From: Gammaproteobacteria bacterium
GTDB lineage: Bacteria; Pseudomonadota; Gammaproteobacteria; Pseudomonadales; Azotimanducaceae
Length of the DNA: 64,000 nucleotides
NCBI GenBank assembly: GCA_026709225.1
Contig: JAPOTJ010000050.1
Coordinates: 1 to 64,000, forward strand
Reading direction: 5' to 3'
A program made the translations under genes and the position numbers. The notes under the pieces were generated by a model. It was not told the DNA's origin. It ran no database searches and saw only the letters and a program-made list of their open reading frames with translations. Each line of letters opens with the position of its first letter. The stretch's first letter is position 1. Shown piece after piece: positions 1-64,000 of the stretch.

Positions 1-1
1 C

Positions 2-1726
2 CTGCCGTGCTTCCGCCCCGGGCATACGGCGCTCCGGCTCTGGATCAAGACCTGGGACGACGCGCACGACGACCCCGGCGAGACCTTCGAGATGGTGCTG
101 TCCAACCCGCGCGGCGCGACCATCGCCGACGCGGTGGCGGTCGGGACGATCACCAACGACGACCCGCTGCCGGCGGCGTACCTGGCGCGCTTCGGGCGGG
201 CGGCGGCGGAGCAGGCGCTCGGCGGGGTGGCCGGGCGGATGGCCGCGGAGCGCGCGCCCGGGCTGCGGGGGTCGTTCGCCGGGCGGCCGGCGGGTGCCGG
301 CGGCGCAGGGGAGGCGGCCTCCGGCGCGGCCGCGGAAGACCGTTCGGGTGTCGGCGCGGGCGCCGCCGGGTCCGGCGTCCGCTTCGGGGCGGGCCTCGGC
401 GGCATGGCGCCGGGGCAGCCCCCGGCCGCGCGCCCCGGCGCCCGCCCGTCCGGCGCGGGCCCGTCCATGGGCATGGGCGAAGCGCTGCTGAATTCGAGCT
501 TCACGCTGACGGGGGCGGAGGACGCCGCCGGCGGCAGCCTCGCCTTCTGGGGCCGCGCGTCGCGGAGCCGCTTCGAGGGCGCGGAGCGCGGCGAAGGGAC
601 AGGGGCCACGCTCGACGGCGAGGCCGCGACCGCGATGGCCGGGGCGGACTACGCGCGCGGCGGCTGGCTGGTCGGGCTGGCGCTGACGCAGAGCATGTCC
701 GAGGGCGGCTACCGCGCCGCCGGCGCGGGAGCGCCGTGCCCGGCCGCAGGGCCGGAAGGGGGCGCCGGGGACACGGCGCCGGTGTGCGCCCCGGAAGGCC
801 TCGGCGAAGGCCGGGTGGAGGCGTCGCTGACGGCGGCCGTGCCCTACGCGGCGTGGCGGGCGGGCGAGCGCCTCGAGGCGTGGGGCGCGGCGGGCGTCGG
901 CGCGGGCGGGGTGACGCTGTCGACCATGGGCGAATCCTACAGCGCGGGCACGAAATGGCGAATGGCGGCGGCGGGGCTGCGGGGCGGGCTGCTCGGCGGC
1001 GCCGCGGGCCCGGCGCTGTCGGTGGTGTCGGACGCGCTGTGGGCGCGGACGGAGTCGGCGGCGGCGCGCGGCCTCGCGGCGTCGGACTCGGCGGTGACGC
1101 GGCTGCGGCTCGGCCTGGAGGGGAGCTGGCGCTTCGGGTTCGCGGGCGGCGGCAGCCTGACGCCGAAGGTCGAGGTGGGGGCGCGGCACGACGGCGGCGA
1201 CGCGGAGACCGGCTTCGGTGTCGAGCTCGGCGGCGGGCTCAGGTGGAGCGAGCCGCGCCTCGGCCTCGCGCTCGACGTGTCGGGCCGGACGCTGCTGACG
1301 CACGGGGACGGCGACGCGGAGGACATGGGCCTCTCGGCGGCGCTGTCGTTCGACCCCGCGCCCGCGACCGGCCTCGGGCCGTCGCTGAGCCTGCGCCAGG
1401 ACATGGGCGGGCGCGCTTCGGGCGGCCTCGACGCGCTGTTCCAGTCCGACATGCCGCGCGGTCAGGCGGGCGGTGTCGACGCGGCGGGCCGCTGGGCCTT
1501 GGAGGCCGCCTGGGGCGTCCCGGCCTTCGGCGGGCGCTTCGCGGCCACGCCGCTGCTCGGCTTCGGGCAGGCGCCCGGCGGGCGCGACTTCAGCCTCGGA
1601 TGGAAGCTCGCGCCGGCGGAGGAGGACGCGCCGGACCTCTCCCTCGGCGTGCGCGCGGCCCGCCGCGAGGGCGGACCGGCCGGCGCGGAGCACGGCTTGG
1701 AGATCGACCTCGCTTACCGCTGGTAG
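2..1726 (+). CDS. Calx-beta / autotransporter-type surface protein, 3' part only
   Basis: This frame is open from the window edge to a TAG at 1724-1726 (about 574 codons seen), so the start lies upstream. The first 50 or so residues read like the end of a Calx-beta repeat (acidic DD pairs, PGETFEM, LSNPRGATIAD, GTITNDDP). A Gly/Ala/Pro-rich passenger-like linker follows. The last 270 or so residues have alternating polar/hydrophobic strands and end in IDLAYRW, with the terminal aromatic expected of an outer-membrane beta-barrel. Likely role: surface-exposed, Ca-binding or adhesive protein. The overlapping frames in this GC-rich stretch are very Arg/Ala-rich and lack domain features. GC is far higher than in the rest of the window, and the gene overlaps the convergent MFS gene by 13 bp. 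Family call moderately sure, function unknown. Confidence 0.6.
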   Translation: MPCFRPGHTALRLWIKTWDDAHDDPGETFEMVLSNPRGATIADAVAVGTITNDDPLPAAYLARFGRAAAEQALGGVAGRMAAERAPGLRGSFAGRPAGAGGAGEAASGAAAEDRSGVGAGAAGSGVRFGAGLGGMAPGQPPAARPGARPSGAGPSMGMGEALLNSSFTLTGAEDAAGGSLAFWGRASRSRFEGAERGEGTGATLDGEAATAMAGADYARGGWLVGLALTQSMSEGGYRAAGAGAPCPAAGPEGGAGDTAPVCAPEGLGEGRVEASLTAAVPYAAWRAGERLEAWGAAGVGAGGVTLSTMGESYSAGTKWRMAAAGLRGGLLGGAAGPALSVVSDALWARTESAAARGLAASDSAVTRLRLGLEGSWRFGFAGGGSLTPKVEVGARHDGGDAETGFGVELGGGLRWSEPRLGLALDVSGRTLLTHGDGDAEDMGLSAALSFDPAPATGLGPSLSLRQDMGGRASGGLDALFQSDMPRGQAGGVDAAGRWALEAAWGVPAFGGRFAATPLLGFGQAPGGRDFSLGWKLAPAEEDAPDLSLGVRAARREGGPAGAEHGLEIDLAYRW

Positions 1727-3030
1727 CCCCGCCGGTTCTTTGTCGAGGCGTCCATGTAGTCCGATCTCCGCAAGGCTTGGGCGGTGCGCCAGTACATGGC
1801 CGCGGCTGCGAACAGCACCAAGGTAACGCAGCCAAGCGCTGCGTTCAGTGATCGATTGTCGAACTGGGCGGCAAAAGCATCGCTCAATGACCCCACCAAA
1901 ACCGGACCCAACCCCAGCCCCAGCATATTGGCCAGAAAGAACACGTAGGCTGCCGCCTGCGCCCGTCGATGGGGTTCGACCACCGTTTGCACGATCGCCA
2001 GTCCCGGCGCGTGGCTCAGCGAATAGAGGAATACGCCCATCCCAATGAATATGGTGGTGACCACCCAGTCGGAACTCCACAGAGCAAGTAGATAGAAGGG
2101 TATGGCAACGAGCACTGCCGAGGCGCATAGCCAAGCCGGCCCACGTGCGTCGCGCTTGGACAGGCGGTCGGCGAGATACCCGCCTAGCAATATGCCAGGC
2201 ACGCCCAAGCCAGCCGCCGTCAGCCCAACAATCAAGCCTACTTCGCTTTGTGAGAGGTCGAACTGGCGCAGGTACAGCGGTGGCTTCCATACCGTAAATC
2301 CGTATCCCACAAACACCCCGAGCATGTGCGCGAGGTTGACGAAGCGGTAACAGCGATTGGACCACAACGCGCGGAACGCGGCGATTATCGATTCACTGTC
2401 CGCTGGTGCCGGGCGAGGCGGCTGCTTGGTGTCCTCCATGGCACCCCGCAGAGGTTCGCGCACAGTGAACTTCAAAAGTAGCGCCAGCGCCAGTCCGGGA
2501 ACGCCAGCGCAGACGAAAGCCCAACGCCAGCCATAGAACTCCGCCACAAACCCGCCCATCACCAAACCGAACAACATGCCGAATGAGGTGCCGAGGGAGT
2601 AGATCGCCAGCGCGAATGAACGCTCGTCCTTGTTGAAGTAATCCGAAATGATGGAATGCGAAGGCGGGCTGCCACCCGCTTCACCAATGCCCACCCCCAC
2701 CCGTGCCAGAAACAACTGCCAGAAGCTTGAGGCGGCGCCGCACAGCGCTGTCATCGCGCTCCATATGGCCACCGCGGCGGACACAATCCTGACCCGGTTG
2801 AACCGGTCTGCCAATCGGGCGATCGGTATGCCGAGCGTTGCGTAGAAAAGAGCGAAGGCGATACCGGACAGCAGTCCCAATTGGAGGTCCGACAGCGAAA
2901 ACTCAGCGCGAATGTCCTCGAGCAGGATTGACAGGATCTGCCGATCCATGAAGCTAAACGCGTAGGTCAGGGCGAGCACGCCCAGCACGTACCAGCGATA
3001 CTGCTTTGATTTGAACCTCATCCCACTCAT
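1714..3030 (-). CDS. MFS transporter, Spinster-like
   Basis: Predicted 438-aa inner-membrane protein with about 12 hydrophobic segments. The loop after TM2 carries the MFS motif A as PIARLADRFNRVR (about residues 69-81). The N-terminus (YAFSFMDRQILSILLEDI) resembles the Spinster-type MFS carriers common in proteobacterial catabolic clusters. The ATG at 3028-3030 is chosen because GGGAG lies about 9 nt upstream; a longer upstream extension is not hydrophobic and runs into the divergent gene. The substrate cannot be read from the sequence. The divergent luciferase-like oxidoreductase and GST genes suggest uptake or efflux of a xenobiotic-type compound. The 3' end overlaps the GC-rich surface-protein gene by 13 bp. 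Confidence 0.85.
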   Translation of the reverse strand: MSGMRFKSKQYRWYVLGVLALTYAFSFMDRQILSILLEDIRAEFSLSDLQLGLLSGIAFALFYATLGIPIARLADRFNRVRIVSAAVAIWSAMTALCGAASSFWQLFLARVGVGIGEAGGSPPSHSIISDYFNKDERSFALAIYSLGTSFGMLFGLVMGGFVAEFYGWRWAFVCAGVPGLALALLLKFTVREPLRGAMEDTKQPPRPAPADSESIIAAFRALWSNRCYRFVNLAHMLGVFVGYGFTVWKPPLYLRQFDLSQSEVGLIVGLTAAGLGVPGILLGGYLADRLSKRDARGPAWLCASAVLVAIPFYLLALWSSDWVVTTIFIGMGVFLYSLSHAPGLAIVQTVVEPHRRAQAAAYVFFLANMLGLGLGPVLVGSLSDAFAAQFDNRSLNAALGCVTLVLFAAAAMYWRTAQALRRSDYMDASTKNRRGYQR

Positions 3031-3118
3031 TTCATTTGACTCCCGCCGAGATCGTGTCTCTCTTTTTAGGATTGCTATCCAAGCAGTCCGCACAGTACCA
3101 TTGAAAACGGAAATTGAT

Positions 3119-4156
3119 GTGAAACTTGCAATTGAAATCGGGCCGGCGGCGCCCAGCACGCTGAATCAATCAGTCGAATGGGTGCAGTTCGCTGAGCGGC
3201 TCGGCGTGGACATGGCGTTTTCCGCAGAAGCCTGGTGGAGCGATGCGGTCACGCCCTTGGCGTATCTCGCGGACAAAACCGAGCGTATCAAGCTTGGCAC
3301 CGGCATCATGCAGGTGACTGCGCGCACGCCTGCCATGACCGCCATGACGGCGCTAACCATGTACGACCTCACCAGCGGACGATTTATCCTTGGGCTCGGG
3401 GCTAGCGGTCCGCAAGTAGTGGAAGGGCTGCATGGCGTGCGCTACACGACACCGCTCACGCGGCTGAAGGAAACTGTTGACATCTGCCGCATGGTGTTCG
3501 CGGGCGAGAAAGTCGAATATCAAGGCAAGGTGTTTCAACTGCCTCTGCCGAACAGCGAAGGCAAGCCCATTCGCATCGCGCACGAACCCGCGGATATTCC
3601 AATTTACCTCGCCACCCTTGGACCGAATGCGCTGCGCTATACAGGAGCGTCGGCCAACGGCTGGCTCGGCACCTCGTTTTCTCCCGATCATCCCGAGGCG
3701 CATCTTGATTTTCTCGCGGACGGCGCGGCGGAGGTTGGGCGACCATTGCAGGCGATCGATCTCTGCGTCTCGGTTCGCGTGGAGATTGGCGAGAACCTTG
3801 AGGAAATGATTGAGCGGCGCAAGCAGGGCGTCGCTTTCAACATGGGCGGCATGGGTTCGGCGACCAAGAACTTCTACAATGACGCCTTCAAAAGGGCGGG
3901 CTACGATGAAGATGCGCGGGCGATTCAGTCACTGTGGATTGCGGGCAAGCGCGAGGAAGCGGCGAAACGTGTGCCGGACGCCATGGTGACGAAATTCCAA
4001 GTCTTGGGCACGTGGGAAATGGTCCGGCAACGGCTCGCCAAGTACCGCGATGTGGGCGTGACCACATTGAAGCTCGGTCTTGATAGCGCCGGCCCGGTCG
4101 GCCGCAAACGATTTGAGCTCTTGGAGAATATTGTTGATCTGGTGGAGGGACTATGA
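3119..4156 (+). CDS. LLM-class (luciferase-like) flavin-dependent oxidoreductase
   Basis: Predicted 345-aa TIM-barrel enzyme of the bacterial luciferase-like family, using FMN or F420. Seen: KLAIEIGPAAP at the N-terminus, the typical RIKLGTGIMQV strand, and SGRFILGLGASGPQV (about residues 86-100), which matches the family cofactor-binding loop. The start is taken as GTG 3119, where homology-like sequence begins. The frame stays open further upstream, but that part is not family-like and overlaps the divergent MFS promoter region. The stop overlaps the next ATG (ATGA at 4153), so it is translationally coupled to the GST gene. Likely oxidation or monooxygenation of a small organic substrate; the substrate is unknown. 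Confidence 0.85.
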   Translation: MKLAIEIGPAAPSTLNQSVEWVQFAERLGVDMAFSAEAWWSDAVTPLAYLADKTERIKLGTGIMQVTARTPAMTAMTALTMYDLTSGRFILGLGASGPQVVEGLHGVRYTTPLTRLKETVDICRMVFAGEKVEYQGKVFQLPLPNSEGKPIRIAHEPADIPIYLATLGPNALRYTGASANGWLGTSFSPDHPEAHLDFLADGAAEVGRPLQAIDLCVSVRVEIGENLEEMIERRKQGVAFNMGGMGSATKNFYNDAFKRAGYDEDARAIQSLWIAGKREEAAKRVPDAMVTKFQVLGTWEMVRQRLAKYRDVGVTTLKLGLDSAGPVGRKRFELLENIVDLVEGL

Positions 4157-4785
4157 AGCTCTACATGGTGCCCTTGGCGCCGAACCCAACCAAAGTCATG
4201 CTGTACATCGCCGAGCGGGAAGCGCTCGGCGCGCAGATGAATATCGAACAGATCGTGGTCAATACCGTCAAAGGTCGTCACAAGGAGCCAGCGCACCTCG
4301 CGCGCAATCCGTTCGGAACCGTGCCGACACTCGAGCTTGAAGACGGCACCTATCTCGTTGAGTCCTTGGCCATCATTGAATATCTGGAGGACAGGTATCC
4401 AGAAAACGCATTGCTCAGCGGCTCGCCGGAGGCGCGTGGCTGCGCTCGTGACACCGAGCGAATCGTGGATTTGCGCTTGGCGGGCCTGATGGGCGCCTAC
4501 TGTCACGCAGTCAATTCGCCGTTGGGGTATCCGAAGGACGAGACAAAAGCCGCGCACATGGAGGCGGCCATGCAAGCGCCGCTCGACTATTTGGAGGAAA
4601 AACTTGGCGACGGGCGCCCGCTGCTGCTCGGTACGCGCGTATCCGTCGCCGACTGCACGCTGCAAGCGTCCCTGCAATTCACGCGCTACATCGAGGCGGA
4701 TGTGTTTGGCGACCGCCCGCTGTTACGCGACTGGGACGAGCGCTACCGCGCAAGACCTGCTGCGCGGGCGGTTCTTAGATGGTGA
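4153..4785 (+). CDS. Glutathione S-transferase family protein
   Basis: Predicted 210-aa cytosolic GST. The N-terminal thioredoxin-like half contains NPFGTVPTL (residues 52-60, with the cis-Pro) and the glutathione-contact ES pair at 70-71 before IIEYLEDRYP. The C-terminal half is helical, with the N-capping-like SVADCTLQASL. Length is normal for the family. It starts within the ATGA overlap with the oxidoreductase gene, so the two form an operon, probably for detoxification or catabolism of one compound. The class cannot be assigned with confidence. Confidence 0.88.
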   Translation: MKLYMVPLAPNPTKVMLYIAEREALGAQMNIEQIVVNTVKGRHKEPAHLARNPFGTVPTLELEDGTYLVESLAIIEYLEDRYPENALLSGSPEARGCARDTERIVDLRLAGLMGAYCHAVNSPLGYPKDETKAAHMEAAMQAPLDYLEEKLGDGRPLLLGTRVSVADCTLQASLQFTRYIEADVFGDRPLLRDWDERYRARPAARAVLRW

Positions 4786-4863
4786 CACCGGGGTCAAGGC
4801 TTCGTCGAAAGACACGTCCCTGAGGTCAGCACGGAAAAGACACCGTCGCAGGAAGTTTCGTGC

Positions 4864-4884
4864 CAGCGCTTCAGCGCTTTTTCC
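4864..4884 (+). terminator. Short hairpin plus T-run between convergent genes
   Basis: AGCGC-TTCA-GCGCT followed by TTTTT lies between the convergent GST and puuB-like genes. The stem is only five base pairs, so it is a modest candidate for a rho-independent terminator of the GST operon. The rest of the 148-base gap shows nothing recognisable. Confidence 0.45.
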
Positions 4885-4933
4885 TTGGTATTGGGCGTGC
4901 GCTTTCAGTGCCCGATGGACTTCGACCGAAATA

Positions 4934-6223
4934 TCACAACGGACTCATATCAAGCGCTCGATAATAGAGCATGCCAAGCGCCACGATTTGATTGCCAAAC
5001 CACCGGCCGCCGGGAATGCGCCGGTGCTTGATCTTTTCGTAGGCTTCGATGACTTGCGTGTCGCCTTCCATGGCGTCAGCGATGATCTCGGCGGCTGTGT
5101 GCGTGGGCGAGACGCCATGCCCTGAGTAGCCCATTGCATAGAAGAGCCGGTCGCTGAGTCGCCCGATGAGCGGCACGCGCTTCACCACGATGCCGATCTT
5201 GCCGCCCCATTCGTAGTCGATCTTGATGCCTTCGAGTTCTGGATAAACCTCTAGCATTCTCGGTAGCATCATGCGGTGAATGCTCTTGGGTTCCTTGCCG
5301 GAATAATTGCAGCGCCCGCCAAACAGCAGGCGTCCGTCGGCTGAATAGCGATAGTAGTCGAGCACATGATTGAGGTCGCACACGGCGAGTTCTCGCGGAT
5401 TCACGCGCTGCCTAAGGGATTCCGCCAGCGGCTCGGTGGCGATGATGAAAGTACCAGCAGGAAAGATGAGGCCGGACAGGCGCTTCTGCTCAAGGTGATG
5501 GTAGGCGTTGCCCGCGATCAGCACCTTGTCCGCGAGCACCGCGCCGCCTTGCGTTTCCACCCGTATCTTCGCGCCCTCGACAATCCTCGTGACCTCGCTG
5601 TGTTCGAAAATCGTCGCGCCAAGCCCTTTGGCGGCGCACGCCTCGCCAAGGCAGAGGTTCAGCGGATGCAGATGACCGTCGATCATGCTCAGCATGCCGC
5701 CGAGATAGGCGTCCGTGCCAAGCATCTCAATCGCCTCATCTCGCTCCACCAAGCGAAAATGCTCGCCTTGACCGGCCTCGCGGTGATGTTTAATGTCCTC
5801 TGCCAAACCGTCAAGCTGGCTGTTCTTGAGCGCGACTTCGATGAAGCCATACTTCAGGTCGCATTCGATCGCGTACTTTTCCACGCGCGCTTTGATGATT
5901 TCGTTGCCTCGATAATGAAGCTGCTGAACTTTCTTCGGGCCAAGATGCTTGGCGAGGTGGTCGCGGCCGCCGAAGCCGCAGATGAGCTGGCCGCCGTTTC
6001 TCCCGGACGCGCCCCAGCCGATGCGATTCTGTTCAAGAAGCGTAACGGCATGGCCGCGCTCGGCGAGCGTCAGCGCGCAGGCCACGCCGGTGAACCCGCC
6101 TCCGATGATGCATACCTCCGTCTCGTGCTCGCCTGCAAGTGGCGCATGAGTCGTCTTATCGTTCCGCGAGGCGGCGTAGTAGGAGCCCGTGTGTTCTTCG
6201 TGTGGCATGGCGTTTTGAATCAA
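4934..6223 (-). CDS. puuB: FAD-dependent oxidoreductase, PuuB-like (gamma-glutamylputrescine oxidase family)
   Basis: Predicted 429-aa DAO-family flavoenzyme. Seen: an N-terminal HTGSYYAASRN segment typical of PuuB/OrdL proteins, a Rossmann FAD motif IIGGGFTGVACA (residues 39-50), and WGASGRNGGQL (70-80), the family signature. C-terminally, YAMGYSGHGVSPTH is the second FAD-contact region. PuuB oxidises gamma-glutamylputrescine to the aldehyde in putrescine degradation. A glutamine-synthetase-like PuuA candidate lies at 7826 on the opposite strand, supporting this reading, but related oxidases act on other amines. Start at 6223 by length; ATG 6208 is an alternative. Confidence 0.8.
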   Translation of the reverse strand: MIQNAMPHEEHTGSYYAASRNDKTTHAPLAGEHETEVCIIGGGFTGVACALTLAERGHAVTLLEQNRIGWGASGRNGGQLICGFGGRDHLAKHLGPKKVQQLHYRGNEIIKARVEKYAIECDLKYGFIEVALKNSQLDGLAEDIKHHREAGQGEHFRLVERDEAIEMLGTDAYLGGMLSMIDGHLHPLNLCLGEACAAKGLGATIFEHSEVTRIVEGAKIRVETQGGAVLADKVLIAGNAYHHLEQKRLSGLIFPAGTFIIATEPLAESLRQRVNPRELAVCDLNHVLDYYRYSADGRLLFGGRCNYSGKEPKSIHRMMLPRMLEVYPELEGIKIDYEWGGKIGIVVKRVPLIGRLSDRLFYAMGYSGHGVSPTHTAAEIIADAMEGDTQVIEAYEKIKHRRIPGGRWFGNQIVALGMLYYRALDMSPL

Positions 6224-6279
6224 TCCTTGGCGTGTTGCTTGATGTCCATTGGCGCGAGTTCATGCGATATGGGCCAGTA

Positions 6280-7530
6280 TTATGGCCCCAAAGCACCAAT
6301 AGGCACGATGCCAACCTCGCCATACTTGACGGCGCCATAGCCGTGCGGCACCACGACCGCGAGCGCGGCTGGCTTGCCAAGGTCGCTGTGTTCCATGCGT
6401 TTGGCGAGCACACGCAGGTTCTTTGCGCCTTCTTCTATCCATCTCGCGCCGAGCTTGACTTCAAAGGCAGCCCAACGTCCGTCGGCGGTTTCAATGACGG
6501 CATCGACTTCAAGGTCATCCTTTTCACGGTAGTGGAACACCTCGGCATCGTTGGCTTGCGCATAAATTCGCAGATCTCGGATCACCATCGACTCAAACAA
6601 GAAGCCGAGAAACCTGAGATCTGCTGTGAGCCGCGCTGGCGTCGCACGCAAGGCGGCTGTGGCAAGCGATGGGTCTACGAAGTGCCGGATGGGCTTCTGG
6701 CGAAGCACCGTGCGGGAACGCAAGCTAGGTGACCAAGCAGGCTGATGTTCGACCACCATCAGACGCTCCAAGGCATCTATGTAGGCGCTCACGGTGTCAG
6801 TCTTTGCCGGTGCGCCATTGTCTCCAACTTCCGCTGCGAGTCTTGAAAGGGCAACAGGCGTGGAGATATTGCGTGCGAGTGAGCGCAAAAGCCGTCCAAC
6901 ACGAACAGGATCGCGAGATTGCCCGCTGACTATGGCGACATCTGTTCGACGTATCTCCTCGATATAGGCACGATTAAAGGTCATGGCTTGCTGTAGATTC
7001 CGTTGCATATTGCCAGGCCAGCCGCCAGTGCATATGAGCTCGGCGAGTCGATCAATGGACAGTTCACATTGGCTCGATACTTGATCTTCCTTCTCCAAGA
7101 GCGCGCTGAGCGAGATGGCACCAGTCGAGTGCCCCAGTTCAAACAAGGACATGGGTCTCATTTTGAGTCTCGCGATGCGTCCTGCCCCTGTGTGCCGCGT
7201 GAGGTCGTCCGCTGGCACGGCGGAGCCTGTCAGGATGAATTGACCCGACTCGGCGCGCTGATCGACGGCTCTACGCACATGATTCCAAATCGAGGGTGCA
7301 AGCTGCCATTCGTCAATGAGTCTTGGCACAGGTCCGTCGAGAAGTCCGAGAGGATTGGTGCTCGCAAGCCACTGGGCGTTCTCGTCAATGTCTAGCATGA
7401 CTTGACTCTTTGCACCTTGACTTGCAGTGAACGTCTTGCCGGAAGCCTTGCTTCCTTCAACGAGGACAGCGCCGGACGCTGTAAGCAAGGCGTTCAGTTC
7501 GGCATCTACAATTCTGGGCAGATAGTCCAT
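6280..7530 (-). CDS. AAA ATPase with DUF4143 domain
   Basis: Predicted 416-aa protein of the AAA_14/DUF4143 family. Seen: Walker A VEGSKASGKT (24-33), a Walker-B-like RLIDEWQ (70-76), a sensor-type FILTGSA (98-104), and a C-terminal DUF4143 part with a nuclease-like EVDAVIE...FEVKLG pattern (PD-(D/E)xK-type spacing). These proteins are abundant and mobile in prokaryotes; their role is not firmly known and some have DNA-binding or defence-related associations. It interrupts the puuB-puuA pair and has a triple tandem repeat just upstream of its start (7598-7665), probably its own regulatory site. Confidence 0.82.
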   Translation of the reverse strand: MDYLPRIVDAELNALLTASGAVLVEGSKASGKTFTASQGAKSQVMLDIDENAQWLASTNPLGLLDGPVPRLIDEWQLAPSIWNHVRRAVDQRAESGQFILTGSAVPADDLTRHTGAGRIARLKMRPMSLFELGHSTGAISLSALLEKEDQVSSQCELSIDRLAELICTGGWPGNMQRNLQQAMTFNRAYIEEIRRTDVAIVSGQSRDPVRVGRLLRSLARNISTPVALSRLAAEVGDNGAPAKTDTVSAYIDALERLMVVEHQPAWSPSLRSRTVLRQKPIRHFVDPSLATAALRATPARLTADLRFLGFLFESMVIRDLRIYAQANDAEVFHYREKDDLEVDAVIETADGRWAAFEVKLGARWIEEGAKNLRVLAKRMEHSDLGKPAALAVVVPHGYGAVKYGEVGIVPIGALGP

Positions 7531-7597
7531 TGATGGGCTGCTCGCTGAAATTCGCTCGCATAATACCCTACATAATCAATAAATAAAGTTTCTAAAG

Positions 7598-7665
7598 GAT
7601 GTTTTGTCGAAATTATGAAGGGTGTTTTGTCGAAATTATGAAGGGTGTTTTGTCGAGCTATTATG
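7598..7665 (-). repeat. Three tandem 23-bp repeats upstream of the DUF4143 gene
   Basis: Two near-identical units (7598-7620 and 7621-7643; plus-strand consensus GRTGTTTTGTCGAAATTATG followed by AAG) and a third degenerate unit from 7644 lie 70-130 bp upstream of the divergently read ATPase start. Unit 1 differs from unit 2 at one base. On the gene strand each unit reads AATTTCGACAAAAC. There are no spacers, so this is not CRISPR. The position suggests an operator array. The rest of the 7531-7825 gap holds no convincing gene: a 45-codon minus-strand ORF (7661-7798) has no recognisable features. Confidence 0.85.
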
Positions 7666-7825
7666 TTGTTTTTATTTTCACGCGGAACCTTCGGGGTTCG
7701 AGGCCGTCCTTGACACGCTTCATACAGATCTCTTGAGACGCATCGCTCGGACTTCTACGCAACAGCAGGCAGGCGCGGCCTAGATATGGCAAAGTCATCA
7801 CCTGCTGAACTGCTTTCTGATATTC

Positions 7826-9154
7826 ATGTCCAGAATTCGTGATTGGTGCGCCGAGAAAGAGATCAAGCACGTTGAATGCCTCGTGCCCGATTTCTTCGGT
7901 GTCGCCAAGGGCAAGGTGGTTGAAGCATCAGCAGTTGATTCGGGGGACCTTCGCATAGCCGAATCCTTGTTTGGCCAGGATATTCTCGGCCACTGGGTCG
8001 AGGACGACGAATTGATCGATGTCGCCGATATCGACATGACACTTGTCCCTGACGCCGCGACGCTCGTCCCGCAGCCTTGGGCGGATGGCTTCGCGCAGTG
8101 CATTTGCGACTGTGAGACCTTGCGCGGCGACGCCCTTGAACTCGCGCCGAGAAGCATCCTCAGGCGCATGGTCGCGAAATTCGCGGCGATGGAACTCGAC
8201 GCGATTGTCGCGCAAGAAGCTGAGTTCTACCTGCTCGAACCCAATCGCGATGCGAAAGAGCCGGTGAAAGCAGCGGCGGGCAGGTCCGGGCGGGTGATGA
8301 ACACGCCGCGCTCGTTTCAAACCGAAGCGCTCGCTGAGTACGCGCCGTTCGTGGAGTCTCTTCGCGCCTTCGCTGCTGCGCAAGGCATTCAGGTCACTTC
8401 GGCCGAGCAGGAAATGGGACAAGGGCAGATTGAAGTGAACTTCGAGCACGGCCTCGCGCTCGCCAAGGCCGATGAGATGTTCTACTTCAAACGCCTCGCC
8501 AAGGAGGCGGCGCTCGCGCACGGCAAGATCGCGAGCTTCATGGCCAAGCCCATGAGCGATGCGGCGGGCAGCGCCATGCACCTGCATCAAAGCTTGACGT
8601 CTACAGCGACGAGCAAGAACGGCTTTGTCGATAAGAATGGCCGTTTGAACAAGCGATTCCACGCCTATCTTGGCGGCTTGCAGAAATACACGCCGCCTGC
8701 GATCGCACTATTCGCGCCGAGCGTCAATTCGTTTCGCCGCTTTGAAGGCGCCGAATCCTGCCCGACCAACGTCGAGTGGGGGTTCGATAACAGGAGCGCT
8801 GGCTTCAGGGTGCCGAAATGCGACGCCGCTGCGACGCGCATCGAGAACCGCATTCCCGGTGCCGACAATAATCCATACCTTGCGATCGCCGTCAGCCTCG
8901 CCTGCGGCTATCTCGGCATTCAAGAACACCTCAAGCCGTCTGATCCCGTTGCCGGCAGCGCGTGGGATCGTGGCTTCGGCTTTCCGCGCACCTTGTCTGA
9001 TGCGCTTGATGCGCTGGAGAACTGCGAGCCACTGATCGATCTTTTGGGCGAGCGCTTTGTCAAGCTTTTTGTTTTGATGCGGCGCGACGAAGTCGAGGAC
9101 TTTTCGAAGATCGTGACCGAATGGGAGCGCGAGCATCTGCTGTTGGTGGTGTAG
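7826..9154 (+). CDS. puuA: Glutamine synthetase family protein, PuuA-like gamma-glutamyl-amine ligase
   Basis: Predicted 442-aa ATP-dependent ligase of the glutamine-synthetase superfamily. Seen: N-terminal IKHVECLVPDFFGVAKGKV, characteristic of gamma-glutamylputrescine synthetases rather than GlnA; VAQEAEFYLLEP, with metal-binding Glu; GSAMHLHQSL (ATP/metal loop); NSFRRFEGAESCPTN; and EWGFDNRSAGFRVP. There is no adenylylation-loop region typical of GlnA. Expected reaction: putrescine (or another amine) + glutamate + ATP to the gamma-glutamyl amide, the first step before PuuB. It stands alone on the plus strand. Confidence 0.82.
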   Translation: MSRIRDWCAEKEIKHVECLVPDFFGVAKGKVVEASAVDSGDLRIAESLFGQDILGHWVEDDELIDVADIDMTLVPDAATLVPQPWADGFAQCICDCETLRGDALELAPRSILRRMVAKFAAMELDAIVAQEAEFYLLEPNRDAKEPVKAAAGRSGRVMNTPRSFQTEALAEYAPFVESLRAFAAAQGIQVTSAEQEMGQGQIEVNFEHGLALAKADEMFYFKRLAKEAALAHGKIASFMAKPMSDAAGSAMHLHQSLTSTATSKNGFVDKNGRLNKRFHAYLGGLQKYTPPAIALFAPSVNSFRRFEGAESCPTNVEWGFDNRSAGFRVPKCDAAATRIENRIPGADNNPYLAIAVSLACGYLGIQEHLKPSDPVAGSAWDRGFGFPRTLSDALDALENCEPLIDLLGERFVKLFVLMRRDEVEDFSKIVTEWEREHLLLVV

Positions 9155-9175
9155 CATCGGCCCACATACCGCGCA

Positions 9176-9937
9176 CTACTGTTCGTTGCCTCCCACAAGT
9201 GTGCCGAGCGTCGGGCCGATCTCTCGATGCAGGACAAGGTCGGCGAGGTCATCAAGCGGCGTTGCTTCTCGATTCAGGATGACGAGGCGGGCGCCACGCC
9301 GCTTGGCGAGCTCAGGGAACCCCGCCGCCGGATAGACAACGAGCGACGAGCCAACCACCATGAACAGGTCGCAGGCTCCGGTTTCGAGTTCTGCTCGCCG
9401 CATCTCGTTCTCCGGCATGGCTTGGCCGAAGGAGATGGTTGCCGATTTGATGAGGCCACCGCACTGAAAGCAGGGGGCGATTGCTTGCTGTTCTTGCCAT
9501 TGCCCTCGCAACTCGTCGAGCTCGTAGCGCTTGCCGCAAGTGAGGCACGAGGCATAGCTGGCATTGCCGTGCAACTCGATCACCTTGTTTTCCGGCACGC
9601 CCGAAGTTTGATGCAAGTTGTCAACATTCTGCGTGATCACGGCGCTTGCTTTGCCGCTGTCGATCAAACGAGCGATGGCGATGTGCCCGATGTTCGGCTG
9701 GGCTGAGTTGAGGCGGTCGCCGCCGTCGAATCGCCGCCGCCACGACTCGTGTCGTGCCTCGGCGGAATTGACAAAATCGGTGAACTCGATGGGCTTCATG
9801 GTGGACCAGATGCCGCCGGGACTGCGAAAATCTGGAACGCCGGATTCGGTGCTGATGCCAGCGCCGGTGAAGAACACGACGCGCTCAGCGGCATCGATCA
9901 TTGCGGCGAGTTCGTGCGCTTCGGTTATTTCGGTCAT
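9176..9937 (-). CDS. NAD-dependent protein deacylase (sirtuin)
   Basis: Predicted 253-aa Sir2-family enzyme removing acyl groups from lysines with NAD as cosubstrate. Seen: TGAGIST (24-30), ESGVPDFRSPGGIW, TQNVDNLHQTSG (102-113), catalytic His123 in IELHGN, and four zinc cysteines (131, 134, 156, 159). The ATG at 9935-9937 is chosen; the frame stays open to 10003 but that stretch is not family-like and would overlap the divergent methyltransferase. Length matches bacterial CobB-type sirtuins. Confidence 0.92.
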   Translation of the reverse strand: MTEITEAHELAAMIDAAERVVFFTGAGISTESGVPDFRSPGGIWSTMKPIEFTDFVNSAEARHESWRRRFDGGDRLNSAQPNIGHIAIARLIDSGKASAVITQNVDNLHQTSGVPENKVIELHGNASYASCLTCGKRYELDELRGQWQEQQAIAPCFQCGGLIKSATISFGQAMPENEMRRAELETGACDLFMVVGSSLVVYPAAGFPELAKRRGARLVILNREATPLDDLADLVLHREIGPTLGTLVGGNEQ

Positions 9938-10001
9938 AATGCGTGCGGATTCAACTTGCCGCCATTGTAAGCGGTGGTGTCGCGACAATTCGGGAGTGCG
10001 C

Positions 10002-10619
10002 ATGGCTGGATTTTATGATCGTGTGATACTGCCACGGCTACTGAACTGCGCTATGTCTCAACAGCAAATGGCGAGGGTGCGCGCGAAGATCGTCCCCGAA
10101 GTGTCGGGCGACATTATCGAGATTGGCTTTGGTTCGGGGCTCAACCTTGGTTATCTCAGTCCGGAGGTGCGGTCGGTGACTGCGGTCGACCCGTCGGAAG
10201 GGCTGCATAGGCTCGCAGCGCCGCATATCGAAGCGAGCCGTGTCGATGTGATTCATATGCGAACCAGTGCCGAGGCGCTGCCGTGCGAATCGAGTAGCTT
10301 TGACGCCGCGCTCTGCACTTGGAGCCTGTGTACGATTCCTGACCCGATCGCCGCGCTTGACGAACTGCGCAGGGTCTTGAAACCAGGCGGGATGCTGGCC
10401 TTCATCGAGCACGGCGCGTCTCCGGATGCGGGCGTTCGTCGCTGGCAGGACAGAATCAACCCTATTTGGAACAAGATTGGCGGCGGCTGCAATCTGAACC
10501 GCGTACCCGATGCCATGCTTCGCGAGTCGGGCTTCAAGGTCAAGCGCATGGATGCCGGTTATATTCCCGGTCCGAAAATCGCGACCTACACGTTTCGCGG
10601 TGTGGCGCAGCCGATTTAA
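10002..10619 (+). CDS. Class I SAM-dependent methyltransferase
   Basis: Predicted 205-aa UbiE/COQ5-like methyltransferase. SAM motif I is DIIEIGFGSGLNLGYL (37-52), the acidic end of strand 2 is AVDPSEG, and motif II-III regions are FDAALCTWSLCTIPDP and ELRRVLKPGGMLAFIEHG. The start at 10002 has GGGAG five bases upstream; the frame stays open much further upstream, but only over the antisense of the sirtuin gene. The substrate is not evident. It converges on a GST gene with a 4-bp overlap at the stop codons. Confidence 0.88.
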   Translation: MAGFYDRVILPRLLNCAMSQQQMARVRAKIVPEVSGDIIEIGFGSGLNLGYLSPEVRSVTAVDPSEGLHRLAAPHIEASRVDVIHMRTSAEALPCESSSFDAALCTWSLCTIPDPIAALDELRRVLKPGGMLAFIEHGASPDAGVRRWQDRINPIWNKIGGGCNLNRVPDAMLRESGFKVKRMDAGYIPGPKIATYTFRGVAQPI

Positions 10620-11350
10620 GCGTCGCGCTTGGCTTTCTCGGCTTCGGCGAGCACGCTCGCGCCGCTTTGCTCGAACATGCGCTTGCGATGTGCTTCGCTG
10701 ATCTTTGCCGGATCGGTCACCTTGTCCTTGCCGACTTCCACACCGCGCTGCAAGGCTGGCCGCGTCTTCAAGGTATCGAACCAGCGCCGCACATTGGGAT
10801 AGGCGTCCATGCTTTGTCCAAAGCGCTTGTAGGGCAGCACCCAAGGAAAGGACGCCATATCAGCGATCGAATACTCGCCCGCAAGGCACTCCCGCTCTGA
10901 GAGGCTGCGCTCCATCACCGCAAACAAGCGGTCGTACTCACCTGCATAGCGGGTGTGGGAATACTCGTGTGCGAGCGCGCCACCGGGCGCGTAGTTGACG
11001 AAGTGCGACAACTGTCCCGCCATTGGCCCAAGTCCGCCAACCTGCCAGAACAGCCACTGGTAGACTGAACAGCGATCGCGTTGATTGCGCGGCAGGAACT
11101 TGCCGGATTTTTCAGCGAGGTAAAGCAGAATCGCGCCGGATTCAAAGATTGAAAGTTCTCCCCCGGGCGCATCGTGGTCGACAAGTGCTGGCATACGGTT
11201 GTTTGGACTGATGCGCAGGAACTCTGGTGTGAATTGATCGCCCGCGCCGAGATTGACTGGCACAATGCGGTAGGGCAGGCCGCATTCTTCGAGCATGATG
11301 GTGATTTTCCAGCCGTTTGGCGTGGGCGCAAAGTAGAGGTCGATGGCCAT
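10616..11350 (-). CDS. GST-family disulfide-bond oxidoreductase (YfcG/YghU-like)
   Basis: Predicted 244-aa GST. The N-terminal LYFAPTPNGWKITIMLEE with TPNGWK (10-15) and ISPNNRMPALVDHD (cis-Pro region, 47-60), then ESGAILLYLAEK, are characteristic of the nu-class/YfcG group, which acts as glutathione-dependent disulfide reductases rather than classical conjugating transferases. A C-terminal basic tail extends slightly past the domain. It starts at ATG 11350 and is separated from the secretion operon by only 27 bp, but seems functionally unrelated to it. Confidence 0.87.
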   Translation of the reverse strand: MAIDLYFAPTPNGWKITIMLEECGLPYRIVPVNLGAGDQFTPEFLRISPNNRMPALVDHDAPGGELSIFESGAILLYLAEKSGKFLPRNQRDRCSVYQWLFWQVGGLGPMAGQLSHFVNYAPGGALAHEYSHTRYAGEYDRLFAVMERSLSERECLAGEYSIADMASFPWVLPYKRFGQSMDAYPNVRRWFDTLKTRPALQRGVEVGKDKVTDPAKISEAHRKRMFEQSGASVLAEAEKAKRDA

Positions 11351-11377
11351 GTCTTTCTTCTGTCAGGCGTGGTGCCC

Positions 11378-12730
11378 TCAAGTTTCCTTCATCGCACGGC
11401 CGAGCGAACTTGTGAGCGGCGCAATCAGATAGTCAAGAAACGTGCGCTCGCCCGCTAGGATAGTCACCTCGACTGGCACGCCTGGCTTGAAGCCGCCTTC
11501 GATCCCTTCGAGTTTGCTTAGTTCTTCAACGTCAAAGCCGATGCGGCTCGAATAGAACAGGAATCCAGAGTTGCGCTCTTCAAAGGCGTCGGCCGATACC
11601 CACTCAACGGTGCCGTTGATCTCGGGGACGTTGCGCGCACTCAGTCCGCTTAAGCGAATGCGCACCGGCAGGCCGACATCGACGCTGTCACGATCAAGCG
11701 AATTGACGCGCGCTTCGACGACGAGGCGATCATCCTCCGGCACCACTTGCAGCACCTCGGCGCGCGGCTCAATGACGGCTTGCGCGCTGTGCACGGCGAG
11801 GCCGAGAACGATGCCGTCATCAGGTGCCCGGATATCGGTGCGGTCAAGCACGTCGCGCGCCGTTGCCAACTGTTCGCGCACATCCGAAAGGACGGATTGG
11901 GCATCGACGAGTTCCGTATTGATGCTCTTCTGCGCTTCCGAATCGAGCTGGCTGATCTCGAATTCGGTCTCGCTTTTCTTTTCTTGGAGCGCTCCGATCT
12001 CCGACAGGAGCTGGCCGATCTCACCTTGGATCTGCGACCTGCGGTTTTGCAGCTCGTAGACTTCCGAAATCGCAGCGAGCTGCTCGGCTTGCAGGGCTTC
12101 GGTCTTCTCAAGCTGGGCACTGGTGACTTCGAGCCGCTCTTCGCTCGCTTGCAATTGCTGTTCCTTGCCTTCGACTTGATTCTCGATCTGTAGCACGCGC
12201 TGGCGCAGGATATTGGCTTGCCCGCGCAGCTCTTCCTTGCGGCTTTCAAAGAGTGCCGTCTGGTCATCGATCGTCTTTTGCAATTGCTCATTCGGGGCGT
12301 AGGCGAGTAGGCGTTCAGACCAGATGATTTCATCGAGATTGCGCTGCTCGGAGACGAGGCGGTCTACAGTGGATTGCGCGGTGAAGAAGCGCCCAGTAAG
12401 CAGGTCGAGCTCCGCCTGCGCCTTGGTCTTGACGAGCTCGATGAGCACTTGACCCGCGCTCACCTGATCGCCGTCGCGCACATGAATTTGCTCGACAATG
12501 CCGCCTTCGAGATGCTGCACGGATTTGCGATTGCCTTCCACGACCACGCGGCCTGAAGCGACCGCGCCTTCCGCGAGTGTTTGCAGCGACGCGAACAGAA
12601 AGAGTCCGAGGAAACCGAAGACAAATGCGAGCACGCCTACCAAGACCCACGGGTCGCGCAGCGCGCGCCTCATTTCCGGCGGTGGCGTGTTGGTGTCCGG
12701 TTCGAGCGCATTGGCAAGGTCGATTTGCAT
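11378..12730 (-). CDS. HlyD-family type I secretion periplasmic adaptor
   Basis: Predicted 450-aa membrane-fusion protein. One N-terminal transmembrane helix (about 30-52) is followed by a biotinyl-lipoyl half (VVVEGNRKSVQHLEGG), a long coiled coil (about 95-290), the second lipoyl half (DIRAPDDGIVLGLAVHS) and a C-terminal beta-barrel ending in the family motif PGVPVEVTILAGERTFLDY. It bridges the inner-membrane ABC exporter to a TolC-type channel. It follows the ATPase gene after three bases, so the two are an operon. No TolC gene is adjacent; the NodT-type lipoprotein at 30 kb belongs to another family. Confidence 0.92.
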   Translation of the reverse strand: MQIDLANALEPDTNTPPPEMRRALRDPWVLVGVLAFVFGFLGLFLFASLQTLAEGAVASGRVVVEGNRKSVQHLEGGIVEQIHVRDGDQVSAGQVLIELVKTKAQAELDLLTGRFFTAQSTVDRLVSEQRNLDEIIWSERLLAYAPNEQLQKTIDDQTALFESRKEELRGQANILRQRVLQIENQVEGKEQQLQASEERLEVTSAQLEKTEALQAEQLAAISEVYELQNRRSQIQGEIGQLLSEIGALQEKKSETEFEISQLDSEAQKSINTELVDAQSVLSDVREQLATARDVLDRTDIRAPDDGIVLGLAVHSAQAVIEPRAEVLQVVPEDDRLVVEARVNSLDRDSVDVGLPVRIRLSGLSARNVPEINGTVEWVSADAFEERNSGFLFYSSRIGFDVEELSKLEGIEGGFKPGVPVEVTILAGERTFLDYLIAPLTSSLGRAMKET

Positions 12731-12733
12731 GAC

Positions 12734-14554
12734 TTACCCCGCCTGCCCGCTCGGCGCAGGCTTGAGCTTGTCGCGAGTAGGCCCGCTGTGTACGCCACCG
12801 TGTCCATTGAATACCACGAGATGCTCGGTGACTGCGAGGAGTTGCGGGTCGTGGCTGATGAGAATAATGGTCGCGTGGCCGCCCTTCAGCCCTTCAAGCG
12901 TCTTACGCAGGCGCACGGCGCTGTGTACATCAAAGCCTGTGTCAGGCTCGTCAAGAATAAGCAGGGCGGGGTTGCCGAACAGCGCGCGTGCCAGCGAAAT
13001 CGCTTTTTGCTGCGCACCTGAGAGGTTTCGCCCAAACGGCTCAAGCTTGGTGTCGTAGGCGTTCGGCAGGCGCAGAATCAACTGTTCGACGCCTGTCGCG
13101 CGCGCCGCGGCGACGACGGCATCGTGGGAAACGCCTTCGCGAAAGCGCGAAATATTGTCGGCAACGGTGCCTTCAAACAGCTCGGATTCTTGTGGCAGGT
13201 AGCCGACGTAGCGCCCACGGTCCTCGCTTGGCCATTGATGCACATCGACGCCGCCAAGCCGAACCTTGCCTTCGAGCGGTTTCCAACTGCCGGTGATCAC
13301 GCGCCCAAGTGTTGATTTGCCGGAAGCATTTGGCCCGACGATGCCAACGAGCGTGCCGCCCGGTACGTTGATGCCGAAATTCGTGAGTAGGGGATCGTCA
13401 ACGCCTGGTGGCGCGATCGACAGATTTTGGACGATCAGGTTGCTTTGCGATATGTCGATCGGCTTCGAGTCGCGGCTGAAATCAATGTCCGTCGATGCCT
13501 GCTTGAGGCGCTGCCATGCGTTGCGCGACGAAATAAAGTTGCGCCACGCGCCGATCGCTTGGTCGAGCGGCGCCAATGCGCGGCCCATGATGATCGATGC
13601 GGCGATCATGACGCCGGGTGTGACGGCAGGCGGGTTTTGCAGAACAAGGTACGCTCCGGCGCCCAGAATCGCCGATTGCAAGCTGAGCCGCACGGTCTTC
13701 GAAACCCCTGACATGCTTCCAATCAGGTCGCTGGCGCGCCCTTGCCAGCCGGTGGCGGCTTCGTGGCTCTGCTTCCAACGTTTGGTAAGCGACTCACCCA
13801 TGCCCATCGATTGCACGACGGATTGGTTCTTCTGCACCATGTTCGTCATTCTTGAAGCGATGTTGCGAAAAGGAATGGCGCGCTGCATGGGCGGCTGAGA
13901 CAGACGGTTGACGGTGAGCGCCATACTGAACATGAAAATGGCGCCGACGAGTGCGATTGACCCCAGCAGTGGATGCATGATGAAGATGACGAGGATGTAG
14001 ATCGGGCTCCACGGCGCATCAAAGAACGCGAACAGGGCAGGCGATGTGAGCATCCCGCGCACCGAGTCCATGTCGTTCAGCAATTGATTTGAACCTTTCG
14101 TGTCTTTCGGGCCGGTGGCGCGCGACAAGGATTTGAAGAGTCCCGGCGTCAGTTCCTTGTCAACAGCCTGCGCCACCCTTATCATGCTGCGCGACCTCGC
14201 CACCTCCAACAGCGCGAGGACTGCGAACAGGCCAGCCACGAGCAGGCTCAAGGCGAGCAGCGTGTCCATGGAGCGTGAGCTCAATACGCGATCATAGAGC
14301 TGGAGCATGTACATGGGTGCGGTGAGCATCAGCAGATTGGTGCCGATGCTCAGCACGAAGACGCCGACAAAGGTCTTGCGAAGACGCTCTAGCGAGCGAC
14401 CGAATGGCGAGTGCGCCGCAAGCGGCACTTCGTTGTTGTTGAGGATCTTAGCGATGCGTTCCCAAAACCAAGTCGTGAGCCGCTGCCAAGGCGACTGAGG
14501 TTGGGTTGACGGCTGCGCGACTTGTCCTAGCGCGTGAAAGTGCTCATCGGCCAA
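12734..14554 (-). CDS. Type I secretion ABC transporter, PrtD/AprD family
   Basis: Predicted 606-aa permease/ATPase. The N-terminal half has ABC-exporter membrane helices (about 60-345) without a C39 peptidase domain. The ATPase half has Walker A GPNASGKST (407-415), signature LSGAQ (511-515, instead of LSGGQ) and Walker B LLILDEP (531-537). It starts with TTG at 14552-14554, supported by AGGAG seven bases upstream. PrtD-type systems export RTX-like proteins with a C-terminal uncleaved signal. No substrate gene is recognisable in the neighbourhood. Confidence 0.93.
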   Translation of the reverse strand: MADEHFHALGQVAQPSTQPQSPWQRLTTWFWERIAKILNNNEVPLAAHSPFGRSLERLRKTFVGVFVLSIGTNLLMLTAPMYMLQLYDRVLSSRSMDTLLALSLLVAGLFAVLALLEVARSRSMIRVAQAVDKELTPGLFKSLSRATGPKDTKGSNQLLNDMDSVRGMLTSPALFAFFDAPWSPIYILVIFIMHPLLGSIALVGAIFMFSMALTVNRLSQPPMQRAIPFRNIASRMTNMVQKNQSVVQSMGMGESLTKRWKQSHEAATGWQGRASDLIGSMSGVSKTVRLSLQSAILGAGAYLVLQNPPAVTPGVMIAASIIMGRALAPLDQAIGAWRNFISSRNAWQRLKQASTDIDFSRDSKPIDISQSNLIVQNLSIAPPGVDDPLLTNFGINVPGGTLVGIVGPNASGKSTLGRVITGSWKPLEGKVRLGGVDVHQWPSEDRGRYVGYLPQESELFEGTVADNISRFREGVSHDAVVAAARATGVEQLILRLPNAYDTKLEPFGRNLSGAQQKAISLARALFGNPALLILDEPDTGFDVHSAVRLRKTLEGLKGGHATIILISHDPQLLAVTEHLVVFNGHGGVHSGPTRDKLKPAPSGQAG

Positions 14555-14618
14555 GCGACTACTCCTGTTGGTGGGCGGCAGGCAACATAACTTCTATTCT
14601 GGTCGCGATTAGCCGCTG

Positions 14619-14900
14619 CTAGTCGCCGTTGCCGACGCTTACCTGTGGGGGTTCGTCCGCTGATCCGCGCTTCAGCACACCACGCTTCTCAAGGCCGTCT
14701 ACTGCCTGCTGAAAGATTTGCAGGGTACGCAAGAAGCCTTCGATCGGCATGATGAGGCAGCGACCGGTCATGACTTCGGGCGGCGCGTCGTCGTCGCCAA
14801 GGGTCGGCTTGTTGGTGCCGAGCAGGAGCCTCACGACACCGCCGGTGACCTGCACTTGGGCGACATTGTCGGCGAACAGCATTTCAACTGAATCTGACAT
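14619..14900 (-). CDS. Small conserved-looking protein of the type I secretion operon
   Basis: Predicted 93-aa soluble protein (MLFADNVAQVQVTGGVVRLLLG..., then CLIMPIEGFLRTLQIFQQAV). No signal peptide, membrane segment or cysteine cluster is seen; one half is beta-like and the other a helix that may oligomerise. An AGGA about eight bases upstream supports the ATG at 14898-14900. It lies 64 bp before the ABC transporter gene on the same strand, and I infer it is the first gene of the secretion operon. I do not recognise a function. Confidence 0.7.
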   Translation of the reverse strand: MSDSVEMLFADNVAQVQVTGGVVRLLLGTNKPTLGDDDAPPEVMTGRCLIMPIEGFLRTLQIFQQAVDGLEKRGVLKRGSADEPPQVSVGNGD

Positions 14901-14965
14901 GAATTAGTCCTTTTTGATTTGGTTGGAAGAGGGGTGTAATGAAGACGGGGATTCTCTCACAGATT

Positions 14966-15001
14966 ACGTGCGACACTGCTTTCGGTGTCGCACACACGTA
15001 A
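14966..15001. repeat. Stem-loop between smpB and the secretion operon
   Basis: GTGCGACAC (14968-14976) and GTGTCGCAC (14985-14993) form a nine-base-pair perfect stem with an eight-base loop; flanking TTACGT/ACGTAA can extend it past a small bulge. No T-run follows on the minus strand, so it could be a factor-dependent terminator of smpB, an mRNA stabiliser or an operator for the downstream operon. Confidence 0.55.
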
Positions 15002-15035
15002 CAGTGTGGGGGCGGACTCGCGGAATGCAAGGTAT

Positions 15036-15521
15036 TCAAGCTTTCGTGGCAGTACGAAGCAACCGCTGCTTTTGTCGATTCCAGTCGCGTGTTTTGGCTG
15101 CTTCGCGCTTGTCGTGACGCTTCTTGCCCCGCGCCAGCGCAATCTCGCATTTCACGCGACCGCGTCGCCAGTAGAGCGCGAGCGCGATGCAGGTCGCGCC
15201 GCGCTGTGATGTATGCAGGTTCAGCTTGGCGATTTCGTCCACATGCAAGAGCAGTTTGCGCGAGCGCGTCGGATCGGCGTGCTCGTGCGCTGCGACCGTT
15301 GGCAACGGCGTGATGTTGGCGCCCATGAGCCAAGCTTCTCCCTCGCGCACGCGCACGTAGCAATCACTCAAGTCTGCACTGCCGAGGCGCAGGCTCTTCA
15401 CCTCCCAGCCGAGCAGCACGAGCCCCGCTTCAAAGCGTTCCATGAGTTCATAGTCAAAATGCGCACGGCGATTGCGTGCGATTGAACTCGGTGAAGCGGA
15501 TTTTTTCTTCGTGGTCGCCAA
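15036..15521 (-). CDS. smpB: SsrA (tmRNA)-binding protein SmpB
   Basis: Predicted 161-aa trans-translation factor. Seen: the family N-terminus ATTKKKS...IARNRRAHFDYEL, then GLVLLGWEVKSLR, GEAWLMGANITPL, RSRKLLLH, and the basic C-terminal tail with ALARGKKRHDKRE that enters the ribosome. TTG 15519-15521 is taken as the start because family sequence begins exactly there; no nearby ATG is in frame and the ribosome-binding site is weak, so the start is uncertain. I could not find an ssrA gene next to it. It is divergent from rnfH. Confidence 0.93.
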   Translation of the reverse strand: MATTKKKSASPSSIARNRRAHFDYELMERFEAGLVLLGWEVKSLRLGSADLSDCYVRVREGEAWLMGANITPLPTVAAHEHADPTRSRKLLLHVDEIAKLNLHTSQRGATCIALALYWRRGRVKCEIALARGKKRHDKREAAKTRDWNRQKQRLLRTATKA

Positions 15522-15616
15522 GGCGTATGATGCTCGAATATGTGCTGTGTAGTGTGCCAGTGGCACACGATGCTTGTGAAGCCCCTGTGACATCTATGCT
15601 TGTGGAGTTTTGAGGG

Positions 15617-15910
15617 ATGCCGCCTGTGCCGGAGATCGAGTTCGAAGTCGCCTATGTAGGGGCGTCGATGAGCTTTGTTCGCGTCTTGACAGCGCCGGCG
15701 AGCACGACCATCGAAGGTGCGCTTGCCATTGCCTGCGATCAATATGGCGCGCTTCATGGCGTTGCGGGAATACGCGCTGAGGTGGCGGTGCATGGCGAAC
15801 GAGTCCAGAACCGTTCGCGGCGACTGCAAGCTGGCGACCGCCTTGAGATTCTGCGCCCATTGCTGACCGAACCTGCCGATGCTCGCAGAGCGCGTGCTAT
15901 GAAGCCCTAA
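15617..15910 (+). CDS. rnfH: RnfH/RatB-family ubiquitin-like protein
   Basis: Predicted 97-aa beta-grasp protein of the UPF0125/RnfH family: IEFEVAYVGAS at the N-terminus, then VQNRSRRLQAGDRLEILRPLLTEPADARRARA, the typical C-terminal signature. Its function is unclear; in gammaproteobacteria it lies beside ratA, smpB and bamE. Here ratA is absent from the gap. It converges on bamE with a 4-bp stop overlap. GAGGG abuts the ATG, so the exact start may be slightly different. Confidence 0.85.
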   Translation: MPPVPEIEFEVAYVGASMSFVRVLTAPASTTIEGALAIACDQYGALHGVAGIRAEVAVHGERVQNRSRRLQAGDRLEILRPLLTEPADARRARAMKP

Positions 15911-16296
15911 CTCTTCCCTTGTCCCGGAGCAAGATCGCCTTCGATACGGACAAGCGCGTCGTCTTCGAAGTAGACACTGACACGGCGATTGATGTAAAAA
16001 TCTTCACCAGTCGTCACCGTGTAGATATAGTCCCAGCGATTAAGGCGAAACGGGTTGACATTCACTGGCTCGCCGAGGACGAACACCACTTGCCGCCGAG
16101 TCATGCCTGGCCGCAGGTCATCGACCATGCGCTGCGTGAGGACATTGCCTTGATAGACGGTAATTTTGTGAATCTTCGGGATGCCGAACTTCGGAAAGCT
16201 CGGCAGGCCGCTGCAACCTGCAAGAACAAGGCATGCGCCCGCCGTTAGGAGAGTTCGTTTCACGGACAGTGCGTCAAGCGAAAAAAGGTTAAGCAT
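15907..16296 (-). CDS. bamE: Outer membrane protein assembly factor BamE
   Basis: Predicted 129-aa lipoprotein of the beta-barrel assembly machine. A signal peptide ends in lipobox LAGC (Cys28). The mature part has VYQGNVLTQRMVDDLRPGMT (the PG-binding and domain start), then VVFVLGEPVNVNPF and WDYIYTV, the canonical SmpA/OmlA fold. ATG 16296 has AGGTGGT nearby; GTG 16263 is a shorter alternative with a more compact signal peptide. It follows recN on the same strand after five bases, though it may have its own promoter. Confidence 0.93.
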   Translation of the reverse strand: MLNLFSLDALSVKRTLLTAGACLVLAGCSGLPSFPKFGIPKIHKITVYQGNVLTQRMVDDLRPGMTRRQVVFVLGEPVNVNPFRLNRWDYIYTVTTGEDFYINRRVSVYFEDDALVRIEGDLAPGQGKS

Positions 16297-16301
16297 ACCA
16301 C

Positions 16302-17960
16302 CTAACTCTGGCCGCCCGCGAGCAGCGTTCGTGCGTACTCGAGCGTCGATTCGCCGAGATGCGCACCGCCGAGCATGCGGCTGATCTCCTCAAGGCGCTC
16401 GTGCTCATCAAGGCGAACAATGGACACAGCGTCATCTTCAGATTTGATGACGCGATAGTGCGTCTGGCTGAGCGCGGCGATTTGTGGCGCATGCGTGATC
16501 ATGAGGATTTGCGCCGAACCGCCGAGCCGTGTCAGCAGCGCAGCGAGATCATCGGTCAGTTGACCACCGATGCCGACATCCGCCTCATCAAGCACGAGGC
16601 TCGGCAATTGCGAGTGCTCGGCGGCAAGCAGAGCGACGGCAAGCGCAAGGCGCGAGCGCTCGCCGCCGGACGCGACTTTTTCAAGCGATGTCGCCTTGAG
16701 CGACTTGGATGCGGCGTAATCGAAGGCTGCGCGTTCATAGCCGTACTCGTGCTCGTGGTGCGCAAGGTTGACGACGATGCGCGCATCGCCGAGGCCGAGG
16801 CGCTGCATGTAGCCGTGCATTCTTGATTGAAACGCATCCAAGGCGGAAGTTCGCCGGGTGCTGAGCGCTTTGGCAGCGGCATCAAAGACCGCTCGGCGCT
16901 GCTCGGTCACCGCTTGCGCTTGCGCGAGCGCATCATCCTTCGCATCAAGACTAGTCAGTTGTGATTGCAATTCGAGGCTGTGCGCAAAGAGTGCTTGTGG
17001 CGAGACTCGATGCTTGCGGGCAAGATCGACGATGCTCGACAGGCGTTCATCGAGCGCCTTCATCCCTGCTGGGTCGGCTTGCAAAGTGTCTGCGTAGCGC
17101 GACAATTCGGAGGCGGCGCGGCCAAGCTCGTCACCCGCGATGAGCACCGCTTCGCGCGCCGCTTCCAAGCTCGCGTGACTGTCGCGCATCTGCGAGAGCA
17201 GGGCGGCAAGCTCGCCAAGCTGCGCCGAAATGCCAACATCGTCTGCCGCAAGCAGGGCGATCGCCCGATCGCTTTCGCTTGTCAGCGCTTCGATGCCAGC
17301 GAGTCGCTGATGCTGCTCGTTGATCTCTTCGTACTCACCCTCGGCAAGATTGAGCGCGTTCAGTTCCTCTACTTGGTACTTGAGCAGGCTGGCTCGATCA
17401 TGCGCCTGGGCGAGGCTTGCCGCAAGCGCTTCGGCTTCGGCTTTTGCGTCCTGCCAAGTTCGCCACAGTGAAGCGATGCGTTGCAGCGCCTCCGGTGTCG
17501 CCGCGAATTCATCAAATATCTGCTGCTGCACGCGCGCTTCTCGCAGCGCGTGATGCTGATCTTGCGCATGAATGTCGACGAGCCGCGATGCGAGGTTGCG
17601 GAGTACGGCAAGCGTCACGGAGACGTTGTTGACATAGGCGCGCGAACGCCCGTTGATGTCGATGCGTCGGTGCAGCAGGCACTCGTGCGGCGCATCGCTG
17701 TTTTCGAGCCCGTGTTCGGACAGGAACTCGATGCCGTCGGGGACATCGGAAAGACTGAAGCGCGCGCTGATGTGACTCGATGTCTTCTCTGGCGAGATGC
17801 GGGCAATGTCGGCGCGATCACCAAGCACCTGGCCAAGTGCGCCCAACAGGAGTGACTTGCCAGCGCCCGATTCGCCAGTGATCGCGCTGAAGCCCGGTTC
17901 GAATTCAATTCTGAGCGAGCGCACCAGCGCATAGTTCTCGATGCTGAGTTCGAGCAGCAA
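16302..17960 (-). CDS. recN: DNA repair protein RecN
   Basis: Predicted 552-aa SMC-like ATPase acting early in double-strand-break repair. Seen: LELSIENYALV start, Walker A GESGAGKS (29-36), a long alpha-helical coiled coil in the middle, and C-terminal KVASGGERSRLALAV (ABC signature) with LPSLVLDEADVGIGG (Walker B). Start TTG 17958-17960 is chosen because GGAG sits seven bases upstream and family sequence begins there. The start codon lies four bases after the hrcA stop, so recN is co-transcribed with hrcA. Confidence 0.95.
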   Translation of the reverse strand: MLLELSIENYALVRSLRIEFEPGFSAITGESGAGKSLLLGALGQVLGDRADIARISPEKTSSHISARFSLSDVPDGIEFLSEHGLENSDAPHECLLHRRIDINGRSRAYVNNVSVTLAVLRNLASRLVDIHAQDQHHALREARVQQQIFDEFAATPEALQRIASLWRTWQDAKAEAEALAASLAQAHDRASLLKYQVEELNALNLAEGEYEEINEQHQRLAGIEALTSESDRAIALLAADDVGISAQLGELAALLSQMRDSHASLEAAREAVLIAGDELGRAASELSRYADTLQADPAGMKALDERLSSIVDLARKHRVSPQALFAHSLELQSQLTSLDAKDDALAQAQAVTEQRRAVFDAAAKALSTRRTSALDAFQSRMHGYMQRLGLGDARIVVNLAHHEHEYGYERAAFDYAASKSLKATSLEKVASGGERSRLALAVALLAAEHSQLPSLVLDEADVGIGGQLTDDLAALLTRLGGSAQILMITHAPQIAALSQTHYRVIKSEDDAVSIVRLDEHERLEEISRMLGGAHLGESTLEYARTLLAGGQS

Positions 17961-17964
17961 GAAT

Positions 17965-19023
17965 CTACTCCAGCGAACGCTCAAGCAGCTTCGAGGTCAT
18001 GTCCACAACGCCGATGACTTTTTGATACGGCATGCGCTTCGGGCCGATGACGCCGAGCACTCCCGCAATTTCGCCACTCTTGCGATAGCGGCGCGTGACC
18101 ACGCTGAAGTCCGAAAAGGGCTTGTAGCCCGATTCTCCGCCGATGTAGAGCTGGATGCCATCCGAGCGCATTGATCGATCAAGCAGTTCAAGCACAAGAC
18201 GCTTGCGCGCAAAGGCATCAAGCGCCTTCTTCGCCGATTCCAAGTCTTGATGCGCGCCAAGCAGATGCGCTTCGCCAGCGAGGGCGAGATTGTCGGATGT
18301 GCTGGCGAGGCTCTGAATGGCCTTGCCCGCGACTTCAAGCGTCGTTTGCAGAAACGAATCGAGCTTCTCCTTGTCTGACTCCATGCTCGCGAGCACCTCG
18401 TCGCGAATTTCCTTGAGCGTCATGCCGCCGAAATGCTTGCTGACGAAGTTGCCTGCTTCGTCGAGCTCGCGCTCGCTGTATTCGCGCGTCGTGTGGATGA
18501 TGTGATTGCGCACATCGCGGTCGTTGACCACCATGATGACGAGCGCGCGTGTTCCCGAGAGCTTGAGAAACTCCATCTGCCGCAAGATGCCGCGCTCTTC
18601 GCCTTTCATGGTGACGACGCCGACAAGGTCGGTCGCTGTCGAAAGCAACACCGACGCTTGGCTGATGAGGTCTTCCGCGCTTGCGTCAGGGTCGATCGTT
18701 TGCTGCAGCGCGCTGAGCTCGCCGGTGTCGATTGGCGGCACTTGGACGAGGCTATCGACAAAGAACCGCAAGCCTTCGTTGGTGGGCACCTTGCCCGCCG
18801 AAGTGTGCGGCGAGCGCACGAGGCCGCGCTGTTCGAGCGACGCCATGACATTGCGCACAGTGGCCGAGCTCACCTTGACGCCGGGCACGCTCGCAAGCCA
18901 CTTCGACGCAATCGGTTCGCCCGACTCGATATAGCGCTCAACGAGCATCCGCAGCAGAGATTGGCTGCGTGAGTCAAGGTCGCCAGGGTCTTGGGATGCC
19001 GTTTGCGGGGAGTGTCTCGTCAT
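17965..19023 (-). CDS. hrcA: Heat-inducible transcription repressor HrcA
   Basis: Predicted 352-aa repressor. The N-terminal winged helix has SRSQSLLRMLVERYIESGEP and SSATVRNVMASLEQRGL; SPHTSAGKVPTNEGLRFFVD is the family signature; the GAF-like core carries LVGVVTM, and the C-terminus has GVLGVIGPKRMPYQKVI. HrcA normally represses groE and dnaK operons through CIRCE elements. I saw no CIRCE sequence upstream of hrcA or grpE in this window, so its targets are probably elsewhere. It heads an operon with recN. Confidence 0.95.
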   Translation of the reverse strand: MTRHSPQTASQDPGDLDSRSQSLLRMLVERYIESGEPIASKWLASVPGVKVSSATVRNVMASLEQRGLVRSPHTSAGKVPTNEGLRFFVDSLVQVPPIDTGELSALQQTIDPDASAEDLISQASVLLSTATDLVGVVTMKGEERGILRQMEFLKLSGTRALVIMVVNDRDVRNHIIHTTREYSERELDEAGNFVSKHFGGMTLKEIRDEVLASMESDKEKLDSFLQTTLEVAGKAIQSLASTSDNLALAGEAHLLGAHQDLESAKKALDAFARKRLVLELLDRSMRSDGIQLYIGGESGYKPFSDFSVVTRRYRKSGEIAGVLGVIGPKRMPYQKVIGVVDMTSKLLERSLE

Positions 19024-19081
19024 GAAGCAAAGTGTGTCTCACTTGCGGCGGTGGGCGCAAGCGGGCGTAGCTTCGCTTATC

Positions 19082-20404
19082 TCAAAAAGTGCCGGTTGCT
19101 GATTCTTCGAGTTCACGGAGCAGTTTGAGCGTGCGCGTCGTGTCGAATCCGGTCGAAGCATAGGTGCGAAAGGAAGGCACCGAAAACTTTAATGGCGCCG
19201 CGAGCGATGCGCCGTCTTCATGGCGCTCGATGAGTCCGCAGTGAATCGCTCGCATGAAGGACCGCTTTGCGTCCTCGCGGCTCATCCCGAGCTCGTCCTC
19301 GGCGATTTTCGCAATGTCATAGAAGCGAAAGTCCTCGTTCGCCGGCGTTCGCTTCGTCAGCAGGGACAAGGCGTCTGCAAACTCGTCCAATTCGGCATCG
19401 CCGACGATTTCCTTGTAGAAATCAACCCTGAACGCCCGCCCGCGGTCAAGGGCTTTGCTGATATCGATCTGCGCCTCATCGCGACCAAACTCCTTTGCCA
19501 GCCCTCTTAAGTAAGATTGAACATGCCTAGGGTAGCAGTCGCTGGCTGCCACGATGACATCGGCAATTGCGTCGTGATCAAGAGGCAGGGCATCGAGTCC
19601 AAAAGCGGCGTGCGTCAAGAATGCGCCGACGAGCGCCCGCACATTGTCTTTTTCGAGTGGTCCGACTTGTCGCAATCCGTCCGATACAAGCCGTGGCGAT
19701 GCGCCTGCGAGCTTGAGCTGCGCGGAGGTGTCCGATAGCCCTGCAAACACTGCCATACAACCGACTTCACCTGTGCGCCCATCAAACAAGTCGAGCAGTA
19801 CGGCATTGTCTTCGCTTCGGCGGTCTCTCTCGACCTGCTGCGCTTCGTCAACTAGCACAAGGAACACGGTCTGCGCTGGAAGTTCGAGATAGCGCTTGAC
19901 GATAGACCAAGTATCCGCGCTGCCTTGAAGAAGCTGATCCGACGGCGATGCTTCGCTTCTTCCTTTCTCGATGTTCACCCCGACCCAAGCGATACTGAAC
20001 GAACCTGCCAGTCTTGTCGTGTGCTCTTGATGCAGTACTTCGGGATCAACGCCGCAGGCTTTCACAAACGCCTTGGCCACCTTCACTTGATTTGTCAAGT
20101 CGTTGCCGGCGAGATGCACTGGCAGGATATTCGCGTTGTCCTTGTAGATGCCCTCGAGTTCGAGAAGAACCGATGACTTCCCGCTGCCCGGAGGCCCGTG
20201 CAGGACTCGTGCATTCTGGACGCTTCGCCCTGCTTGACGTGTTTGTCGGAGTTGTTGCTCGATGTCCTGAAGAATATCCTCGCGCCCGACAAACACGAAC
20301 GGCTCACGGCGATCGCCTTGCGCGACGAAGTCCATGAGGTGGGCTTTGTTCTCTGCGGTGAGCGTGTTTTTCAAATGCTGCGGGCTTTTTGGCGTGTCTC
20401 TCAT
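19082..20404 (-). CDS. AAA ATPase of unknown role, Orc1/Cdc6-like architecture
   Basis: Predicted 440-aa protein. Seen: FVFVGREDILQDIEQQL followed by Walker A GPPGSGKS (70-77), a Walker-B-like FLVLVDEAQQ (about 180), a sensor region with AVFAGLSDTS, then a helical lid and a C-terminal winged-helix-like part (about 340-420). The layout resembles AAA ATPases of mobile elements and Orc/Cdc6-type switch proteins, but I cannot name a family. It stands alone on the minus strand between hrcA and a degenerate region beside fic, so it is probably accessory. Confidence 0.65.
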   Translation of the reverse strand: MRDTPKSPQHLKNTLTAENKAHLMDFVAQGDRREPFVFVGREDILQDIEQQLRQTRQAGRSVQNARVLHGPPGSGKSSVLLELEGIYKDNANILPVHLAGNDLTNQVKVAKAFVKACGVDPEVLHQEHTTRLAGSFSIAWVGVNIEKGRSEASPSDQLLQGSADTWSIVKRYLELPAQTVFLVLVDEAQQVERDRRSEDNAVLLDLFDGRTGEVGCMAVFAGLSDTSAQLKLAGASPRLVSDGLRQVGPLEKDNVRALVGAFLTHAAFGLDALPLDHDAIADVIVAASDCYPRHVQSYLRGLAKEFGRDEAQIDISKALDRGRAFRVDFYKEIVGDAELDEFADALSLLTKRTPANEDFRFYDIAKIAEDELGMSREDAKRSFMRAIHCGLIERHEDGASLAAPLKFSVPSFRTYASTGFDTTRTLKLLRELEESATGTF

Positions 20405-20476
20405 CCTGTCGGATTCTAAACGAAGTTGACTTTGCCGTATCGCGTTTGGCGGTCATGGTGCCGCCCCCAATGTGTG

Positions 20477-20728
20477 TTAATTACAACGTTTTATAAGTTC
20501 GCTATATCTTTGTTCTGCCGTGCCAGCGCCTGGATTCCCGCCATCATCGTCCAGATAGACGATATAGTCGAACCCTTGACTCTTTGCGTAGGGCATGACT
20601 TTGTAGAGGTCGGGAGCGCGGGAGCGCACATTAACGATTAACTTGTTGCAGTGATAGGCAATGTTATCCTGGGGGACTGTAACGACAAAAGGGTACGTTT
20701 CGTCAGTTGTTTCATTCTTGTTTTCCTT
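20477..20728 (-). pseudogene. Start-less 83-codon fragment of an unidentified protein
   Basis: A minus-strand frame from just after a TGA (20729-20731) to TAA (20477-20479) reads like a real soluble protein (TYPFVVTVPQDNIAYHC, VMPYAKSQGFDYIVYLDDDG, AEQRYSELIKRCN) but has no start near its 5' end. An ATG with a good AAGGAAAAC ribosome site at about 20713 lies in another frame and stops after 25 codons. A frameshift separating the start from the body is the simplest reading. No family recognised. Local GC is lower than average. The rest of 20405-20797 shows nothing else. Confidence 0.5.
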
Positions 20729-20797
20729 TCAGAGCTGCCGTCCGTGAAAGCAGATAACCAGCGGGCGGGTTTGCCCATATCCTTATCGCATCATAAC

Positions 20798-21814
20798 TCA
20801 TAATACGGCGGCCTGAGATCGTCCTCGCGCAGTGAGGCGATACTTCTGATTTCGAGCCGTTGGTACTTGGGGGTTGGTCATTTCGATCAAGCCTGCATCA
20901 AGCGCCGGACGAATATAGTTTTTGCGAAAGGTTGGCCGATGCGACAGCCCGAGTGCTGCCATGAGTTTCGATGCGCCACTTGGTCCGTTTCGCAACTCGC
21001 CAAGCAGTCGAATGACTTGGTCGGTTAGATGGTCGCTTTCTTGGTCGGTCGAGGCTATTTCCAAGACGGCTTCCAAGATTGCCTGCAACTTGAATTCGAT
21101 GAACGGAGCGCTGTCCACCCGGGCGGTACTTGCTCTAATCGCTTCGTAGTACGCCTGCTGCCGGGCGTATACAAGGCTCTCGACCGACGCGAGGGAAAAG
21201 ATGGATTTCCAGCGTGTCAGGATCAGCGTCTGCCACAGTCGCCCCATGCGTCCGTTGCCGTCTTCGAACGGATGAACGAACTCGAACTCATAATGAAATA
21301 CGGAACTGGTGATCAGCGGATGGCCTTCAGAGTCCTTGAGCCATGACAGCAGGTTCGACATGAGCATCGGGACCCTGTTCGCGTGCGGCGCGACATGGTG
21401 AACTTCGCCGCCGCCAATGACACCAACGCCTCGGTTTCGATAGCGCCCGGGCGTCTCAATCAAGTGAACCATGAGCAGTTCGTACGCCTTGAGCAAGTCA
21501 TCCTGACTCTCAGGGTTCCAAAGCTGATACTGATCGTAGACATCGATCGCGTTGCGCGCCTCTCGTATCTCCCGCGCCGATGCAATCACACGCTGGCCTT
21601 CGAGAATGGTTGTAATTTCATCTTCGCTGAGCGTATTTCCTTCAATGGCGAGCGAGCCATGAATAGAGCGAATACGGTTGATGCGGCGAAGGCGAAAGTC
21701 CGCTTGAACTGCCGCTTCATCCATGCCGCCAATGGTTTCGCCGATACGTGCGACGAGATTTAGAATCGCCGGAGTGATGGTGTAGGGTGGTGTTGTCCCT
21801 TTGTGTACAGTCAT
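20798..21814 (-). CDS. Fic-domain protein, class II (self-inhibited AMPylase type)
   Basis: Predicted 338-aa Fic protein. The N-terminal inhibitory motif is SLAIEGN (54-60, consensus SxxxEG), the active site is HPFEDGNGRMGR (181-192), intact with catalytic His181. A C-terminal winged helix (about 270-335, SGASKLMAALGLSHRPTFRKNYI) probably binds DNA. Fic enzymes typically transfer AMP from ATP to Ser/Thr/Tyr of target proteins; having the inhibitory helix in the same chain means no separate antitoxin is required. ATG 21814 has GAGGAT immediately upstream. It is flanked by degenerate ORFs on both sides. Confidence 0.9.
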   Translation of the reverse strand: MTVHKGTTPPYTITPAILNLVARIGETIGGMDEAAVQADFRLRRINRIRSIHGSLAIEGNTLSEDEITTILEGQRVIASAREIREARNAIDVYDQYQLWNPESQDDLLKAYELLMVHLIETPGRYRNRGVGVIGGGEVHHVAPHANRVPMLMSNLLSWLKDSEGHPLITSSVFHYEFEFVHPFEDGNGRMGRLWQTLILTRWKSIFSLASVESLVYARQQAYYEAIRASTARVDSAPFIEFKLQAILEAVLEIASTDQESDHLTDQVIRLLGELRNGPSGASKLMAALGLSHRPTFRKNYIRPALDAGLIEMTNPQVPTARNQKYRLTARGRSQAAVL

Positions 21815-21832
21815 ATCCTCAATGTCTCGAAA

Positions 21833-22016
21833 TTACGGGAGATTCTCTTCGAGCTCACCTCGGCGGACGAGTTTCACCAAGCCTTCCATGTCGCGAAGTG
21901 TGGCGTCCGGGAAACGTTCCTGCAGACAGTCGGCATTGCGAATGTGCCTGCGATGACATGGTCTCGTTGCGCGTCGTGGCAATAGTAACGAATGTGGATG
22001 GTGTTTGGATGGCGAA
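21833..22016 (-). pseudogene. Possible frameshifted small ORF upstream of fic
   Basis: Two minus-strand frames join into one plausible sequence if one base is restored near 21938: HPNTIHIRYYCHDAQRDHV in one frame and NADCLQERFPDATLRDMEGL plus VKLVRRGELEENLP in the next, ending at TAA 21833-21835. There is no clear start codon. I do not recognise the family. The rest of the 21815-22232 gap contains the divergent promoters of fic and the efflux operon but no clear motif. Confidence 0.3.
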
Positions 22017-22232
22017 CTGGCTTGCTGTTTTCGCAGCCTGATGTCGGCTGTTACGTTCGCCGATCCATCCCCACTCCACTCGAGAAGCGTTTTGGGAAAG
22101 CGTCTTGATGTACCATCTCTCTTTTGCAACGAGGTGGGTGCGGCTGTTTGCCGTGGCGCTTCCTCCGTAGTTCGGCGCCGCGGAGCATGTCTCACATCTA
22201 GCCCTCGTGTACTGTTGGAGCTTGGCACTCGC

Positions 22233-23492
22233 ATGGGCAGACGCACAGGTTACTTGATCGCCGCTGGCATCGTCATTGGCGCTTTCGCTGTTGCCGCGAT
22301 TATGGTGTCACTCGCGCCGCAGCCTGAGCGGCGAGAGCCGCCTTCGCAATTTCCCTATGTCGAGACAGCCGAGATCATCGCGGGAACTGATTTCATCCCT
22401 GTATACGGTGCGGGCACCGTGCGACCAAGCGCCGAAATAGACCTCGCGCCGCAGGTGGGCGGGCGCATTGTCTGGGTCGCCCCGGGCTTTCGCAGCGGCG
22501 GACGTGTTGATCGAGGGCAGCTGCTGTTTCGCATTGAGGAGGCTGACTACCAGCATCGTGTGCGCGACGCCGAGGCGGCGCTCGCGGCTCGGCAGGTTGC
22601 TTTGCTGGAAGCGCGAGGGAACGTGGTCATCGCGCGCGCCGAGTACGAGCGCTTCGCCGCCCGCAAAGATCAGAATGTAGACGAGATGCGCGCGCCGGCG
22701 AATCCGCTGGCCTTGCGCGAGCCGCAGCTCGATGCGGCAGAAGCAGCGCTGAAGCGGGAAGAAGCGCAGCTTGCGGCGGCGCAGCTCGATTTGTCCCGCA
22801 CGCGGGTGAGCGCGCCGTTTGACGGGTTTGTTCGCGAAGAGTCGGTCGATATCGGTCAGCTGGTCGTGCCGGGCGAGTCTGTCGGGCGGTTGTTTGCTGC
22901 CGATGCGGCTGAAGTGGTTGTTCCGCTATCCGACGCTGAAGCAGCGCTGATTCCCGGCCTTTGGGCGTTGTCGGCGGCAGCGAGCGGGCGCGAAGCGAAA
23001 GATCAGCGGGTCGCCGCCCGCGTGATTGCCGACTACGGCGGCGATCGCTACGCTTGGCCGGGTCATGTGGACCGGGCTGAGCGGTCACTTGACGAACGCA
23101 CGCGAACAATTGAAGTGATCGTGCGTGTACCTGAGCCGTTTGCGGCGGGCGAGCCGGTCGATGTTGACTACAGGGCGGAAGCGCATGCGCCACCGCTTCT
23201 GGTTGGAAAGTTTGCGGAAGTGGTGATCGAAGGTGCATCGCCAACGAACTATGTCCGAGTCCCGCGCGACGCGCTTCAGCCGGGCGATGAGGTCTGGACA
23301 GTCGGGGAGGCCGGTGCCGTGCGCATCGTTCGCGCGCGCGTTCTGCAGCGTGGCAACGACGAGGTGTTCGTCACCGGCGCGTTTGAACCACGTTCCTTGG
23401 TCATCATCAGCGGATTGCAGGTCGCCACGGACGGCATGACCGTGCGCAGCGCAGCGCAGGACGCAGCGGCAGCGCCGTCTTCGCGTCCATGA
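22233..23492 (+). CDS. RND efflux periplasmic adaptor (membrane fusion protein)
   Basis: Predicted 419-aa HlyD-like adaptor. One N-terminal transmembrane helix (GYLIAAGIVIGAFAVAAIMV) is followed by GAGTVRPSAEIDLAPQVGGR (lipoyl half 1), a short alpha-hairpin with QLDAAEAALKREEAQLAAA, lipoyl half 2 (LSRTRVSAPFDGFVREESV) and a beta-barrel. ATG 22233 starts the membrane helix directly; GGAG lies 12 bases upstream and an in-frame TTG at 22215 is possible. The stop overlaps the next ATG (ATGA), so it is translationally coupled to the pump. Substrate unknown. Confidence 0.9.
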   Translation: MGRRTGYLIAAGIVIGAFAVAAIMVSLAPQPERREPPSQFPYVETAEIIAGTDFIPVYGAGTVRPSAEIDLAPQVGGRIVWVAPGFRSGGRVDRGQLLFRIEEADYQHRVRDAEAALAARQVALLEARGNVVIARAEYERFAARKDQNVDEMRAPANPLALREPQLDAAEAALKREEAQLAAAQLDLSRTRVSAPFDGFVREESVDIGQLVVPGESVGRLFAADAAEVVVPLSDAEAALIPGLWALSAAASGREAKDQRVAARVIADYGGDRYAWPGHVDRAERSLDERTRTIEVIVRVPEPFAAGEPVDVDYRAEAHAPPLLVGKFAEVVIEGASPTNYVRVPRDALQPGDEVWTVGEAGAVRIVRARVLQRGNDEVFVTGAFEPRSLVIISGLQVATDGMTVRSAAQDAAAAPSSRP

Positions 23493-26400
23493 AGGGCGCC
23501 GACCCTTACCTCGGAGAGCCTTCCGGGCCAATCGCCTTCATGGCGGCCAATCCTGTGGCCGCCAACCTGCTCATGATCGGCATTCTGGCGGCCGGATTTA
23601 TCGCCATGACCGGCTTGCAGCGCGAGGCTTGGCCAACGCTCGCATACGACATGATTGAGATCTCCGTGCCCTATCCGGGTGCCAACCCCGAGGAGGTCGA
23701 GGAATCGATTGTCGTGCCCATCGAACAGCGGGTTCGCGGTCTCGACGATATTAAGAGCGTGCGGTCGGTGGCTGCCGCAGGCATCGCGTCCTTGCGCCTT
23801 GAGCTCAAAACCGGCGTCGATGCGAGCGACGTGATAGACACTGTCGAATCCACGGTCGGGCAAGTCCGTTCGCTGCCACAGGCGAGCGAGCGTCCGGTGA
23901 TTCAGGAAATGACAAACCGGCAGAGCATCATCCGTCTTATCGTCCACGGCGATGTGCCGGAGCGGGCATTGAAGGAGATCGCGCGCGCTATTGAAGACGA
24001 GCTCGTCGCTTTGCCCGCCGTGTCCCAAGTCGAGACTACTGGCACGAGGGACTATGAAGTTTCGATTGAAGTGCCGCTCGCACGGCTGCGCGAGCTCGGG
24101 CTCACATTGGACGACATTGCGAATGCGATTCGGCAATCGTCGCTCGAACTCTCTGCCGGCAGCATCGAGTCAGATCGTACCGAGGTGCGAGTGCGCACGC
24201 TCGGCCAACGCTATCGTCAGCATGAGTTTGAATCCGTCGTCGTTTTGAGCGATTCCGACGGCAGCGTGCTGCGCGTCGGCGATATTGCCGAAGTCCGTGA
24301 TGGGTTTCGAGAGACCGGCCTGATCGTGCGTCATATGGGCCGCCCCGCTGTCTTCGTCGAGGTGTTCCAGTCTGACGGTGAGCGGGTCATGGATGTGGCC
24401 ACATCAGTTCGCGAGCATCTTGCCGAGGTCGTTTCGCCGCAACTACCGCCGGGCGTGGAAGTGACGATTTGGAATGACGACACCAAAAGCTACTCGGAGC
24501 GCGTGAATCTGCTGCTGAAGAACGGTGGCCTCGGCCTGCTGCTGGTGCTGATCGCCCTCACCTTGTTCCTTGACATGCGTCTCGCCGTCTGGGTGGTGGC
24601 GGGCTTGGCGACTTCAATGATTGGCGCGTTTGCGGTGCTGCTGGTGCTCGGTATCTCGATCAACGCCATATCGCTGTTCGTCTTTGTCCTTGGCATCGGC
24701 ATCGTTGTCGATGATGCCATCATTGTCGCCGAACATATCCATGAAGAGCGCCAGAAAGGGGTGCCGGGCGTTGTTGCCGCGATCCGTGGCACACGGCGAA
24801 TCAAGGGGCCGCTCACCTTTGCGGTGCTGACTTCGGTGGCTGCATTCACTCCTATATTCCTCATGCCAGGCGGGCTCGGCGAATTTTGGCTGGCGTTGCC
24901 GGTGGTCGTGATCGCCATGCTGGTGATTTCTCTGGTTGAATCACTGTTCATCCTGCCGCACCATCTCTCCACGCTGCCACTTGCGAGTGAATCGCCTGCG
25001 ACCCAAGTGCAGCGGCAACTTCGCCGCATTCGAGACGGCGTGGACGCCTCGCTCAAGCGCTTTGTGAACGGCCCGCTTGATCGCTCAGTGCGTTTCGCCA
25101 CAGAGCAGCCCGCAGTGATCATGGCGGGGGCCGTGTCTGCCCTTGTGCTTAGTATTTCTCTCGTGGCTGCGGGCGTTGTCCGCACCACCTTCGCGGACGA
25201 GATCGAAGGCGACTTTGTGGTTGGCAGCTTGGAGATGTCTCCTGGCACGGCGGCTGAGCGCACGTTCGAGGTTGCGCGTCGCCTTGAAGATGCCGGGCGG
25301 CGGGTGATCGAGCGGTTGTCCGCCGCACAAGGCGAGGGCGCGCAGCCACTCTTGTCCGGAGTCACCATCAACGTCGGGGCGGAGCCGCGCATTGAAGGCG
25401 GCGGCATCGTCGCGAAGCCAACGCTCGAACCCATGCCGAATGTGGCAACGATCGAGTTCAAGCTGGTGAGTGCCGGAGAGCGCGACATCTCGGCGGTCGA
25501 TGTCGCAGATGCGTGGCGTGAAGAGGTGGGTATTCTCCCTTATGTTCGCGGTGTCGCGTTCAGTGGCGAGGTGCTTGCCTTGGGCAAGCCTGTGGAAGCG
25601 GTGCTGTCCCATCCCGATTCTGCCACGCTGATCCCCATTGCCGAATCCGTTGTCGCCGGCCTGCGCGCGACCGAAGGCATTTTTGATGTGCGCTCGGACC
25701 ATGCGCCGGGCGTGCGCGAAATGCAGCTCGAATTGCGCCCCGCTGCGCGCAGCCTCGGGTTCACCTTGGAGGACTTGGCGCAACAAACCCGTTGGGCGCT
25801 GTTTGGTGCCGAGGCGTTCCGTATGCAGCGCGACCGCGAGGAGGTCGAGGTATTCGTGCGCTTGCCTGAGGACGAGCGCAACGCCGTCACCGACCTTGAG
25901 CAACTTGTCGTGCGAACTTCGGAAGGCGTTGAGGTGCCGCTCAGTCGTGTCGCCGTGCTGAAGCCTGGTCGCGAACCGACAACGATTCAGCGCAAGGACG
26001 GCAATCGCGTCGTCACCGTCACTGCGGAAGTCGACACGGCTGTGCTGTCTGCGGGCGCCGCAAACGCCCATCTCGCCAACTCGATTCTGGCCGAGTTGGT
26101 TGAGAGCAATCCCGGCCTGACCTTCAGCTACGGCGGTGAGCAGCAGCAGCAGCAGGAATCCATGGGCGCGATGCTGCGCGGGTTTGCCTTGGCGTTGCTA
26201 TTCATGTTCGCCATGCTTGCCATTCCGCTCCGTTCCTACGGCAAGCCGGTTATCGTCATGGCCATCATCCCGTTCGGCCTGATCGGCACAATTTGCGGAC
26301 ACTGGGTGCTCGGCGTGCCGATCGCGGCGACCACGGTGATGGCGTTCTTCGGATTGAGCGGCGTTGTCGTCAACGATTCCCTGGTGATGCTCGATTTTAT

Positions 26401-26689
26401 TGAGCAGCGGCGACGGGAGGGCGATGCTGCGCGCACCGCGATCATCGAAGGCGCGAAGGCGCGCTTCCGTCCCATCCTACTGACGTCTCTCACGACTTTT
26501 CTCGGCTTTACCCCGCTCATTCTTGAGCGCGCCATCCAAGCCCAGTTTCTGGCGCCGTTCGCTGCCACGCTCGGCGTTGGTATCCTTGTCACCACGGTGA
26601 TTCTGATGCTCGTAACGCCAGCGCTCGCCGCGGTCTATTTGCGTGTCAATGCGCGACGGCCTCATCAAGAGGGCGCCGCCGCGATCTAG
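23489..26689 (+). CDS. RND-family efflux pump, inner-membrane permease
   Basis: Predicted 1066-aa AcrB/MdtB-like proton antiporter. Seen: N-terminal TM1, YPGANPEEVEESIVVPIEQ (porter-domain signature), GIGIVVDDAIIVAEH with the proton-relay Asp pair near residues 408-409, a second TM repeat from about 860, and FGLSGVVVNDSLVMLDFI, typical of the HAE-1/hydrophobe group. The length is normal. Together with the adaptor it would need an outer-membrane channel; the NodT-family gene at 30.2 kb on the other strand is a candidate. Its stop codon lies inside the left terminal repeat of the following palindromic element. Confidence 0.93.
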   Translation: MKGADPYLGEPSGPIAFMAANPVAANLLMIGILAAGFIAMTGLQREAWPTLAYDMIEISVPYPGANPEEVEESIVVPIEQRVRGLDDIKSVRSVAAAGIASLRLELKTGVDASDVIDTVESTVGQVRSLPQASERPVIQEMTNRQSIIRLIVHGDVPERALKEIARAIEDELVALPAVSQVETTGTRDYEVSIEVPLARLRELGLTLDDIANAIRQSSLELSAGSIESDRTEVRVRTLGQRYRQHEFESVVVLSDSDGSVLRVGDIAEVRDGFRETGLIVRHMGRPAVFVEVFQSDGERVMDVATSVREHLAEVVSPQLPPGVEVTIWNDDTKSYSERVNLLLKNGGLGLLLVLIALTLFLDMRLAVWVVAGLATSMIGAFAVLLVLGISINAISLFVFVLGIGIVVDDAIIVAEHIHEERQKGVPGVVAAIRGTRRIKGPLTFAVLTSVAAFTPIFLMPGGLGEFWLALPVVVIAMLVISLVESLFILPHHLSTLPLASESPATQVQRQLRRIRDGVDASLKRFVNGPLDRSVRFATEQPAVIMAGAVSALVLSISLVAAGVVRTTFADEIEGDFVVGSLEMSPGTAAERTFEVARRLEDAGRRVIERLSAAQGEGAQPLLSGVTINVGAEPRIEGGGIVAKPTLEPMPNVATIEFKLVSAGERDISAVDVADAWREEVGILPYVRGVAFSGEVLALGKPVEAVLSHPDSATLIPIAESVVAGLRATEGIFDVRSDHAPGVREMQLELRPAARSLGFTLEDLAQQTRWALFGAEAFRMQRDREEVEVFVRLPEDERNAVTDLEQLVVRTSEGVEVPLSRVAVLKPGREPTTIQRKDGNRVVTVTAEVDTAVLSAGAANAHLANSILAELVESNPGLTFSYGGEQQQQQESMGAMLRGFALALLFMFAMLAIPLRSYGKPVIVMAIIPFGLIGTICGHWVLGVPIAATTVMAFFGLSGVVVNDSLVMLDFIEQRRREGDAARTAIIEGAKARFRPILLTSLTTFLGFTPLILERAIQAQFLAPFAATLGVGILVTTVILMLVTPALAAVYLRVNARRPHQEGAAAI

Positions 26690-26950
26690 GGCGTGTTAAC
26701 ACTATGCCCGCCGACGCTGTTGTCGCCTGTGCAAGAGCCGAAAGAGCCGATTCGCACGCCCCAAAGTGTTTGCTCCGGCTCTTGCTCAGGCGACAACCCT
26801 TCGGGCCGGCCCCGTTTTCCGCCAGCCTTCGTTCTCGCTCGCTCATGTGGGGTAGGCCACACAGCGCTTGCTCGGCCTTGTCTGGCGGAAAACGGGTCTC
26901 GGCAGCGTCAACGTACATAGTGTTAACGCGCCCTAGTGTGAACACGCCCT
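26686..26950. mobile_element. MITE-like palindromic element with 21-bp terminal inverted repeats
   Basis: The ends 26686-26706 and 26916-26936 are inverted repeats matching at 20 of 21 positions (CTAGGGCGTGTTAACACTAT core). Inside are two further hairpins: 26719-26740 with 26776-26797 (22 bp, one mismatch) and 26811-26825 with 26882-26896 (15 bp, perfect). A variant third end copy, AGTGTGAACACGCCCT, follows at 26935-26950. The element has no coding capacity and fills the gap between two convergent genes, contributing the stop codons of both. It could act as a bidirectional terminator. The family is not identified. Confidence 0.8.
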
Positions 26951-27968
26951 AAGTGAATCGCATCACGTCGTGAAGGATGCACAGTGGAATCGGGCCGAAC
27001 GCAAGAATTGAACCGACCACGAACAGCCATTTGCTTGCGGCCTCCGGGATCGGGCGCCGAACAATTGTTTCAAACGCGGCATAGATCATCGCCAAGCCAT
27101 CGACTACCGGTCCCGGCAGCAGGTTAATCACGCCGAAGCCGAGCGAGAACAGCCCAAGCAACATGAGGACGGCGGCGACATCGAGATTGGAGGACTCCAA
27201 TCCCAACTGCGTGAGTTGCATGCCGCCGCCGAAATTCATGACGCTGATTGAACCGAACACCATCTTGAAACCGCCAATTGCCGTTGACCAGCCGATCTCG
27301 ACCGTCTTGACAAACGCCGAGAAAATGCCTACGAACGGGTTGCCGGACACTTCCGCATCGACGTTTTTACGGGTGATGCCGAAGTATTCGTACATGTCGA
27401 TCCAGGCGACGTCCGATTGCCACTCTTCGATCTCGAAGGCATAGTCGATGAGGTCTCCCTCACGAGCGACCGTCAGGTCGATGGTGCCGGTGTCGCCTGC
27501 GCGTCCGAGCAACGCGATGCCGACATCCCCCCAGGTTTCGGTATCCGCGCCGTCAACGCCGACGATGCAGTCCCCGTCCTGAAGTCCCGCGGTTGCGGCC
27601 ACACCCTTGTCGTCAACGACATCCAAGAACGCGCCCGGTGCGATGGGTGACATCAGATAGGCGGCGGTCAGCAGCAGGAACGTGCAGCCAAAGTTGGCAA
27701 GCGGTCCGGCGGAAGACGCGAACAGCCGTCGCCAGGCGGTCGCGGACTCATACGACGCCTTGTTGAAATGCACCGAAGCCACCGGCAGCACGCCAAACAG
27801 GTTCTCGGTGCCACTCGCCGAGGTCGATCTGTGGGCGATGGGGCCGACGCCGTAGAACATTCGGTCGACGCCAATGCCGACCATTCGCGCCGCAACCAAG
27901 TGGCCGAGCTCGTGGATGTAGTTAAAGACGATCCACGAGATGACAAGCAGAATGAGGACGAGTTCCAT
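26949..27968 (-). CDS. M50-family intramembrane metalloprotease (site-2 protease, RseP-like)
   Basis: Predicted 339-aa membrane protease. Zinc site HELGH is at 19-23 in TM1, a PDZ-like domain at about 115-190 (GLQDGDCIVGVDGADTETW), and the third metal ligand region NLLPGPVVDG near residue 285 (usual form NxxPxPxLDG). Four hydrophobic segments are visible. RseP homologues cut membrane-anchored substrates such as anti-sigma factors. This one is shorter than E. coli RseP (one PDZ domain) and is not in the usual dxr-rseP-bamA context. It follows the GPP34-P450 gene after nine bases, with its AGGAG overlapping that gene's stop region: clearly one operon. Confidence 0.88.
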   Translation of the reverse strand: MELVLILLVISWIVFNYIHELGHLVAARMVGIGVDRMFYGVGPIAHRSTSASGTENLFGVLPVASVHFNKASYESATAWRRLFASSAGPLANFGCTFLLLTAAYLMSPIAPGAFLDVVDDKGVAATAGLQDGDCIVGVDGADTETWGDVGIALLGRAGDTGTIDLTVAREGDLIDYAFEIEEWQSDVAWIDMYEYFGITRKNVDAEVSGNPFVGIFSAFVKTVEIGWSTAIGGFKMVFGSISVMNFGGGMQLTQLGLESSNLDVAAVLMLLGLFSLGFGVINLLPGPVVDGLAMIYAAFETIVRRPIPEAASKWLFVVGSILAFGPIPLCILHDVMRFT

Positions 27969-27977
27969 CAGTGGCTC

Positions 27978-30020
27978 CTAAGTTGCATGCATAGGGCATC
28001 CGCCAGTAGGTTCGACCGCGACGGAAACCTTGTGGGAATCGGGGAAGGGGCGCTTGTCGCGTACTCGGAATCGGAGCGACTTGCGCGGTGAGGTGGAGGG
28101 CATCGCCTTGATCTTGATCGGGTAGCTCGAGGGCAGCACCTCCAAATCGAAGTGGTGCGCGATCTGAAGGATGTTGAAGGCCAATTGCGATTCGACCAGC
28201 CGCGAGCCGAGGCATGTGTGGGTGCCGAGCCCGAATACGGCATAGGCGCCATGCTTGCGCTTCTCGACCTCTTCGGGCAGGTGTCGGTCGATGTCGAACG
28301 CCTCCGGGTTCGGGAAGTTCTCTTCCAAGTAGTGGGCGGCGCTCGAAGCCACCACCACTTGGCTGTTGACGGGAATCTCAAAGCCTGCGATGGAACAGGT
28401 GTTCGCGGCGTGGCGGATTTGCAAGGGCACCGGCGCGTAAAGGCGCAGCGTTTCCAGGAGCAGCCGACGCGCCACATCGGCATCTTCGATGGAGAACTTC
28501 TCATGGCCCGCTTCGTCCTGGTCGAACAGTCGTGCCGCTTCCGCCTTGACACGCGCCAGCAATTCCGGACGCGAGTACATCTCACACATCGCGAATGCGA
28601 GCGTGTAGCCGGTGTAGATGGGCGGTAGGAGCGTCATAATGAAGGCATACATCATGTCCGCTTCAGGGAAGAACTGAGGGTCTGCTATGTGCAGGCTTAT
28701 GTAGTCGTCGAGCAGGTCTCGAGCCGTGTCCTCGCGCTGAGCCGGCGTGTGCGAGGATTTCATGAATGCAAACATCTTGTCGAGCTGCTTGCGCTTGGAA
28801 CGCATACTCGGCGTGCGAAGCATGAATTTCGGCAGCAGTCCCTGCACATGCGTGAGCAGGGCGCGACTTTTGTACGAGAACACGGTGTCCATGTGTTCGA
28901 ATTCGCGAAAGGAGCTTTTCAATTGCCATGTTTGGCGGCTCATCAGGACGAGGAACGCATCACGCCCGATCTCGTCGCCGACTTTCCATTGGCTGAGCTC
29001 CTCGCGCAATTGCTGCGCCATGTCGCCAAAGCGCTCATCGAGCCGTGTCTTCGAATAGAATCCACTCAGCGCTTTGCGCATGCGGTAGTGCTCCGCGCCA
29101 TCCGTGCCCGATAGGGTTCGAGATGCGCCGAACACGCTCTCTAGACCGTTCAAATAGGTCTTGGAATGCAAAAAGAGCCGGCCTTTCCTGTTCACCCAAG
29201 CGTTCACGTCTTCTCCGGCGAGCACGTACATCAGCGGCTTGCGGGAGAAAGGGAGCGACAACATGAACACCGGGCCAAGCTCTCGGTAGAGTTCTGCCGT
29301 CGTCTTCCCGAAGTTGCCTTCCCAAGTGGCCCGCTTGAGAAGTAGTTTCCATATGCTCAACCGAGGTATCGGCTTTGCCGCGAGCTTCGGTAGTCGCTGC
29401 GACATCCATTCGACCGCCTCGGCGACCGTGCGCCCGAGCAGGTCGAGACCGCTGATCAATTCGATGCGATCAAGCGATTGCTCATAGTCATCCGGGTCGA
29501 GAAGGAAACGGAATGCGCCGCACGCATGAGCCAATCCGGTCACCGCCGCATCGCGAGGGTCGGGCAGCTCGTCGCTGAGAATGGTTGACTTGATGCGCTG
29601 GCGAACATCGGCGCGCTCGTCGGTGTCTCCCATGCGGAAGCCAGGGCGCCGCGCTTTGCGGGACAGCGACCAGAACCCGCCCAAAGCTTGTTCAAGTATG
29701 CCTCTCTCAACAAGGCGTTCCAGAATCGCATGGAGCATGTCGTCGGCTTGGCTGGCGGTCTTCTCAACCCAGTACCGCGGCGACTGATTGGGCTCTCCGC
29801 TGGCAATCGCCGCGAGAACGGGATCAAGAATCGCGTCGCCGAGAGGCGTGTCGTCGAGTAAAGTGAGTTGTTCCAAGTCCGTGTCGATGCGTGATTCAAA
29901 GGCGAGATCCATGAGCGTGCCGCCTGCAATGCCGCAAGCGAGCGTCCATCCGGAGACTTGCTCCAAATAGCCGCTTTCCTCACTCAGAAGAAGAAGAACT
30001 AACTCTTCTATAATTCTCAT
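27978..30020 (-). CDS. GPP34 (GOLPH3-like) domain fused to cytochrome P450
   Basis: Predicted 680-aa two-domain protein. Residues 1 to about 215 match the GPP34 family (EELVLLLLSEESGYL, GIAGGTLMDLAFESRID, DDTPLGDAILDPVLAAI, ERLVERGIL). GPP34/GOLPH3 binds PI4P in eukaryotic Golgi; in bacteria its role is unknown. Residues from about 225 to 680 are a P450: C-helix HYRMR (311-315), ExxR ETLR (523-526), and the heme loop FGLGTHTCLG (596-605, Cys603). The I-helix (about 463-480) lacks the usual AGx(D/E)T motif. No transmembrane helix or signal peptide is seen; the GPP34 domain may tether it to membrane lipids. AGGAG seven bases upstream supports ATG 30020. First gene of an operon with the M50 protease. 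Confidence 0.9.
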   Translation of the reverse strand: MRIIEELVLLLLSEESGYLEQVSGWTLACGIAGGTLMDLAFESRIDTDLEQLTLLDDTPLGDAILDPVLAAIASGEPNQSPRYWVEKTASQADDMLHAILERLVERGILEQALGGFWSLSRKARRPGFRMGDTDERADVRQRIKSTILSDELPDPRDAAVTGLAHACGAFRFLLDPDDYEQSLDRIELISGLDLLGRTVAEAVEWMSQRLPKLAAKPIPRLSIWKLLLKRATWEGNFGKTTAELYRELGPVFMLSLPFSRKPLMYVLAGEDVNAWVNRKGRLFLHSKTYLNGLESVFGASRTLSGTDGAEHYRMRKALSGFYSKTRLDERFGDMAQQLREELSQWKVGDEIGRDAFLVLMSRQTWQLKSSFREFEHMDTVFSYKSRALLTHVQGLLPKFMLRTPSMRSKRKQLDKMFAFMKSSHTPAQREDTARDLLDDYISLHIADPQFFPEADMMYAFIMTLLPPIYTGYTLAFAMCEMYSRPELLARVKAEAARLFDQDEAGHEKFSIEDADVARRLLLETLRLYAPVPLQIRHAANTCSIAGFEIPVNSQVVVASSAAHYLEENFPNPEAFDIDRHLPEEVEKRKHGAYAVFGLGTHTCLGSRLVESQLAFNILQIAHHFDLEVLPSSYPIKIKAMPSTSPRKSLRFRVRDKRPFPDSHKVSVAVEPTGGCPMHAT

Positions 30021-30171
30021 TCGCCGCTCCTGTGTTGGCTCGTGCGGACATGTGTGAGTCGATTATAGGTGAAACTCGGCGGTTGTGACGATATTGCCTG
30101 GCGCAGCTCTATCGCGGTTTGTGCGCCGGCAAGCAGCAGAGCATGGACAGTCCCGACCTGCCGTTCTCAGG

Positions 30172-31635
30172 TCAACGCGCTGAAGTCCACGCGCCGCCTA
30201 CCGCGCGATGCAGAGCGAGCTTGGAATGCGCGTGGTCGCGCTGTGCCGCCGACACCGCCGAGCGCGCGGCGATCAGCAATTGATCAGCGCTCAACAATTC
30301 GTCGTAACGTCCGACACCGGAGGCAAAGCGCTGCGCCTGCAGGCGTGATTCAGCTTCCGCATCGATGAACTGCGTGGCGAGCAGTGCGTGCCTCTCCTGG
30401 CTCGCTTCGAGACCGGCGAGTGCGGATTCGACCTCGCCTACGGCGGCGACCACGGATTGCCCGAAGGCCGCGAGCGCTTCTTGCAGCCTCGCTTCAGCGA
30501 GCGCGACATTGGCGCGCCGCCGCGCCCCCTGCAAGGTAGGCCCGAGCAGATTGAGGCCGATATTCTGGAACCATTGGTCGGGGTCGAAGAGTTCGTCGGA
30601 ATCCGTGCTTTGCAAGCCGATGACGCCCGAGATCGACAGCGAGGGAAGGAGTTCCGCGCGCCGGGCGCCGAGCGTGAAGCGGGCGGACTGCAAGCGCTGC
30701 CGAGCGGCATCCACATCGGGGCGCTGCGTAATAAGGTCCGCGGGAACGCCAACCGCGATGGCTTCCGGGCTCAAGACAATTTGGCTCTCGCTTGGCAGCA
30801 GGTCGGCGTGCTTTTCGCCGTAGCCGCCGAGCAGCATCCATAGCCTCGCCTCGGCACCGGCGCTCGCTGCCTTCATTTGCGGCAGCCTCGCGCGCGCATC
30901 GCGCAATTCCCTTCGCAGCGCATAGACGGGCAGCGCATCAACGAGGCCGCGCTCATAGCGACTCTCCACGAACGAAACGCGCTGCGACAGCACATCGACC
31001 ATGTCTTGCGCGAGCCTTTGCTGCGTTCGCGCTTCCATGACTTCGAGGTAGGTGCTGATCGTTTCCGCCAAGACCGCGATGCGCGCGGTCGAAAAATCCG
31101 CTTCGGAGGCAAGTTGCAGCGCGCCTGCTGCCAAGGCGTCTTGGCGGTGGCGACCCCAGAAGTCCGCCTCGTAGGCGAACTCCGCACTGAAAGAAAATGT
31201 GCGTAGCTGCAAACGGTCCGGCAAGGCGAACCCGAAGTCCTCAATGAGTTCGGGGCCGAAGCCGAGCTCATCGAGCTGCGCGCCGATGCCTGCGTTGGTC
31301 GGTGTTTCGAGATCCACTGCCGAGAGGGCTGGCGCGACTGACGGGAAGAAGGCAGCGCGGGCGATGCGCGCCCGCGCTCTCGCCTGCTCGACGCGGGCGA
31401 CCGCTTGACGCAAGTCGAGGTTGGCGGCGAGGGCAGCTTCCACGACGCGGTTGAGCGCAGGGTCGGCAAAGGATTCCCACCATGCGAGCGGACGGTGCGA
31501 ACTCGAGTCCGGGCTTGCCGAATAGGTCTCGGGCAGGCCGCTCGGCACATCCGAATAGGAGGGTGGTTGGGGCGCGTTGCTCGAACAGCTCGCGACAAGC
31601 AGCGCGGCCATGAAGAGCAGCCATGACTCGATCAA
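30172..31635 (-). CDS. NodT-family outer-membrane efflux lipoprotein (TolC-like)
   Basis: Predicted 487-aa outer-membrane channel. A lipoprotein signal ends in LLVASC; ESFADPALNRVVEAALAANL is the first family repeat, LGGYGEKHADLLP and PADLITQRPDVDAARQRL are the NodT signature, and a second repeat has coiled-coil helices. It would form the exit duct for an RND pump such as 22.2-26.7 kb, although it sits apart and on the other strand. Start TTG 31635 (GAGG just upstream) gives a normal lipoprotein signal; an upstream TTG 31692 is also possible and ATG 31611 would leave too short a signal. Confidence 0.87.
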   Translation of the reverse strand: MIESWLLFMAALLVASCSSNAPQPPSYSDVPSGLPETYSASPDSSSHRPLAWWESFADPALNRVVEAALAANLDLRQAVARVEQARARARIARAAFFPSVAPALSAVDLETPTNAGIGAQLDELGFGPELIEDFGFALPDRLQLRTFSFSAEFAYEADFWGRHRQDALAAGALQLASEADFSTARIAVLAETISTYLEVMEARTQQRLAQDMVDVLSQRVSFVESRYERGLVDALPVYALRRELRDARARLPQMKAASAGAEARLWMLLGGYGEKHADLLPSESQIVLSPEAIAVGVPADLITQRPDVDAARQRLQSARFTLGARRAELLPSLSISGVIGLQSTDSDELFDPDQWFQNIGLNLLGPTLQGARRRANVALAEARLQEALAAFGQSVVAAVGEVESALAGLEASQERHALLATQFIDAEAESRLQAQRFASGVGRYDELLSADQLLIAARSAVSAAQRDHAHSKLALHRAVGGAWTSAR

Positions 31636-31769
31636 GCGTCCTCGGAAGGCGGCAAAGGGCTTACAGAGCTGTCCGTTGGCGCGCGCGCGCAATTTCTACC
31701 GCTCTTAACTGCTGTGATGGCGAGCATTATAGCCTTCGCCTTATCGAGGTGATTCGGGACGTGATTCGC

Positions 31770-31798
31770 CTTGTATTTCCGCGTTCTTGCCCCCATAT
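31770..31798 (+). promoter_or_regulatory. Sigma-32-type heat-shock promoter of grpE
   Basis: CTTGTA (31770-31775), a 15-base spacer and CCCCATAT (31791-31798) match the RpoH consensus (CTTGAA, 13-17 bases, CCCCATnT) closely. It lies 30 bases upstream of the grpE start, leaving a short leader. No CIRCE inverted repeat is visible here, so heat control is probably by RpoH rather than by HrcA. Confidence 0.7.
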
Positions 31799-31827
31799 CT
31801 GGCGCTCCCCTCACATGCGCAGTATTC

Positions 31828-32415
31828 ATGGCGGACACGGCGAAGAGCGACGAGCAAGCTGAAGAGCAGCAAGCGGACGCGGTTGCAGAGGACCGGCGGG
31901 AAGCTGAACAGCTCGCCGACGGCGACGATGCGACTGAAGATGACACGGCGAGCGAGCTCGCGCGGCTTCGTGAGCAGGTTGCGTCTCAAGAAGACCAGGT
32001 GCTGCGCGCACGCGCCGAAGCCGACAACATACAGCGCCGCGCCGCGCGCGATGTCGAGAACGCCCACAAGTACGGGGTGGAGCGGCTCGTTCGAGATTTG
32101 ATTCCGGTGGTGGACAGCTTGGAGAAAGCAGTCGAGATCGCACGTAAATCGCACGCAGAAGACGAAGGCGCTGATGCACAAGGCATCGAGCTTGCGAGTA
32201 AGCTCCTCGTCGATACCTTGGCGCGGCACGGAATCGAGCGAATCCTTCCCGAGGGCGAACCCTTTGATCCTGCGTGGCATGAGGCGGTGGCCATGGCGCC
32301 CGACGACAACTGCGAGGAAAACACGGTCGTCAACGTCGTGCAGTCCGGGTTCTCATTGAACGGGCGGCTGGTTCGCGCCGCCAAGGTGGTCGTGTCGCGC
32401 GCCGAACCCGCTTGA
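31828..32415 (+). CDS. grpE: Nucleotide exchange factor GrpE
   Basis: Predicted 195-aa co-chaperone that releases ADP from DnaK. An acidic N-terminus leads into a long coiled coil (DDTASELARLREQVASQEDQ) with the family stretch VLRARAEADNIQRRAARDVE, then KYGVERLVRDLIPVVDSLE and the beta-domain PFDPAWHEAVAM ending in GFSLNGRLVRAAKVVVS. ATG 31828 is chosen because family-like sequence begins there; the ribosome site is weak. First gene of grpE-dnaK-dnaJ, behind a sigma-32-like promoter; divergent from the NodT gene. Confidence 0.95.
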   Translation: MADTAKSDEQAEEQQADAVAEDRREAEQLADGDDATEDDTASELARLREQVASQEDQVLRARAEADNIQRRAARDVENAHKYGVERLVRDLIPVVDSLEKAVEIARKSHAEDEGADAQGIELASKLLVDTLARHGIERILPEGEPFDPAWHEAVAMAPDDNCEENTVVNVVQSGFSLNGRLVRAAKVVVSRAEPA

Positions 32416-32453
32416 AGTCGCAAAAATCGCGCAAATATATGAACAACAGGCAT

Positions 32454-32469
32454 CGTCCGCTCGCGGACG
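32454..32469 (+). repeat. GC-rich hairpin in the grpE-dnaK gap
   Basis: CGTCCGC-TC-GCGGACG forms a seven-base-pair stem with a two-base loop, about 45 bases before the dnaK start. Without a T-run it is unlikely to be a full terminator; it may attenuate grpE read-through or mark an mRNA processing point. Confidence 0.45.
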
Positions 32470-32514
32470 GCGCATAGAACAACCAAAGCTTTTGAAGCAC
32501 TCACTGGAGGCATC

Positions 32515-34470
32515 ATGGGAAAAATCATCGGCATTGACCTTGGCACTACCAACTCTTGCGTTGCGGTGCAGGAGGGCGGCGCCTCGCGCGTCATTGAAAA
32601 CTCCGAGGGTGATCGCACGACGCCGTCGATTGTCGCCTATACGGACGACAAGGAAATTCTGGTCGGGCAGTCGGCCAAGCGTCAGGCGGTCACCAACCCG
32701 CTCAATACCTTGTTTGCGGTCAAGCGCCTGATCGGGCGACGCTTCAAGGATGATGTCGTGCAACGCGATATCAGCATGGTGCCGTACACGATCGCCGAAG
32801 CCAAGAACGGCGATGCGTGGATCGAAGTGCGCGGTGAGCGGCTCGCGCCGCCGCAAGTGAGCGCCGAAGTGCTCAAGAAAATGAAGCGCACGGCTGAGGA
32901 TTATCTCGGCGAAACTATCACCGAAGCGGTGATCACGGTGCCCGCCTATTTCAATGATTCCCAGCGCCAGGCCACCAAGGATGCCGGCAAGATCGCTGGC
33001 CTTGATGTCAAGCGCATCATCAACGAGCCGACGGCGGCGGCGCTTGCGCACGGCGTTGACCGTGAGCAAGGGGATCGAAAGATCGCCGTCTATGACCTCG
33101 GCGGCGGCACCTTCGACATTTCAATCATCGAGATCGCGTCGGTCGATGGCGAACAGCAGTTCGAGGTGCTGTCAACCAATGGCGACACCTTCCTTGGCGG
33201 GGAGGATATCGACCTCGTGCTCATCGAGTACATCGCCGATGAGTTCAAGCGCTCGAACGGCGTCGATCTGCACAATGACCCGCTTGCCTTGCAGCGGCTC
33301 AAGGAAGCGGCCGAGAAGGCCAAGATCGAGCTGTCAAGCAGCCAGCAGACCGAGATCAATCTGCCGTACATCACGGCGGATGCGTCCGGGCCGAAGCACC
33401 TCGTATTGAAGCTGACGCGCGCCAAGCTCGAATCGCTCGTCGAAAACCTCATTGAAAAGACGCTTGAGCCGTGCCGCACGGCGCTCACCGACGCCGGCCT
33501 CAAGGTGGGCGATATTTCCGATGTCATCCTCATCGGCGGCCAGACGCGCATGCCGCTCGTGCAAGAGAAGGTCAAGACCTTCTTCGGCCGCGAGCCAAAG
33601 AAGGATGTCAATCCAGACGAAGCGGTCGCGGTCGGCGCGGCTATCCAAGCGGCGGTGCTGTCGGGCGATGTCAAGGATGTGCTCCTGCTCGATGTGACGC
33701 CCTTGTCGCTCGGCATTGAAACCTTGGGCGGCGTGATGAGCGTGCTGATTGATAAGAACACGACCATCCCGACACGCAAGAACCAAGTCTTTTCGACGGC
33801 CGATGACAACCAGACGGCTGTGACCATTCATGTAGTGCAGGGCGAGCGCAAGCAGGCGTCCGCCAACAAAACGCTCGGCCGCTTCGACCTCAGCGATATT
33901 CCGCCTGCGCCGCGCGGCATGCCTCAGATCGAAGTCAGTTTCGACATTGACGCCAACGGCATCCTCAATGTGTCGGCCAAGGACAAGGCGACCAACAAGG
34001 AGCAGTCGATCGTCATCAAGGCCTCAAGCGGCCTTTCCGACGAAGAGATCGAGACGATGGTGCGCGAGGCCGAGGCGCATTCCGAAGAGGACAAGGTCTT
34101 TGAAGAGCTCGTGCAGATTCGCAACCAGGCCGACGCCATGGTGCACTCTGCGCGCAAGAGCTTGGAGGAAGCGCCTGAGAGCGTGACGGCGGAAGAAAAG
34201 CAGGCTGTCGAGAACGCTGCCAAAGATCTTGAGGAAGCGCTCAAGAGCGAAGCATCGAAAGAGGACTTGGAGGCCAAGGTGCAGGCGCTGTCGCAGGCTG
34301 CTGCGGCTGTCGCGCAGAAAATGTATGCCGAGCAGGCATCGGATGCAACAGCGCAGAGTGCGTCAGGCTCGGATGGGGCGCAGGCAGGGACAGCCGACGC
34401 CGCAGACGATGCCGTTGATGCCGACTTCCAAGAAGTGCGCGACGACGAGGAGCCACGCAAAAGCGCGTAA
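32515..34470 (+). CDS. dnaK: Molecular chaperone DnaK (Hsp70)
   Basis: Predicted 651-aa ATP-dependent chaperone. Seen: [82 protein letters not shown] (linker to the substrate domain) and a C-terminal acidic tail ([12 protein letters not shown]). Length and all Hsp70 signatures are normal. A strong GGAGG lies just upstream of ATG 32515. Middle gene of grpE-dnaK-dnaJ. Confidence 0.98.
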
Positions 34471-34487
34471 GGCAGCGCTGATTCAAC

Positions 34488-35609
34488 ATGGCGGACAAGC
34501 GTGACTACTACGAGGTACTCGGGGTTGCGCGCAATGCCGGCCAGGACGAGATCAAGAAGGCGTACCGCCGCCTCGCGATGAAGTTGCATCCGGACCGGAA
34601 TCCGGATGACGAAAAAGCTGCCGAAGGCTTCAAAGAGGCTTCGGAAGCCTATGAGGTGCTATCGAACGACGAACAGCGTTCGGCCTACGATCAATTCGGG
34701 CATGCAGGCGTTTCTGGGGCAGGGCAGCAGGGCGGCTTCGGCGGACGAGGCTTCGGCGATATCTTTGGTGACATCTTCGGCGATGTCTTCAGTCAAGGCC
34801 GAGGCCAGCGGGCATCGCGCGGGCGCGACATGCGCTATAAGCTGAGCTTGACGCTCGAGCAGGCTGTTCGCGGCGACGAGGTCAAGTTGCGTGTGCCGAC
34901 GCGCGTGACCTGCGAAGACTGCGGCGGCTCCGGTGCGCGCAAAGGGACCGCGCCTGTGACCTGCAATGTGTGCAACGGTGCGGGCGTCACGCGCACATCG
35001 CAAGGCTTCTTTTCTCTGGAGCAGACCTGCCGTCGCTGCGGCGGGCGCGGTTCGATCATTCGCGACCCGTGCCCTACATGTCGAGGACGCGGGCATGTTG
35101 AAAAGCAGCGCACCCTGTCGGTGAACATTCCTGCGGGCGTCGATGTCGGCGATCAAATCCGTCTCGCTGGCGAGGGCGAGCGCAGTGAATCGGGTGGGCC
35201 TGCAGGCAATCTGTATGTCGAAGTAGACCTCAAGCCGCACGAGATCTTCGAGCGCAAGGGCGCGCATCTCTGGTGCGAAGTGCCAGTGAGCTTCACTGAA
35301 GCCGCGCTCGGTAGTAAGGTGGAGGTGCCGACCTTGGATGGGCGCGCGCGAATCGATGTGCCAGCAGGCACGCAATCGGGGAAAACCTTCAAGCTTCGCG
35401 GCAAGGGCGTGAGGCCGGTGCGCGGCGGCGGCGTGGGCGACCTCTACTGCCGGCTGCGCGTGGAAACGCCGGTCAATCTCAGTGCGCGGCAGCGCGAGAT
35501 ATTGCTGGAGCTCGACGCCGCGCTTCAGGAGAAAGGCGAGCGCCACTCGCCGGACGCCAGTGGCTGGCGCAGCAAGCTCAAGGATTTTTTCAGCGACAGT
35601 CGGACTTGA
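34488..35609 (+). CDS. dnaJ: Chaperone protein DnaJ
   Basis: Predicted 373-aa Hsp40. The J domain has [14 protein letters not shown] and HPD (in LHPDRNPDD); a Gly/Phe-rich linker ([18 protein letters not shown]) follows; four zinc repeats read [24 protein letters not shown] and CPTCRGRG; the C-terminal substrate domain is complete. It activates DnaK ATPase and delivers substrates. It starts 17 bases after the dnaK stop. It converges on the secreted-protein gene at 35672 without a clear terminator in the 62-base gap. Confidence 0.97.
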
Positions 35610-35671
35610 GTGCCGCTCGCGCAGGATTTTTCCCAGCAAAGGTTTGTGGGTTCAAACGCTCCGCGTTCATT

Positions 35672-36112
35672 CTATGGACAATTCACTTGCGAAGGTAGCC
35701 TGCGGTCCGGGGGCGGATCGGCGTGAGGGTGCTTGGCCCAAATATACGTTGTTCCCATGTTGCCGTTCCTGCATCGCGCCCCTACGTAAACGTTTCGTCC
35801 GTCAAAATACGCAGGGTAAAAGCGGCCTCGATTGTGAAAGGTTGATCTGTTATTGACATACCATCCTTTTTGCTTGCCCAAGGCGTCCTTGCTCAATGCA
35901 GTGGTGCGGTCCATCATATAAAATGTCGTATCGCTATCCTGGAATTCGTCTCTCCCGTACTGCCACCCAGCATGAATGCAGTCCTGGTCAAACTGTTCCT
36001 GACATTGGTATTTTTGCGCCAGCGCCTCGGCTGGCAGGATGAAAGAAATCGCCACCAGAACAGCGGCAATAATCCCTAGCTCGTAATTAAGTAATCTGGG
36101 GGGGGGGGGCAT
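35672..36112 (-). CDS. Small secreted protein with a C11 tract after the start codon
   Basis: Predicted 146-aa protein of unknown function. After MPPPPR comes a hydrophobic signal segment (ELGIIAAVLVAISFIL) and a likely cleavage site ALAQ, leaving about 112 mature residues with four cysteines (two possible disulfides) and many aromatic residues (YFDGRNVYVGARCRNGNMG). The ATG at 36110-36112 has AGGAG nine bases upstream and is followed directly by eleven C residues (36099-36109). Slippage in that run would switch the protein out of frame. AT-richer than its neighbours, suggesting acquisition. No family recognised. Confidence 0.65.
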   Translation of the reverse strand: MPPPPRLLNYELGIIAAVLVAISFILPAEALAQKYQCQEQFDQDCIHAGWQYGRDEFQDSDTTFYMMDRTTALSKDALGKQKGWYVNNRSTFHNRGRFYPAYFDGRNVYVGARCRNGNMGTTYIWAKHPHADPPPDRRLPSQVNCP

Positions 36113-36205
36113 GGTCTCTATCTCCTATCGAAGGATCGAGTGAGTGAATGTAGGCTACTCGCGATTTTTCCCGATTGCTCGCGCAATGTCAAGCACGAGT
36201 GCGGC

Positions 36206-36334
36206 TCACGCAAGGAACCAAGGCAGCACTTTCGTGTTGCGGACATCGAAGCTGGCATCGCCGCCGTGGACGAGAACAGCACGCGTGGCAGGGTTGTCAG
36301 GAAGCTGCATCCACCATTCGAGCGCCCATGAGGG
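36206..36334 (-). pseudogene. C-terminal remnant of a DUF4143-type ATPase gene
   Basis: A 42-codon minus-strand frame between TGA codons (36335-36337 and 36206-36208) reads ALEWWMQLPDNPATRAVLVH, then GGDASFDVRNTKVLPWF. The xLVxGGD...V.VLPW pattern is what I know from the C-terminal end of DUF4143/AAA_14 proteins of a subgroup different from the intact copy at 6280. Start and ATPase domain are missing, so most of the gene has been lost. A large palindrome lies 84 bases upstream. The remaining parts of 36113-36530 hold no other convincing ORF. Confidence 0.45.
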
Positions 36335-36417
36335 TCACAACGGGATAGGAATCTACAGCCTTGACCAGGCTGTTTGACAGGTGTCATTCAATCATGCGCG
36401 TGATCGTTGATTGACTC

Positions 36418-36460
36418 AATCGTGTCAAATTGATGATTAGATCATCAATTTGACACGATT
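36418..36460. promoter_or_regulatory. Perfect 20-bp palindrome, likely operator
   Basis: AATCGTGTCAAATTGATGAT (36418-36437), three bases, then its exact reverse complement (36441-36460). Each arm contains TTGACA in outward orientation, so it could carry -35 boxes on both strands. It lies between the DUF4143 remnant and the prolyl oligopeptidase gene (70 bases upstream of ATG 36531). AT-rich stems without T-run make a terminator less likely than a repressor site. Confidence 0.6.
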
Positions 36461-36530
36461 TTCCGTGTCGCGCCTGAAAGCTGATTCAATGTATGGTGTG
36501 CGACTTCAGCAAACGTTAAGGGCATTACCC

Positions 36531-38654
36531 ATGAGGCAGCGAACGGCCGCTCGGCAATCGTGGATACTGACGCTTCTTCCATTGATATTTCTGTTGACGA
36601 TGAATCTGCAGGCGGGCGACGAAGAAGACTCCTACCTCTGGCTCGAAGAAGTCCTGGGAAGCGAAGCCTTGGACTGGGTAGAGACGCAGAATGATGCGTC
36701 GCGAGCGCGCCTTGAGTCGGACGAGCGGTTTGCCGCCATTCGAGATGCGGCGCTCGCCGTGTATTCGGCAACTGATCGTATCGCATACGCTCGGCACGCA
36801 GGGGAGCGCGTGTTCAATTTCTGGCAGGACGAGCGCCATGTGCGCGGCATCCTGCGCGCAGCCTCGATTGACTCGTATCTCAAGGGAGCGCCCGAATGGG
36901 AGACATTACTCGACATTGACGTCCTCGCCGAAGCGGAAGGCGAGAACTGGGTCTACAAAGGCAGCACATGTCTGCGGCCGGATTTTGAGCGGTGCATGAT
37001 CAGCCTCTCGCGAGGCGGCGCCGATGCGGTCGTGGTGCGCGAGTTCAATGTGCGGCGCAAAGCGTTCGTGGAAGATGGCTTTACGAGCGATGAGGCCAAG
37101 CAAGGCGTGGAATGGCTCGACCAAGATCATCTGCTGATCGGCAAGGCGGGCAGCGGTTTTCGGAGCACTGATTCGGGCTATTCAGCGGAAGTGAGGCTAT
37201 GGAAACGCAGTCAGCCACTCGAAGACAGCCGCCGGCTGTTCGAGGTGCCAGACGACTACGTCAGCGCATCACCGGTCGTTGTTCGATCTTCGGCGGGCGC
37301 CTATGTGTTTGCCGCTGGCTCGCCCGAGTTTTTTCGTGAGCAGGTGAGCTATCTCGGCGATCCGCTCGCCGACGACAGCGCTCCGACGCGACTGCCTCTG
37401 CCAGAGGATATTGACTGGCGAGGCATGTTCGGGGAACGCATCATCGCCTTGACGCGCTCGGCGTGGGAGATCGATGGCGAGCTGCATCCGGCCGGCGCAC
37501 TCATCGCAGTGCCCCTTGATGCGCTCTTGCAAGGCGATCTGTCAGGCGTAGAAACTGTCCTTGTCCCACCTGAAACTGGCGCTATACAAAGCGTGCAGGT
37601 CGCGCGTTCCCATCTCTATGTGAGCGTCATGGACAACGTCCGCACCCGCCTCGTGCGCGTCGCGCGCGGTGAATTGGGCTGGACCGAGACGCAAGTTGAT
37701 GTGCCGAGCACGGGCACGCTCAGCATCGTCTCAGCGACATCGGAGAGCGATCTCGTGTTTGTCAACGGCGAAGAATTCCTCGTGCCGGACAGCCTGTATG
37801 CAATCGACGGGGCGGCGAAGCCGCGCGTGATCGCGCAACTGCCGATGCGGTTTGACGCATCAGCCTATGTGGCAAGCCAATCCTTCGCGATGTCCGCCGA
37901 TGGCACGCGCGTGCCCTACTTTCTGATCAAAGGGCGTGACGCTCAAGGCCCTGTGCCGACGCTGCTCTATGGCTACGGCGGATTTGAGATTTCGCTGACG
38001 CCTTCCTATCTCAGTCCCTTGCCTGTCTCATGGCTCGAAGCGGGCGGGGCCTATGCCATTGCCAATATTCGCGGCGGCGGCGAGTTCGGCCCGGCATGGC
38101 ATCAGGCGGCGCTGCAAGCCAATCGTCAGCGCGCCTATGATGACTTTGCGGCGGTGGCTGAGGACTTGACCGACACCGGCGTGACCGCACCCGCCAAGCT
38201 TGGCATCTACGGCGGTTCGAACGGCGGCCTGCTCGTCGGCGCACTCTTGACGCAACGCCCCGAGCTCTTTGGGGCTGTCGTGTGCGCAGTGCCGTTGCTC
38301 GATATGCTGCGCTATCACAAGCTGCTTGCCGGGGCTTCTTGGATCGGAGAATATGGCGATCCGGATGTGCCTGAGGAGCGGGCATGGCTCGCGGCCTACT
38401 CGCCGTATCACAATGTCCGCGACGATCTCGATTACCCGCAAGTGTTCTTGACGACTTCGACCCGCGATGACCGCGTGCATCCAGGACATGCCCGCAAAAT
38501 GGCTGCCAAGATGATGGCTGCCGGACACGACGTGGTCTACTACGAAAACACCGAAGGCGGGCACAGCGCTGCGGCGAACCTCAATCAGGTGGCGCGGCGC
38601 GACGCGCTGGTCGTGACCTTTTTGATGCAGGCCCTGATGGATGGTGAAGCATGA
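36531..38654 (+). CDS. Exported prolyl oligopeptidase family serine peptidase (S9A)
   Basis: Predicted 707-aa protein with an N-terminal signal peptide (RQSWILTLLPLIFLLTMNLQA). A seven-bladed propeller region (about 100-420) precedes the alpha/beta-hydrolase domain. Catalytic Ser563 is in YGGSNGG, Asp at 646-647 in STRDDRVHPGH, His678 in GGHSAA. ANIRGGGEFGPAWHQAAL is the family signature. Likely a periplasmic or outer-surface peptidase acting on proline peptides or related esters. ATG 36531 begins the signal peptide; upstream in-frame codons overlap the palindrome. The stop overlaps the start of the esterase gene (ATGA). Confidence 0.92.
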   Translation: MRQRTAARQSWILTLLPLIFLLTMNLQAGDEEDSYLWLEEVLGSEALDWVETQNDASRARLESDERFAAIRDAALAVYSATDRIAYARHAGERVFNFWQDERHVRGILRAASIDSYLKGAPEWETLLDIDVLAEAEGENWVYKGSTCLRPDFERCMISLSRGGADAVVVREFNVRRKAFVEDGFTSDEAKQGVEWLDQDHLLIGKAGSGFRSTDSGYSAEVRLWKRSQPLEDSRRLFEVPDDYVSASPVVVRSSAGAYVFAAGSPEFFREQVSYLGDPLADDSAPTRLPLPEDIDWRGMFGERIIALTRSAWEIDGELHPAGALIAVPLDALLQGDLSGVETVLVPPETGAIQSVQVARSHLYVSVMDNVRTRLVRVARGELGWTETQVDVPSTGTLSIVSATSESDLVFVNGEEFLVPDSLYAIDGAAKPRVIAQLPMRFDASAYVASQSFAMSADGTRVPYFLIKGRDAQGPVPTLLYGYGGFEISLTPSYLSPLPVSWLEAGGAYAIANIRGGGEFGPAWHQAALQANRQRAYDDFAAVAEDLTDTGVTAPAKLGIYGGSNGGLLVGALLTQRPELFGAVVCAVPLLDMLRYHKLLAGASWIGEYGDPDVPEERAWLAAYSPYHNVRDDLDYPQVFLTTSTRDDRVHPGHARKMAAKMMAAGHDVVYYENTEGGHSAAANLNQVARRDALVVTFLMQALMDGEA

Positions 38655-40210
38655 GAGCCGCTGCGTTGGTTGTTGGTCTTATGATGGCGCAGCTTGGATT
38701 CAGTGACGCTGCGACGCGCGTTGAAACGACCGAAGGACCGATTGTTGGCGCCTTCAGCGATGAGACCGCTGGCGTTCGGGTCTACAAAGGCATCCCGTAT
38801 GCCGCCGCACCAGTCGGGGAACTCAGATGGCGGGCGCCGGCGCCGCATCCGCCATGGCATGAAGCTCGAGAAGCTGTCGAGTTCGGCACCCCTTGCTGGC
38901 AGCGTCACGTCACGGGAATCTATAGCCGCGGGCCTGTGCCGCGCAGCGAAGATTGCTTGTATCTCAATGTATGGACGGCATCAAGCGCAGGAGACAAGGC
39001 TCCTGTGATGCTTTGGATACATGGCGGCAGCTTCGAGATTGGCCATGGGCATCTTGAGTGGTATGACGGCACCGACACAGCGAGGGATAGCATTGTGCTC
39101 GTCACGATCAACTACCGCCTCGGTCCGTTTGGGTTCTTTGCGCATCCGTGGCTCGAAGGCGAGGATGCCAATGGCAATCAAGGGCTGCTCGACCAGGTGG
39201 CCGCGCTTCGGTGGGTGCAGGCGAATATCGCGGCATTCGGCGGCGACCCGGACAACGTCACGATTTTCGGCGAGTCCGCAGGTAGCGCAAGCGTCTGCTA
39301 CTTGCAAGCTTCTCCGCTAGCAAAAGGGCTGTTCGCAAAGGCGATTGGTCAGTCGGCGGGCTGCTTTGCGCCGCACCCGACGCTCACCGAAGATTCGCCG
39401 ACCGGCGCTCCGTCCGGCTACAAGATGGGACGAAAGGTGGTCGAACACATAGGCGCGAAAGATCTCGATGCTTTGCGAGCAATGGACGCAGAAACGCTGT
39501 TCGCCGCGCTTGAGGCGAGCGACTATAGGGTGCCGTACCCAGCCGTGTATGTGGACGGCAATCTGTTCCCAGCGCAGATGCGCGCGCTGCACGAGACCGG
39601 CAAGGGCAGCCAGGTCCCAGTCTTGGTCGGCGCCAATGCCGATGAAGAGACCGCACTTTTCGGGGAGCTGCCCGATGTGACGCGTGGGGAGCTCGTCGAA
39701 CAATTGCGTACCGAATCGCCAGCAAATGCCGACGCCTTGATTGCGGCTTATGCAAGCGAAATGGAACGCGGCCCGCGAATTGCTCGCGACCGGATGCTCT
39801 CTCATCGGCTGTTCGCATGGGAGGCGCGCGCATGGGCACGCAGTGCGGCCCGCACCGGACAGCCAGCCTATCTCTATCACTTCACGTATGTCCCCGAACT
39901 GCCTGAATACGGGCGCGAGCTCGGCGCCTTCCACGCAGCTGAAATTGCCTACGTCTTCAATAATCTCGACAGAACCGACTGGGCGGTGTCGATTGATGAC
40001 CGCGAAGTGGCGCGCATCCTGTCTGGCTATTGGCGCAACTTTGCGCGCTCGGGCGACCCGAACGGCGAAAGATTGCCGCAATGGCCGTTGTTTGACGAAC
40101 AGAACAGCAAGGCGCTCGAACTCGGCGCGCGCCCGAAAGTGATTGATCAGCATCTCAAGGACAAGCTAGATGTGATCGATGCCTTCTATGCGTCAAAGCG
40201 GGGAGGGTGA
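38651..40210 (+). CDS. Exported type B carboxylesterase
   Basis: Predicted 519-aa alpha/beta-hydrolase with an N-terminal signal peptide (ALVVGLMMAQLGFSDA). Seen: GVRVYKGIPYAAAPVGELRW, SEDCLYLNVW, MLWIHGGSFEIG (oxyanion hole), nucleophile Ser209 in FGESAGS and a C-terminal catalytic His region (GAFHAAEIAYVFNN). Hydrolyses carboxylic esters outside the cytoplasm. Translationally coupled to the S9 peptidase, so the pair may process the same kind of exogenous substrate. Length typical for the family. Confidence 0.92.
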   Translation: MRAAALVVGLMMAQLGFSDAATRVETTEGPIVGAFSDETAGVRVYKGIPYAAAPVGELRWRAPAPHPPWHEAREAVEFGTPCWQRHVTGIYSRGPVPRSEDCLYLNVWTASSAGDKAPVMLWIHGGSFEIGHGHLEWYDGTDTARDSIVLVTINYRLGPFGFFAHPWLEGEDANGNQGLLDQVAALRWVQANIAAFGGDPDNVTIFGESAGSASVCYLQASPLAKGLFAKAIGQSAGCFAPHPTLTEDSPTGAPSGYKMGRKVVEHIGAKDLDALRAMDAETLFAALEASDYRVPYPAVYVDGNLFPAQMRALHETGKGSQVPVLVGANADEETALFGELPDVTRGELVEQLRTESPANADALIAAYASEMERGPRIARDRMLSHRLFAWEARAWARSAARTGQPAYLYHFTYVPELPEYGRELGAFHAAEIAYVFNNLDRTDWAVSIDDREVARILSGYWRNFARSGDPNGERLPQWPLFDEQNSKALELGARPKVIDQHLKDKLDVIDAFYASKRGG

Positions 40211-40238
40211 TCGCTGTTGTGCCGCTTGAACGATCATC

Positions 40239-40516
40239 ATGCGCCGATTTAAGGATAGAAATGCTGAGGCGCTTTTTGACGGTAATCATGTGCCCGCTTG
40301 CCGCCGCATATACAGCGAAGAGCGCGGATGAGGTTGCAGCGAGTCATGGCAGCGGTCGCATTGTCCGACTTGGCTATCCCGCCATCGCATCAATTGAAGG
40401 CGCTGAAGGGTAAAATGGATGGTCGATATAGCATTCGCATTAACGATCAATGGCGCGTATGCTTTCGCTGGTCGGATCAAGGTGCCACGGAGATCGAGGT
40501 TATCGACTATCATTAG
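40239..40516 (+). pseudogene. higB: Frameshifted HigB-type toxin gene
   Basis: ATG 40239 opens MRRFKDRNAEALFDGNHVPA, which runs to TGA 40329-40331. The second half (RRARMRLQRVMAAVALSDLA, then LKALKGKMDGRYSIRINDQW and a terminal IEVIDYH) is in another frame. Removing two bases in the TATA at 40309-40312 restores one 91-residue RelE/HigB protein of normal length. HigB toxins are ribosome-dependent mRNases. The neighbouring higA is intact. Either a real inactivating TA duplication or a sequencing error. A shorter product from ATG 40298 would lack the N-terminal helix. Confidence 0.8.
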
Positions 40517-40525
40517 AGCGTTTCT

Positions 40526-40822
40526 ATGAACGATATGGACCCTATACACTCAGGCGAGCATCTCGCGGAAATTTTGGACGAGCTAGGCATTAGCCAGTCG
40601 CGCCTAGCGCGAGCGATTCACACTCCGTCGCGGAGAATCCATGAGATTATTCATGGACGTCGGGCGATCACTGCCGATACTGCATTGCGCTTAGGGCATG
40701 CGCTCAGCACAACGCCTGAGTATTGGATGAATCTTCAAAGGATGCACGAATTAGCACTCGCCCGGGCTTCTTGTAACATTGATGAAGTCGAGGATGAAAT
40801 CGAGCCTGTCGCCGCTGCTTGA
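40526..40822 (+). CDS. higA: HigA-family antitoxin
   Basis: Predicted 98-aa XRE-type DNA-binding antitoxin. IHSGEHLAEILDELGISQSR is the conserved N-terminus, the helix-turn-helix is at about 20-60 (SRLARAIHTPSRRIHEIIHG), followed by RRAITADTALRLGHALSTTP and EYWMNLQ, the family signature. It lies nine bases after the higB stop. If higB is truly inactivated this copy is an orphan repressor; it could still cross-regulate the intact higBA at 50.9 kb. Confidence 0.92.
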   Translation: MNDMDPIHSGEHLAEILDELGISQSRLARAIHTPSRRIHEIIHGRRAITADTALRLGHALSTTPEYWMNLQRMHELALARASCNIDEVEDEIEPVAAA

Positions 40823-40849
40823 CACCTCAGACATTGATCCTATTGCCTG

Positions 40850-42160
40850 ATGGACATTGAGGGGCACGCGGTACTTCCCTTTCCTCGCCAAGCGGTGTGG
40901 GCGCACCTGCACGACCCGGCCGTGTTGCAGCGCGCCGTGCCGGGGTGCGAATCCATGCACGCCGTGTCGCCGGAGAAGTTCGTCGCGCGCGTGAGCGCGA
41001 GTGTCGGGCCGATCAAGGCACGGTTTGAAGGCGATGCGGTGATTTCGGAGGCAGAGCCCCCTGAATCCTTTACCTTGACGGCGAGCGGCAAGGGCGGCGT
41101 GGCTGGCTTTGCGAGCGCGGTTGTGAAGATCAGGCTGCAGGACGATGTTGGCGAGACGCGCCTCGACTACACGCTCGAAGCCAAGCTCGGCGGCAAGCTG
41201 GCGCAGCTCGGCGCGCGGTTGATTGAATCAACGGCGCGTTCATTCGCAGACGCCTTCTTCGCGCGCTTCTCAGCCGCCGTGGCCGCGCCTGCGACAATTG
41301 CCGTGAACGAGGCCAAGCCGACACCTGTTCGTCGCAGGCGCATATCGATATTGGCGCGTCTGCGTTCGTTTATGGAGGCGCGGAAGAAGGTGCGGGCTGC
41401 CTCCAGGCAAGCGCAAGTCGCGGTGCGCACCCCTGACCCTATGCCCGCGGCTCAGCCGACGCATGTTCCGGCGAGCGGCTATATCGATATCGAAATCGGC
41501 AACGATATTGCCGAAGTCAGGCTCAACCGCCCTGAGAAGAAGAACTGTGTGAGCTTCGCCATGTGGCTGGAGGTCGCACAGGCATTCAACGATCTCGGCG
41601 GCAACGATGAGGTCCGCTGCATCGTGCTCACCGGTGCGGACGGACACTTTTCGTCGGGTGCCGACAAGAGTGAATTCGGTGAGGTGCGTTCCACGCCAGA
41701 ACAAGTTGCGACCTACGAACAAGCGGTCAGCGGCGCAAGCGAGGCGATTCTCGATTGCCCGAAGCCGGTGGTCGCAGCAATCGAGGGCTACTGCGTCGGA
41801 GGTGGCCTCGGACTTGCCATGGCGTGCGATTTTCGCGTCGGCAAAGCTGGCTCGGAGTACTTCATCCCGGCAGCCAAATTAGGGGTTGTCTACGGCGAGC
41901 GGGCGACTCACTCACTGCTCGCCCTCGTTGGACTTGTGAATGCGAAGCGCATTCTTTTTGCCGGGCATAGGATGGATGCGGACGAGGCGAAGTCGATGGG
42001 TTTGGTGGATGAAGTGTTTTCGGAAGATGCGTATGACGACGGTCTCGCCGAATTCCTGGGCAAGCTAACCGACGGCTCACCGCGAACCATATCTGGCAGT
42101 AAAGCCATCTTGCATAGCATCACCGGCCTGACGCCGCCCGATGAAGCCCGCACCCTTTGA
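40850..42160 (+). CDS. CoxG-type SRPBCC domain fused to enoyl-CoA hydratase
   Basis: Predicted 436-aa two-domain protein. Residues 1 to about 150 are CoxG-like (LPFPRQAVWAHLHDPAVLQR, PGCESM, GPIKARFEGDAVI, ASGKGGVAGFASA, LDYTLEAKLGGKLAQLGARL), the SRPBCC family linked to maturation or membrane attachment of molybdenum hydroxylases. A basic, Pro/Ala-rich linker spans about 155-208. Residues from about 208 to 436 are a crotonase (IAEVRLNRPEKKN, DGHFSSGADKSEF, GYCVGGGLGLAMACDFRV). The 3' end overlaps the FAD-subunit gene by 20 bp. First gene of the operon. Confidence 0.88.
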   Translation: MDIEGHAVLPFPRQAVWAHLHDPAVLQRAVPGCESMHAVSPEKFVARVSASVGPIKARFEGDAVISEAEPPESFTLTASGKGGVAGFASAVVKIRLQDDVGETRLDYTLEAKLGGKLAQLGARLIESTARSFADAFFARFSAAVAAPATIAVNEAKPTPVRRRRISILARLRSFMEARKKVRAASRQAQVAVRTPDPMPAAQPTHVPASGYIDIEIGNDIAEVRLNRPEKKNCVSFAMWLEVAQAFNDLGGNDEVRCIVLTGADGHFSSGADKSEFGEVRSTPEQVATYEQAVSGASEAILDCPKPVVAAIEGYCVGGGLGLAMACDFRVGKAGSEYFIPAAKLGVVYGERATHSLLALVGLVNAKRILFAGHRMDADEAKSMGLVDEVFSEDAYDDGLAEFLGKLTDGSPRTISGSKAILHSITGLTPPDEARTL

Positions 42161-43028
42161 CTACGCGGCGCCTGCGCACCTTGACGAGGCGCTCGCGATA
42201 CTCGCACGCACTGAAAACGCCAAGGTGATTGCTGGCGGCCAAAGCCTCATGCCAATGCTCAATTTCCGTCTTGTTAGGCCGGACTTGCTTGTGGACATTT
42301 CGCGCATTGCGGCGCTGCGCGGCATCACAGGGCGAGGCCGAGGGATGTCGATCAGCGCTATGACGAGCCATCACGCTGTTCACACCTCGCCGCTGGTGAA
42401 GGAGCACTTCCCGATCATTAGCGAGGCTATGGGGCATGTCGCGCACTTGGCCATACGCAACCGCGGCACCATCGGCGGCAGCATCAGCCATGCCGACCCC
42501 GCCGCCGAATGGCCGATGCTTGCCTGTCTGCTCGACGCGAAGATTCATCTTGCGGGGCCGACAGGCACTCGAACGCTCGATGCGCAGGCGTTCTTCCATG
42601 GCGCGATGACGACCGCGCTCGCGCCCGACGAGGTGCTCACCAAAGTCGATCTGCCCGCGCTGCCGAGGCACACGCGCCATGCGTTCGACGAGGTGGCGCT
42701 CAGGACAGGTGACTATGCGATTGTGGCCGCGGGCGTCCTCCTTTCAGTTGGCGGCTCCCCGCTCACGGGCGGCAAGCGCATTCTTGATGCGCGCATTGCA
42801 CTGACAGGCGTTGGCGAAATGCCCATTCGAATGCGCGACGCCGAAGCGCTGCTCAAGGGTCAGAAGGCAATCGATGATCAACTGATCGAGCGCGTGGCGT
42901 GCCTGGTGCGGGATGGCATTCAGCCGAGCTCGGATTTGCGCGCATCGGCGGACTTTCGGCGCGAGCTCAGCTTTTCACTCACCAAGCGTCTCGTCAAAAG
43001 CGCGTGGGAACAGCGAAGTCAATCTTGA
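42141..43028 (+). CDS. Molybdenum hydroxylase FAD-binding subunit (CoxM-like)
   Basis: Predicted 295-aa medium subunit of the xanthine dehydrogenase family, passing electrons from the iron-sulfur subunit to FAD. FAD motifs: VIAGGQSLMPML (about 29-40) and RNRGTIGGSISHADPAAEWP (about 107-126). The C-terminal CO_deh_flav domain has ALTGVGEMPIRMRDAEALL. Length normal. It overlaps the CoxG-hydratase gene by 20 bp and the 2Fe-2S gene follows after two bases. Confidence 0.93.
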   Translation: MKPAPFDYAAPAHLDEALAILARTENAKVIAGGQSLMPMLNFRLVRPDLLVDISRIAALRGITGRGRGMSISAMTSHHAVHTSPLVKEHFPIISEAMGHVAHLAIRNRGTIGGSISHADPAAEWPMLACLLDAKIHLAGPTGTRTLDAQAFFHGAMTTALAPDEVLTKVDLPALPRHTRHAFDEVALRTGDYAIVAAGVLLSVGGSPLTGGKRILDARIALTGVGEMPIRMRDAEALLKGQKAIDDQLIERVACLVRDGIQPSSDLRASADFRRELSFSLTKRLVKSAWEQRSQS

Positions 43029-43030
43029 AT

Positions 43031-43513
43031 ATGGCATTCGAGAAGCGCATTCGCGTCACGGTCAACGGGCGAGCGTTTGAGCGCAGCGTCGAGCCGCGCC
43101 TGCTGTTGTCCGATTTTCTGCGCGAGACGCTCGACCTCACTGGTACGCATGTCGGCTGCGAACATGGCGTCTGTGGCGCATGCACTCTGCTGATGAACGG
43201 AGACAGCGTGCGTTCATGCCTGACTCTTGCTGTGCAAGCGGACGGCGCCGAGATCATCACCGTTGAAGGGCACGGCAAGGCGGGCGAATTCAGCCCTGCG
43301 CAAGAGGCGTTTCACGCCTGCCACGCCTTGCAATGCGGCTTCTGCACGCCGGGCATGCTGGCAACCGTTGTGGATGCGCTGCGCAAACTACCGCTCGATT
43401 CGGAAGCCGAAGTGCGGGAAGCGCTTGCCGGCAACCTGTGCCGCTGCACTGGCTATCAGCATATCGTCGATGCGGTGCTCACCATCAACACCAAGGAGGA
43501 AGGCATCTCATGA
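43031..43513 (+). CDS. Molybdenum hydroxylase 2Fe-2S subunit (CoxS-like)
   Basis: Predicted 160-aa small subunit with two [2Fe-2S] clusters. Plant-ferredoxin-type cluster: Cys43, 48, 51 and 63 (CEHGVCGAC...C). Second cluster: Cys102, 105, 137 and 139 (CGFCTPG...CRCTGY). All eight ligands are present. ATG 43031 is two bases after the preceding stop; longer upstream in-frame starts are not family-like. The stop overlaps the next gene (ATGA). Confidence 0.95.
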
Positions 43514-44271
43514 AAATGCATATTCTGTCAGGCGGCAAGCTGCGCATGAACCGCTCGATCTACTATGCCGACGCCGCGCGCGGCGAACAGCTTGATCTGC
43601 CGGTGCATTCAGTGCTGCTGCGTCATGCGCAAGGCAATGTGCTGTTCGATACTGGCTGCCATCCGAGCGTCGCTGTGGATGCACATGCGCGCTGGGGTGC
43701 GCTGGCCGATGTTGCGGTGCCGGTCATGGCGCGCGACGACAACTTGATTGCCGATCTCGGCTCGCTCGGCCTCGCGCCTTCAGACATTGACGTCGTCATC
43801 AATTCGCACTACCACTCGGATCACTGCGGCTGCAACGAGTTCTTCAAGAACGCGAGCTTTTTTATACACCGCGCTGAGTTTGCGCGCGTGCAGGCCGAAG
43901 ATGCGGTCAAGGTCGGCTATGTGCGCGCCGACTGGGATCATCCGTTTCCATTGACGCAATTTGATACAGAAACCGATGTCTTTGGCGACGACAAGCTTGT
44001 CATAGTGCCGCTGCCAGGACACACGCCGGGGATGAGCGGCGCGCTGGCGAACCTCGATCGCGACGGAAGTTTCCTGCTGGCCTCCGATGCGGTGAGCGTG
44101 CGCACGAACCTCGACGAGCGATTTGTTCCCAAGAACACGTGGGATGCCGACCTGTTCGTGCAATCGCTCGATGCAATCGCGCGCATTGAGCGCGGCGGCG
44201 CGCGAGTTGTTTGCGGACACGACCTCGCCGAATGGCACGCGCTCAGAAAAGGCGCCGATCACTATGCCTGA
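43510..44271 (+). CDS. Metallo-beta-lactamase-fold hydrolase, N-acyl-homoserine-lactonase-like
   Basis: Predicted 253-aa zinc hydrolase. Zinc ligands: SHYHSDH (His100, His102, Asp104, His105), PGHTPGM, LLASDAV and VVCGHD, the HxHxDH-H-D-H pattern of AiiA/AttM-type lactonases. In this operon, encoded between the Fe-S and Mo subunits of a hydroxylase, a catabolic lactone- or ester-opening step is more likely than quorum quenching. It overlaps both neighbours: ATGA at the 5' end and 8 bp at the 3' end. Confidence 0.88.
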   Translation: MKMHILSGGKLRMNRSIYYADAARGEQLDLPVHSVLLRHAQGNVLFDTGCHPSVAVDAHARWGALADVAVPVMARDDNLIADLGSLGLAPSDIDVVINSHYHSDHCGCNEFFKNASFFIHRAEFARVQAEDAVKVGYVRADWDHPFPLTQFDTETDVFGDDKLVIVPLPGHTPGMSGALANLDRDGSFLLASDAVSVRTNLDERFVPKNTWDADLFVQSLDAIARIERGGARVVCGHDLAEWHALRKGADHYA

Positions 44272-46636
44272 AGGGCGCTATGTTGGTGCGCCGATCAAGC
44301 GGCGAGAAGATGCGCGCCTGCTGACCGGCGAGAGTCGGTTTGTTGATGACATTCGTATCGCTGGCACGAAGTCGGTTGCCTTTCGTCGCAGCGACCATGC
44401 GCACGCGCGCATTGTCAGCATCAACACCGACGCCGCGAAGCAAAGCCCCGGGGTCGTGGGAGTGTTCACAGCGGCGGACATCGAAGGCGATGCACGCCCG
44501 ATCATCGCATCCTCGCGCATGGCCAACTATCAGCCAACGCCGATGCAGATCCTCGCCAAGGACAAGGTGCGCTTTGTAGGAGAAGCGGTGGTGGCGGTGG
44601 TCGCCGAGAACAGGTATCTCGCCGAAGATGCGGCGGAGCTCGTCGAGATCGACTACGAGCCGCTTGCGCCTGTGACGGACGCCGAAGCCGCAGCGCGTCC
44701 CGATTCACCCCTGCTGCATGATGGGTTCGCATCGAACGTCCTTGTTGAACGCGAATTCAAGCGCGGCGATGTCGTTGAGGCGCTGTGGCGTCCACCAGTT
44801 AAAGTCAAGGCGCGTTTTCGCGTTCATCGCAAGACGCCGCTTGCGCTTGAGAGTCGCGTATGCCTCGCGGAATTTCAGGCGGCGAAAAGCCACATGACGC
44901 TGTACACGTCTTCGCAAGTGCCGGGCATCATCAAGGATGCGCTTGTGAAGGCGCTTGACATTCCAGGAAGTCACTTTCGGGTGGTCGCGCCCGATGTCGG
45001 TGGCGGCTTCGGCGGCAAGACCTCGCTCTATCCCGAAGAAGCGCTGGTCTGCATCCTCGCGCGCAAGATTCGCGGTGCGGTCAAATGGTGCTCGGATAGA
45101 AGCGAAGACCTGCTTGCCACGAGCCAAGCTTTCGATGAGATTGTCGATGCCGAGATGTCCGTGGACGAAGCGGGTCGGATTCTCGGCGTGACCGCAGAGG
45201 TCATTGGCGATGTCGGCGCCTATTCGATTTATCCATGGACGGCTGGCATAGAGCCGGTGCAGGTGATCAGCTTCCTGCCGGGGCCGTATCGCATTGAACA
45301 CTATCACGGGCGAGTGCGGGGCGTGGCGACCTGCAAGCCGCCCATGGGCCCGTATCGTGGCGTTGGTCGTCCGGTGGCGACCTTTGTGATGGAGCGGCTG
45401 ATCGACATGGCGGCGCGCAAACTCGGCCTGGACGCACTTCAAATGCGTCTGACAAATATCGTGCAACCGCATGAATTTCCATATAAAACAGCATCTGGAA
45501 TGCGCTGGGACAAGGCTGGGTTTGTGGAGTGCCTTAAGGATGCGGCCGAAGCCATTGAGTATGCAGCACTACGCGAAACCCAAGCGAAGGCCCACGCTGA
45601 AGGTCGAATGCTCGGCATTGGCATCGCGACCTTTGCCGAATTAACGGGCATCGGCTCGCGCTTGTCGGCCTCACCTGGCATGCCGATCAATACCGGCACC
45701 GAAACGGCGCACCTCAGCATGGATGCGACCGGAGGCGTCACCGCGAGATTTGGTGTCACCTGCTACGGGCAGGGGCTTGAGACTGCGCTCGCGCAAGTCG
45801 TTGCCGATGAAATGGGGATGCTGATCGAAGATGTGCGGATCATTCAAGGCGATACAGACGCTGTCGGGCATGGCGTTGGCGCTTTTGCGAGTCGCGGCGC
45901 AGTGATGGGTGCTGGCGCTGCGATGCTCGCGTGCGAGGCGCTCAAGGAAAAGCTCGTGAAGGCCGCAAGCGCGCTTTTGAATGCGCCTGAAGATGAGATC
46001 AGCGTGGGGCAGGGCGCGCTCACGACACGCGACGGCGAAAGCGCTCTGACATACAGCGAGCTTGCCGAACGCTACTACTCGCACATGGGCGCCGTGCCGC
46101 TTGAAATCAAGAACGCGCTTGGCGAGTTGTCTGTCAGCCGCATGTACGATCCTGAGTGGGGCACAACTTCGTGCGCAACGCATATTGCCGTCGTTGAAGT
46201 CGAGCGGGAAGCTTGCAAAATCAAAGTGTTGCAATACGTCGTCTCGGATGACTGCGGGCAGATGATCAACCCGCTGATCGTCGATGGTCAGCTGCACGGC
46301 GGCATCGCGCAAGGCATCGGCGCCGCGCTATTTGAAGAACTGGCCTACGACGATGATGGGCAGCATCTTTCCGCAAGCTTGGTCGATTATGTGGTGCCGT
46401 CGGCTTCGGATGTACCGCGCATGGCCATGCGGCATCCCGAACTTGAGAAGCCGGAGAATCTTGGAGGCATTCGCGGAATCGGCGAGAATGGCACCATCGG
46501 CGCGGTCGCGGCGATCGCGAACGCGGTGTCCGATGCGCTCGCACCGTTGGGTATTGAGGTCACAGAAGTGCCGACAACACCGGAGCGCTTGTTCCGCATG
46601 TTGGACGCCAGCAAAAAGGAGATGTCAAACATATGA
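44264..46636 (+). CDS. Molybdenum hydroxylase large subunit (xanthine dehydrogenase family, not CO dehydrogenase)
   Basis: Predicted 790-aa molybdopterin-binding catalytic subunit. Seen: VGAPIKRREDARLLTGESRF (N-terminal signature), APDVGGGFGGKTSLYPEEA (about 242-260), PYRGVGRPVATFVMERL (about 363) and the C-terminal GIRGIGENGTIGAV with the catalytic Glu near 741. The active-site loop is PYRGVGR, not the AYRCSFR loop of CO-oxidising CoxL, so the substrate is probably an aldehyde, heteroaromatic or similar C-H bond. ATG 44264 overlaps the lactonase gene; the stop overlaps the SDR start (ATGA). Confidence 0.93.
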   Translation: MPEGRYVGAPIKRREDARLLTGESRFVDDIRIAGTKSVAFRRSDHAHARIVSINTDAAKQSPGVVGVFTAADIEGDARPIIASSRMANYQPTPMQILAKDKVRFVGEAVVAVVAENRYLAEDAAELVEIDYEPLAPVTDAEAAARPDSPLLHDGFASNVLVEREFKRGDVVEALWRPPVKVKARFRVHRKTPLALESRVCLAEFQAAKSHMTLYTSSQVPGIIKDALVKALDIPGSHFRVVAPDVGGGFGGKTSLYPEEALVCILARKIRGAVKWCSDRSEDLLATSQAFDEIVDAEMSVDEAGRILGVTAEVIGDVGAYSIYPWTAGIEPVQVISFLPGPYRIEHYHGRVRGVATCKPPMGPYRGVGRPVATFVMERLIDMAARKLGLDALQMRLTNIVQPHEFPYKTASGMRWDKAGFVECLKDAAEAIEYAALRETQAKAHAEGRMLGIGIATFAELTGIGSRLSASPGMPINTGTETAHLSMDATGGVTARFGVTCYGQGLETALAQVVADEMGMLIEDVRIIQGDTDAVGHGVGAFASRGAVMGAGAAMLACEALKEKLVKAASALLNAPEDEISVGQGALTTRDGESALTYSELAERYYSHMGAVPLEIKNALGELSVSRMYDPEWGTTSCATHIAVVEVEREACKIKVLQYVVSDDCGQMINPLIVDGQLHGGIAQGIGAALFEELAYDDDGQHLSASLVDYVVPSASDVPRMAMRHPELEKPENLGGIRGIGENGTIGAVAAIANAVSDALAPLGIEVTEVPTTPERLFRMLDASKKEMSNI

Positions 46637-47391
46637 ATTTAGGATTGCAGGGCAAGATAGCGCTCATTACTGGTGGCGCGCGCGATGTCGGCGCCGAAAT
46701 TGCTCGAACGCTCGCTTCGGAAGGCGCTCACGTCGCGATCAATTACCGCGGCGCCGAGGACGATGCCGACCAGCTCGTGGCAAAAATCGCCGAGGCGGGT
46801 GGCCAGGCGCGCGCCTATCGCGCCGATGTCACGGACTATGATGCGGTCAAAGGCATGGTCGATCAGGTGGTCACAGACTTTGGCGCGCTCCATGTGCTTG
46901 TCAACAACGCAGGGCTTGTCATTCAAAAGCGCTTTGTTGAGAGCGGATGGGAAGATTGGAAGGCGCAAACCGATGTCTGTCACTACGGCATCATCAATGC
47001 CTGCCACGCCGCCGCGCCGCAGATGATCGCGCAGCAGGACGGGCGCATTGTCAACATCGTCGGTGATTCGGCGCGTGTCGGCGAATCGTATCTTTCCGTG
47101 AAGGCCGCGACCGGCGGCTCGGCGATTGCACTCACCAAGTCAATCGCCAAGGAACTCGGTCGGTTCAATGTGCGGGCGAACGTGGTCGCGTTTGGCATGC
47201 TCGAAACTTCGCACAGCGACAAAGATTGGCTCGAAGCGAACCGTGCGAAGATTGAACGGCAGTACCCCTTGGGTCGCATGGGCTTTCCGCAGGATGTCGC
47301 GCCGATGGTGGCGTTCCTCGCATCAAACGCGACCGCGTGGGTGACCGGGCAGGTCGTGAGCGTGAGCGGTGGGTACAGTATGGTGGATTGA
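46633..47391 (+). CDS. SDR-family oxidoreductase
   Basis: Predicted 252-aa short-chain dehydrogenase. Rossmann motif TGGARDVGAEIAR (about 14-26, a variant of TGxxxGxG), NNAG (residues about 92-95), active-site Ser in NIVGDSARVG and YLSVK (Tyr-x3-Lys), C-terminal VSVSGGYSMVD. Likely oxidises a secondary alcohol or reduces a ketone made by the upstream enzymes. Last gene of the operon, coupled to the large subunit by ATGA. Confidence 0.9.
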   Translation: MNLGLQGKIALITGGARDVGAEIARTLASEGAHVAINYRGAEDDADQLVAKIAEAGGQARAYRADVTDYDAVKGMVDQVVTDFGALHVLVNNAGLVIQKRFVESGWEDWKAQTDVCHYGIINACHAAAPQMIAQQDGRIVNIVGDSARVGESYLSVKAATGGSAIALTKSIAKELGRFNVRANVVAFGMLETSHSDKDWLEANRAKIERQYPLGRMGFPQDVAPMVAFLASNATAWVTGQVVSVSGGYSMVD

Positions 47392-47392
47392 T

Positions 47393-47605
47393 ATGGGTCG
47401 AACGCGTGTCAATGCGAAACATCCAAGCGACTCGCGTTCTGCTCGCGCGATGAGTGCCCCCATGGGGCTATCGAGCCTGCTTGATGAGCAAGAACTCGTG
47501 TCGCGTCATGTGGAAGGCTATCGCAGGATGCCTCTAACCCCGAACGAATTCAGTATTCCCGAGTCTGATCGCGCTTGGGGCGACGAAACTTGGGATGGCG
47601 AATAA
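47393..47605 (+). CDS. Small protein resembling the tail of a VapB/RHH-type antitoxin
   Basis: Predicted 70-aa acidic protein. LDEQELVSRHVEGYRRMPLT with terminal WGDETWDGE recalls the C-terminal end of ribbon-helix-helix antitoxins (VEGYRR.P.T...W..E.W). The DNA-binding N-terminus is missing and no toxin gene follows, so it may be a truncated remnant attached to the end of the operon one base after the SDR stop. The call is a pattern impression, not a firm assignment. Confidence 0.4.
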   Translation: MGRTRVNAKHPSDSRSARAMSAPMGLSSLLDEQELVSRHVEGYRRMPLTPNEFSIPESDRAWGDETWDGE

Positions 47606-47616
47606 TGCGCAGGCCC

Positions 47617-48318
47617 CTAGCCGTCCCCCTTCACCGCATGCACGATGTAGTTGGTGCTGACATCGCGAGACGCCTTGACATCATGCGTGAACGGGTTGTA
47701 CTTCATGCCCGTGATGTCTTGGATGGTCAATTCCGATGCTCGGCAGGCGCTCGCGAGTTCTGAAGGCTTGACGAGGCGCGCATAGTCGTGAGTGCCTTTT
47801 GGCAGAATGCCAAGCACGTATTCGGCGCCGACAATAGCGAGTAGCCATGCGCGCGGGTCGCGGTTGATCGTGGAAAAGTATAGATCGCCGCCGGGTTTGG
47901 CGAGTGCCGCACAGGTGTTGACCAAGGCTGCGGGGTCGGGCACATGCTCGAGGAGTTCAAGGCAGGTGACCACATCAAAGTGGCTAGCGAACTCCGGCAG
48001 CAGCTGTTCGGCGCCAGCAAGACGGTAATCGACATCAACATCCCCTGCCTCAGCGTGAATACGAGCCACAGCAAGGGGTTTTTCGGCGAGGTCTATGCCG
48101 GTCATGATCGAGCCTCTTTCGGCAAGCGCTTCTGAGAGCAGTCCGCCGCCGCATCCGACATCAAGGTAGCGCCTGCCATCAAGCTCGCTTCGCGCGGAGA
48201 TGTAGTCCAAGCGAAACGGATTGATGTCATGCAGCGGACGAAACTTGCCTTGGGGATCCCACCAGCTTTCCGCGAGTGCGTTGAATTTCTCCAGCTCTTC
48301 GTGACTCACGTTACTCAT
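47617..48318 (-). CDS. ubiG: Ubiquinone biosynthesis O-methyltransferase UbiG
   Basis: Predicted 233-aa SAM methyltransferase catalysing both O-methylations of ubiquinone synthesis. Seen: LAESWWDPQGKFRPLHDINP (family signature), RYLDVGCGGGLLSEALA (SAM motif I), TCLELLEHVPDP and DLYFSTINRDPRAWLLAI. Complete. Its ATG overlaps the stop of the upstream deaminase gene by four bases, an order that also occurs in Pseudomonas. Confidence 0.96.
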   Translation of the reverse strand: MSNVSHEELEKFNALAESWWDPQGKFRPLHDINPFRLDYISARSELDGRRYLDVGCGGGLLSEALAERGSIMTGIDLAEKPLAVARIHAEAGDVDVDYRLAGAEQLLPEFASHFDVVTCLELLEHVPDPAALVNTCAALAKPGGDLYFSTINRDPRAWLLAIVGAEYVLGILPKGTHDYARLVKPSELASACRASELTIQDITGMKYNPFTHDVKASRDVSTNYIVHAVKGDG

Positions 48319-49643
48319 GCGCGAATACCTTCAGAAATTTTCGTGCCCCAAGCCTTGGCTCGCGCCAGAACTTCGGTCTCGTTCAAGGTCGTGAGCGTGC
48401 CATCACGCATCAGCGGCGAGCCGCCAACCCACGTATGCGTCACCCTTGATGCGCTTGCGGTGAGCAGCGCGGATGCAAGCACGTCGTACACAGGCTGCGC
48501 GCCGGGCGAGGACATATCGATAGCGATCATATCCGCCCACTTGCCGGTCTCTAGCGACCCGATGTGATCGTCGCGACCAAGCACGCTCGCACTGCCTATT
48601 GTGCCGAGACGCACAAAATCTGCCGCACTGAACATCGAATTCTTGCCGCTCGCTTTGTTTGCCAGCAATTTCGCCGCGCGCATTTCCTGCAGCACATCAA
48701 GCGAATTGTTGCTCACCGCACCATCCGTGCCAAGGCCGACTCGGACGCCTGCTTCGACAAGCTTGACTAGCGGCGAAAGGCCACTCGCGAGCAGAGCGTT
48801 CGACTGTGGGCAATGGACAACGCCGACGTTGTTTTCGACCACGATATCCATGTCGGCGTCATCGAGCGTGGTCATGTGTACCGCTTGCAGTCGCGGCGAG
48901 ACCAGTCCAATGTCGCGCAGCTTGCGGATTGGCGAACAGCCGTGGATGAGTCGAAAGTCGCTGACTTCGCGCGCCGTCTCGTGCAGATGGATGTGAACGG
49001 GGCTCTGGATTTCTTCGGAGATGCTCGCAAGCGTCTCGAACGTGGCGATGTCCACGCTGTACGGCGCGTGCGGCCCGTGCGCAATGGTGATGCATTCGTC
49101 GCCGCGCCAATGGTCATGCAGTTCGGTCGCGCGCCGCAGACCCTCATCGCTGCTCTTCGCCCACGCATTGGCTTGCTCAATGATCGGCACGGCGATTTGG
49201 GCGCGCACCCCCGCCTCAGACACAACTGTAGCGATGGTTTCAGGGAAGTAGTACTGGTCGGAAAAGCAGGTGATGCCAGCGCGAATCATCTCGGCAAGTG
49301 CAAGGCGCGCGCCGTCCGCGACAAATTCGGGAGACACCCATTTGGCTTCTAAAGGAAAAATCAGTTCAAAGAGCCATTCGTGTAGCGGCATGTCATTGCC
49401 GACGCCCCGCAGCAGCGTCATAGGGCTGTGCGTGTGGGCGTTGACAAGGCCGGGCAGAAGCAGATGGTCGGGTAGCTCGATGACTTCATGGGTGTGCCAG
49501 GTGGACTCGATATCCGGTCTCGCGCCAACGGCGACGATGCGCCGGTCCTTGACAGCAACAGCTGCACTTTCCTCAGCAACGGCGTCAGGTGCCGCGCTGA
49601 AGAGCCAGCCTGCGTGAACGATAAAGTCGGCTTCCGATGTCAT
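48315..49643 (-). CDS. mtaD: TRZ/ATZ-family amidohydrolase (5'-methylthioadenosine/SAH deaminase type)
   Basis: Predicted 442-aa metal-dependent deaminase. Seen: PGLVNAHTHSPMTLLRGVGN (metal HxH), HLHETAREVSD, QAVHMTTL, VVHCPQSNALLASG and GLGTDGAVSNNSLDVLQEMR (metal Asp), the MtaD/SsnA-like pattern. Likely deaminates methylthioadenosine or S-adenosylhomocysteine, a SAM by-product made by enzymes such as UbiG next door. Start ATG 49643 is chosen where family sequence begins; an extended frame to 49688 has no domain features. Confidence 0.88.
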   Translation of the reverse strand: MTSEADFIVHAGWLFSAAPDAVAEESAAVAVKDRRIVAVGARPDIESTWHTHEVIELPDHLLLPGLVNAHTHSPMTLLRGVGNDMPLHEWLFELIFPLEAKWVSPEFVADGARLALAEMIRAGITCFSDQYYFPETIATVVSEAGVRAQIAVPIIEQANAWAKSSDEGLRRATELHDHWRGDECITIAHGPHAPYSVDIATFETLASISEEIQSPVHIHLHETAREVSDFRLIHGCSPIRKLRDIGLVSPRLQAVHMTTLDDADMDIVVENNVGVVHCPQSNALLASGLSPLVKLVEAGVRVGLGTDGAVSNNSLDVLQEMRAAKLLANKASGKNSMFSAADFVRLGTIGSASVLGRDDHIGSLETGKWADMIAIDMSSPGAQPVYDVLASALLTASASRVTHTWVGGSPLMRDGTLTTLNETEVLARAKAWGTKISEGIRA

Positions 49644-49760
49644 GTCAATGAGCGGCGTTGGTTGGTCGGGCGAGCGTTCAGGAGGCAAGATTCTACGCGA
49701 TTGCCTTTACGGGAAGATGTAACGGAAAATACGGCTTGCCTCGCGACACTTCAGATAACA

Positions 49761-49997
49761 ATGATCCAATCATCGCTCACCTCGAAATGCCGAACTACCT
49801 TGCCCAAGGCGGTTCGAGACGCGCTTGCTGTATCCCCGGGTGATCGACTGCGATACGTGATTTTGGAGAATAATGAAGTCAGGATATTGCCTGCCAAGCC
49901 GGTCAGCAGGCTGTTCGGCTACCTCCGCTATGACGGGCCGGAAGTTTCTCTGCAAGATATGGATAACGCGATTGCTGAAGGTGCTTGCGATCTGTGA
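49761..49997 (+). CDS. AbrB/VapB-like antitoxin
   Basis: Predicted 78-aa SpoVT/AbrB-type DNA-binding protein: SSLTSKCRTTLPKAVRDALA, GDRLRYVILENNEVRILPA, then an acidic C-terminal segment (SLQDMDNAIAEGACDL) that would normally bind a PIN toxin. The stop overlaps a GTG that starts what is left of vapC. Complete in itself, so it may persist as an orphan. Confidence 0.8.
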   Translation: MIQSSLTSKCRTTLPKAVRDALAVSPGDRLRYVILENNEVRILPAKPVSRLFGYLRYDGPEVSLQDMDNAIAEGACDL

Positions 49998-50074
49998 TCG
50001 CACTTGACACCAATATCCTGTTCGCCGTTTGGTAATACGTTGAATCAGAGGACCGCGAGGAACATCGATAACTT
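49994..50074 (+). pseudogene. vapC: VapC (PIN-domain) toxin remnant
   Basis: GTG 49994, overlapping the antitoxin stop as GTGA, begins VIALDTNILFAVW, a typical PIN N-terminus with the first acidic catalytic residue (LDTN). TAA follows at once, then YVESEDREEHR and another TAA. The rest of the PIN domain (over 100 residues) is absent; the convergent nitroreductase gene begins within 30 bases. A decayed toxin. Confidence 0.7.
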
Positions 50075-50101
50075 CACATTGCTGCGGCAGGGCATGGTCG
50101 G

Positions 50102-50668
50102 TTAGTTGATGAATCGAATCTTGTCGCCTTCATCCGAGCCGTTGAACCGACGCGGCACCCCCGGCAAAGCGACAGTGCCGAGGTACAAGAACGCAACAAT
50201 GTGATCGTCCTCGCGCAGGCCGAGCGCGAGCTTGACCTTTGAATCATACGCCGCCGCACCGGTCTTCCACATGGTCCCAAAGCCAAGCGCGTGCGCAGCG
50301 AGGCACATGTTCTGCGTGGCTGCACCCACCGCCAGCAGTTGCTCCACTTCCGGAATTTTGCCGGGCGTGATACGGGCGGCGACAACGATAATCGTCGGCG
50401 CACGATTCGGCTTGTTGCGTTCTGCGTTGATGCGTGCTGACGAAGCATCGGGTGTTCTTGATTGCAGGGACTCGGCCATTGCCTCGCCGAGAATTCCACG
50501 TGCGGCGCCTTCGAGTACGATGAATCGCCACGGCTGCAATCGCCCGTGGTCAGGGGCGCTCATGCCTGCTTGGATGATGGATGCGATGTGGCCTCGGGTG
50601 GGACTGGGAAGGGCAAGTTGTCTCGCCGATGTTCGGTTAGTGATTGCGCTCAATACTTGATTTGGCAT
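50102..50668 (-). CDS. Nitroreductase family protein, YdjA-like
   Basis: Predicted 188-aa FMN oxidoreductase. Seen: ITNRTSARQLALPSPTRGHI (phosphate-binding basic N-terminus), AGMSAPDHGRLQPWRFIVLE, AVGAATQNMCLAAHALGFGT, MWKTG and FLYLGTVAL, matching the YdjA/TdsD branch. ATG 50668 is selected on family length; an in-frame extension upstream lacks domain sequence. Substrate unknown. It sits between TA relics, in an insertion zone between the deaminase and gyrA. Confidence 0.87.
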   Translation of the reverse strand: MPNQVLSAITNRTSARQLALPSPTRGHIASIIQAGMSAPDHGRLQPWRFIVLEGAARGILGEAMAESLQSRTPDASSARINAERNKPNRAPTIIVVAARITPGKIPEVEQLLAVGAATQNMCLAAHALGFGTMWKTGAAAYDSKVKLALGLREDDHIVAFLYLGTVALPGVPRRFNGSDEGDKIRFIN

Positions 50669-50854
50669 GAAGTTGTGTCCCTGATTGGCCTGTCCCGTTG
50701 GCTTACCAAGTTTGCGGACGAGAATATTCGACAAGTTGACTATCGTAACTGAGTCCGCTCTTGGTGTGTCCTCGCCGCGACTGGAAAACCCGTTTGCGAA
50801 TATTCCCTCCCTCTCGGGTTTCCCCGCTGGAAACCCACACAGCATATCGAGCAC

Positions 50855-50873
50855 GTTATCGAATTCTGATAAC
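50855..50873. promoter_or_regulatory. Palindromic operator of higBA
   Basis: GTTATC-GAATTCT-GATAAC is a 19-base inverted repeat ending nine bases before the higB ATG, followed by the AT-rich CATATAAAC. Position and symmetry fit autoregulation by HigA. Confidence 0.6.
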
Positions 50874-50881
50874 ATATAAAC

Positions 50882-51172
50882 ATGGTCGAGTCCTTCGCGA
50901 ACCAGCTAGCAGAAGACCTGTTCTATGATCGAGTCAGCAGGAAGACACGTTCCTTTCCGCCGGAACTACGGCGCGCCGCTAGAAGAAAGCTCTTCTACCT
51001 GCACGACGCTGCGGAAATGAACGATCTCCGAGCACCGCCTGGGAACAGACTCGAAGCGCTGACTGGAGATAGGAAAGGGTACTTCTCGATCCGCATAAAC
51101 GACCAATGGCGCGTTGTTTTTCGCTGGTGGAGAGGGCAGGCGCTCGACGTAGAGGTCGTTGACTACCATTGA
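50882..51172 (+). CDS. higB: HigB-family toxin (intact)
   Basis: Predicted 96-aa RelE-superfamily ribosome-dependent mRNase. The core is complete: FYLHDAAEMNDLRAPPGNRL, EALTGDRKGYFSIRINDQWR, VVFRWW and VEVVDYH. About 50% of residues match the frameshifted copy at 40.2 kb by eye. ATG 50882 lies nine bases after a palindromic operator. higA follows on the same strand. Confidence 0.92.
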   Translation: MVESFANQLAEDLFYDRVSRKTRSFPPELRRAARRKLFYLHDAAEMNDLRAPPGNRLEALTGDRKGYFSIRINDQWRVVFRWWRGQALDVEVVDYH

Positions 51173-51184
51173 AGGAGATTGAAC

Positions 51185-51469
51185 ATGATCAGACAACCCA
51201 CCCAGCCATTTCATCCAGGCGAGATTCTATTGGAGGAATTTCTTGAACCTGCGGGGTTGACACAGAGGGCTTTTGCGCAGCGCATCGGCTGGACTCGAGC
51301 GAGGCTCAACGAGTTGATTCGTGGAAAGAGAGGCGTGACTGCGGAAGCAGCGCTCGACTTGTCCGAAGCGTTAGGCACGTCCGCAAAGCTGTGGATGAAC
51401 CTACAGGCAACATTCGACCTCGATAAGGCGACCTCGATCAGGCGCGAGCGCGCTCGATGCGCTGCATAA
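51185..51469 (+). CDS. higA: HigA-family antitoxin (intact pair)
   Basis: Predicted 94-aa XRE-family antitoxin: FHPGEILLEEFLEPAGLTQR, helix-turn-helix FAQRIGWTRARLNELIRGKR, GVTAEAALDLSEALGTSAKL and WMNLQATFDL. Start ATG 51185 is preferred over TTG 51179 because GAAGGAG lies seven bases upstream. It pairs with the higB ending at 51172 and probably represses the palindrome at 50855. Confidence 0.93.
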   Translation: MIRQPTQPFHPGEILLEEFLEPAGLTQRAFAQRIGWTRARLNELIRGKRGVTAEAALDLSEALGTSAKLWMNLQATFDLDKATSIRRERARCAA

Positions 51470-51560
51470 GCGCCGAAACGAGCTCGGCACGACTTTCGGA
51501 ACACGTTGTTCTTCCATACATCGACTTGATTCGTCGAAAACCGTTTCCAAGACAAGCCGC

Positions 51561-51809
51561 TCACTCAGGCGTTTTAAGGCTGTCCGCTTCGTGTCTGAGC
51601 ACCGCTTCAACTTGCCACGCCTGAACTTCAGGGAACCACTCCAAGAACTCATTCACCGTGGCGCCGCTTTCGATATTCTCAAACAAGGCGTAGACAGGGA
51701 CTCGCGTGCGGGTTCTGGAGAGTTTGCAAACGGCTACAGCCTTGGGTGCCAGCAAACTTCCTGTCAAGTTCGGCTGGTGCACACATGAGTGACTTAATTC
51801 AAGGCTCAT
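51561..51809 (-). CDS. DUF433-family protein (VapB45-type antitoxin-like)
   Basis: Predicted 82-aa protein. TRVPVYALFENIESGATVNE, FLEWFPEVQAWQVEAVLRHE is the DUF433 helix-turn-helix domain, normally paired with a DUF5615/Mut7-C-type PIN toxin. The first 25 or so residues are not family-like and the expected GTRxPV reads RTRTRVPV, so the N-terminus may be altered or the true start different. No toxin gene follows before the higA end at 51469, so it looks like an orphan. Confidence 0.65.
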   Translation of the reverse strand: MSLELSHSCVHQPNLTGSLLAPKAVAVCKLSRTRTRVPVYALFENIESGATVNEFLEWFPEVQAWQVEAVLRHEADSLKTPE

Positions 51810-51883
51810 GTTCTGTCGAATCGCATCGTCAGCACACGCGCTGCCGCCCGCTTTTTCTTTTCCTTATGCCGAAGGCAAAGTGG

Positions 51884-51889
51884 TAAAAT
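51884..51889 (+). promoter_or_regulatory. Possible -10 box of gyrA
   Basis: TAAAAT, 60 bases before the gyrA start, in a T/A-rich stretch; the -35 region (TCCTTA at the proper distance) is poor. Weak candidate. Confidence 0.25.
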
Positions 51890-51949
51890 AAGCCGTTTTA
51901 GTCAGCGCGAATTCCCCTTTCGCGCGACACCCCAAACAAAAGGCAACTT

Positions 51950-54608
<2,659 letters not shown>

Positions 54609-54622
<14 letters not shown>

Positions 54623-55691
54623 CTTTACAGGCGGGCCGGCGGCTCTGCCGGAAGCCGTGCTTCAGCGCGCTTCAAACGAGCTCATGGATTTTCGTGGCAT
54701 GGGCGCATCGGTGATGGAGATCAGCCATCGAAGCGCTGAGTTCTCGCGCATCGCCGAAGACAGTGAAGCGGCGCTGCGCAGGCTCATGGACATCCCCGAT
54801 GACTATGCCGTGCTGTTTCCGCAAGGCGGCGCCACCGGACAGTTCGCTGCGATTGTTCTCAACCTTGTCAAGTCCGAGGCGGGCGAAGTGCCTTGCTATG
54901 TTGATACGGGCTATTGGGCGTCGCGCGCTGTGAAAGAAGCGAAGCGCTACGGCGAGGCGGTGATCGTCGCATCGTCAGAAGCGCAAGGCTATCGCGAAAT
55001 CCCCGATCCCTCGACATGGAATGTGCCGGACAACGCCGCGTTTCTGCACGTCACCCTGAACGAAACGATCGGAGGCGTTGAGTTTCGCGATGAGCCGTCC
55101 TCGGATGTCATTTTGGTCGCGGACGCCTCATCGAATATTCTGTCGAAGGCGATCAATGTCTCGCGCTATGGCGTCATCTATGCAGGTGCGCAGAAGAACC
55201 TCGGTCCGTCAGGTATCGCTGTGACTATTGTTCGCAAGTCGCTGATTGGACGTGGCGACCGTCCTGTCCCGACCGTTCTAGACTACGCAGCGCTCGAAGC
55301 CGCTCGCTCGATGGCCAACACGCCGCCCGTATTCGCTTGGTACATTGCAGGGCTCGTGTTCGACTGGGTCGAGTCCGAAGGTGGCGTCGAAGTCATGGCC
55401 AAGCGCAACGCCCGCAAAGCCGAGCGATTGTACGGCTTTCTCGATGAAAACGACCTTTATCAGTCCAAGGTGGCGCCGCAATTTCGCTCGCGCATGAATG
55501 TGCCGTTCAATTTGCAAGAGGAATCACGCACCAAGGCGTTCTTGGCAGCGGCGCGCGATGCTGGTTTCATAGGGCTTGAAGGCCACCGAAGTGTTGGCGG
55601 TGTGCGTGCGAGCCTCTACAACGCGATTCGCCAAGAGTCTGTCGATGCGCTTATTGATTTTCTCGATGAATTTGCTGCGAGCGCGCTATGA
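54609..55691 (+). CDS. serC: Phosphoserine aminotransferase SerC
   Basis: Predicted 360-aa PLP enzyme making 3-phosphoserine (and the PdxB/SerC step of pyridoxine synthesis). Seen: [64 protein letters not shown], and the PLP-lysine in [15 protein letters not shown] 54609 lies inside gyrA (14-bp overlap), and the stop overlaps pheA (ATGA). Confidence 0.96.
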
Positions 55692-56779
55692 CTGACGACT
55701 TGGGAAAAGTTCGTGAGCGCATTGACGAGATCGACCGTTCATTGCAAGCGCTCCTCAATGAACGCGCGAGCGCTGCGCTCGAAGTCAGTCGAATCAAAGC
55801 TGCGCAACTTGCGGACGGCGAAGAAGCGGTGTACTACCGCCCTGAACGCGAAGCGCAGATCCTGCGCCGCATTCGAGAGAGCAACCGCGGTGATATGCCG
55901 CCCGATGTCATGGCGCGCCTGTTTCGCGAGATTATCTCGTCGTGCCTCTCGCTCGAATCGCCTTTGTCGGTTGCGGCGCTTGGTCCTGCGGGCACCTTCA
56001 CTGAGCAGGCAGCGGTGAAGCATTTTGGTCATTTCGCACGCATCGAGCCATTATCTTCGATTGCTCAGGTATTTCGCGAAGTCGAGTCAGACTCCGTTCA
56101 CTATGGAGTCGTGCCGGTTGAGAACACGACCGAGGGCATGGTGAATCAAACGCTCGACTGCCTCATGGACTCGCCGCTCGGCGTGTGCGGCGAAGTCGAA
56201 CTGCCTGTGCATCAAATGCTTTTGGGGCGTGAGGATTGCGACCCCTCCAAAGCGGTTGAGATCGTTTCGCATCAGCAATCGCTCGCGCAAACGCGAGCGT
56301 GGCTCGATGCGCGCTATGTTAATTTGCCGAGACGCGCGGTGGCAAGCAACGGTGAGGCGGCGCGCCTCGCTGCCGAGTCTCCTGACCGGCTCGCGGTTGG
56401 CGGGCTGCGCGCGGCTGAAATACACGGTCTCAAGGTGTTTGATCGAAACATTGAGGATTTCCCTGATAACAAGACGCGATTCGTCGTCATCGGCAAGACA
56501 TTGGCCGGCGCGAGCGGCGAGGACAAGACATCCGTGCTGGTGACGGTGAAGAACGAGCCTGGCGCGCTGTATCACATTCTTGAGCCGTTTCATACGTGCG
56601 GTGTGAGCCTGACGCGCTTGGAAACGCGCCCCTTGAGGAGCGGGAGTTGGTCATACGCCTTCTTTATCGATTTCAGCGGGCATCGGGACGAGCCGCACAT
56701 CAAGGAAGTATTGAGCCAGGTCGGCGGCAACGTGGTCAATTTGCGTATTCTCGGCTCCTATCCGGCTGCAGCGATCTGA
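55688..56779 (+). CDS. pheA: Chorismate mutase / prephenate dehydratase PheA
   Basis: Predicted 363-aa bifunctional enzyme for phenylalanine synthesis. Residues 1 to about 90 are an AroQ-type chorismate mutase (LGKVRERIDEIDRSLQALLN, YRPEREAQILRRI). About 95-275 is prephenate dehydratase (ALGPAGTFTEQAAVKHFG, YGVVPVENTTEGMVNQTLD, NKTRFVVIG). About 285-360 is an ACT domain (PGALYHILEPFHTCGVSLTR with LETRP) for feedback by phenylalanine. Coupled to serC by ATGA. Confidence 0.96.
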   Translation: MTDDLGKVRERIDEIDRSLQALLNERASAALEVSRIKAAQLADGEEAVYYRPEREAQILRRIRESNRGDMPPDVMARLFREIISSCLSLESPLSVAALGPAGTFTEQAAVKHFGHFARIEPLSSIAQVFREVESDSVHYGVVPVENTTEGMVNQTLDCLMDSPLGVCGEVELPVHQMLLGREDCDPSKAVEIVSHQQSLAQTRAWLDARYVNLPRRAVASNGEAARLAAESPDRLAVGGLRAAEIHGLKVFDRNIEDFPDNKTRFVVIGKTLAGASGEDKTSVLVTVKNEPGALYHILEPFHTCGVSLTRLETRPLRSGSWSYAFFIDFSGHRDEPHIKEVLSQVGGNVVNLRILGSYPAAAI

Positions 56780-56788
56780 GGCGCTTTG

Positions 56789-57619
56789 ATGGACCGGCTT
56801 GGCCTTGTTGGCACAGGCATGATTGGTGGCTCGTTCGCGCTGGCGCTGCGCGAGGCAGGCGAAGTACGCGAAGTTATTGGCTATGACGCCAGCGCGCAGG
56901 CGCTGCAAGAGGCGCTGGCGCTGGGTGTTGTGGATCGGGGCACTCGCTCAATCGATGAACTCGCTCGTAACAGCGATGCGATTTTGGTAGCGGTGCCAGT
57001 GAGTGAAATCGCACATTGTGTCAAAGCGTGTCTTGGGGCCGGCGCCGAGTTTGTGATGGAAGCGGGCAGCGTCAAGCGATCTGTATTCGAGGCGTTGGGG
57101 GAGCGCGTCAATCAACGTTTTGTGTCATTACACCCAATTGCCGGCACCGACAAGTCAGGGCCGAGCGCTGCGCGCGCGGACATCTACAAGGACAGTGTGC
57201 TTGCTCTCATCTCAGAGGGCGAGAAGCACTTGCGGCAGCGCGCAAGCGCACTCTGGTCCGCGTGCGGGTCGCATGTGGTCGAGATGGATGTGAAGTCGCA
57301 CGATGCGACGCTCGCGCTCACGAGCCACTTGCCGCATCTGCTCGCCTTCAGCTTGATGCGGCTTGTATTGGACGGCGATCCGCAGGCATTGAAGTCTCTG
57401 ACAGGTCCCGGGTTTCGCGATTTCACGCGCCTTGCGAGGGGCGATGACCGCATGTGGCAGGCGATTTTTGAAGCCAATCGCGATGCGCTCGACACAGAGA
57501 TCGCACGCTATCAGGCCGAACTCGAAGCCATGCGTGCGCGTCTATCTGACACGGACGCGATGCGCACCGCGCTTCGCGAGGCGACTGCGGCGTTCGCCAT
57601 GCTAGAGGATATCCAATAA
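56789..57619 (+). CDS. tyrA: Prephenate/arogenate dehydrogenase TyrA
   Basis: Predicted 276-aa NAD(P)-dependent enzyme of tyrosine synthesis. Rossmann motif LGLVGTGMIGGSFALALREA, then DAILVAVPVSEI, SVKRSV, SLHPIAGTDKSGPSAA and TSHLPHLLAFSL, family signatures. ATG 56789 with GAGG eight bases before is preferred over TTG 56786. The expected hisC between pheA and tyrA and aroA after tyrA are missing; a restriction endonuclease gene starts at the tyrA stop codon instead. Confidence 0.93.
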   Translation: MDRLGLVGTGMIGGSFALALREAGEVREVIGYDASAQALQEALALGVVDRGTRSIDELARNSDAILVAVPVSEIAHCVKACLGAGAEFVMEAGSVKRSVFEALGERVNQRFVSLHPIAGTDKSGPSAARADIYKDSVLALISEGEKHLRQRASALWSACGSHVVEMDVKSHDATLALTSHLPHLLAFSLMRLVLDGDPQALKSLTGPGFRDFTRLARGDDRMWQAIFEANRDALDTEIARYQAELEAMRARLSDTDAMRTALREATAAFAMLEDIQ

Positions 57620-58581
57620 TGGCAGTCAATAGGGATAAGCCGGACCGGTGGAAACGGGACATTGAGCTGTCGGTAGACACCTACAACGACTGGTTCATGG
57701 GATTTGCGCCAGAGGCTTATCGGACGACGCGAATCCAAACCACAAAGGATGTTGAGGCGACATTGAAGTCGACGAACAACCTGACGAATATTGGGATTGA
57801 ACTGTTAAGAGCAGAGCCTTCGGTGTTGCCATCGTTGCGGATGTCTACCTGCCCACCTTTGGCCGTAGACCGGTTGATCGGCCTTGCGGGGGTTTCCGCG
57901 AACTTGGTACGCGGTATGGAGAGTGACCGCAAGCTTCCTCCGAGAATGCCTAGGCGCGAGGTCGACAGAGATCTTGAAAAGATCGGCAAGATCATTGGGA
58001 AGATGATAGACCCGGATATCTTTGTCTGGTTGGCGCGCGGGGATGACCCGTTGGAGGCGGAACTGTGGCGGGCTGCGACGATCGTGGCAGATCGACTATG
58101 CGGAACCGTTGCAAACCCCATCATCCGCAACGCGCAGGAAAAGCGTCAATTGGCAGCAATCGGTGACTGGTTAACGTCCCTGGGATACGAAAACCGACCA
58201 GCAGGTGAAGGTGAGACATACGACAAGATGCGACCGGGGACGTATTCGTACAGACTCAACGTGCCAGTTGAATTAGACGGAAGCGCACGAACTGTCAACA
58301 TTCCTATAGACGCTGTGGTAATGCCAAAGGCGTCAAAGGCAGGCGATCTACCTCTGTTGATCGAAGCAAAGTCAGCGGGCGATTTCACCAATGTGAACAA
58401 GCGTCGCAAGGAAGAAGCCGCGAAAATGCATCAACTGCGAAGGACCTATGGCGATCATGTACGCTTCATCCTATTCCTGTGCGGATATTTCGACAGTGGT
58501 TATCTCGGCTACGAAGCCGCTGAAGGCATTGATTGGGTTTGGGAGCATCGCATTGACGACCTCGCCGAGTTTGGGTTGTAG
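57619..58581 (+). CDS. Type II restriction endonuclease, XamI-like
   Basis: Predicted 320-aa endonuclease. RWKRDIELSVDTYNDWFMGF, TTKDVEATLKSTNNLTNIGI and LRMSTCPPLAVDRLIGLAGV match what I recall of the XamI family (recognition GTCGAC in characterised members). A PD-(D/E)xK-type core is seen at Asp231 and Glu249-Ala-Lys251. ATG 57619 shares a base with the tyrA stop, so it depends on read-through or a promoter inside tyrA. The methyltransferase follows after three bases. GC is lower than in tyrA. Specificity is an inference from family only. Confidence 0.82.
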   Translation: MAVNRDKPDRWKRDIELSVDTYNDWFMGFAPEAYRTTRIQTTKDVEATLKSTNNLTNIGIELLRAEPSVLPSLRMSTCPPLAVDRLIGLAGVSANLVRGMESDRKLPPRMPRREVDRDLEKIGKIIGKMIDPDIFVWLARGDDPLEAELWRAATIVADRLCGTVANPIIRNAQEKRQLAAIGDWLTSLGYENRPAGEGETYDKMRPGTYSYRLNVPVELDGSARTVNIPIDAVVMPKASKAGDLPLLIEAKSAGDFTNVNKRRKEEAAKMHQLRRTYGDHVRFILFLCGYFDSGYLGYEAAEGIDWVWEHRIDDLAEFGL

Positions 58582-58584
58582 AAG

Positions 58585-60162
58585 ATGAATGAAGCCGATC
58601 TAGAATTTGAGGTGGAGCGGCTGGCACTACAGCAACTGCTTGACGGACAGCTAGACGCAGCTTCCCGAAACCGAAAGGGGCAGTTTGCAACGCCGACCGG
58701 TCTTGCCGTCGACATCCAACGCTACGCGAAAAAGTGTCTTGGAGAAAGGGGGAAGGTGCGTTTCATCGATCCGGCCTTAGGCACCGGATCCTTTTATTCG
58801 GCGCTGCTCAATGTTTTCCCGCGAACCAGTATCAGTGCAGCTGTGGGCTATGAGATTGACCCGCACTACGGGAACCCGGCAAAGAAGCTGTGGGGCAAGA
58901 CGGGACTCGATGTCTACTTAGAAGACTTTACGCAAGCCGAGGTGCCATTGCCTGACGAGAGGTTCAACCTACTCATTTGCAATCCGCCCTATGTCAGGCA
59001 TCATCACATGACGGGCGATGAAAAACAGCGATTGAAGGCGCGCACTTGGGATGCTTGCGAAGTGGACATCAGTGGTCTTGCCGGTCTCTATTGCTACTTT
59101 CTTGTTCTTGGCCATTTGTGGATGGCTGACAACGGACTGGCTGCCTGGTTGATACCAAGCGAGTTCATGGATGTCAACTACGGCGCATCTGTGAAGCGCT
59201 ATCTTCTCGATAAGGTCACGCTCTTGCATATTCACCGCTTCGACCCCAATGATGTCCAGTTCGGTGACGCGCTTGTATCTTCCGCCGTTGTTTGGTTCCG
59301 CAATACGCCGCCTCAAAGGACAGGGCGTGTTCGGTTTACCTTTGGCGGCACTCTTGAACGACCGAAGCGAGAGAGATTGGTTTCGGCGGATACATTGCGC
59401 CACGAACCAAAATGGACTCGCTATCCAATGAAGGAAGCCCATCAAGCGGCGACCGGTCCTGTACTAGGCGATTTTTTCAGGATCAAGCGCGGTCTTGTCA
59501 CCGGCAGCAACAAGTACTTCATATTGTCGGAGCGTGAAATCGAGAATCGCGGACTGCCTATTGCCGCATTTAGGCCGATATTGCCGAGCCCGCGCAACGT
59601 CCCGATCGACGAGATAAGCTGTGACAGCTTTGGCAATCCGTTGCTAGAGCAACGATTGTTCCTACTTGATCCACCTTGGACAGAAAAGGAGATCAGAGAC
59701 GAATATCCGAGTCTGTGGTCGTACTTGGAAGAGGGCAAAGCGGAAGGCATCGCTGATCGATATGTCTGCCGGCACCGTGCGATGTGGTACGCACAGGAAC
59801 GCCGCCCGCCAGCACCGTTTGTGTGTACCTATCTTGGTCGGAGCGATAAGAAGAACGGCAGGCCATTCCGATTCATTCTGAACGATTCCAAGGCAACAGC
59901 GGCAAATGTGTATTTGATGCTGTATCCGAAAGCGCCTTTCGAAAGCGCTTTGTCGGATAGTCCCGAACTGAAACGACAGGTGTGGGAGTGCTTGAATCAA
60001 ATTTGTCCACAGGTGATGCTGAACGAAGGTCGTGTCTACGGTGGAGGATTGCATAAGCTGGAACCCAAGGAACTTGGAAATGTTTCCGCGAAAGCACTGG
60101 TTGGGTTGTTTCCCGAATTGCGACGGCGATGCTCGTGGAAGCAGGGTGAACTGTTTCAATAG
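58585..60162 (+). CDS. N6-adenine DNA methyltransferase (Eco57I/TaqI-like class)
   Basis: Predicted 525-aa methylase protecting the host against the adjacent endonuclease. SAM motif DPALGTGSFYSALL (62-75), catalytic NPPYVRH (133-139) typical of adenine-N6 methyltransferases, and a C-terminal target-recognition part from about 285 (GDFFRIKRGLVTGSNKYFIL). Three bases separate it from the endonuclease gene. Complete. By pairing it should methylate the same sequence as the XamI-like enzyme. Confidence 0.9.
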   Translation: MNEADLEFEVERLALQQLLDGQLDAASRNRKGQFATPTGLAVDIQRYAKKCLGERGKVRFIDPALGTGSFYSALLNVFPRTSISAAVGYEIDPHYGNPAKKLWGKTGLDVYLEDFTQAEVPLPDERFNLLICNPPYVRHHHMTGDEKQRLKARTWDACEVDISGLAGLYCYFLVLGHLWMADNGLAAWLIPSEFMDVNYGASVKRYLLDKVTLLHIHRFDPNDVQFGDALVSSAVVWFRNTPPQRTGRVRFTFGGTLERPKRERLVSADTLRHEPKWTRYPMKEAHQAATGPVLGDFFRIKRGLVTGSNKYFILSEREIENRGLPIAAFRPILPSPRNVPIDEISCDSFGNPLLEQRLFLLDPPWTEKEIRDEYPSLWSYLEEGKAEGIADRYVCRHRAMWYAQERRPPAPFVCTYLGRSDKKNGRPFRFILNDSKATAANVYLMLYPKAPFESALSDSPELKRQVWECLNQICPQVMLNEGRVYGGGLHKLEPKELGNVSAKALVGLFPELRRRCSWKQGELFQ

Positions 60163-60197
60163 TCGGCAGTTCATAAAGCACGGAAATAGCATCAGAA

Positions 60198-60226
60198 TTG
60201 CGCCAGGATGACGCTTCTAATACGAT
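60198..60226 (+). promoter_or_regulatory. Candidate sigma-70 promoter of the enoyl-CoA hydratase operon
   Basis: TTGCGC (60198-60203), 17 bases and TACGAT (60221-60226) in an AT-richer gap, 41 bases before the next ATG. Confidence 0.35.
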
Positions 60227-60266
60227 ATTATCAGTTTGATGGAGCAGTAGCGGTAGGTAAGCTCGA

Positions 60267-61058
60267 ATGTCGTCTGAACCCCTCGTCTTAACGACACGCC
60301 ACGACGGCGTGCTTGAGATCACCCTGAATCGACCGGCAAGCGGCAATGCGCTCAATCCTGAGCTCGCCGCGGAACTTGCCGAGATCGCCAATCGCTGCGT
60401 CGGTGACACATCGATTCGCGCAGTGATTGTGACTGGCGCCGGGCGCATGTTCTGTGCTGGCGGTGATCTTTCTTCGTTTGCGAGCGGAAGCCATGGCACG
60501 CATGCGCTACTGCTCAGCATCACCGGTGGTGTTCACGCATATATTTCAAGAATGACGCGCATGAACGCGCCGGTCATTTCGGCGGTCAATGGCATGGCGG
60601 CAGGTGGCGGATTCAGTCTCGCCATTTCTGGCGACCTTATCCTTGGCGCCGAATCCTCGAAGTACTTGGTCGCCTACACCAATGCAGGCTTGTCGCCTGA
60701 TGCGAGCAGTTCGTGGTTCCTGCCGCGCTTAGTCGGCCATGCTCGAGCGAGCGAACTGATGCTCACCAATCGTATCTTGAGCGCTGAGGAAGCGTGCGAC
60801 TGGGGTCTGATCAACCGAGTTGTCTCCGACGCCGATCTCATGGACGAAGCACGCAAGCTTGCGGGATCGCTTGCCAAAGGCCCGACACGATCATTTGGCA
60901 CGGTCAAGCGCCTGCTTGCCGACAGCTTCACGAACGGCTTGGAAACGCAGATGGAGCACGAAGCGCGCGGCGTTGCCGAGGCATCTGTATCGCGCGACGG
61001 ACGCGAAGGCGTCAGCGCGTTCCTTGAAAAACGCAAGCCGACATTTGTGGGCGAGTAG
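60267..61058 (+). CDS. Enoyl-CoA hydratase/isomerase family protein
   Basis: Predicted 263-aa crotonase. Seen: [40 protein letters not shown] (oxyanion-hole strand 1), [20 protein letters not shown] (strand 2) and [19 protein letters not shown]. Asp replaces one of the usual catalytic Glu positions (SPDASSS), as in isomerase-like members, so hydratase activity is not certain. Starts the group with haloalkane dehalogenase after an 11-base gap. Confidence 0.88.
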
Positions 61059-61069
61059 AGGGCCTTCAC

Positions 61070-61939
61070 ATGGACTCCAAAAACTACGCCGAAGTGAACG
61101 GCTTGAACATGGCCTATGTCGAGACAGGGCAGGACAGCTCGCCAAGCATCGTTTTTCTGCACGGCAATCCGACTTCGTCCTATCTATGGCGGAACATCAT
61201 CCCGCATGTGGAAGACCTCGGACGCTGCATCGCGCCGGATTTGATTGGCATGGGCGACTCCGACAAGCTGCCGGATTCGGGGCCGGACAGATATACCTTC
61301 GCCGAGCACCGAACCTATCTCGACGGACTGCTTGATCAGCTCGGCCTCGGCAATGAAATCGTGCTCGTCATTCACGACTGGGGCTCAGCGCTTGGATTTG
61401 ACTGGGCGAGGCGGCATCCGCAGCGCGTCAAAGGCGTCTGCTACATGGAAGCGATCGTTTGCCCGATGGAATGGGAAGACTGGAATGAGGCGGCGCGGTC
61501 AGTGTTCCAAGGCTTTCGCTCGCCAGCGGGCGAACAGATGGTGCTCGAAAAGAATATCTTTGTCGAGCGCGTGCTGCCGGGCTCCATCACACGGACGCTC
61601 AGTGATGATGAGATGGCCGAATATCGGCGCCCGTTCTTGAATGCTGGGGAAGACCGGCGCCCGACGCTCACTTGGCCGCGCCAGATCCCGATCGCTGGCG
61701 AGCCAGCAGACGTCGCCCGGACCGTTGAAGCCTATGCGCGCTATTTTTCCGCAAGCGATATGCCGAAACTCCTCATTAGCGCCGAGCCCGGCGCCATTCT
61801 CATCGGTGAGCAACTCGCGTTTTGCCGCGCATGGCGCAACCAGACGGAAGTCACGGTCGCGGGCAGCCACTTCATTCAAGAAGATTCCGCGGAAGAAATT
61901 GGCATTGCGCTCCGAAGCTGGTTGCAACGCATCGCGTGA
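61070..61939 (+). CDS. dhaA: Haloalkane dehalogenase, HLD-II type
   Basis: Predicted 289-aa alpha/beta-hydrolase releasing halide from haloalkanes. Nucleophile Asp103 and halide-binding Trp104 in [11 protein letters not shown], second halide residue Asn33 in [13 protein letters not shown], acid Glu127 in YMEAIV, base His267 in GSHFIQED: the complete HLD-II set (DhaA/LinB type). Length normal. The stop overlaps the Nudix gene GTG (GTGA). Real substrate unknown; halogenated marine metabolites are a possibility. Confidence 0.93.
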
Positions 61940-62601
61940 GTGAGTTTCGCTGTGATCAGGATTTAAGGGCGCGCATCGGCGAGCGTCTCCATGCGTTTGA
62001 CAGGCATCGCGAAGCGATGGTCGGCAAGGGAAGCGCCGTTGCGCTTGCGATTTCTGACGCCGGACACGGCGGCAATGTCCCAGGCTTGGCGGCGCACGAG
62101 GAATGGAGCGATGATGCGGCCATCATCATGACGCGGCGGGCGTCAAACCTTCGCAGTCATGCCGGTCAGTGGGCGTTTCCAGGCGGACGAGTGGATGCGG
62201 GAGAAACGCCGGAAGAAACGGCGCTTCGCGAAATGCGCGAGGAAATTCATCTTGAGCTTGGCATGGAGCATGTCATCGGCAGGCTCGACGATTTTGAGAC
62301 ACGCTCTGGCTATGTGATGACGCCAGTTGTGTTTTGGGCCGGCCCCCAGCGTCACATGAGCGCGAATCCGCACGAGGTCGCTTCCATTCACCGCATCCCG
62401 CTCTCTGAACTGACGCGCATCGATGCGCCGCTCTTGACGCAGATTCCTGAGAGCGAGCAGCCGGTGCTGCGAATGCCGATTGGCGACTCGTGGATCGCGG
62501 CGCCAACAGCAGCGCTCCTCTATCAATTTCGCGAAGTCTGCCTGTTTGGTCGCGAAACGCGCGTGTCTCACTTCGAGCAGCCTTATTTCGCATGGCGTTG
62601 A
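61936..62601 (+). CDS. Nudix hydrolase, CoA pyrophosphatase-like
   Basis: Predicted 221-aa hydrolase. Nudix box [20 protein letters not shown] followed by EIHL is intact, preceded by the NUDIX_CoA-type [14 protein letters not shown]. Likely splits CoA, acyl-CoA or related diphosphates. Start GTG 61936 overlaps the dehalogenase stop (GTGA). Enoyl-CoA hydratase, dehalogenase and this gene form one transcription unit. Confidence 0.88.
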
Positions 62602-62679
62602 ATTGCGCATTGCCTGCGCTCGTTCTCTTCGGTACGAACGCTTCCTGCTACCATAGCCTTTTTCTGACGGAGCAATCCA

Positions 62680-63159
62680 TTGGCAATTCAAGTAGGCGAT
62701 CAACTTCCAGACATCGGACTCACCGTGATGCAGGACGGCAAACCTGCAGGCTTGTCGCGCGACGAGCTGTTTGCAGGCAAAAAGGTCGTGTTGTTTGCCG
62801 TGCCGGGCGCCTTCACGCCGACCTGTTCCATGGCGCACTTGCCAGGATTCGTGGTCAAAGCCGACGAAATTCAGGCCAAGGGCGTCGATAGCATCATCTG
62901 CCTGTCGGTCAATGACGCCTTTGTGATGGACGCTTGGGGGAAGGAGAAGAATGCCGAGGCCCTCATCATGGCGGCGGACGGCAACGGCGATTTCACCCAA
63001 GCCATTGGCCTTGAGATGGATGCCAGCGGATTCGGCATGGGCGTGCGTTCACAGCGCTATGCGATGGTGATTGACGATGGCGTGGTGTCAGCGCTTCACA
63101 TTGAAGCCCCCGGCAAACTCGAAGTGAGCTCTGCCGAAGCTGTGCTCTCGAACTTGTAA
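62680..63159 (+). CDS. Peroxiredoxin (Prx5 type)
   Basis: Predicted 159-aa thiol peroxidase reducing H2O2 and alkyl hydroperoxides. Peroxidatic Cys49 in VPGAFTPTCSMAHLPGF, a further Cys at 74 (IICLSVNDAFVMDAWG), C-terminal APGKLEVSSAEAVLSNL. TTG 62680 is used as the start, with GGAG eight bases upstream and family sequence beginning there. Single gene. Confidence 0.93.
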   Translation: MAIQVGDQLPDIGLTVMQDGKPAGLSRDELFAGKKVVLFAVPGAFTPTCSMAHLPGFVVKADEIQAKGVDSIICLSVNDAFVMDAWGKEKNAEALIMAADGNGDFTQAIGLEMDASGFGMGVRSQRYAMVIDDGVVSALHIEAPGKLEVSSAEAVLSNL

Positions 63160-63203
63160 GCCAGCAGCCTTAAATCGAGAAAAATCTTTTTTTTCGCTTT
63201 CTT

Positions 63204-63220
63204 ATTTCGACAAAAATCCG
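63204..63220 (+). promoter_or_regulatory. ATTTCGACAAAA box upstream of the Fic-like gene
   Basis: ATTTCGACAAAAATCCG lies 44-60 bases upstream of the ATG at 63264. The 12-base core is identical to the gene-strand core of the tandem repeats in front of the DUF4143 ATPase at 7.6 kb, and TTC and CC also agree at the flanks. Probably an operator for the winged-helix protein encoded next. The remaining 63160-63203 stretch is a weak A/T stem-like terminator candidate for the peroxiredoxin gene. Confidence 0.5.
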
Positions 63221-63263
63221 TATTCTGACGCTGAAGCGACGCTTAATGCGGGATTAGTCTGGA

Positions 63264-64000
63264 ATGAAATCGAAAGTTCCGCTGCCAGAAACGCTTGTTT
63301 CTGACACGGGCACGACGCGCGCGGTCTCTCGTGCGGTCAATGCGGGCCGCCTGCGAAAACTGGCGTCGAGGCTTTATTCGAGCAATCTGCACGACTCCCC
63401 GGAGGCCATCGTTGCGAGAAACCTTTGGGACATCGTGGCGGGGTACTTTCCCGGCGCATTGATTGCCGATCGAACCGCGCTTGAGAACGCGCCGGCGAGC
63501 GATGGTTCTGTGTGTTTGATTACCCCGAATGGGCGCGATATTGACCTGCCGGGCGTGAAGCTGCGCCCACGTCGGGGACACGGGCCGCTGCCTGACGACA
63601 AGCCATTTCTTGGCAACCTGTTCTTGTGTTCAAGTCCGCGTGCGTATCTTGAGAATATGCGCCCTTCGCGTGCCCGTGATGGACGCTTGGCGCGCACCTT
63701 GAGTTTGGCTGAAATTGAAGCGCGGCTTGACTCGCTGATTCGTTTGGCTGGCGAACAGGCGATCAATCGACTGCGTGACGAGATTCGTGCGCTTGCGCCT
63801 AGTCTCGATCTTGAACGGGAGGCGGTCAAGCTCGATACACTCATTGGCGGTCTGCGTGGTACACGCGAGGCGGCACTTATTTCGCCAAGCGACATCGCGC
63901 GTGCATCCGGGTGGCCATACGACCCGGAGCGCATTGCATTGTTTCAGGCACTGCAACAAGCGCTCGATTTGTACCCGCCTGTTTCTCGTATATCGCCGCA
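63264..64000 (+). CDS. AbiEi-like winged-helix / Fic-family protein, 5' part only
   Basis: A frame open from ATG 63264 to the window end (about 245 codons). The start is winged-helix-like (TRAVSRAVNAGRLRKLASRL, YSSNLHDSPEAIVARNLWDI, AGYFPGALIADRTALENAP), then DIDLPGVKLRPRRGHGPLP, RAYLENMRPSRARDGRLART and GTREAALISPSDIARASGWP. This layout matches Fic-domain proteins with an AbiEi-type N-terminus as I know them; the Fic motif itself would lie beyond the window. Probably a regulatory or toxin-antitoxin-like protein. Confidence 0.6.
   Translation, partial: MKSKVPLPETLVSDTGTTRAVSRAVNAGRLRKLASRLYSSNLHDSPEAIVARNLWDIVAGYFPGALIADRTALENAPASDGSVCLITPNGRDIDLPGVKLRPRRGHGPLPDDKPFLGNLFLCSSPRAYLENMRPSRARDGRLARTLSLAEIEARLDSLIRLAGEQAINRLRDEIRALAPSLDLEREAVKLDTLIGGLRGTREAALISPSDIARASGWPYDPERIALFQALQQALDLYPPVSRISP

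Follow-up and report, generated by a model that had tools for sequence, protein, structure and literature searches.

A GPP34–cytochrome P450 fusion found across bacterial phyla is a candidate sterol-modifying enzyme of sponge symbionts

A single gene in the 64,000-nucleotide stretch of DNA analyzed here (the window) joins a GPP34 (GOLPH3-like) domain to a cytochrome P450, and the fusion, which recurs in bacteria of several phyla, is probably an unrecognized enzyme for sterol reworking by symbionts. Based on its Rieske, SMT-like, and FAD oxidase neighbors across phyla, its co-occurrence with sterol genes, and CYP51s as the nearest solved P450s, we favor, on balance, a P450 that is associated with the membrane and acts on a sterol or a closely related triterpenoid; the sterol substrate, its acquisition, the anchoring, and the export are each what we infer. 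In many phyla the fusion has sterol and steroid enzymes and exporters as neighbors; this setting and the co-occurrence lend support to the lipid-modifying oxygenase that had been proposed from the window alone.

The gene is one 680-codon open reading frame at 28 kb with an ATG start (Table 1). The preliminary description gave its position correctly, left the strand, which is minus, unstated, and named an AGGAG-supported start, which is borne out. Pfam comparison of both halves, which it had suggested as a check, placed each above its cut-off: the GPP34-type N-terminus matches PF05719 (E 7.4e-35, 121.3 bits against a cut-off of 29.1, profile positions 2–199 of 201), and the remainder matches PF00067 (E 3.8e-32, 112 bits against a cut-off of 22.8). 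The ExxR motif and heme-cysteine loop reported there are indeed intact, with E523, R526, and C603 invariant in 84 aligned homologues. Matches of the P450 to NCBIfam are weak and all below cut-off, and by such sequence comparison no named P450 family fits this half of the protein.

Table 1. Features of the fusion gene and its surroundings, in window positions.
Feature	Position	Strand	Basis or remark
RND periplasmic adaptor	22005..23492	+	Homologues in 30 of 82 fusion loci
RND (AcrB-type) permease	23489..26689	+	Homologues in 43 of 82 fusion loci
M50 (site-2/RseP type) membrane metalloprotease	26949..27968	-	Pfam, 5.3e-30; 9 nt downstream of the fusion
GPP34–P450 fusion gene, 680 aa	27978..30020	-	Frame translation and Pfam; homologues
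Cytochrome P450 domain, residues 220–639	28104..29363	-	Pfam; CYP51 nearest; P450 fold
Heme-binding loop FGLGTHTCLG, residues 596–605	28206..28235	-	Cys603 in 84/84
ExxR motif, residues 523–526	28443..28454	-	E and R invariant, 84/84
I-helix region, residues 458–482, non-canonical PPIYTG	28575..28649	-	Tyr469 in 84/84
GPP34 (GOLPH3-like) domain, residues 4–204	29409..30011	-	Pfam; human GOLPH3 profile match
AGGAG ribosome-binding site, 6 nt from ATG	30027..30031	-	Sequence reading
Outer-membrane efflux protein (NodT/TolC type)	30172..31692	-	Homologues in 22 of 82 fusion loci

Among 58 examined relatives of the window's genome (G000), the fusion is present in a member of the same genus (G001) and in G007, G008, and G033, at 37–43% identity. 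An earlier search of GTDB contigs with the window protein as single query returned no match; a profile search of GTDB contigs with an alignment of the five fusions returned 325 relatives, and the best 80 loci among them were retained. These 80 and the family loci, the window included, amount to 82 loci with at least 85 full-length fusion genes, some loci holding two (one, L078, duplicates L028). Among the retained and family loci, full-length fusions lie on about 80 other contigs, at 37–54% identity to the window protein. Further copies were found in another gammaproteobacterial family (L143) and, in divergent form, beside a cyclase (L149). By record titles, the carriers belong to Gammaproteobacteria, Acidobacteriota, Nitrospinota/Nitrospirota, Chloroflexota (SAR202/Dehalococcoidia), Rhodothermota, and Actinomycetota. 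Three loci (L056, L092, and L107) contain two different GPP34–P450 genes within a few kilobases, and in L093 the second is partial; such pairs are possibly partner enzymes. In L029 and comparable frames, GPP34 seems to have a long N-terminal partner, probably the effect of an over-called start. At L149 (about 8900–13484), from a Holophagales MAG, a squalene-hopene-type cyclase gene in two frames (frameshift or decay) sits directly upstream of the divergent GPP34–P450 and a sulfotransferase.

Every source is a MAG, which might raise the suspicion of an assembly or binning artefact. This can practically be dismissed: the full-length copies on about 80 other contigs come from several projects, some of the contigs are chromosome-length (OX638xxx), and the GPP34 halves form one clade. 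An assembly join at the GPP34/P450 junction was rejected on the same recurrence, and the reading as one gene, for which separate halves in homologues had been named as the counter-evidence, stands. Literature searches on GPP34/GOLPH3 and P450, outside subscription papers and preprints, found no published account of such a fusion, in agreement with the earlier remark that none had been described.

The clade of the fused GPP34 halves has a support of 96 in a quick tree and stands apart from 16 other bacterial GPP34s. The tree of the P450 halves needs two changes, with GPP34-less P450s of G000 and G001 nested inside the fused clade. Together, the two trees suggest that there was probably one fusion event, followed by later loss of GPP34. 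The domain looks dispensable at times, given these two P450s and the shortened copy of G001 (L032:8688-10544, minus strand), which has lost about 82 residues of its GPP34 half in frame. The window's genome also has a P450 paralogue that lacks GPP34 (L039:9486-10796, minus strand), whose heme loop ends in CPAS rather than CxG and whose I-helix is degenerate. Mapping of the submitters' phyla onto the tree takes 11 changes against a minimum of 7, which hints at transfer. The FAD oxidase of G001, a gammaproteobacterium (L173:5738-7111), shares 76% identity with its counterpart at a Rhodothermales fusion locus (L059), likewise suggesting transfer.

In the window, the fusion is adjoined only by transporter genes and the M50 protease, with which it is probably co-transcribed; Rieske, CYP51, and ERG24 genes lie on other contigs. 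Elsewhere the neighborhood is richer. Clustering of the neighbors gave a KshA_C Rieske oxygenase in 46 of the 82 loci, an SMT-like methyltransferase in 35, an FAD oxidase in 26, and two MMPL families in 14 and 7; at least one tailoring enzyme is found at 61 loci, a transporter at 70, and both at 54, all of these counts being lower bounds because contig ends cut many loci. Since RND pumps are common, their link to the fusion is weak when taken alone. The best solved match of the Rieske profile is 3-ketosteroid 9alpha-hydroxylase (KshA; E 1.6e-34), which has the same domain architecture; KshA is a counterpart of this neighbor, whose KshA-type role is predicted from sequence, and not of the fusion. 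The SMT-like family shows SMT-like motifs and 40% identity to a sterol-operon SMT, and its members in L028 and L060 carry both a methyltransferase domain and Sterol_MT_C above cut-off. In one MAG (L105/L154), 1.2 kb separates the fusion from SMO-OSC, CYP51, ERG24, Rieske, and 3betaHSD-like genes, with SMT genes flanking both sides. One contig (L043/L182) combines the fusion with MMPL, sulfotransferase, DUF1214, SDR, ERG24-family reductase, and Rieske genes. The Rieske gene of G000 and G001 is found on another contig together with a sulfotransferase/DUF1214 pair and, for G001, the FAD oxidase as well; the same pair adjoins the sterol operon of G008.

Among 37 genomes of the family, the Rieske gene (E<=1e-40) and the ERG4/ERG24 reductase (PF01222, E<1e-30) each occur in all five fusion genomes and in none of the 32 others (Fisher p 2.3e-6 each). 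An SMT is present in three of the five, G000 and G001 yielding none, and in no other genome of the 37 (p 0.0013). These p values ignore kinship and overstate independence, as two of the five fusion genomes are congeneric. In the window's genome, CYP51 and ERG24 are 66% and 63% identical to true sterol-operon counterparts and lie beside mevalonate-type genes. Separate searches for both cyclase halves found neither the N nor the C domain in G000 or G001, nor was a squalene synthase found, at a completeness of 94–95%. The steroid gene cluster (ERG24, CYP51, and lanosterol synthase) is therefore incomplete in the window's genome, where no cyclase was detected, and complete in G008 and G058, which carry SMO-OSC. 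The contigs do not bear out the idea that a cyclase was cut off at their ends: CYP51 and ERG24 are more than 0.9 kb away from the end of C83 in G000 and of C28 in G001, with no cyclase beside them. With CYP51 and ERG24 present and squalene synthase and cyclase not detected, the window's genome probably takes its substrate from outside. Many carriers may likewise process acquired sterols, at a completeness that leaves room for a missed gene.

Judging from isolate names, 24 of the best 80 loci (of 325) presumably belong to a reef-demosponge MAG set and 19 to an Ircinia ramosa MAG set. The sponge species of the reef set are named in PMC8163846, and three more loci are Aplysina aerophoba bins, with accessions confirmed in PMC5649159. 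The remaining 34 (18 jk18x/p16x, 10 long-read, and 6 other MAGs) are without sponge assignment. The case that the carriers are largely sponge symbionts is thus strong but not complete.

A full-length AlphaFold model from 84 sequences (pLDDT 83, pTM 0.77) returned P450s in a Foldseek search, through its P450 half, among them M. capsulatus and human CYP51; M. capsulatus CYP51 also provides the nearest solved chains by profile. Membership in CYP51 was nevertheless rejected, as structural identity is 18–21% against a required 40% or more and the I-helix motif differs. Bacterial CYP51s, namely the Methylococcus capsulatus CYP51–ferredoxin fusion and the CYP51 of sponge-symbiont operons, resemble the GPP34–P450 in their P450 fold; the former is also a fusion, and the latter keeps the same sterol-gene company. 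They differ in being about 20% identical to it and in an I-helix reading AGHHT or AGQHT, whereas the fusion family has A-S/G-x-Y-L-G, and the M. capsulatus protein has a C-terminal ferredoxin in contrast to an N-terminal GPP34. Fusion-carrying genomes hold a separate, genuine CYP51, which in two of them reads AGQHTS. Tyr469 stands where the I-helix acid of P450s normally is, and position 470 across the 84 aligned homologues is Leu in 59, Met in 10, and Thr in 5, including Thr470 of the window protein. The usual acid–alcohol pair for O2 activation is missing from the fused P450s in this alignment. Because tyrosine replaces the acid and the alcohol is mostly lost, canonical monooxygenation by the fusion appears uncertain, and the unusual I-helix would make a non-standard reaction route plausible.

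The PI4P-contact residues of human GOLPH3 are W81, R90, R171, and R174. The GPP34 half matches human GOLPH3 (3kn1) over the full-length profile (E 1.6e-12); at these positions it has V22, A32, D93, and L96, with the alignment weak around R171/R174. Contact positions in the fused GPP34s are hydrophobic or acidic, and none of the 84 aligned sequences has Arg at position 32. The fusion was rejected as a PI4P effector because these residues are not conserved; of the membrane-lipid targeting suggested earlier, PI4P binding falls, and anchoring is retained as a role that GPP34 may have. Eukaryotic GOLPH3/Vps74 and the fusion share the Pfam domain, but the fusion lacks the PI4P-contact residues and the N-terminal extension and is joined to an enzyme. 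A single-sequence model of the GPP34 half (residues 1–214) reached a pLDDT of 38. In bacteria, GPP34 domains are also found in SCO4440 and other actinomycete GOLPH3-like proteins, which, unlike the fusion, stand alone, have no P450, and are tied to peptidoglycan changes (PMC12402492); by its own statement, this 2025 paper deals with proteins previously undescribed in prokaryotes. The domain is rare in the class Gammaproteobacteria, above cut-off in 8 of 369 sampled genomes. In other Gammaproteobacteria (G084 and G380), GPP34 is fused to a major-facilitator transporter (L133:1462-3351; L134:193-2097, minus strand; L147:1477-3387), and several GPP34 genes lie close together on contig C1 of G084.

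The cluster might instead act on a non-sterol lipid or a polyketide, the methyltransferase being a relative of cyclopropane synthases and the Rieske and FAD enzymes generic tailoring enzymes. CMAS is likewise among the matches of the methyltransferase, which among solved structures agrees best with other methyltransferases, and most fusion genomes tested, G007 and G033 included, lack an oxidosqualene cyclase. The Sterol_MT_C domain, the motifs and identity shared with the sterol-operon SMT, the KshA-type Rieske neighbor, and the exact co-occurrence with ERG4/ERG24 within the family make such an activity distinctly improbable. In another reading, the P450 half is no longer a monooxygenase and serves as a sterol-binding carrier or a rearranging enzyme (an isomerase or dehydratase, with CYP74-like logic). 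The invariant Tyr469 and an I-helix that in most members has lost its alcohol point this way, as does the near-canonical AALHT retained by the divergent fusion beside the cyclase; Cys603, ExxR, and the heme loop are strictly conserved, however, CYP51 too has His at the acid position, and the window protein keeps its Thr470, so that we consider this change of function unlikely.

The role of the GPP34 half allows an alternative of its own, in which the domain is not a lipid anchor but a protein adaptor that docks the P450 onto a membrane partner, be it a redox partner, the M50 protease, or a pump. By analogy, eukaryotic GOLPH3/Vps74 binds the tails of membrane glycosyltransferases. The lack of conservation at the PI4P-contact residues also speaks for an adaptor, and so does the M50 gene, which directly follows the fusion in L048, L049, L050, and L054 as it does in the window. 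Since the GPP34–MFS fusions need no anchor, an adaptor or regulatory role of GPP34 is conceivable. Against it, no single partner is common to all fusion loci, and partner binding by GPP34 is established in eukaryotes only; docking of this kind is less probable than not, if worth keeping in mind.

For a membrane-associated, sterol-modifying P450, a simple model would suggest that GPP34 most likely replaces the transmembrane anchor of eukaryotic sterol P450s. It would bind either a bacterial lipid different from PI4P or the tail of some membrane partner and so keep the heme domain at the inner membrane, on its cytoplasmic face, the place to which sterols partition. The P450 would act on the sterol together with the KshA-type Rieske enzyme and often an SMT-like methyltransferase, a flavin oxidase, and a sulfotransferase, and RND or MMPL pumps would move the product. 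In the window's genome, the substrate would probably come from the host or from other symbionts.

Unusual sponge sterols are biomarkers for the earliest animals, and whether they originate in the sponge or in its symbionts is disputed. In vitro, SMTs from bacterial symbionts of sponges alkylate sterols (PMC10070321), and sterol clusters have been described in Ircinia symbionts from ten phyla (PMC9531527) and, as the msb cluster, in a Melophlus symbiont (PMC7074536). These clusters resemble the fusion loci in their spread over many sponge-symbiont phyla, in their CYP51, ERG24, Rieske, and SMT genes, and in signs of transfer; the fusion locus differs in usually lacking the OSC core and in having a KshA-type Rieske enzyme and RND/MMPL pumps. 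The main text of PMC9531527 makes no mention of GPP34/GOLPH3, and PMC7074536 mentions no P450 by that name.

A conserved P450 in the steady company of SMT-like, Rieske, and reductase genes offers concrete enzymes to test for the origin of sponge sterols. The fusion also provides a setting in which the role of bacterial GPP34, on which little has been described (PMC12402492), can be tested, and its tyrosine-bearing I-helix should be of interest to P450 chemists. More generally, and tentatively, since we put it at somewhat short of even chances, the GPP34-anchored P450 with its invariant tyrosine could be the signature enzyme of a mobile, cross-phylum sterol-remodeling system of sponge symbionts, in which bacteria without a cyclase rework and export sterols of the host or of co-symbionts, and GPP34 could be a module that bacteria use generally, on membrane lipid enzymes as well as on transporters. 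The fusion suggests that some symbionts process sterols beyond what they are able to synthesize themselves.
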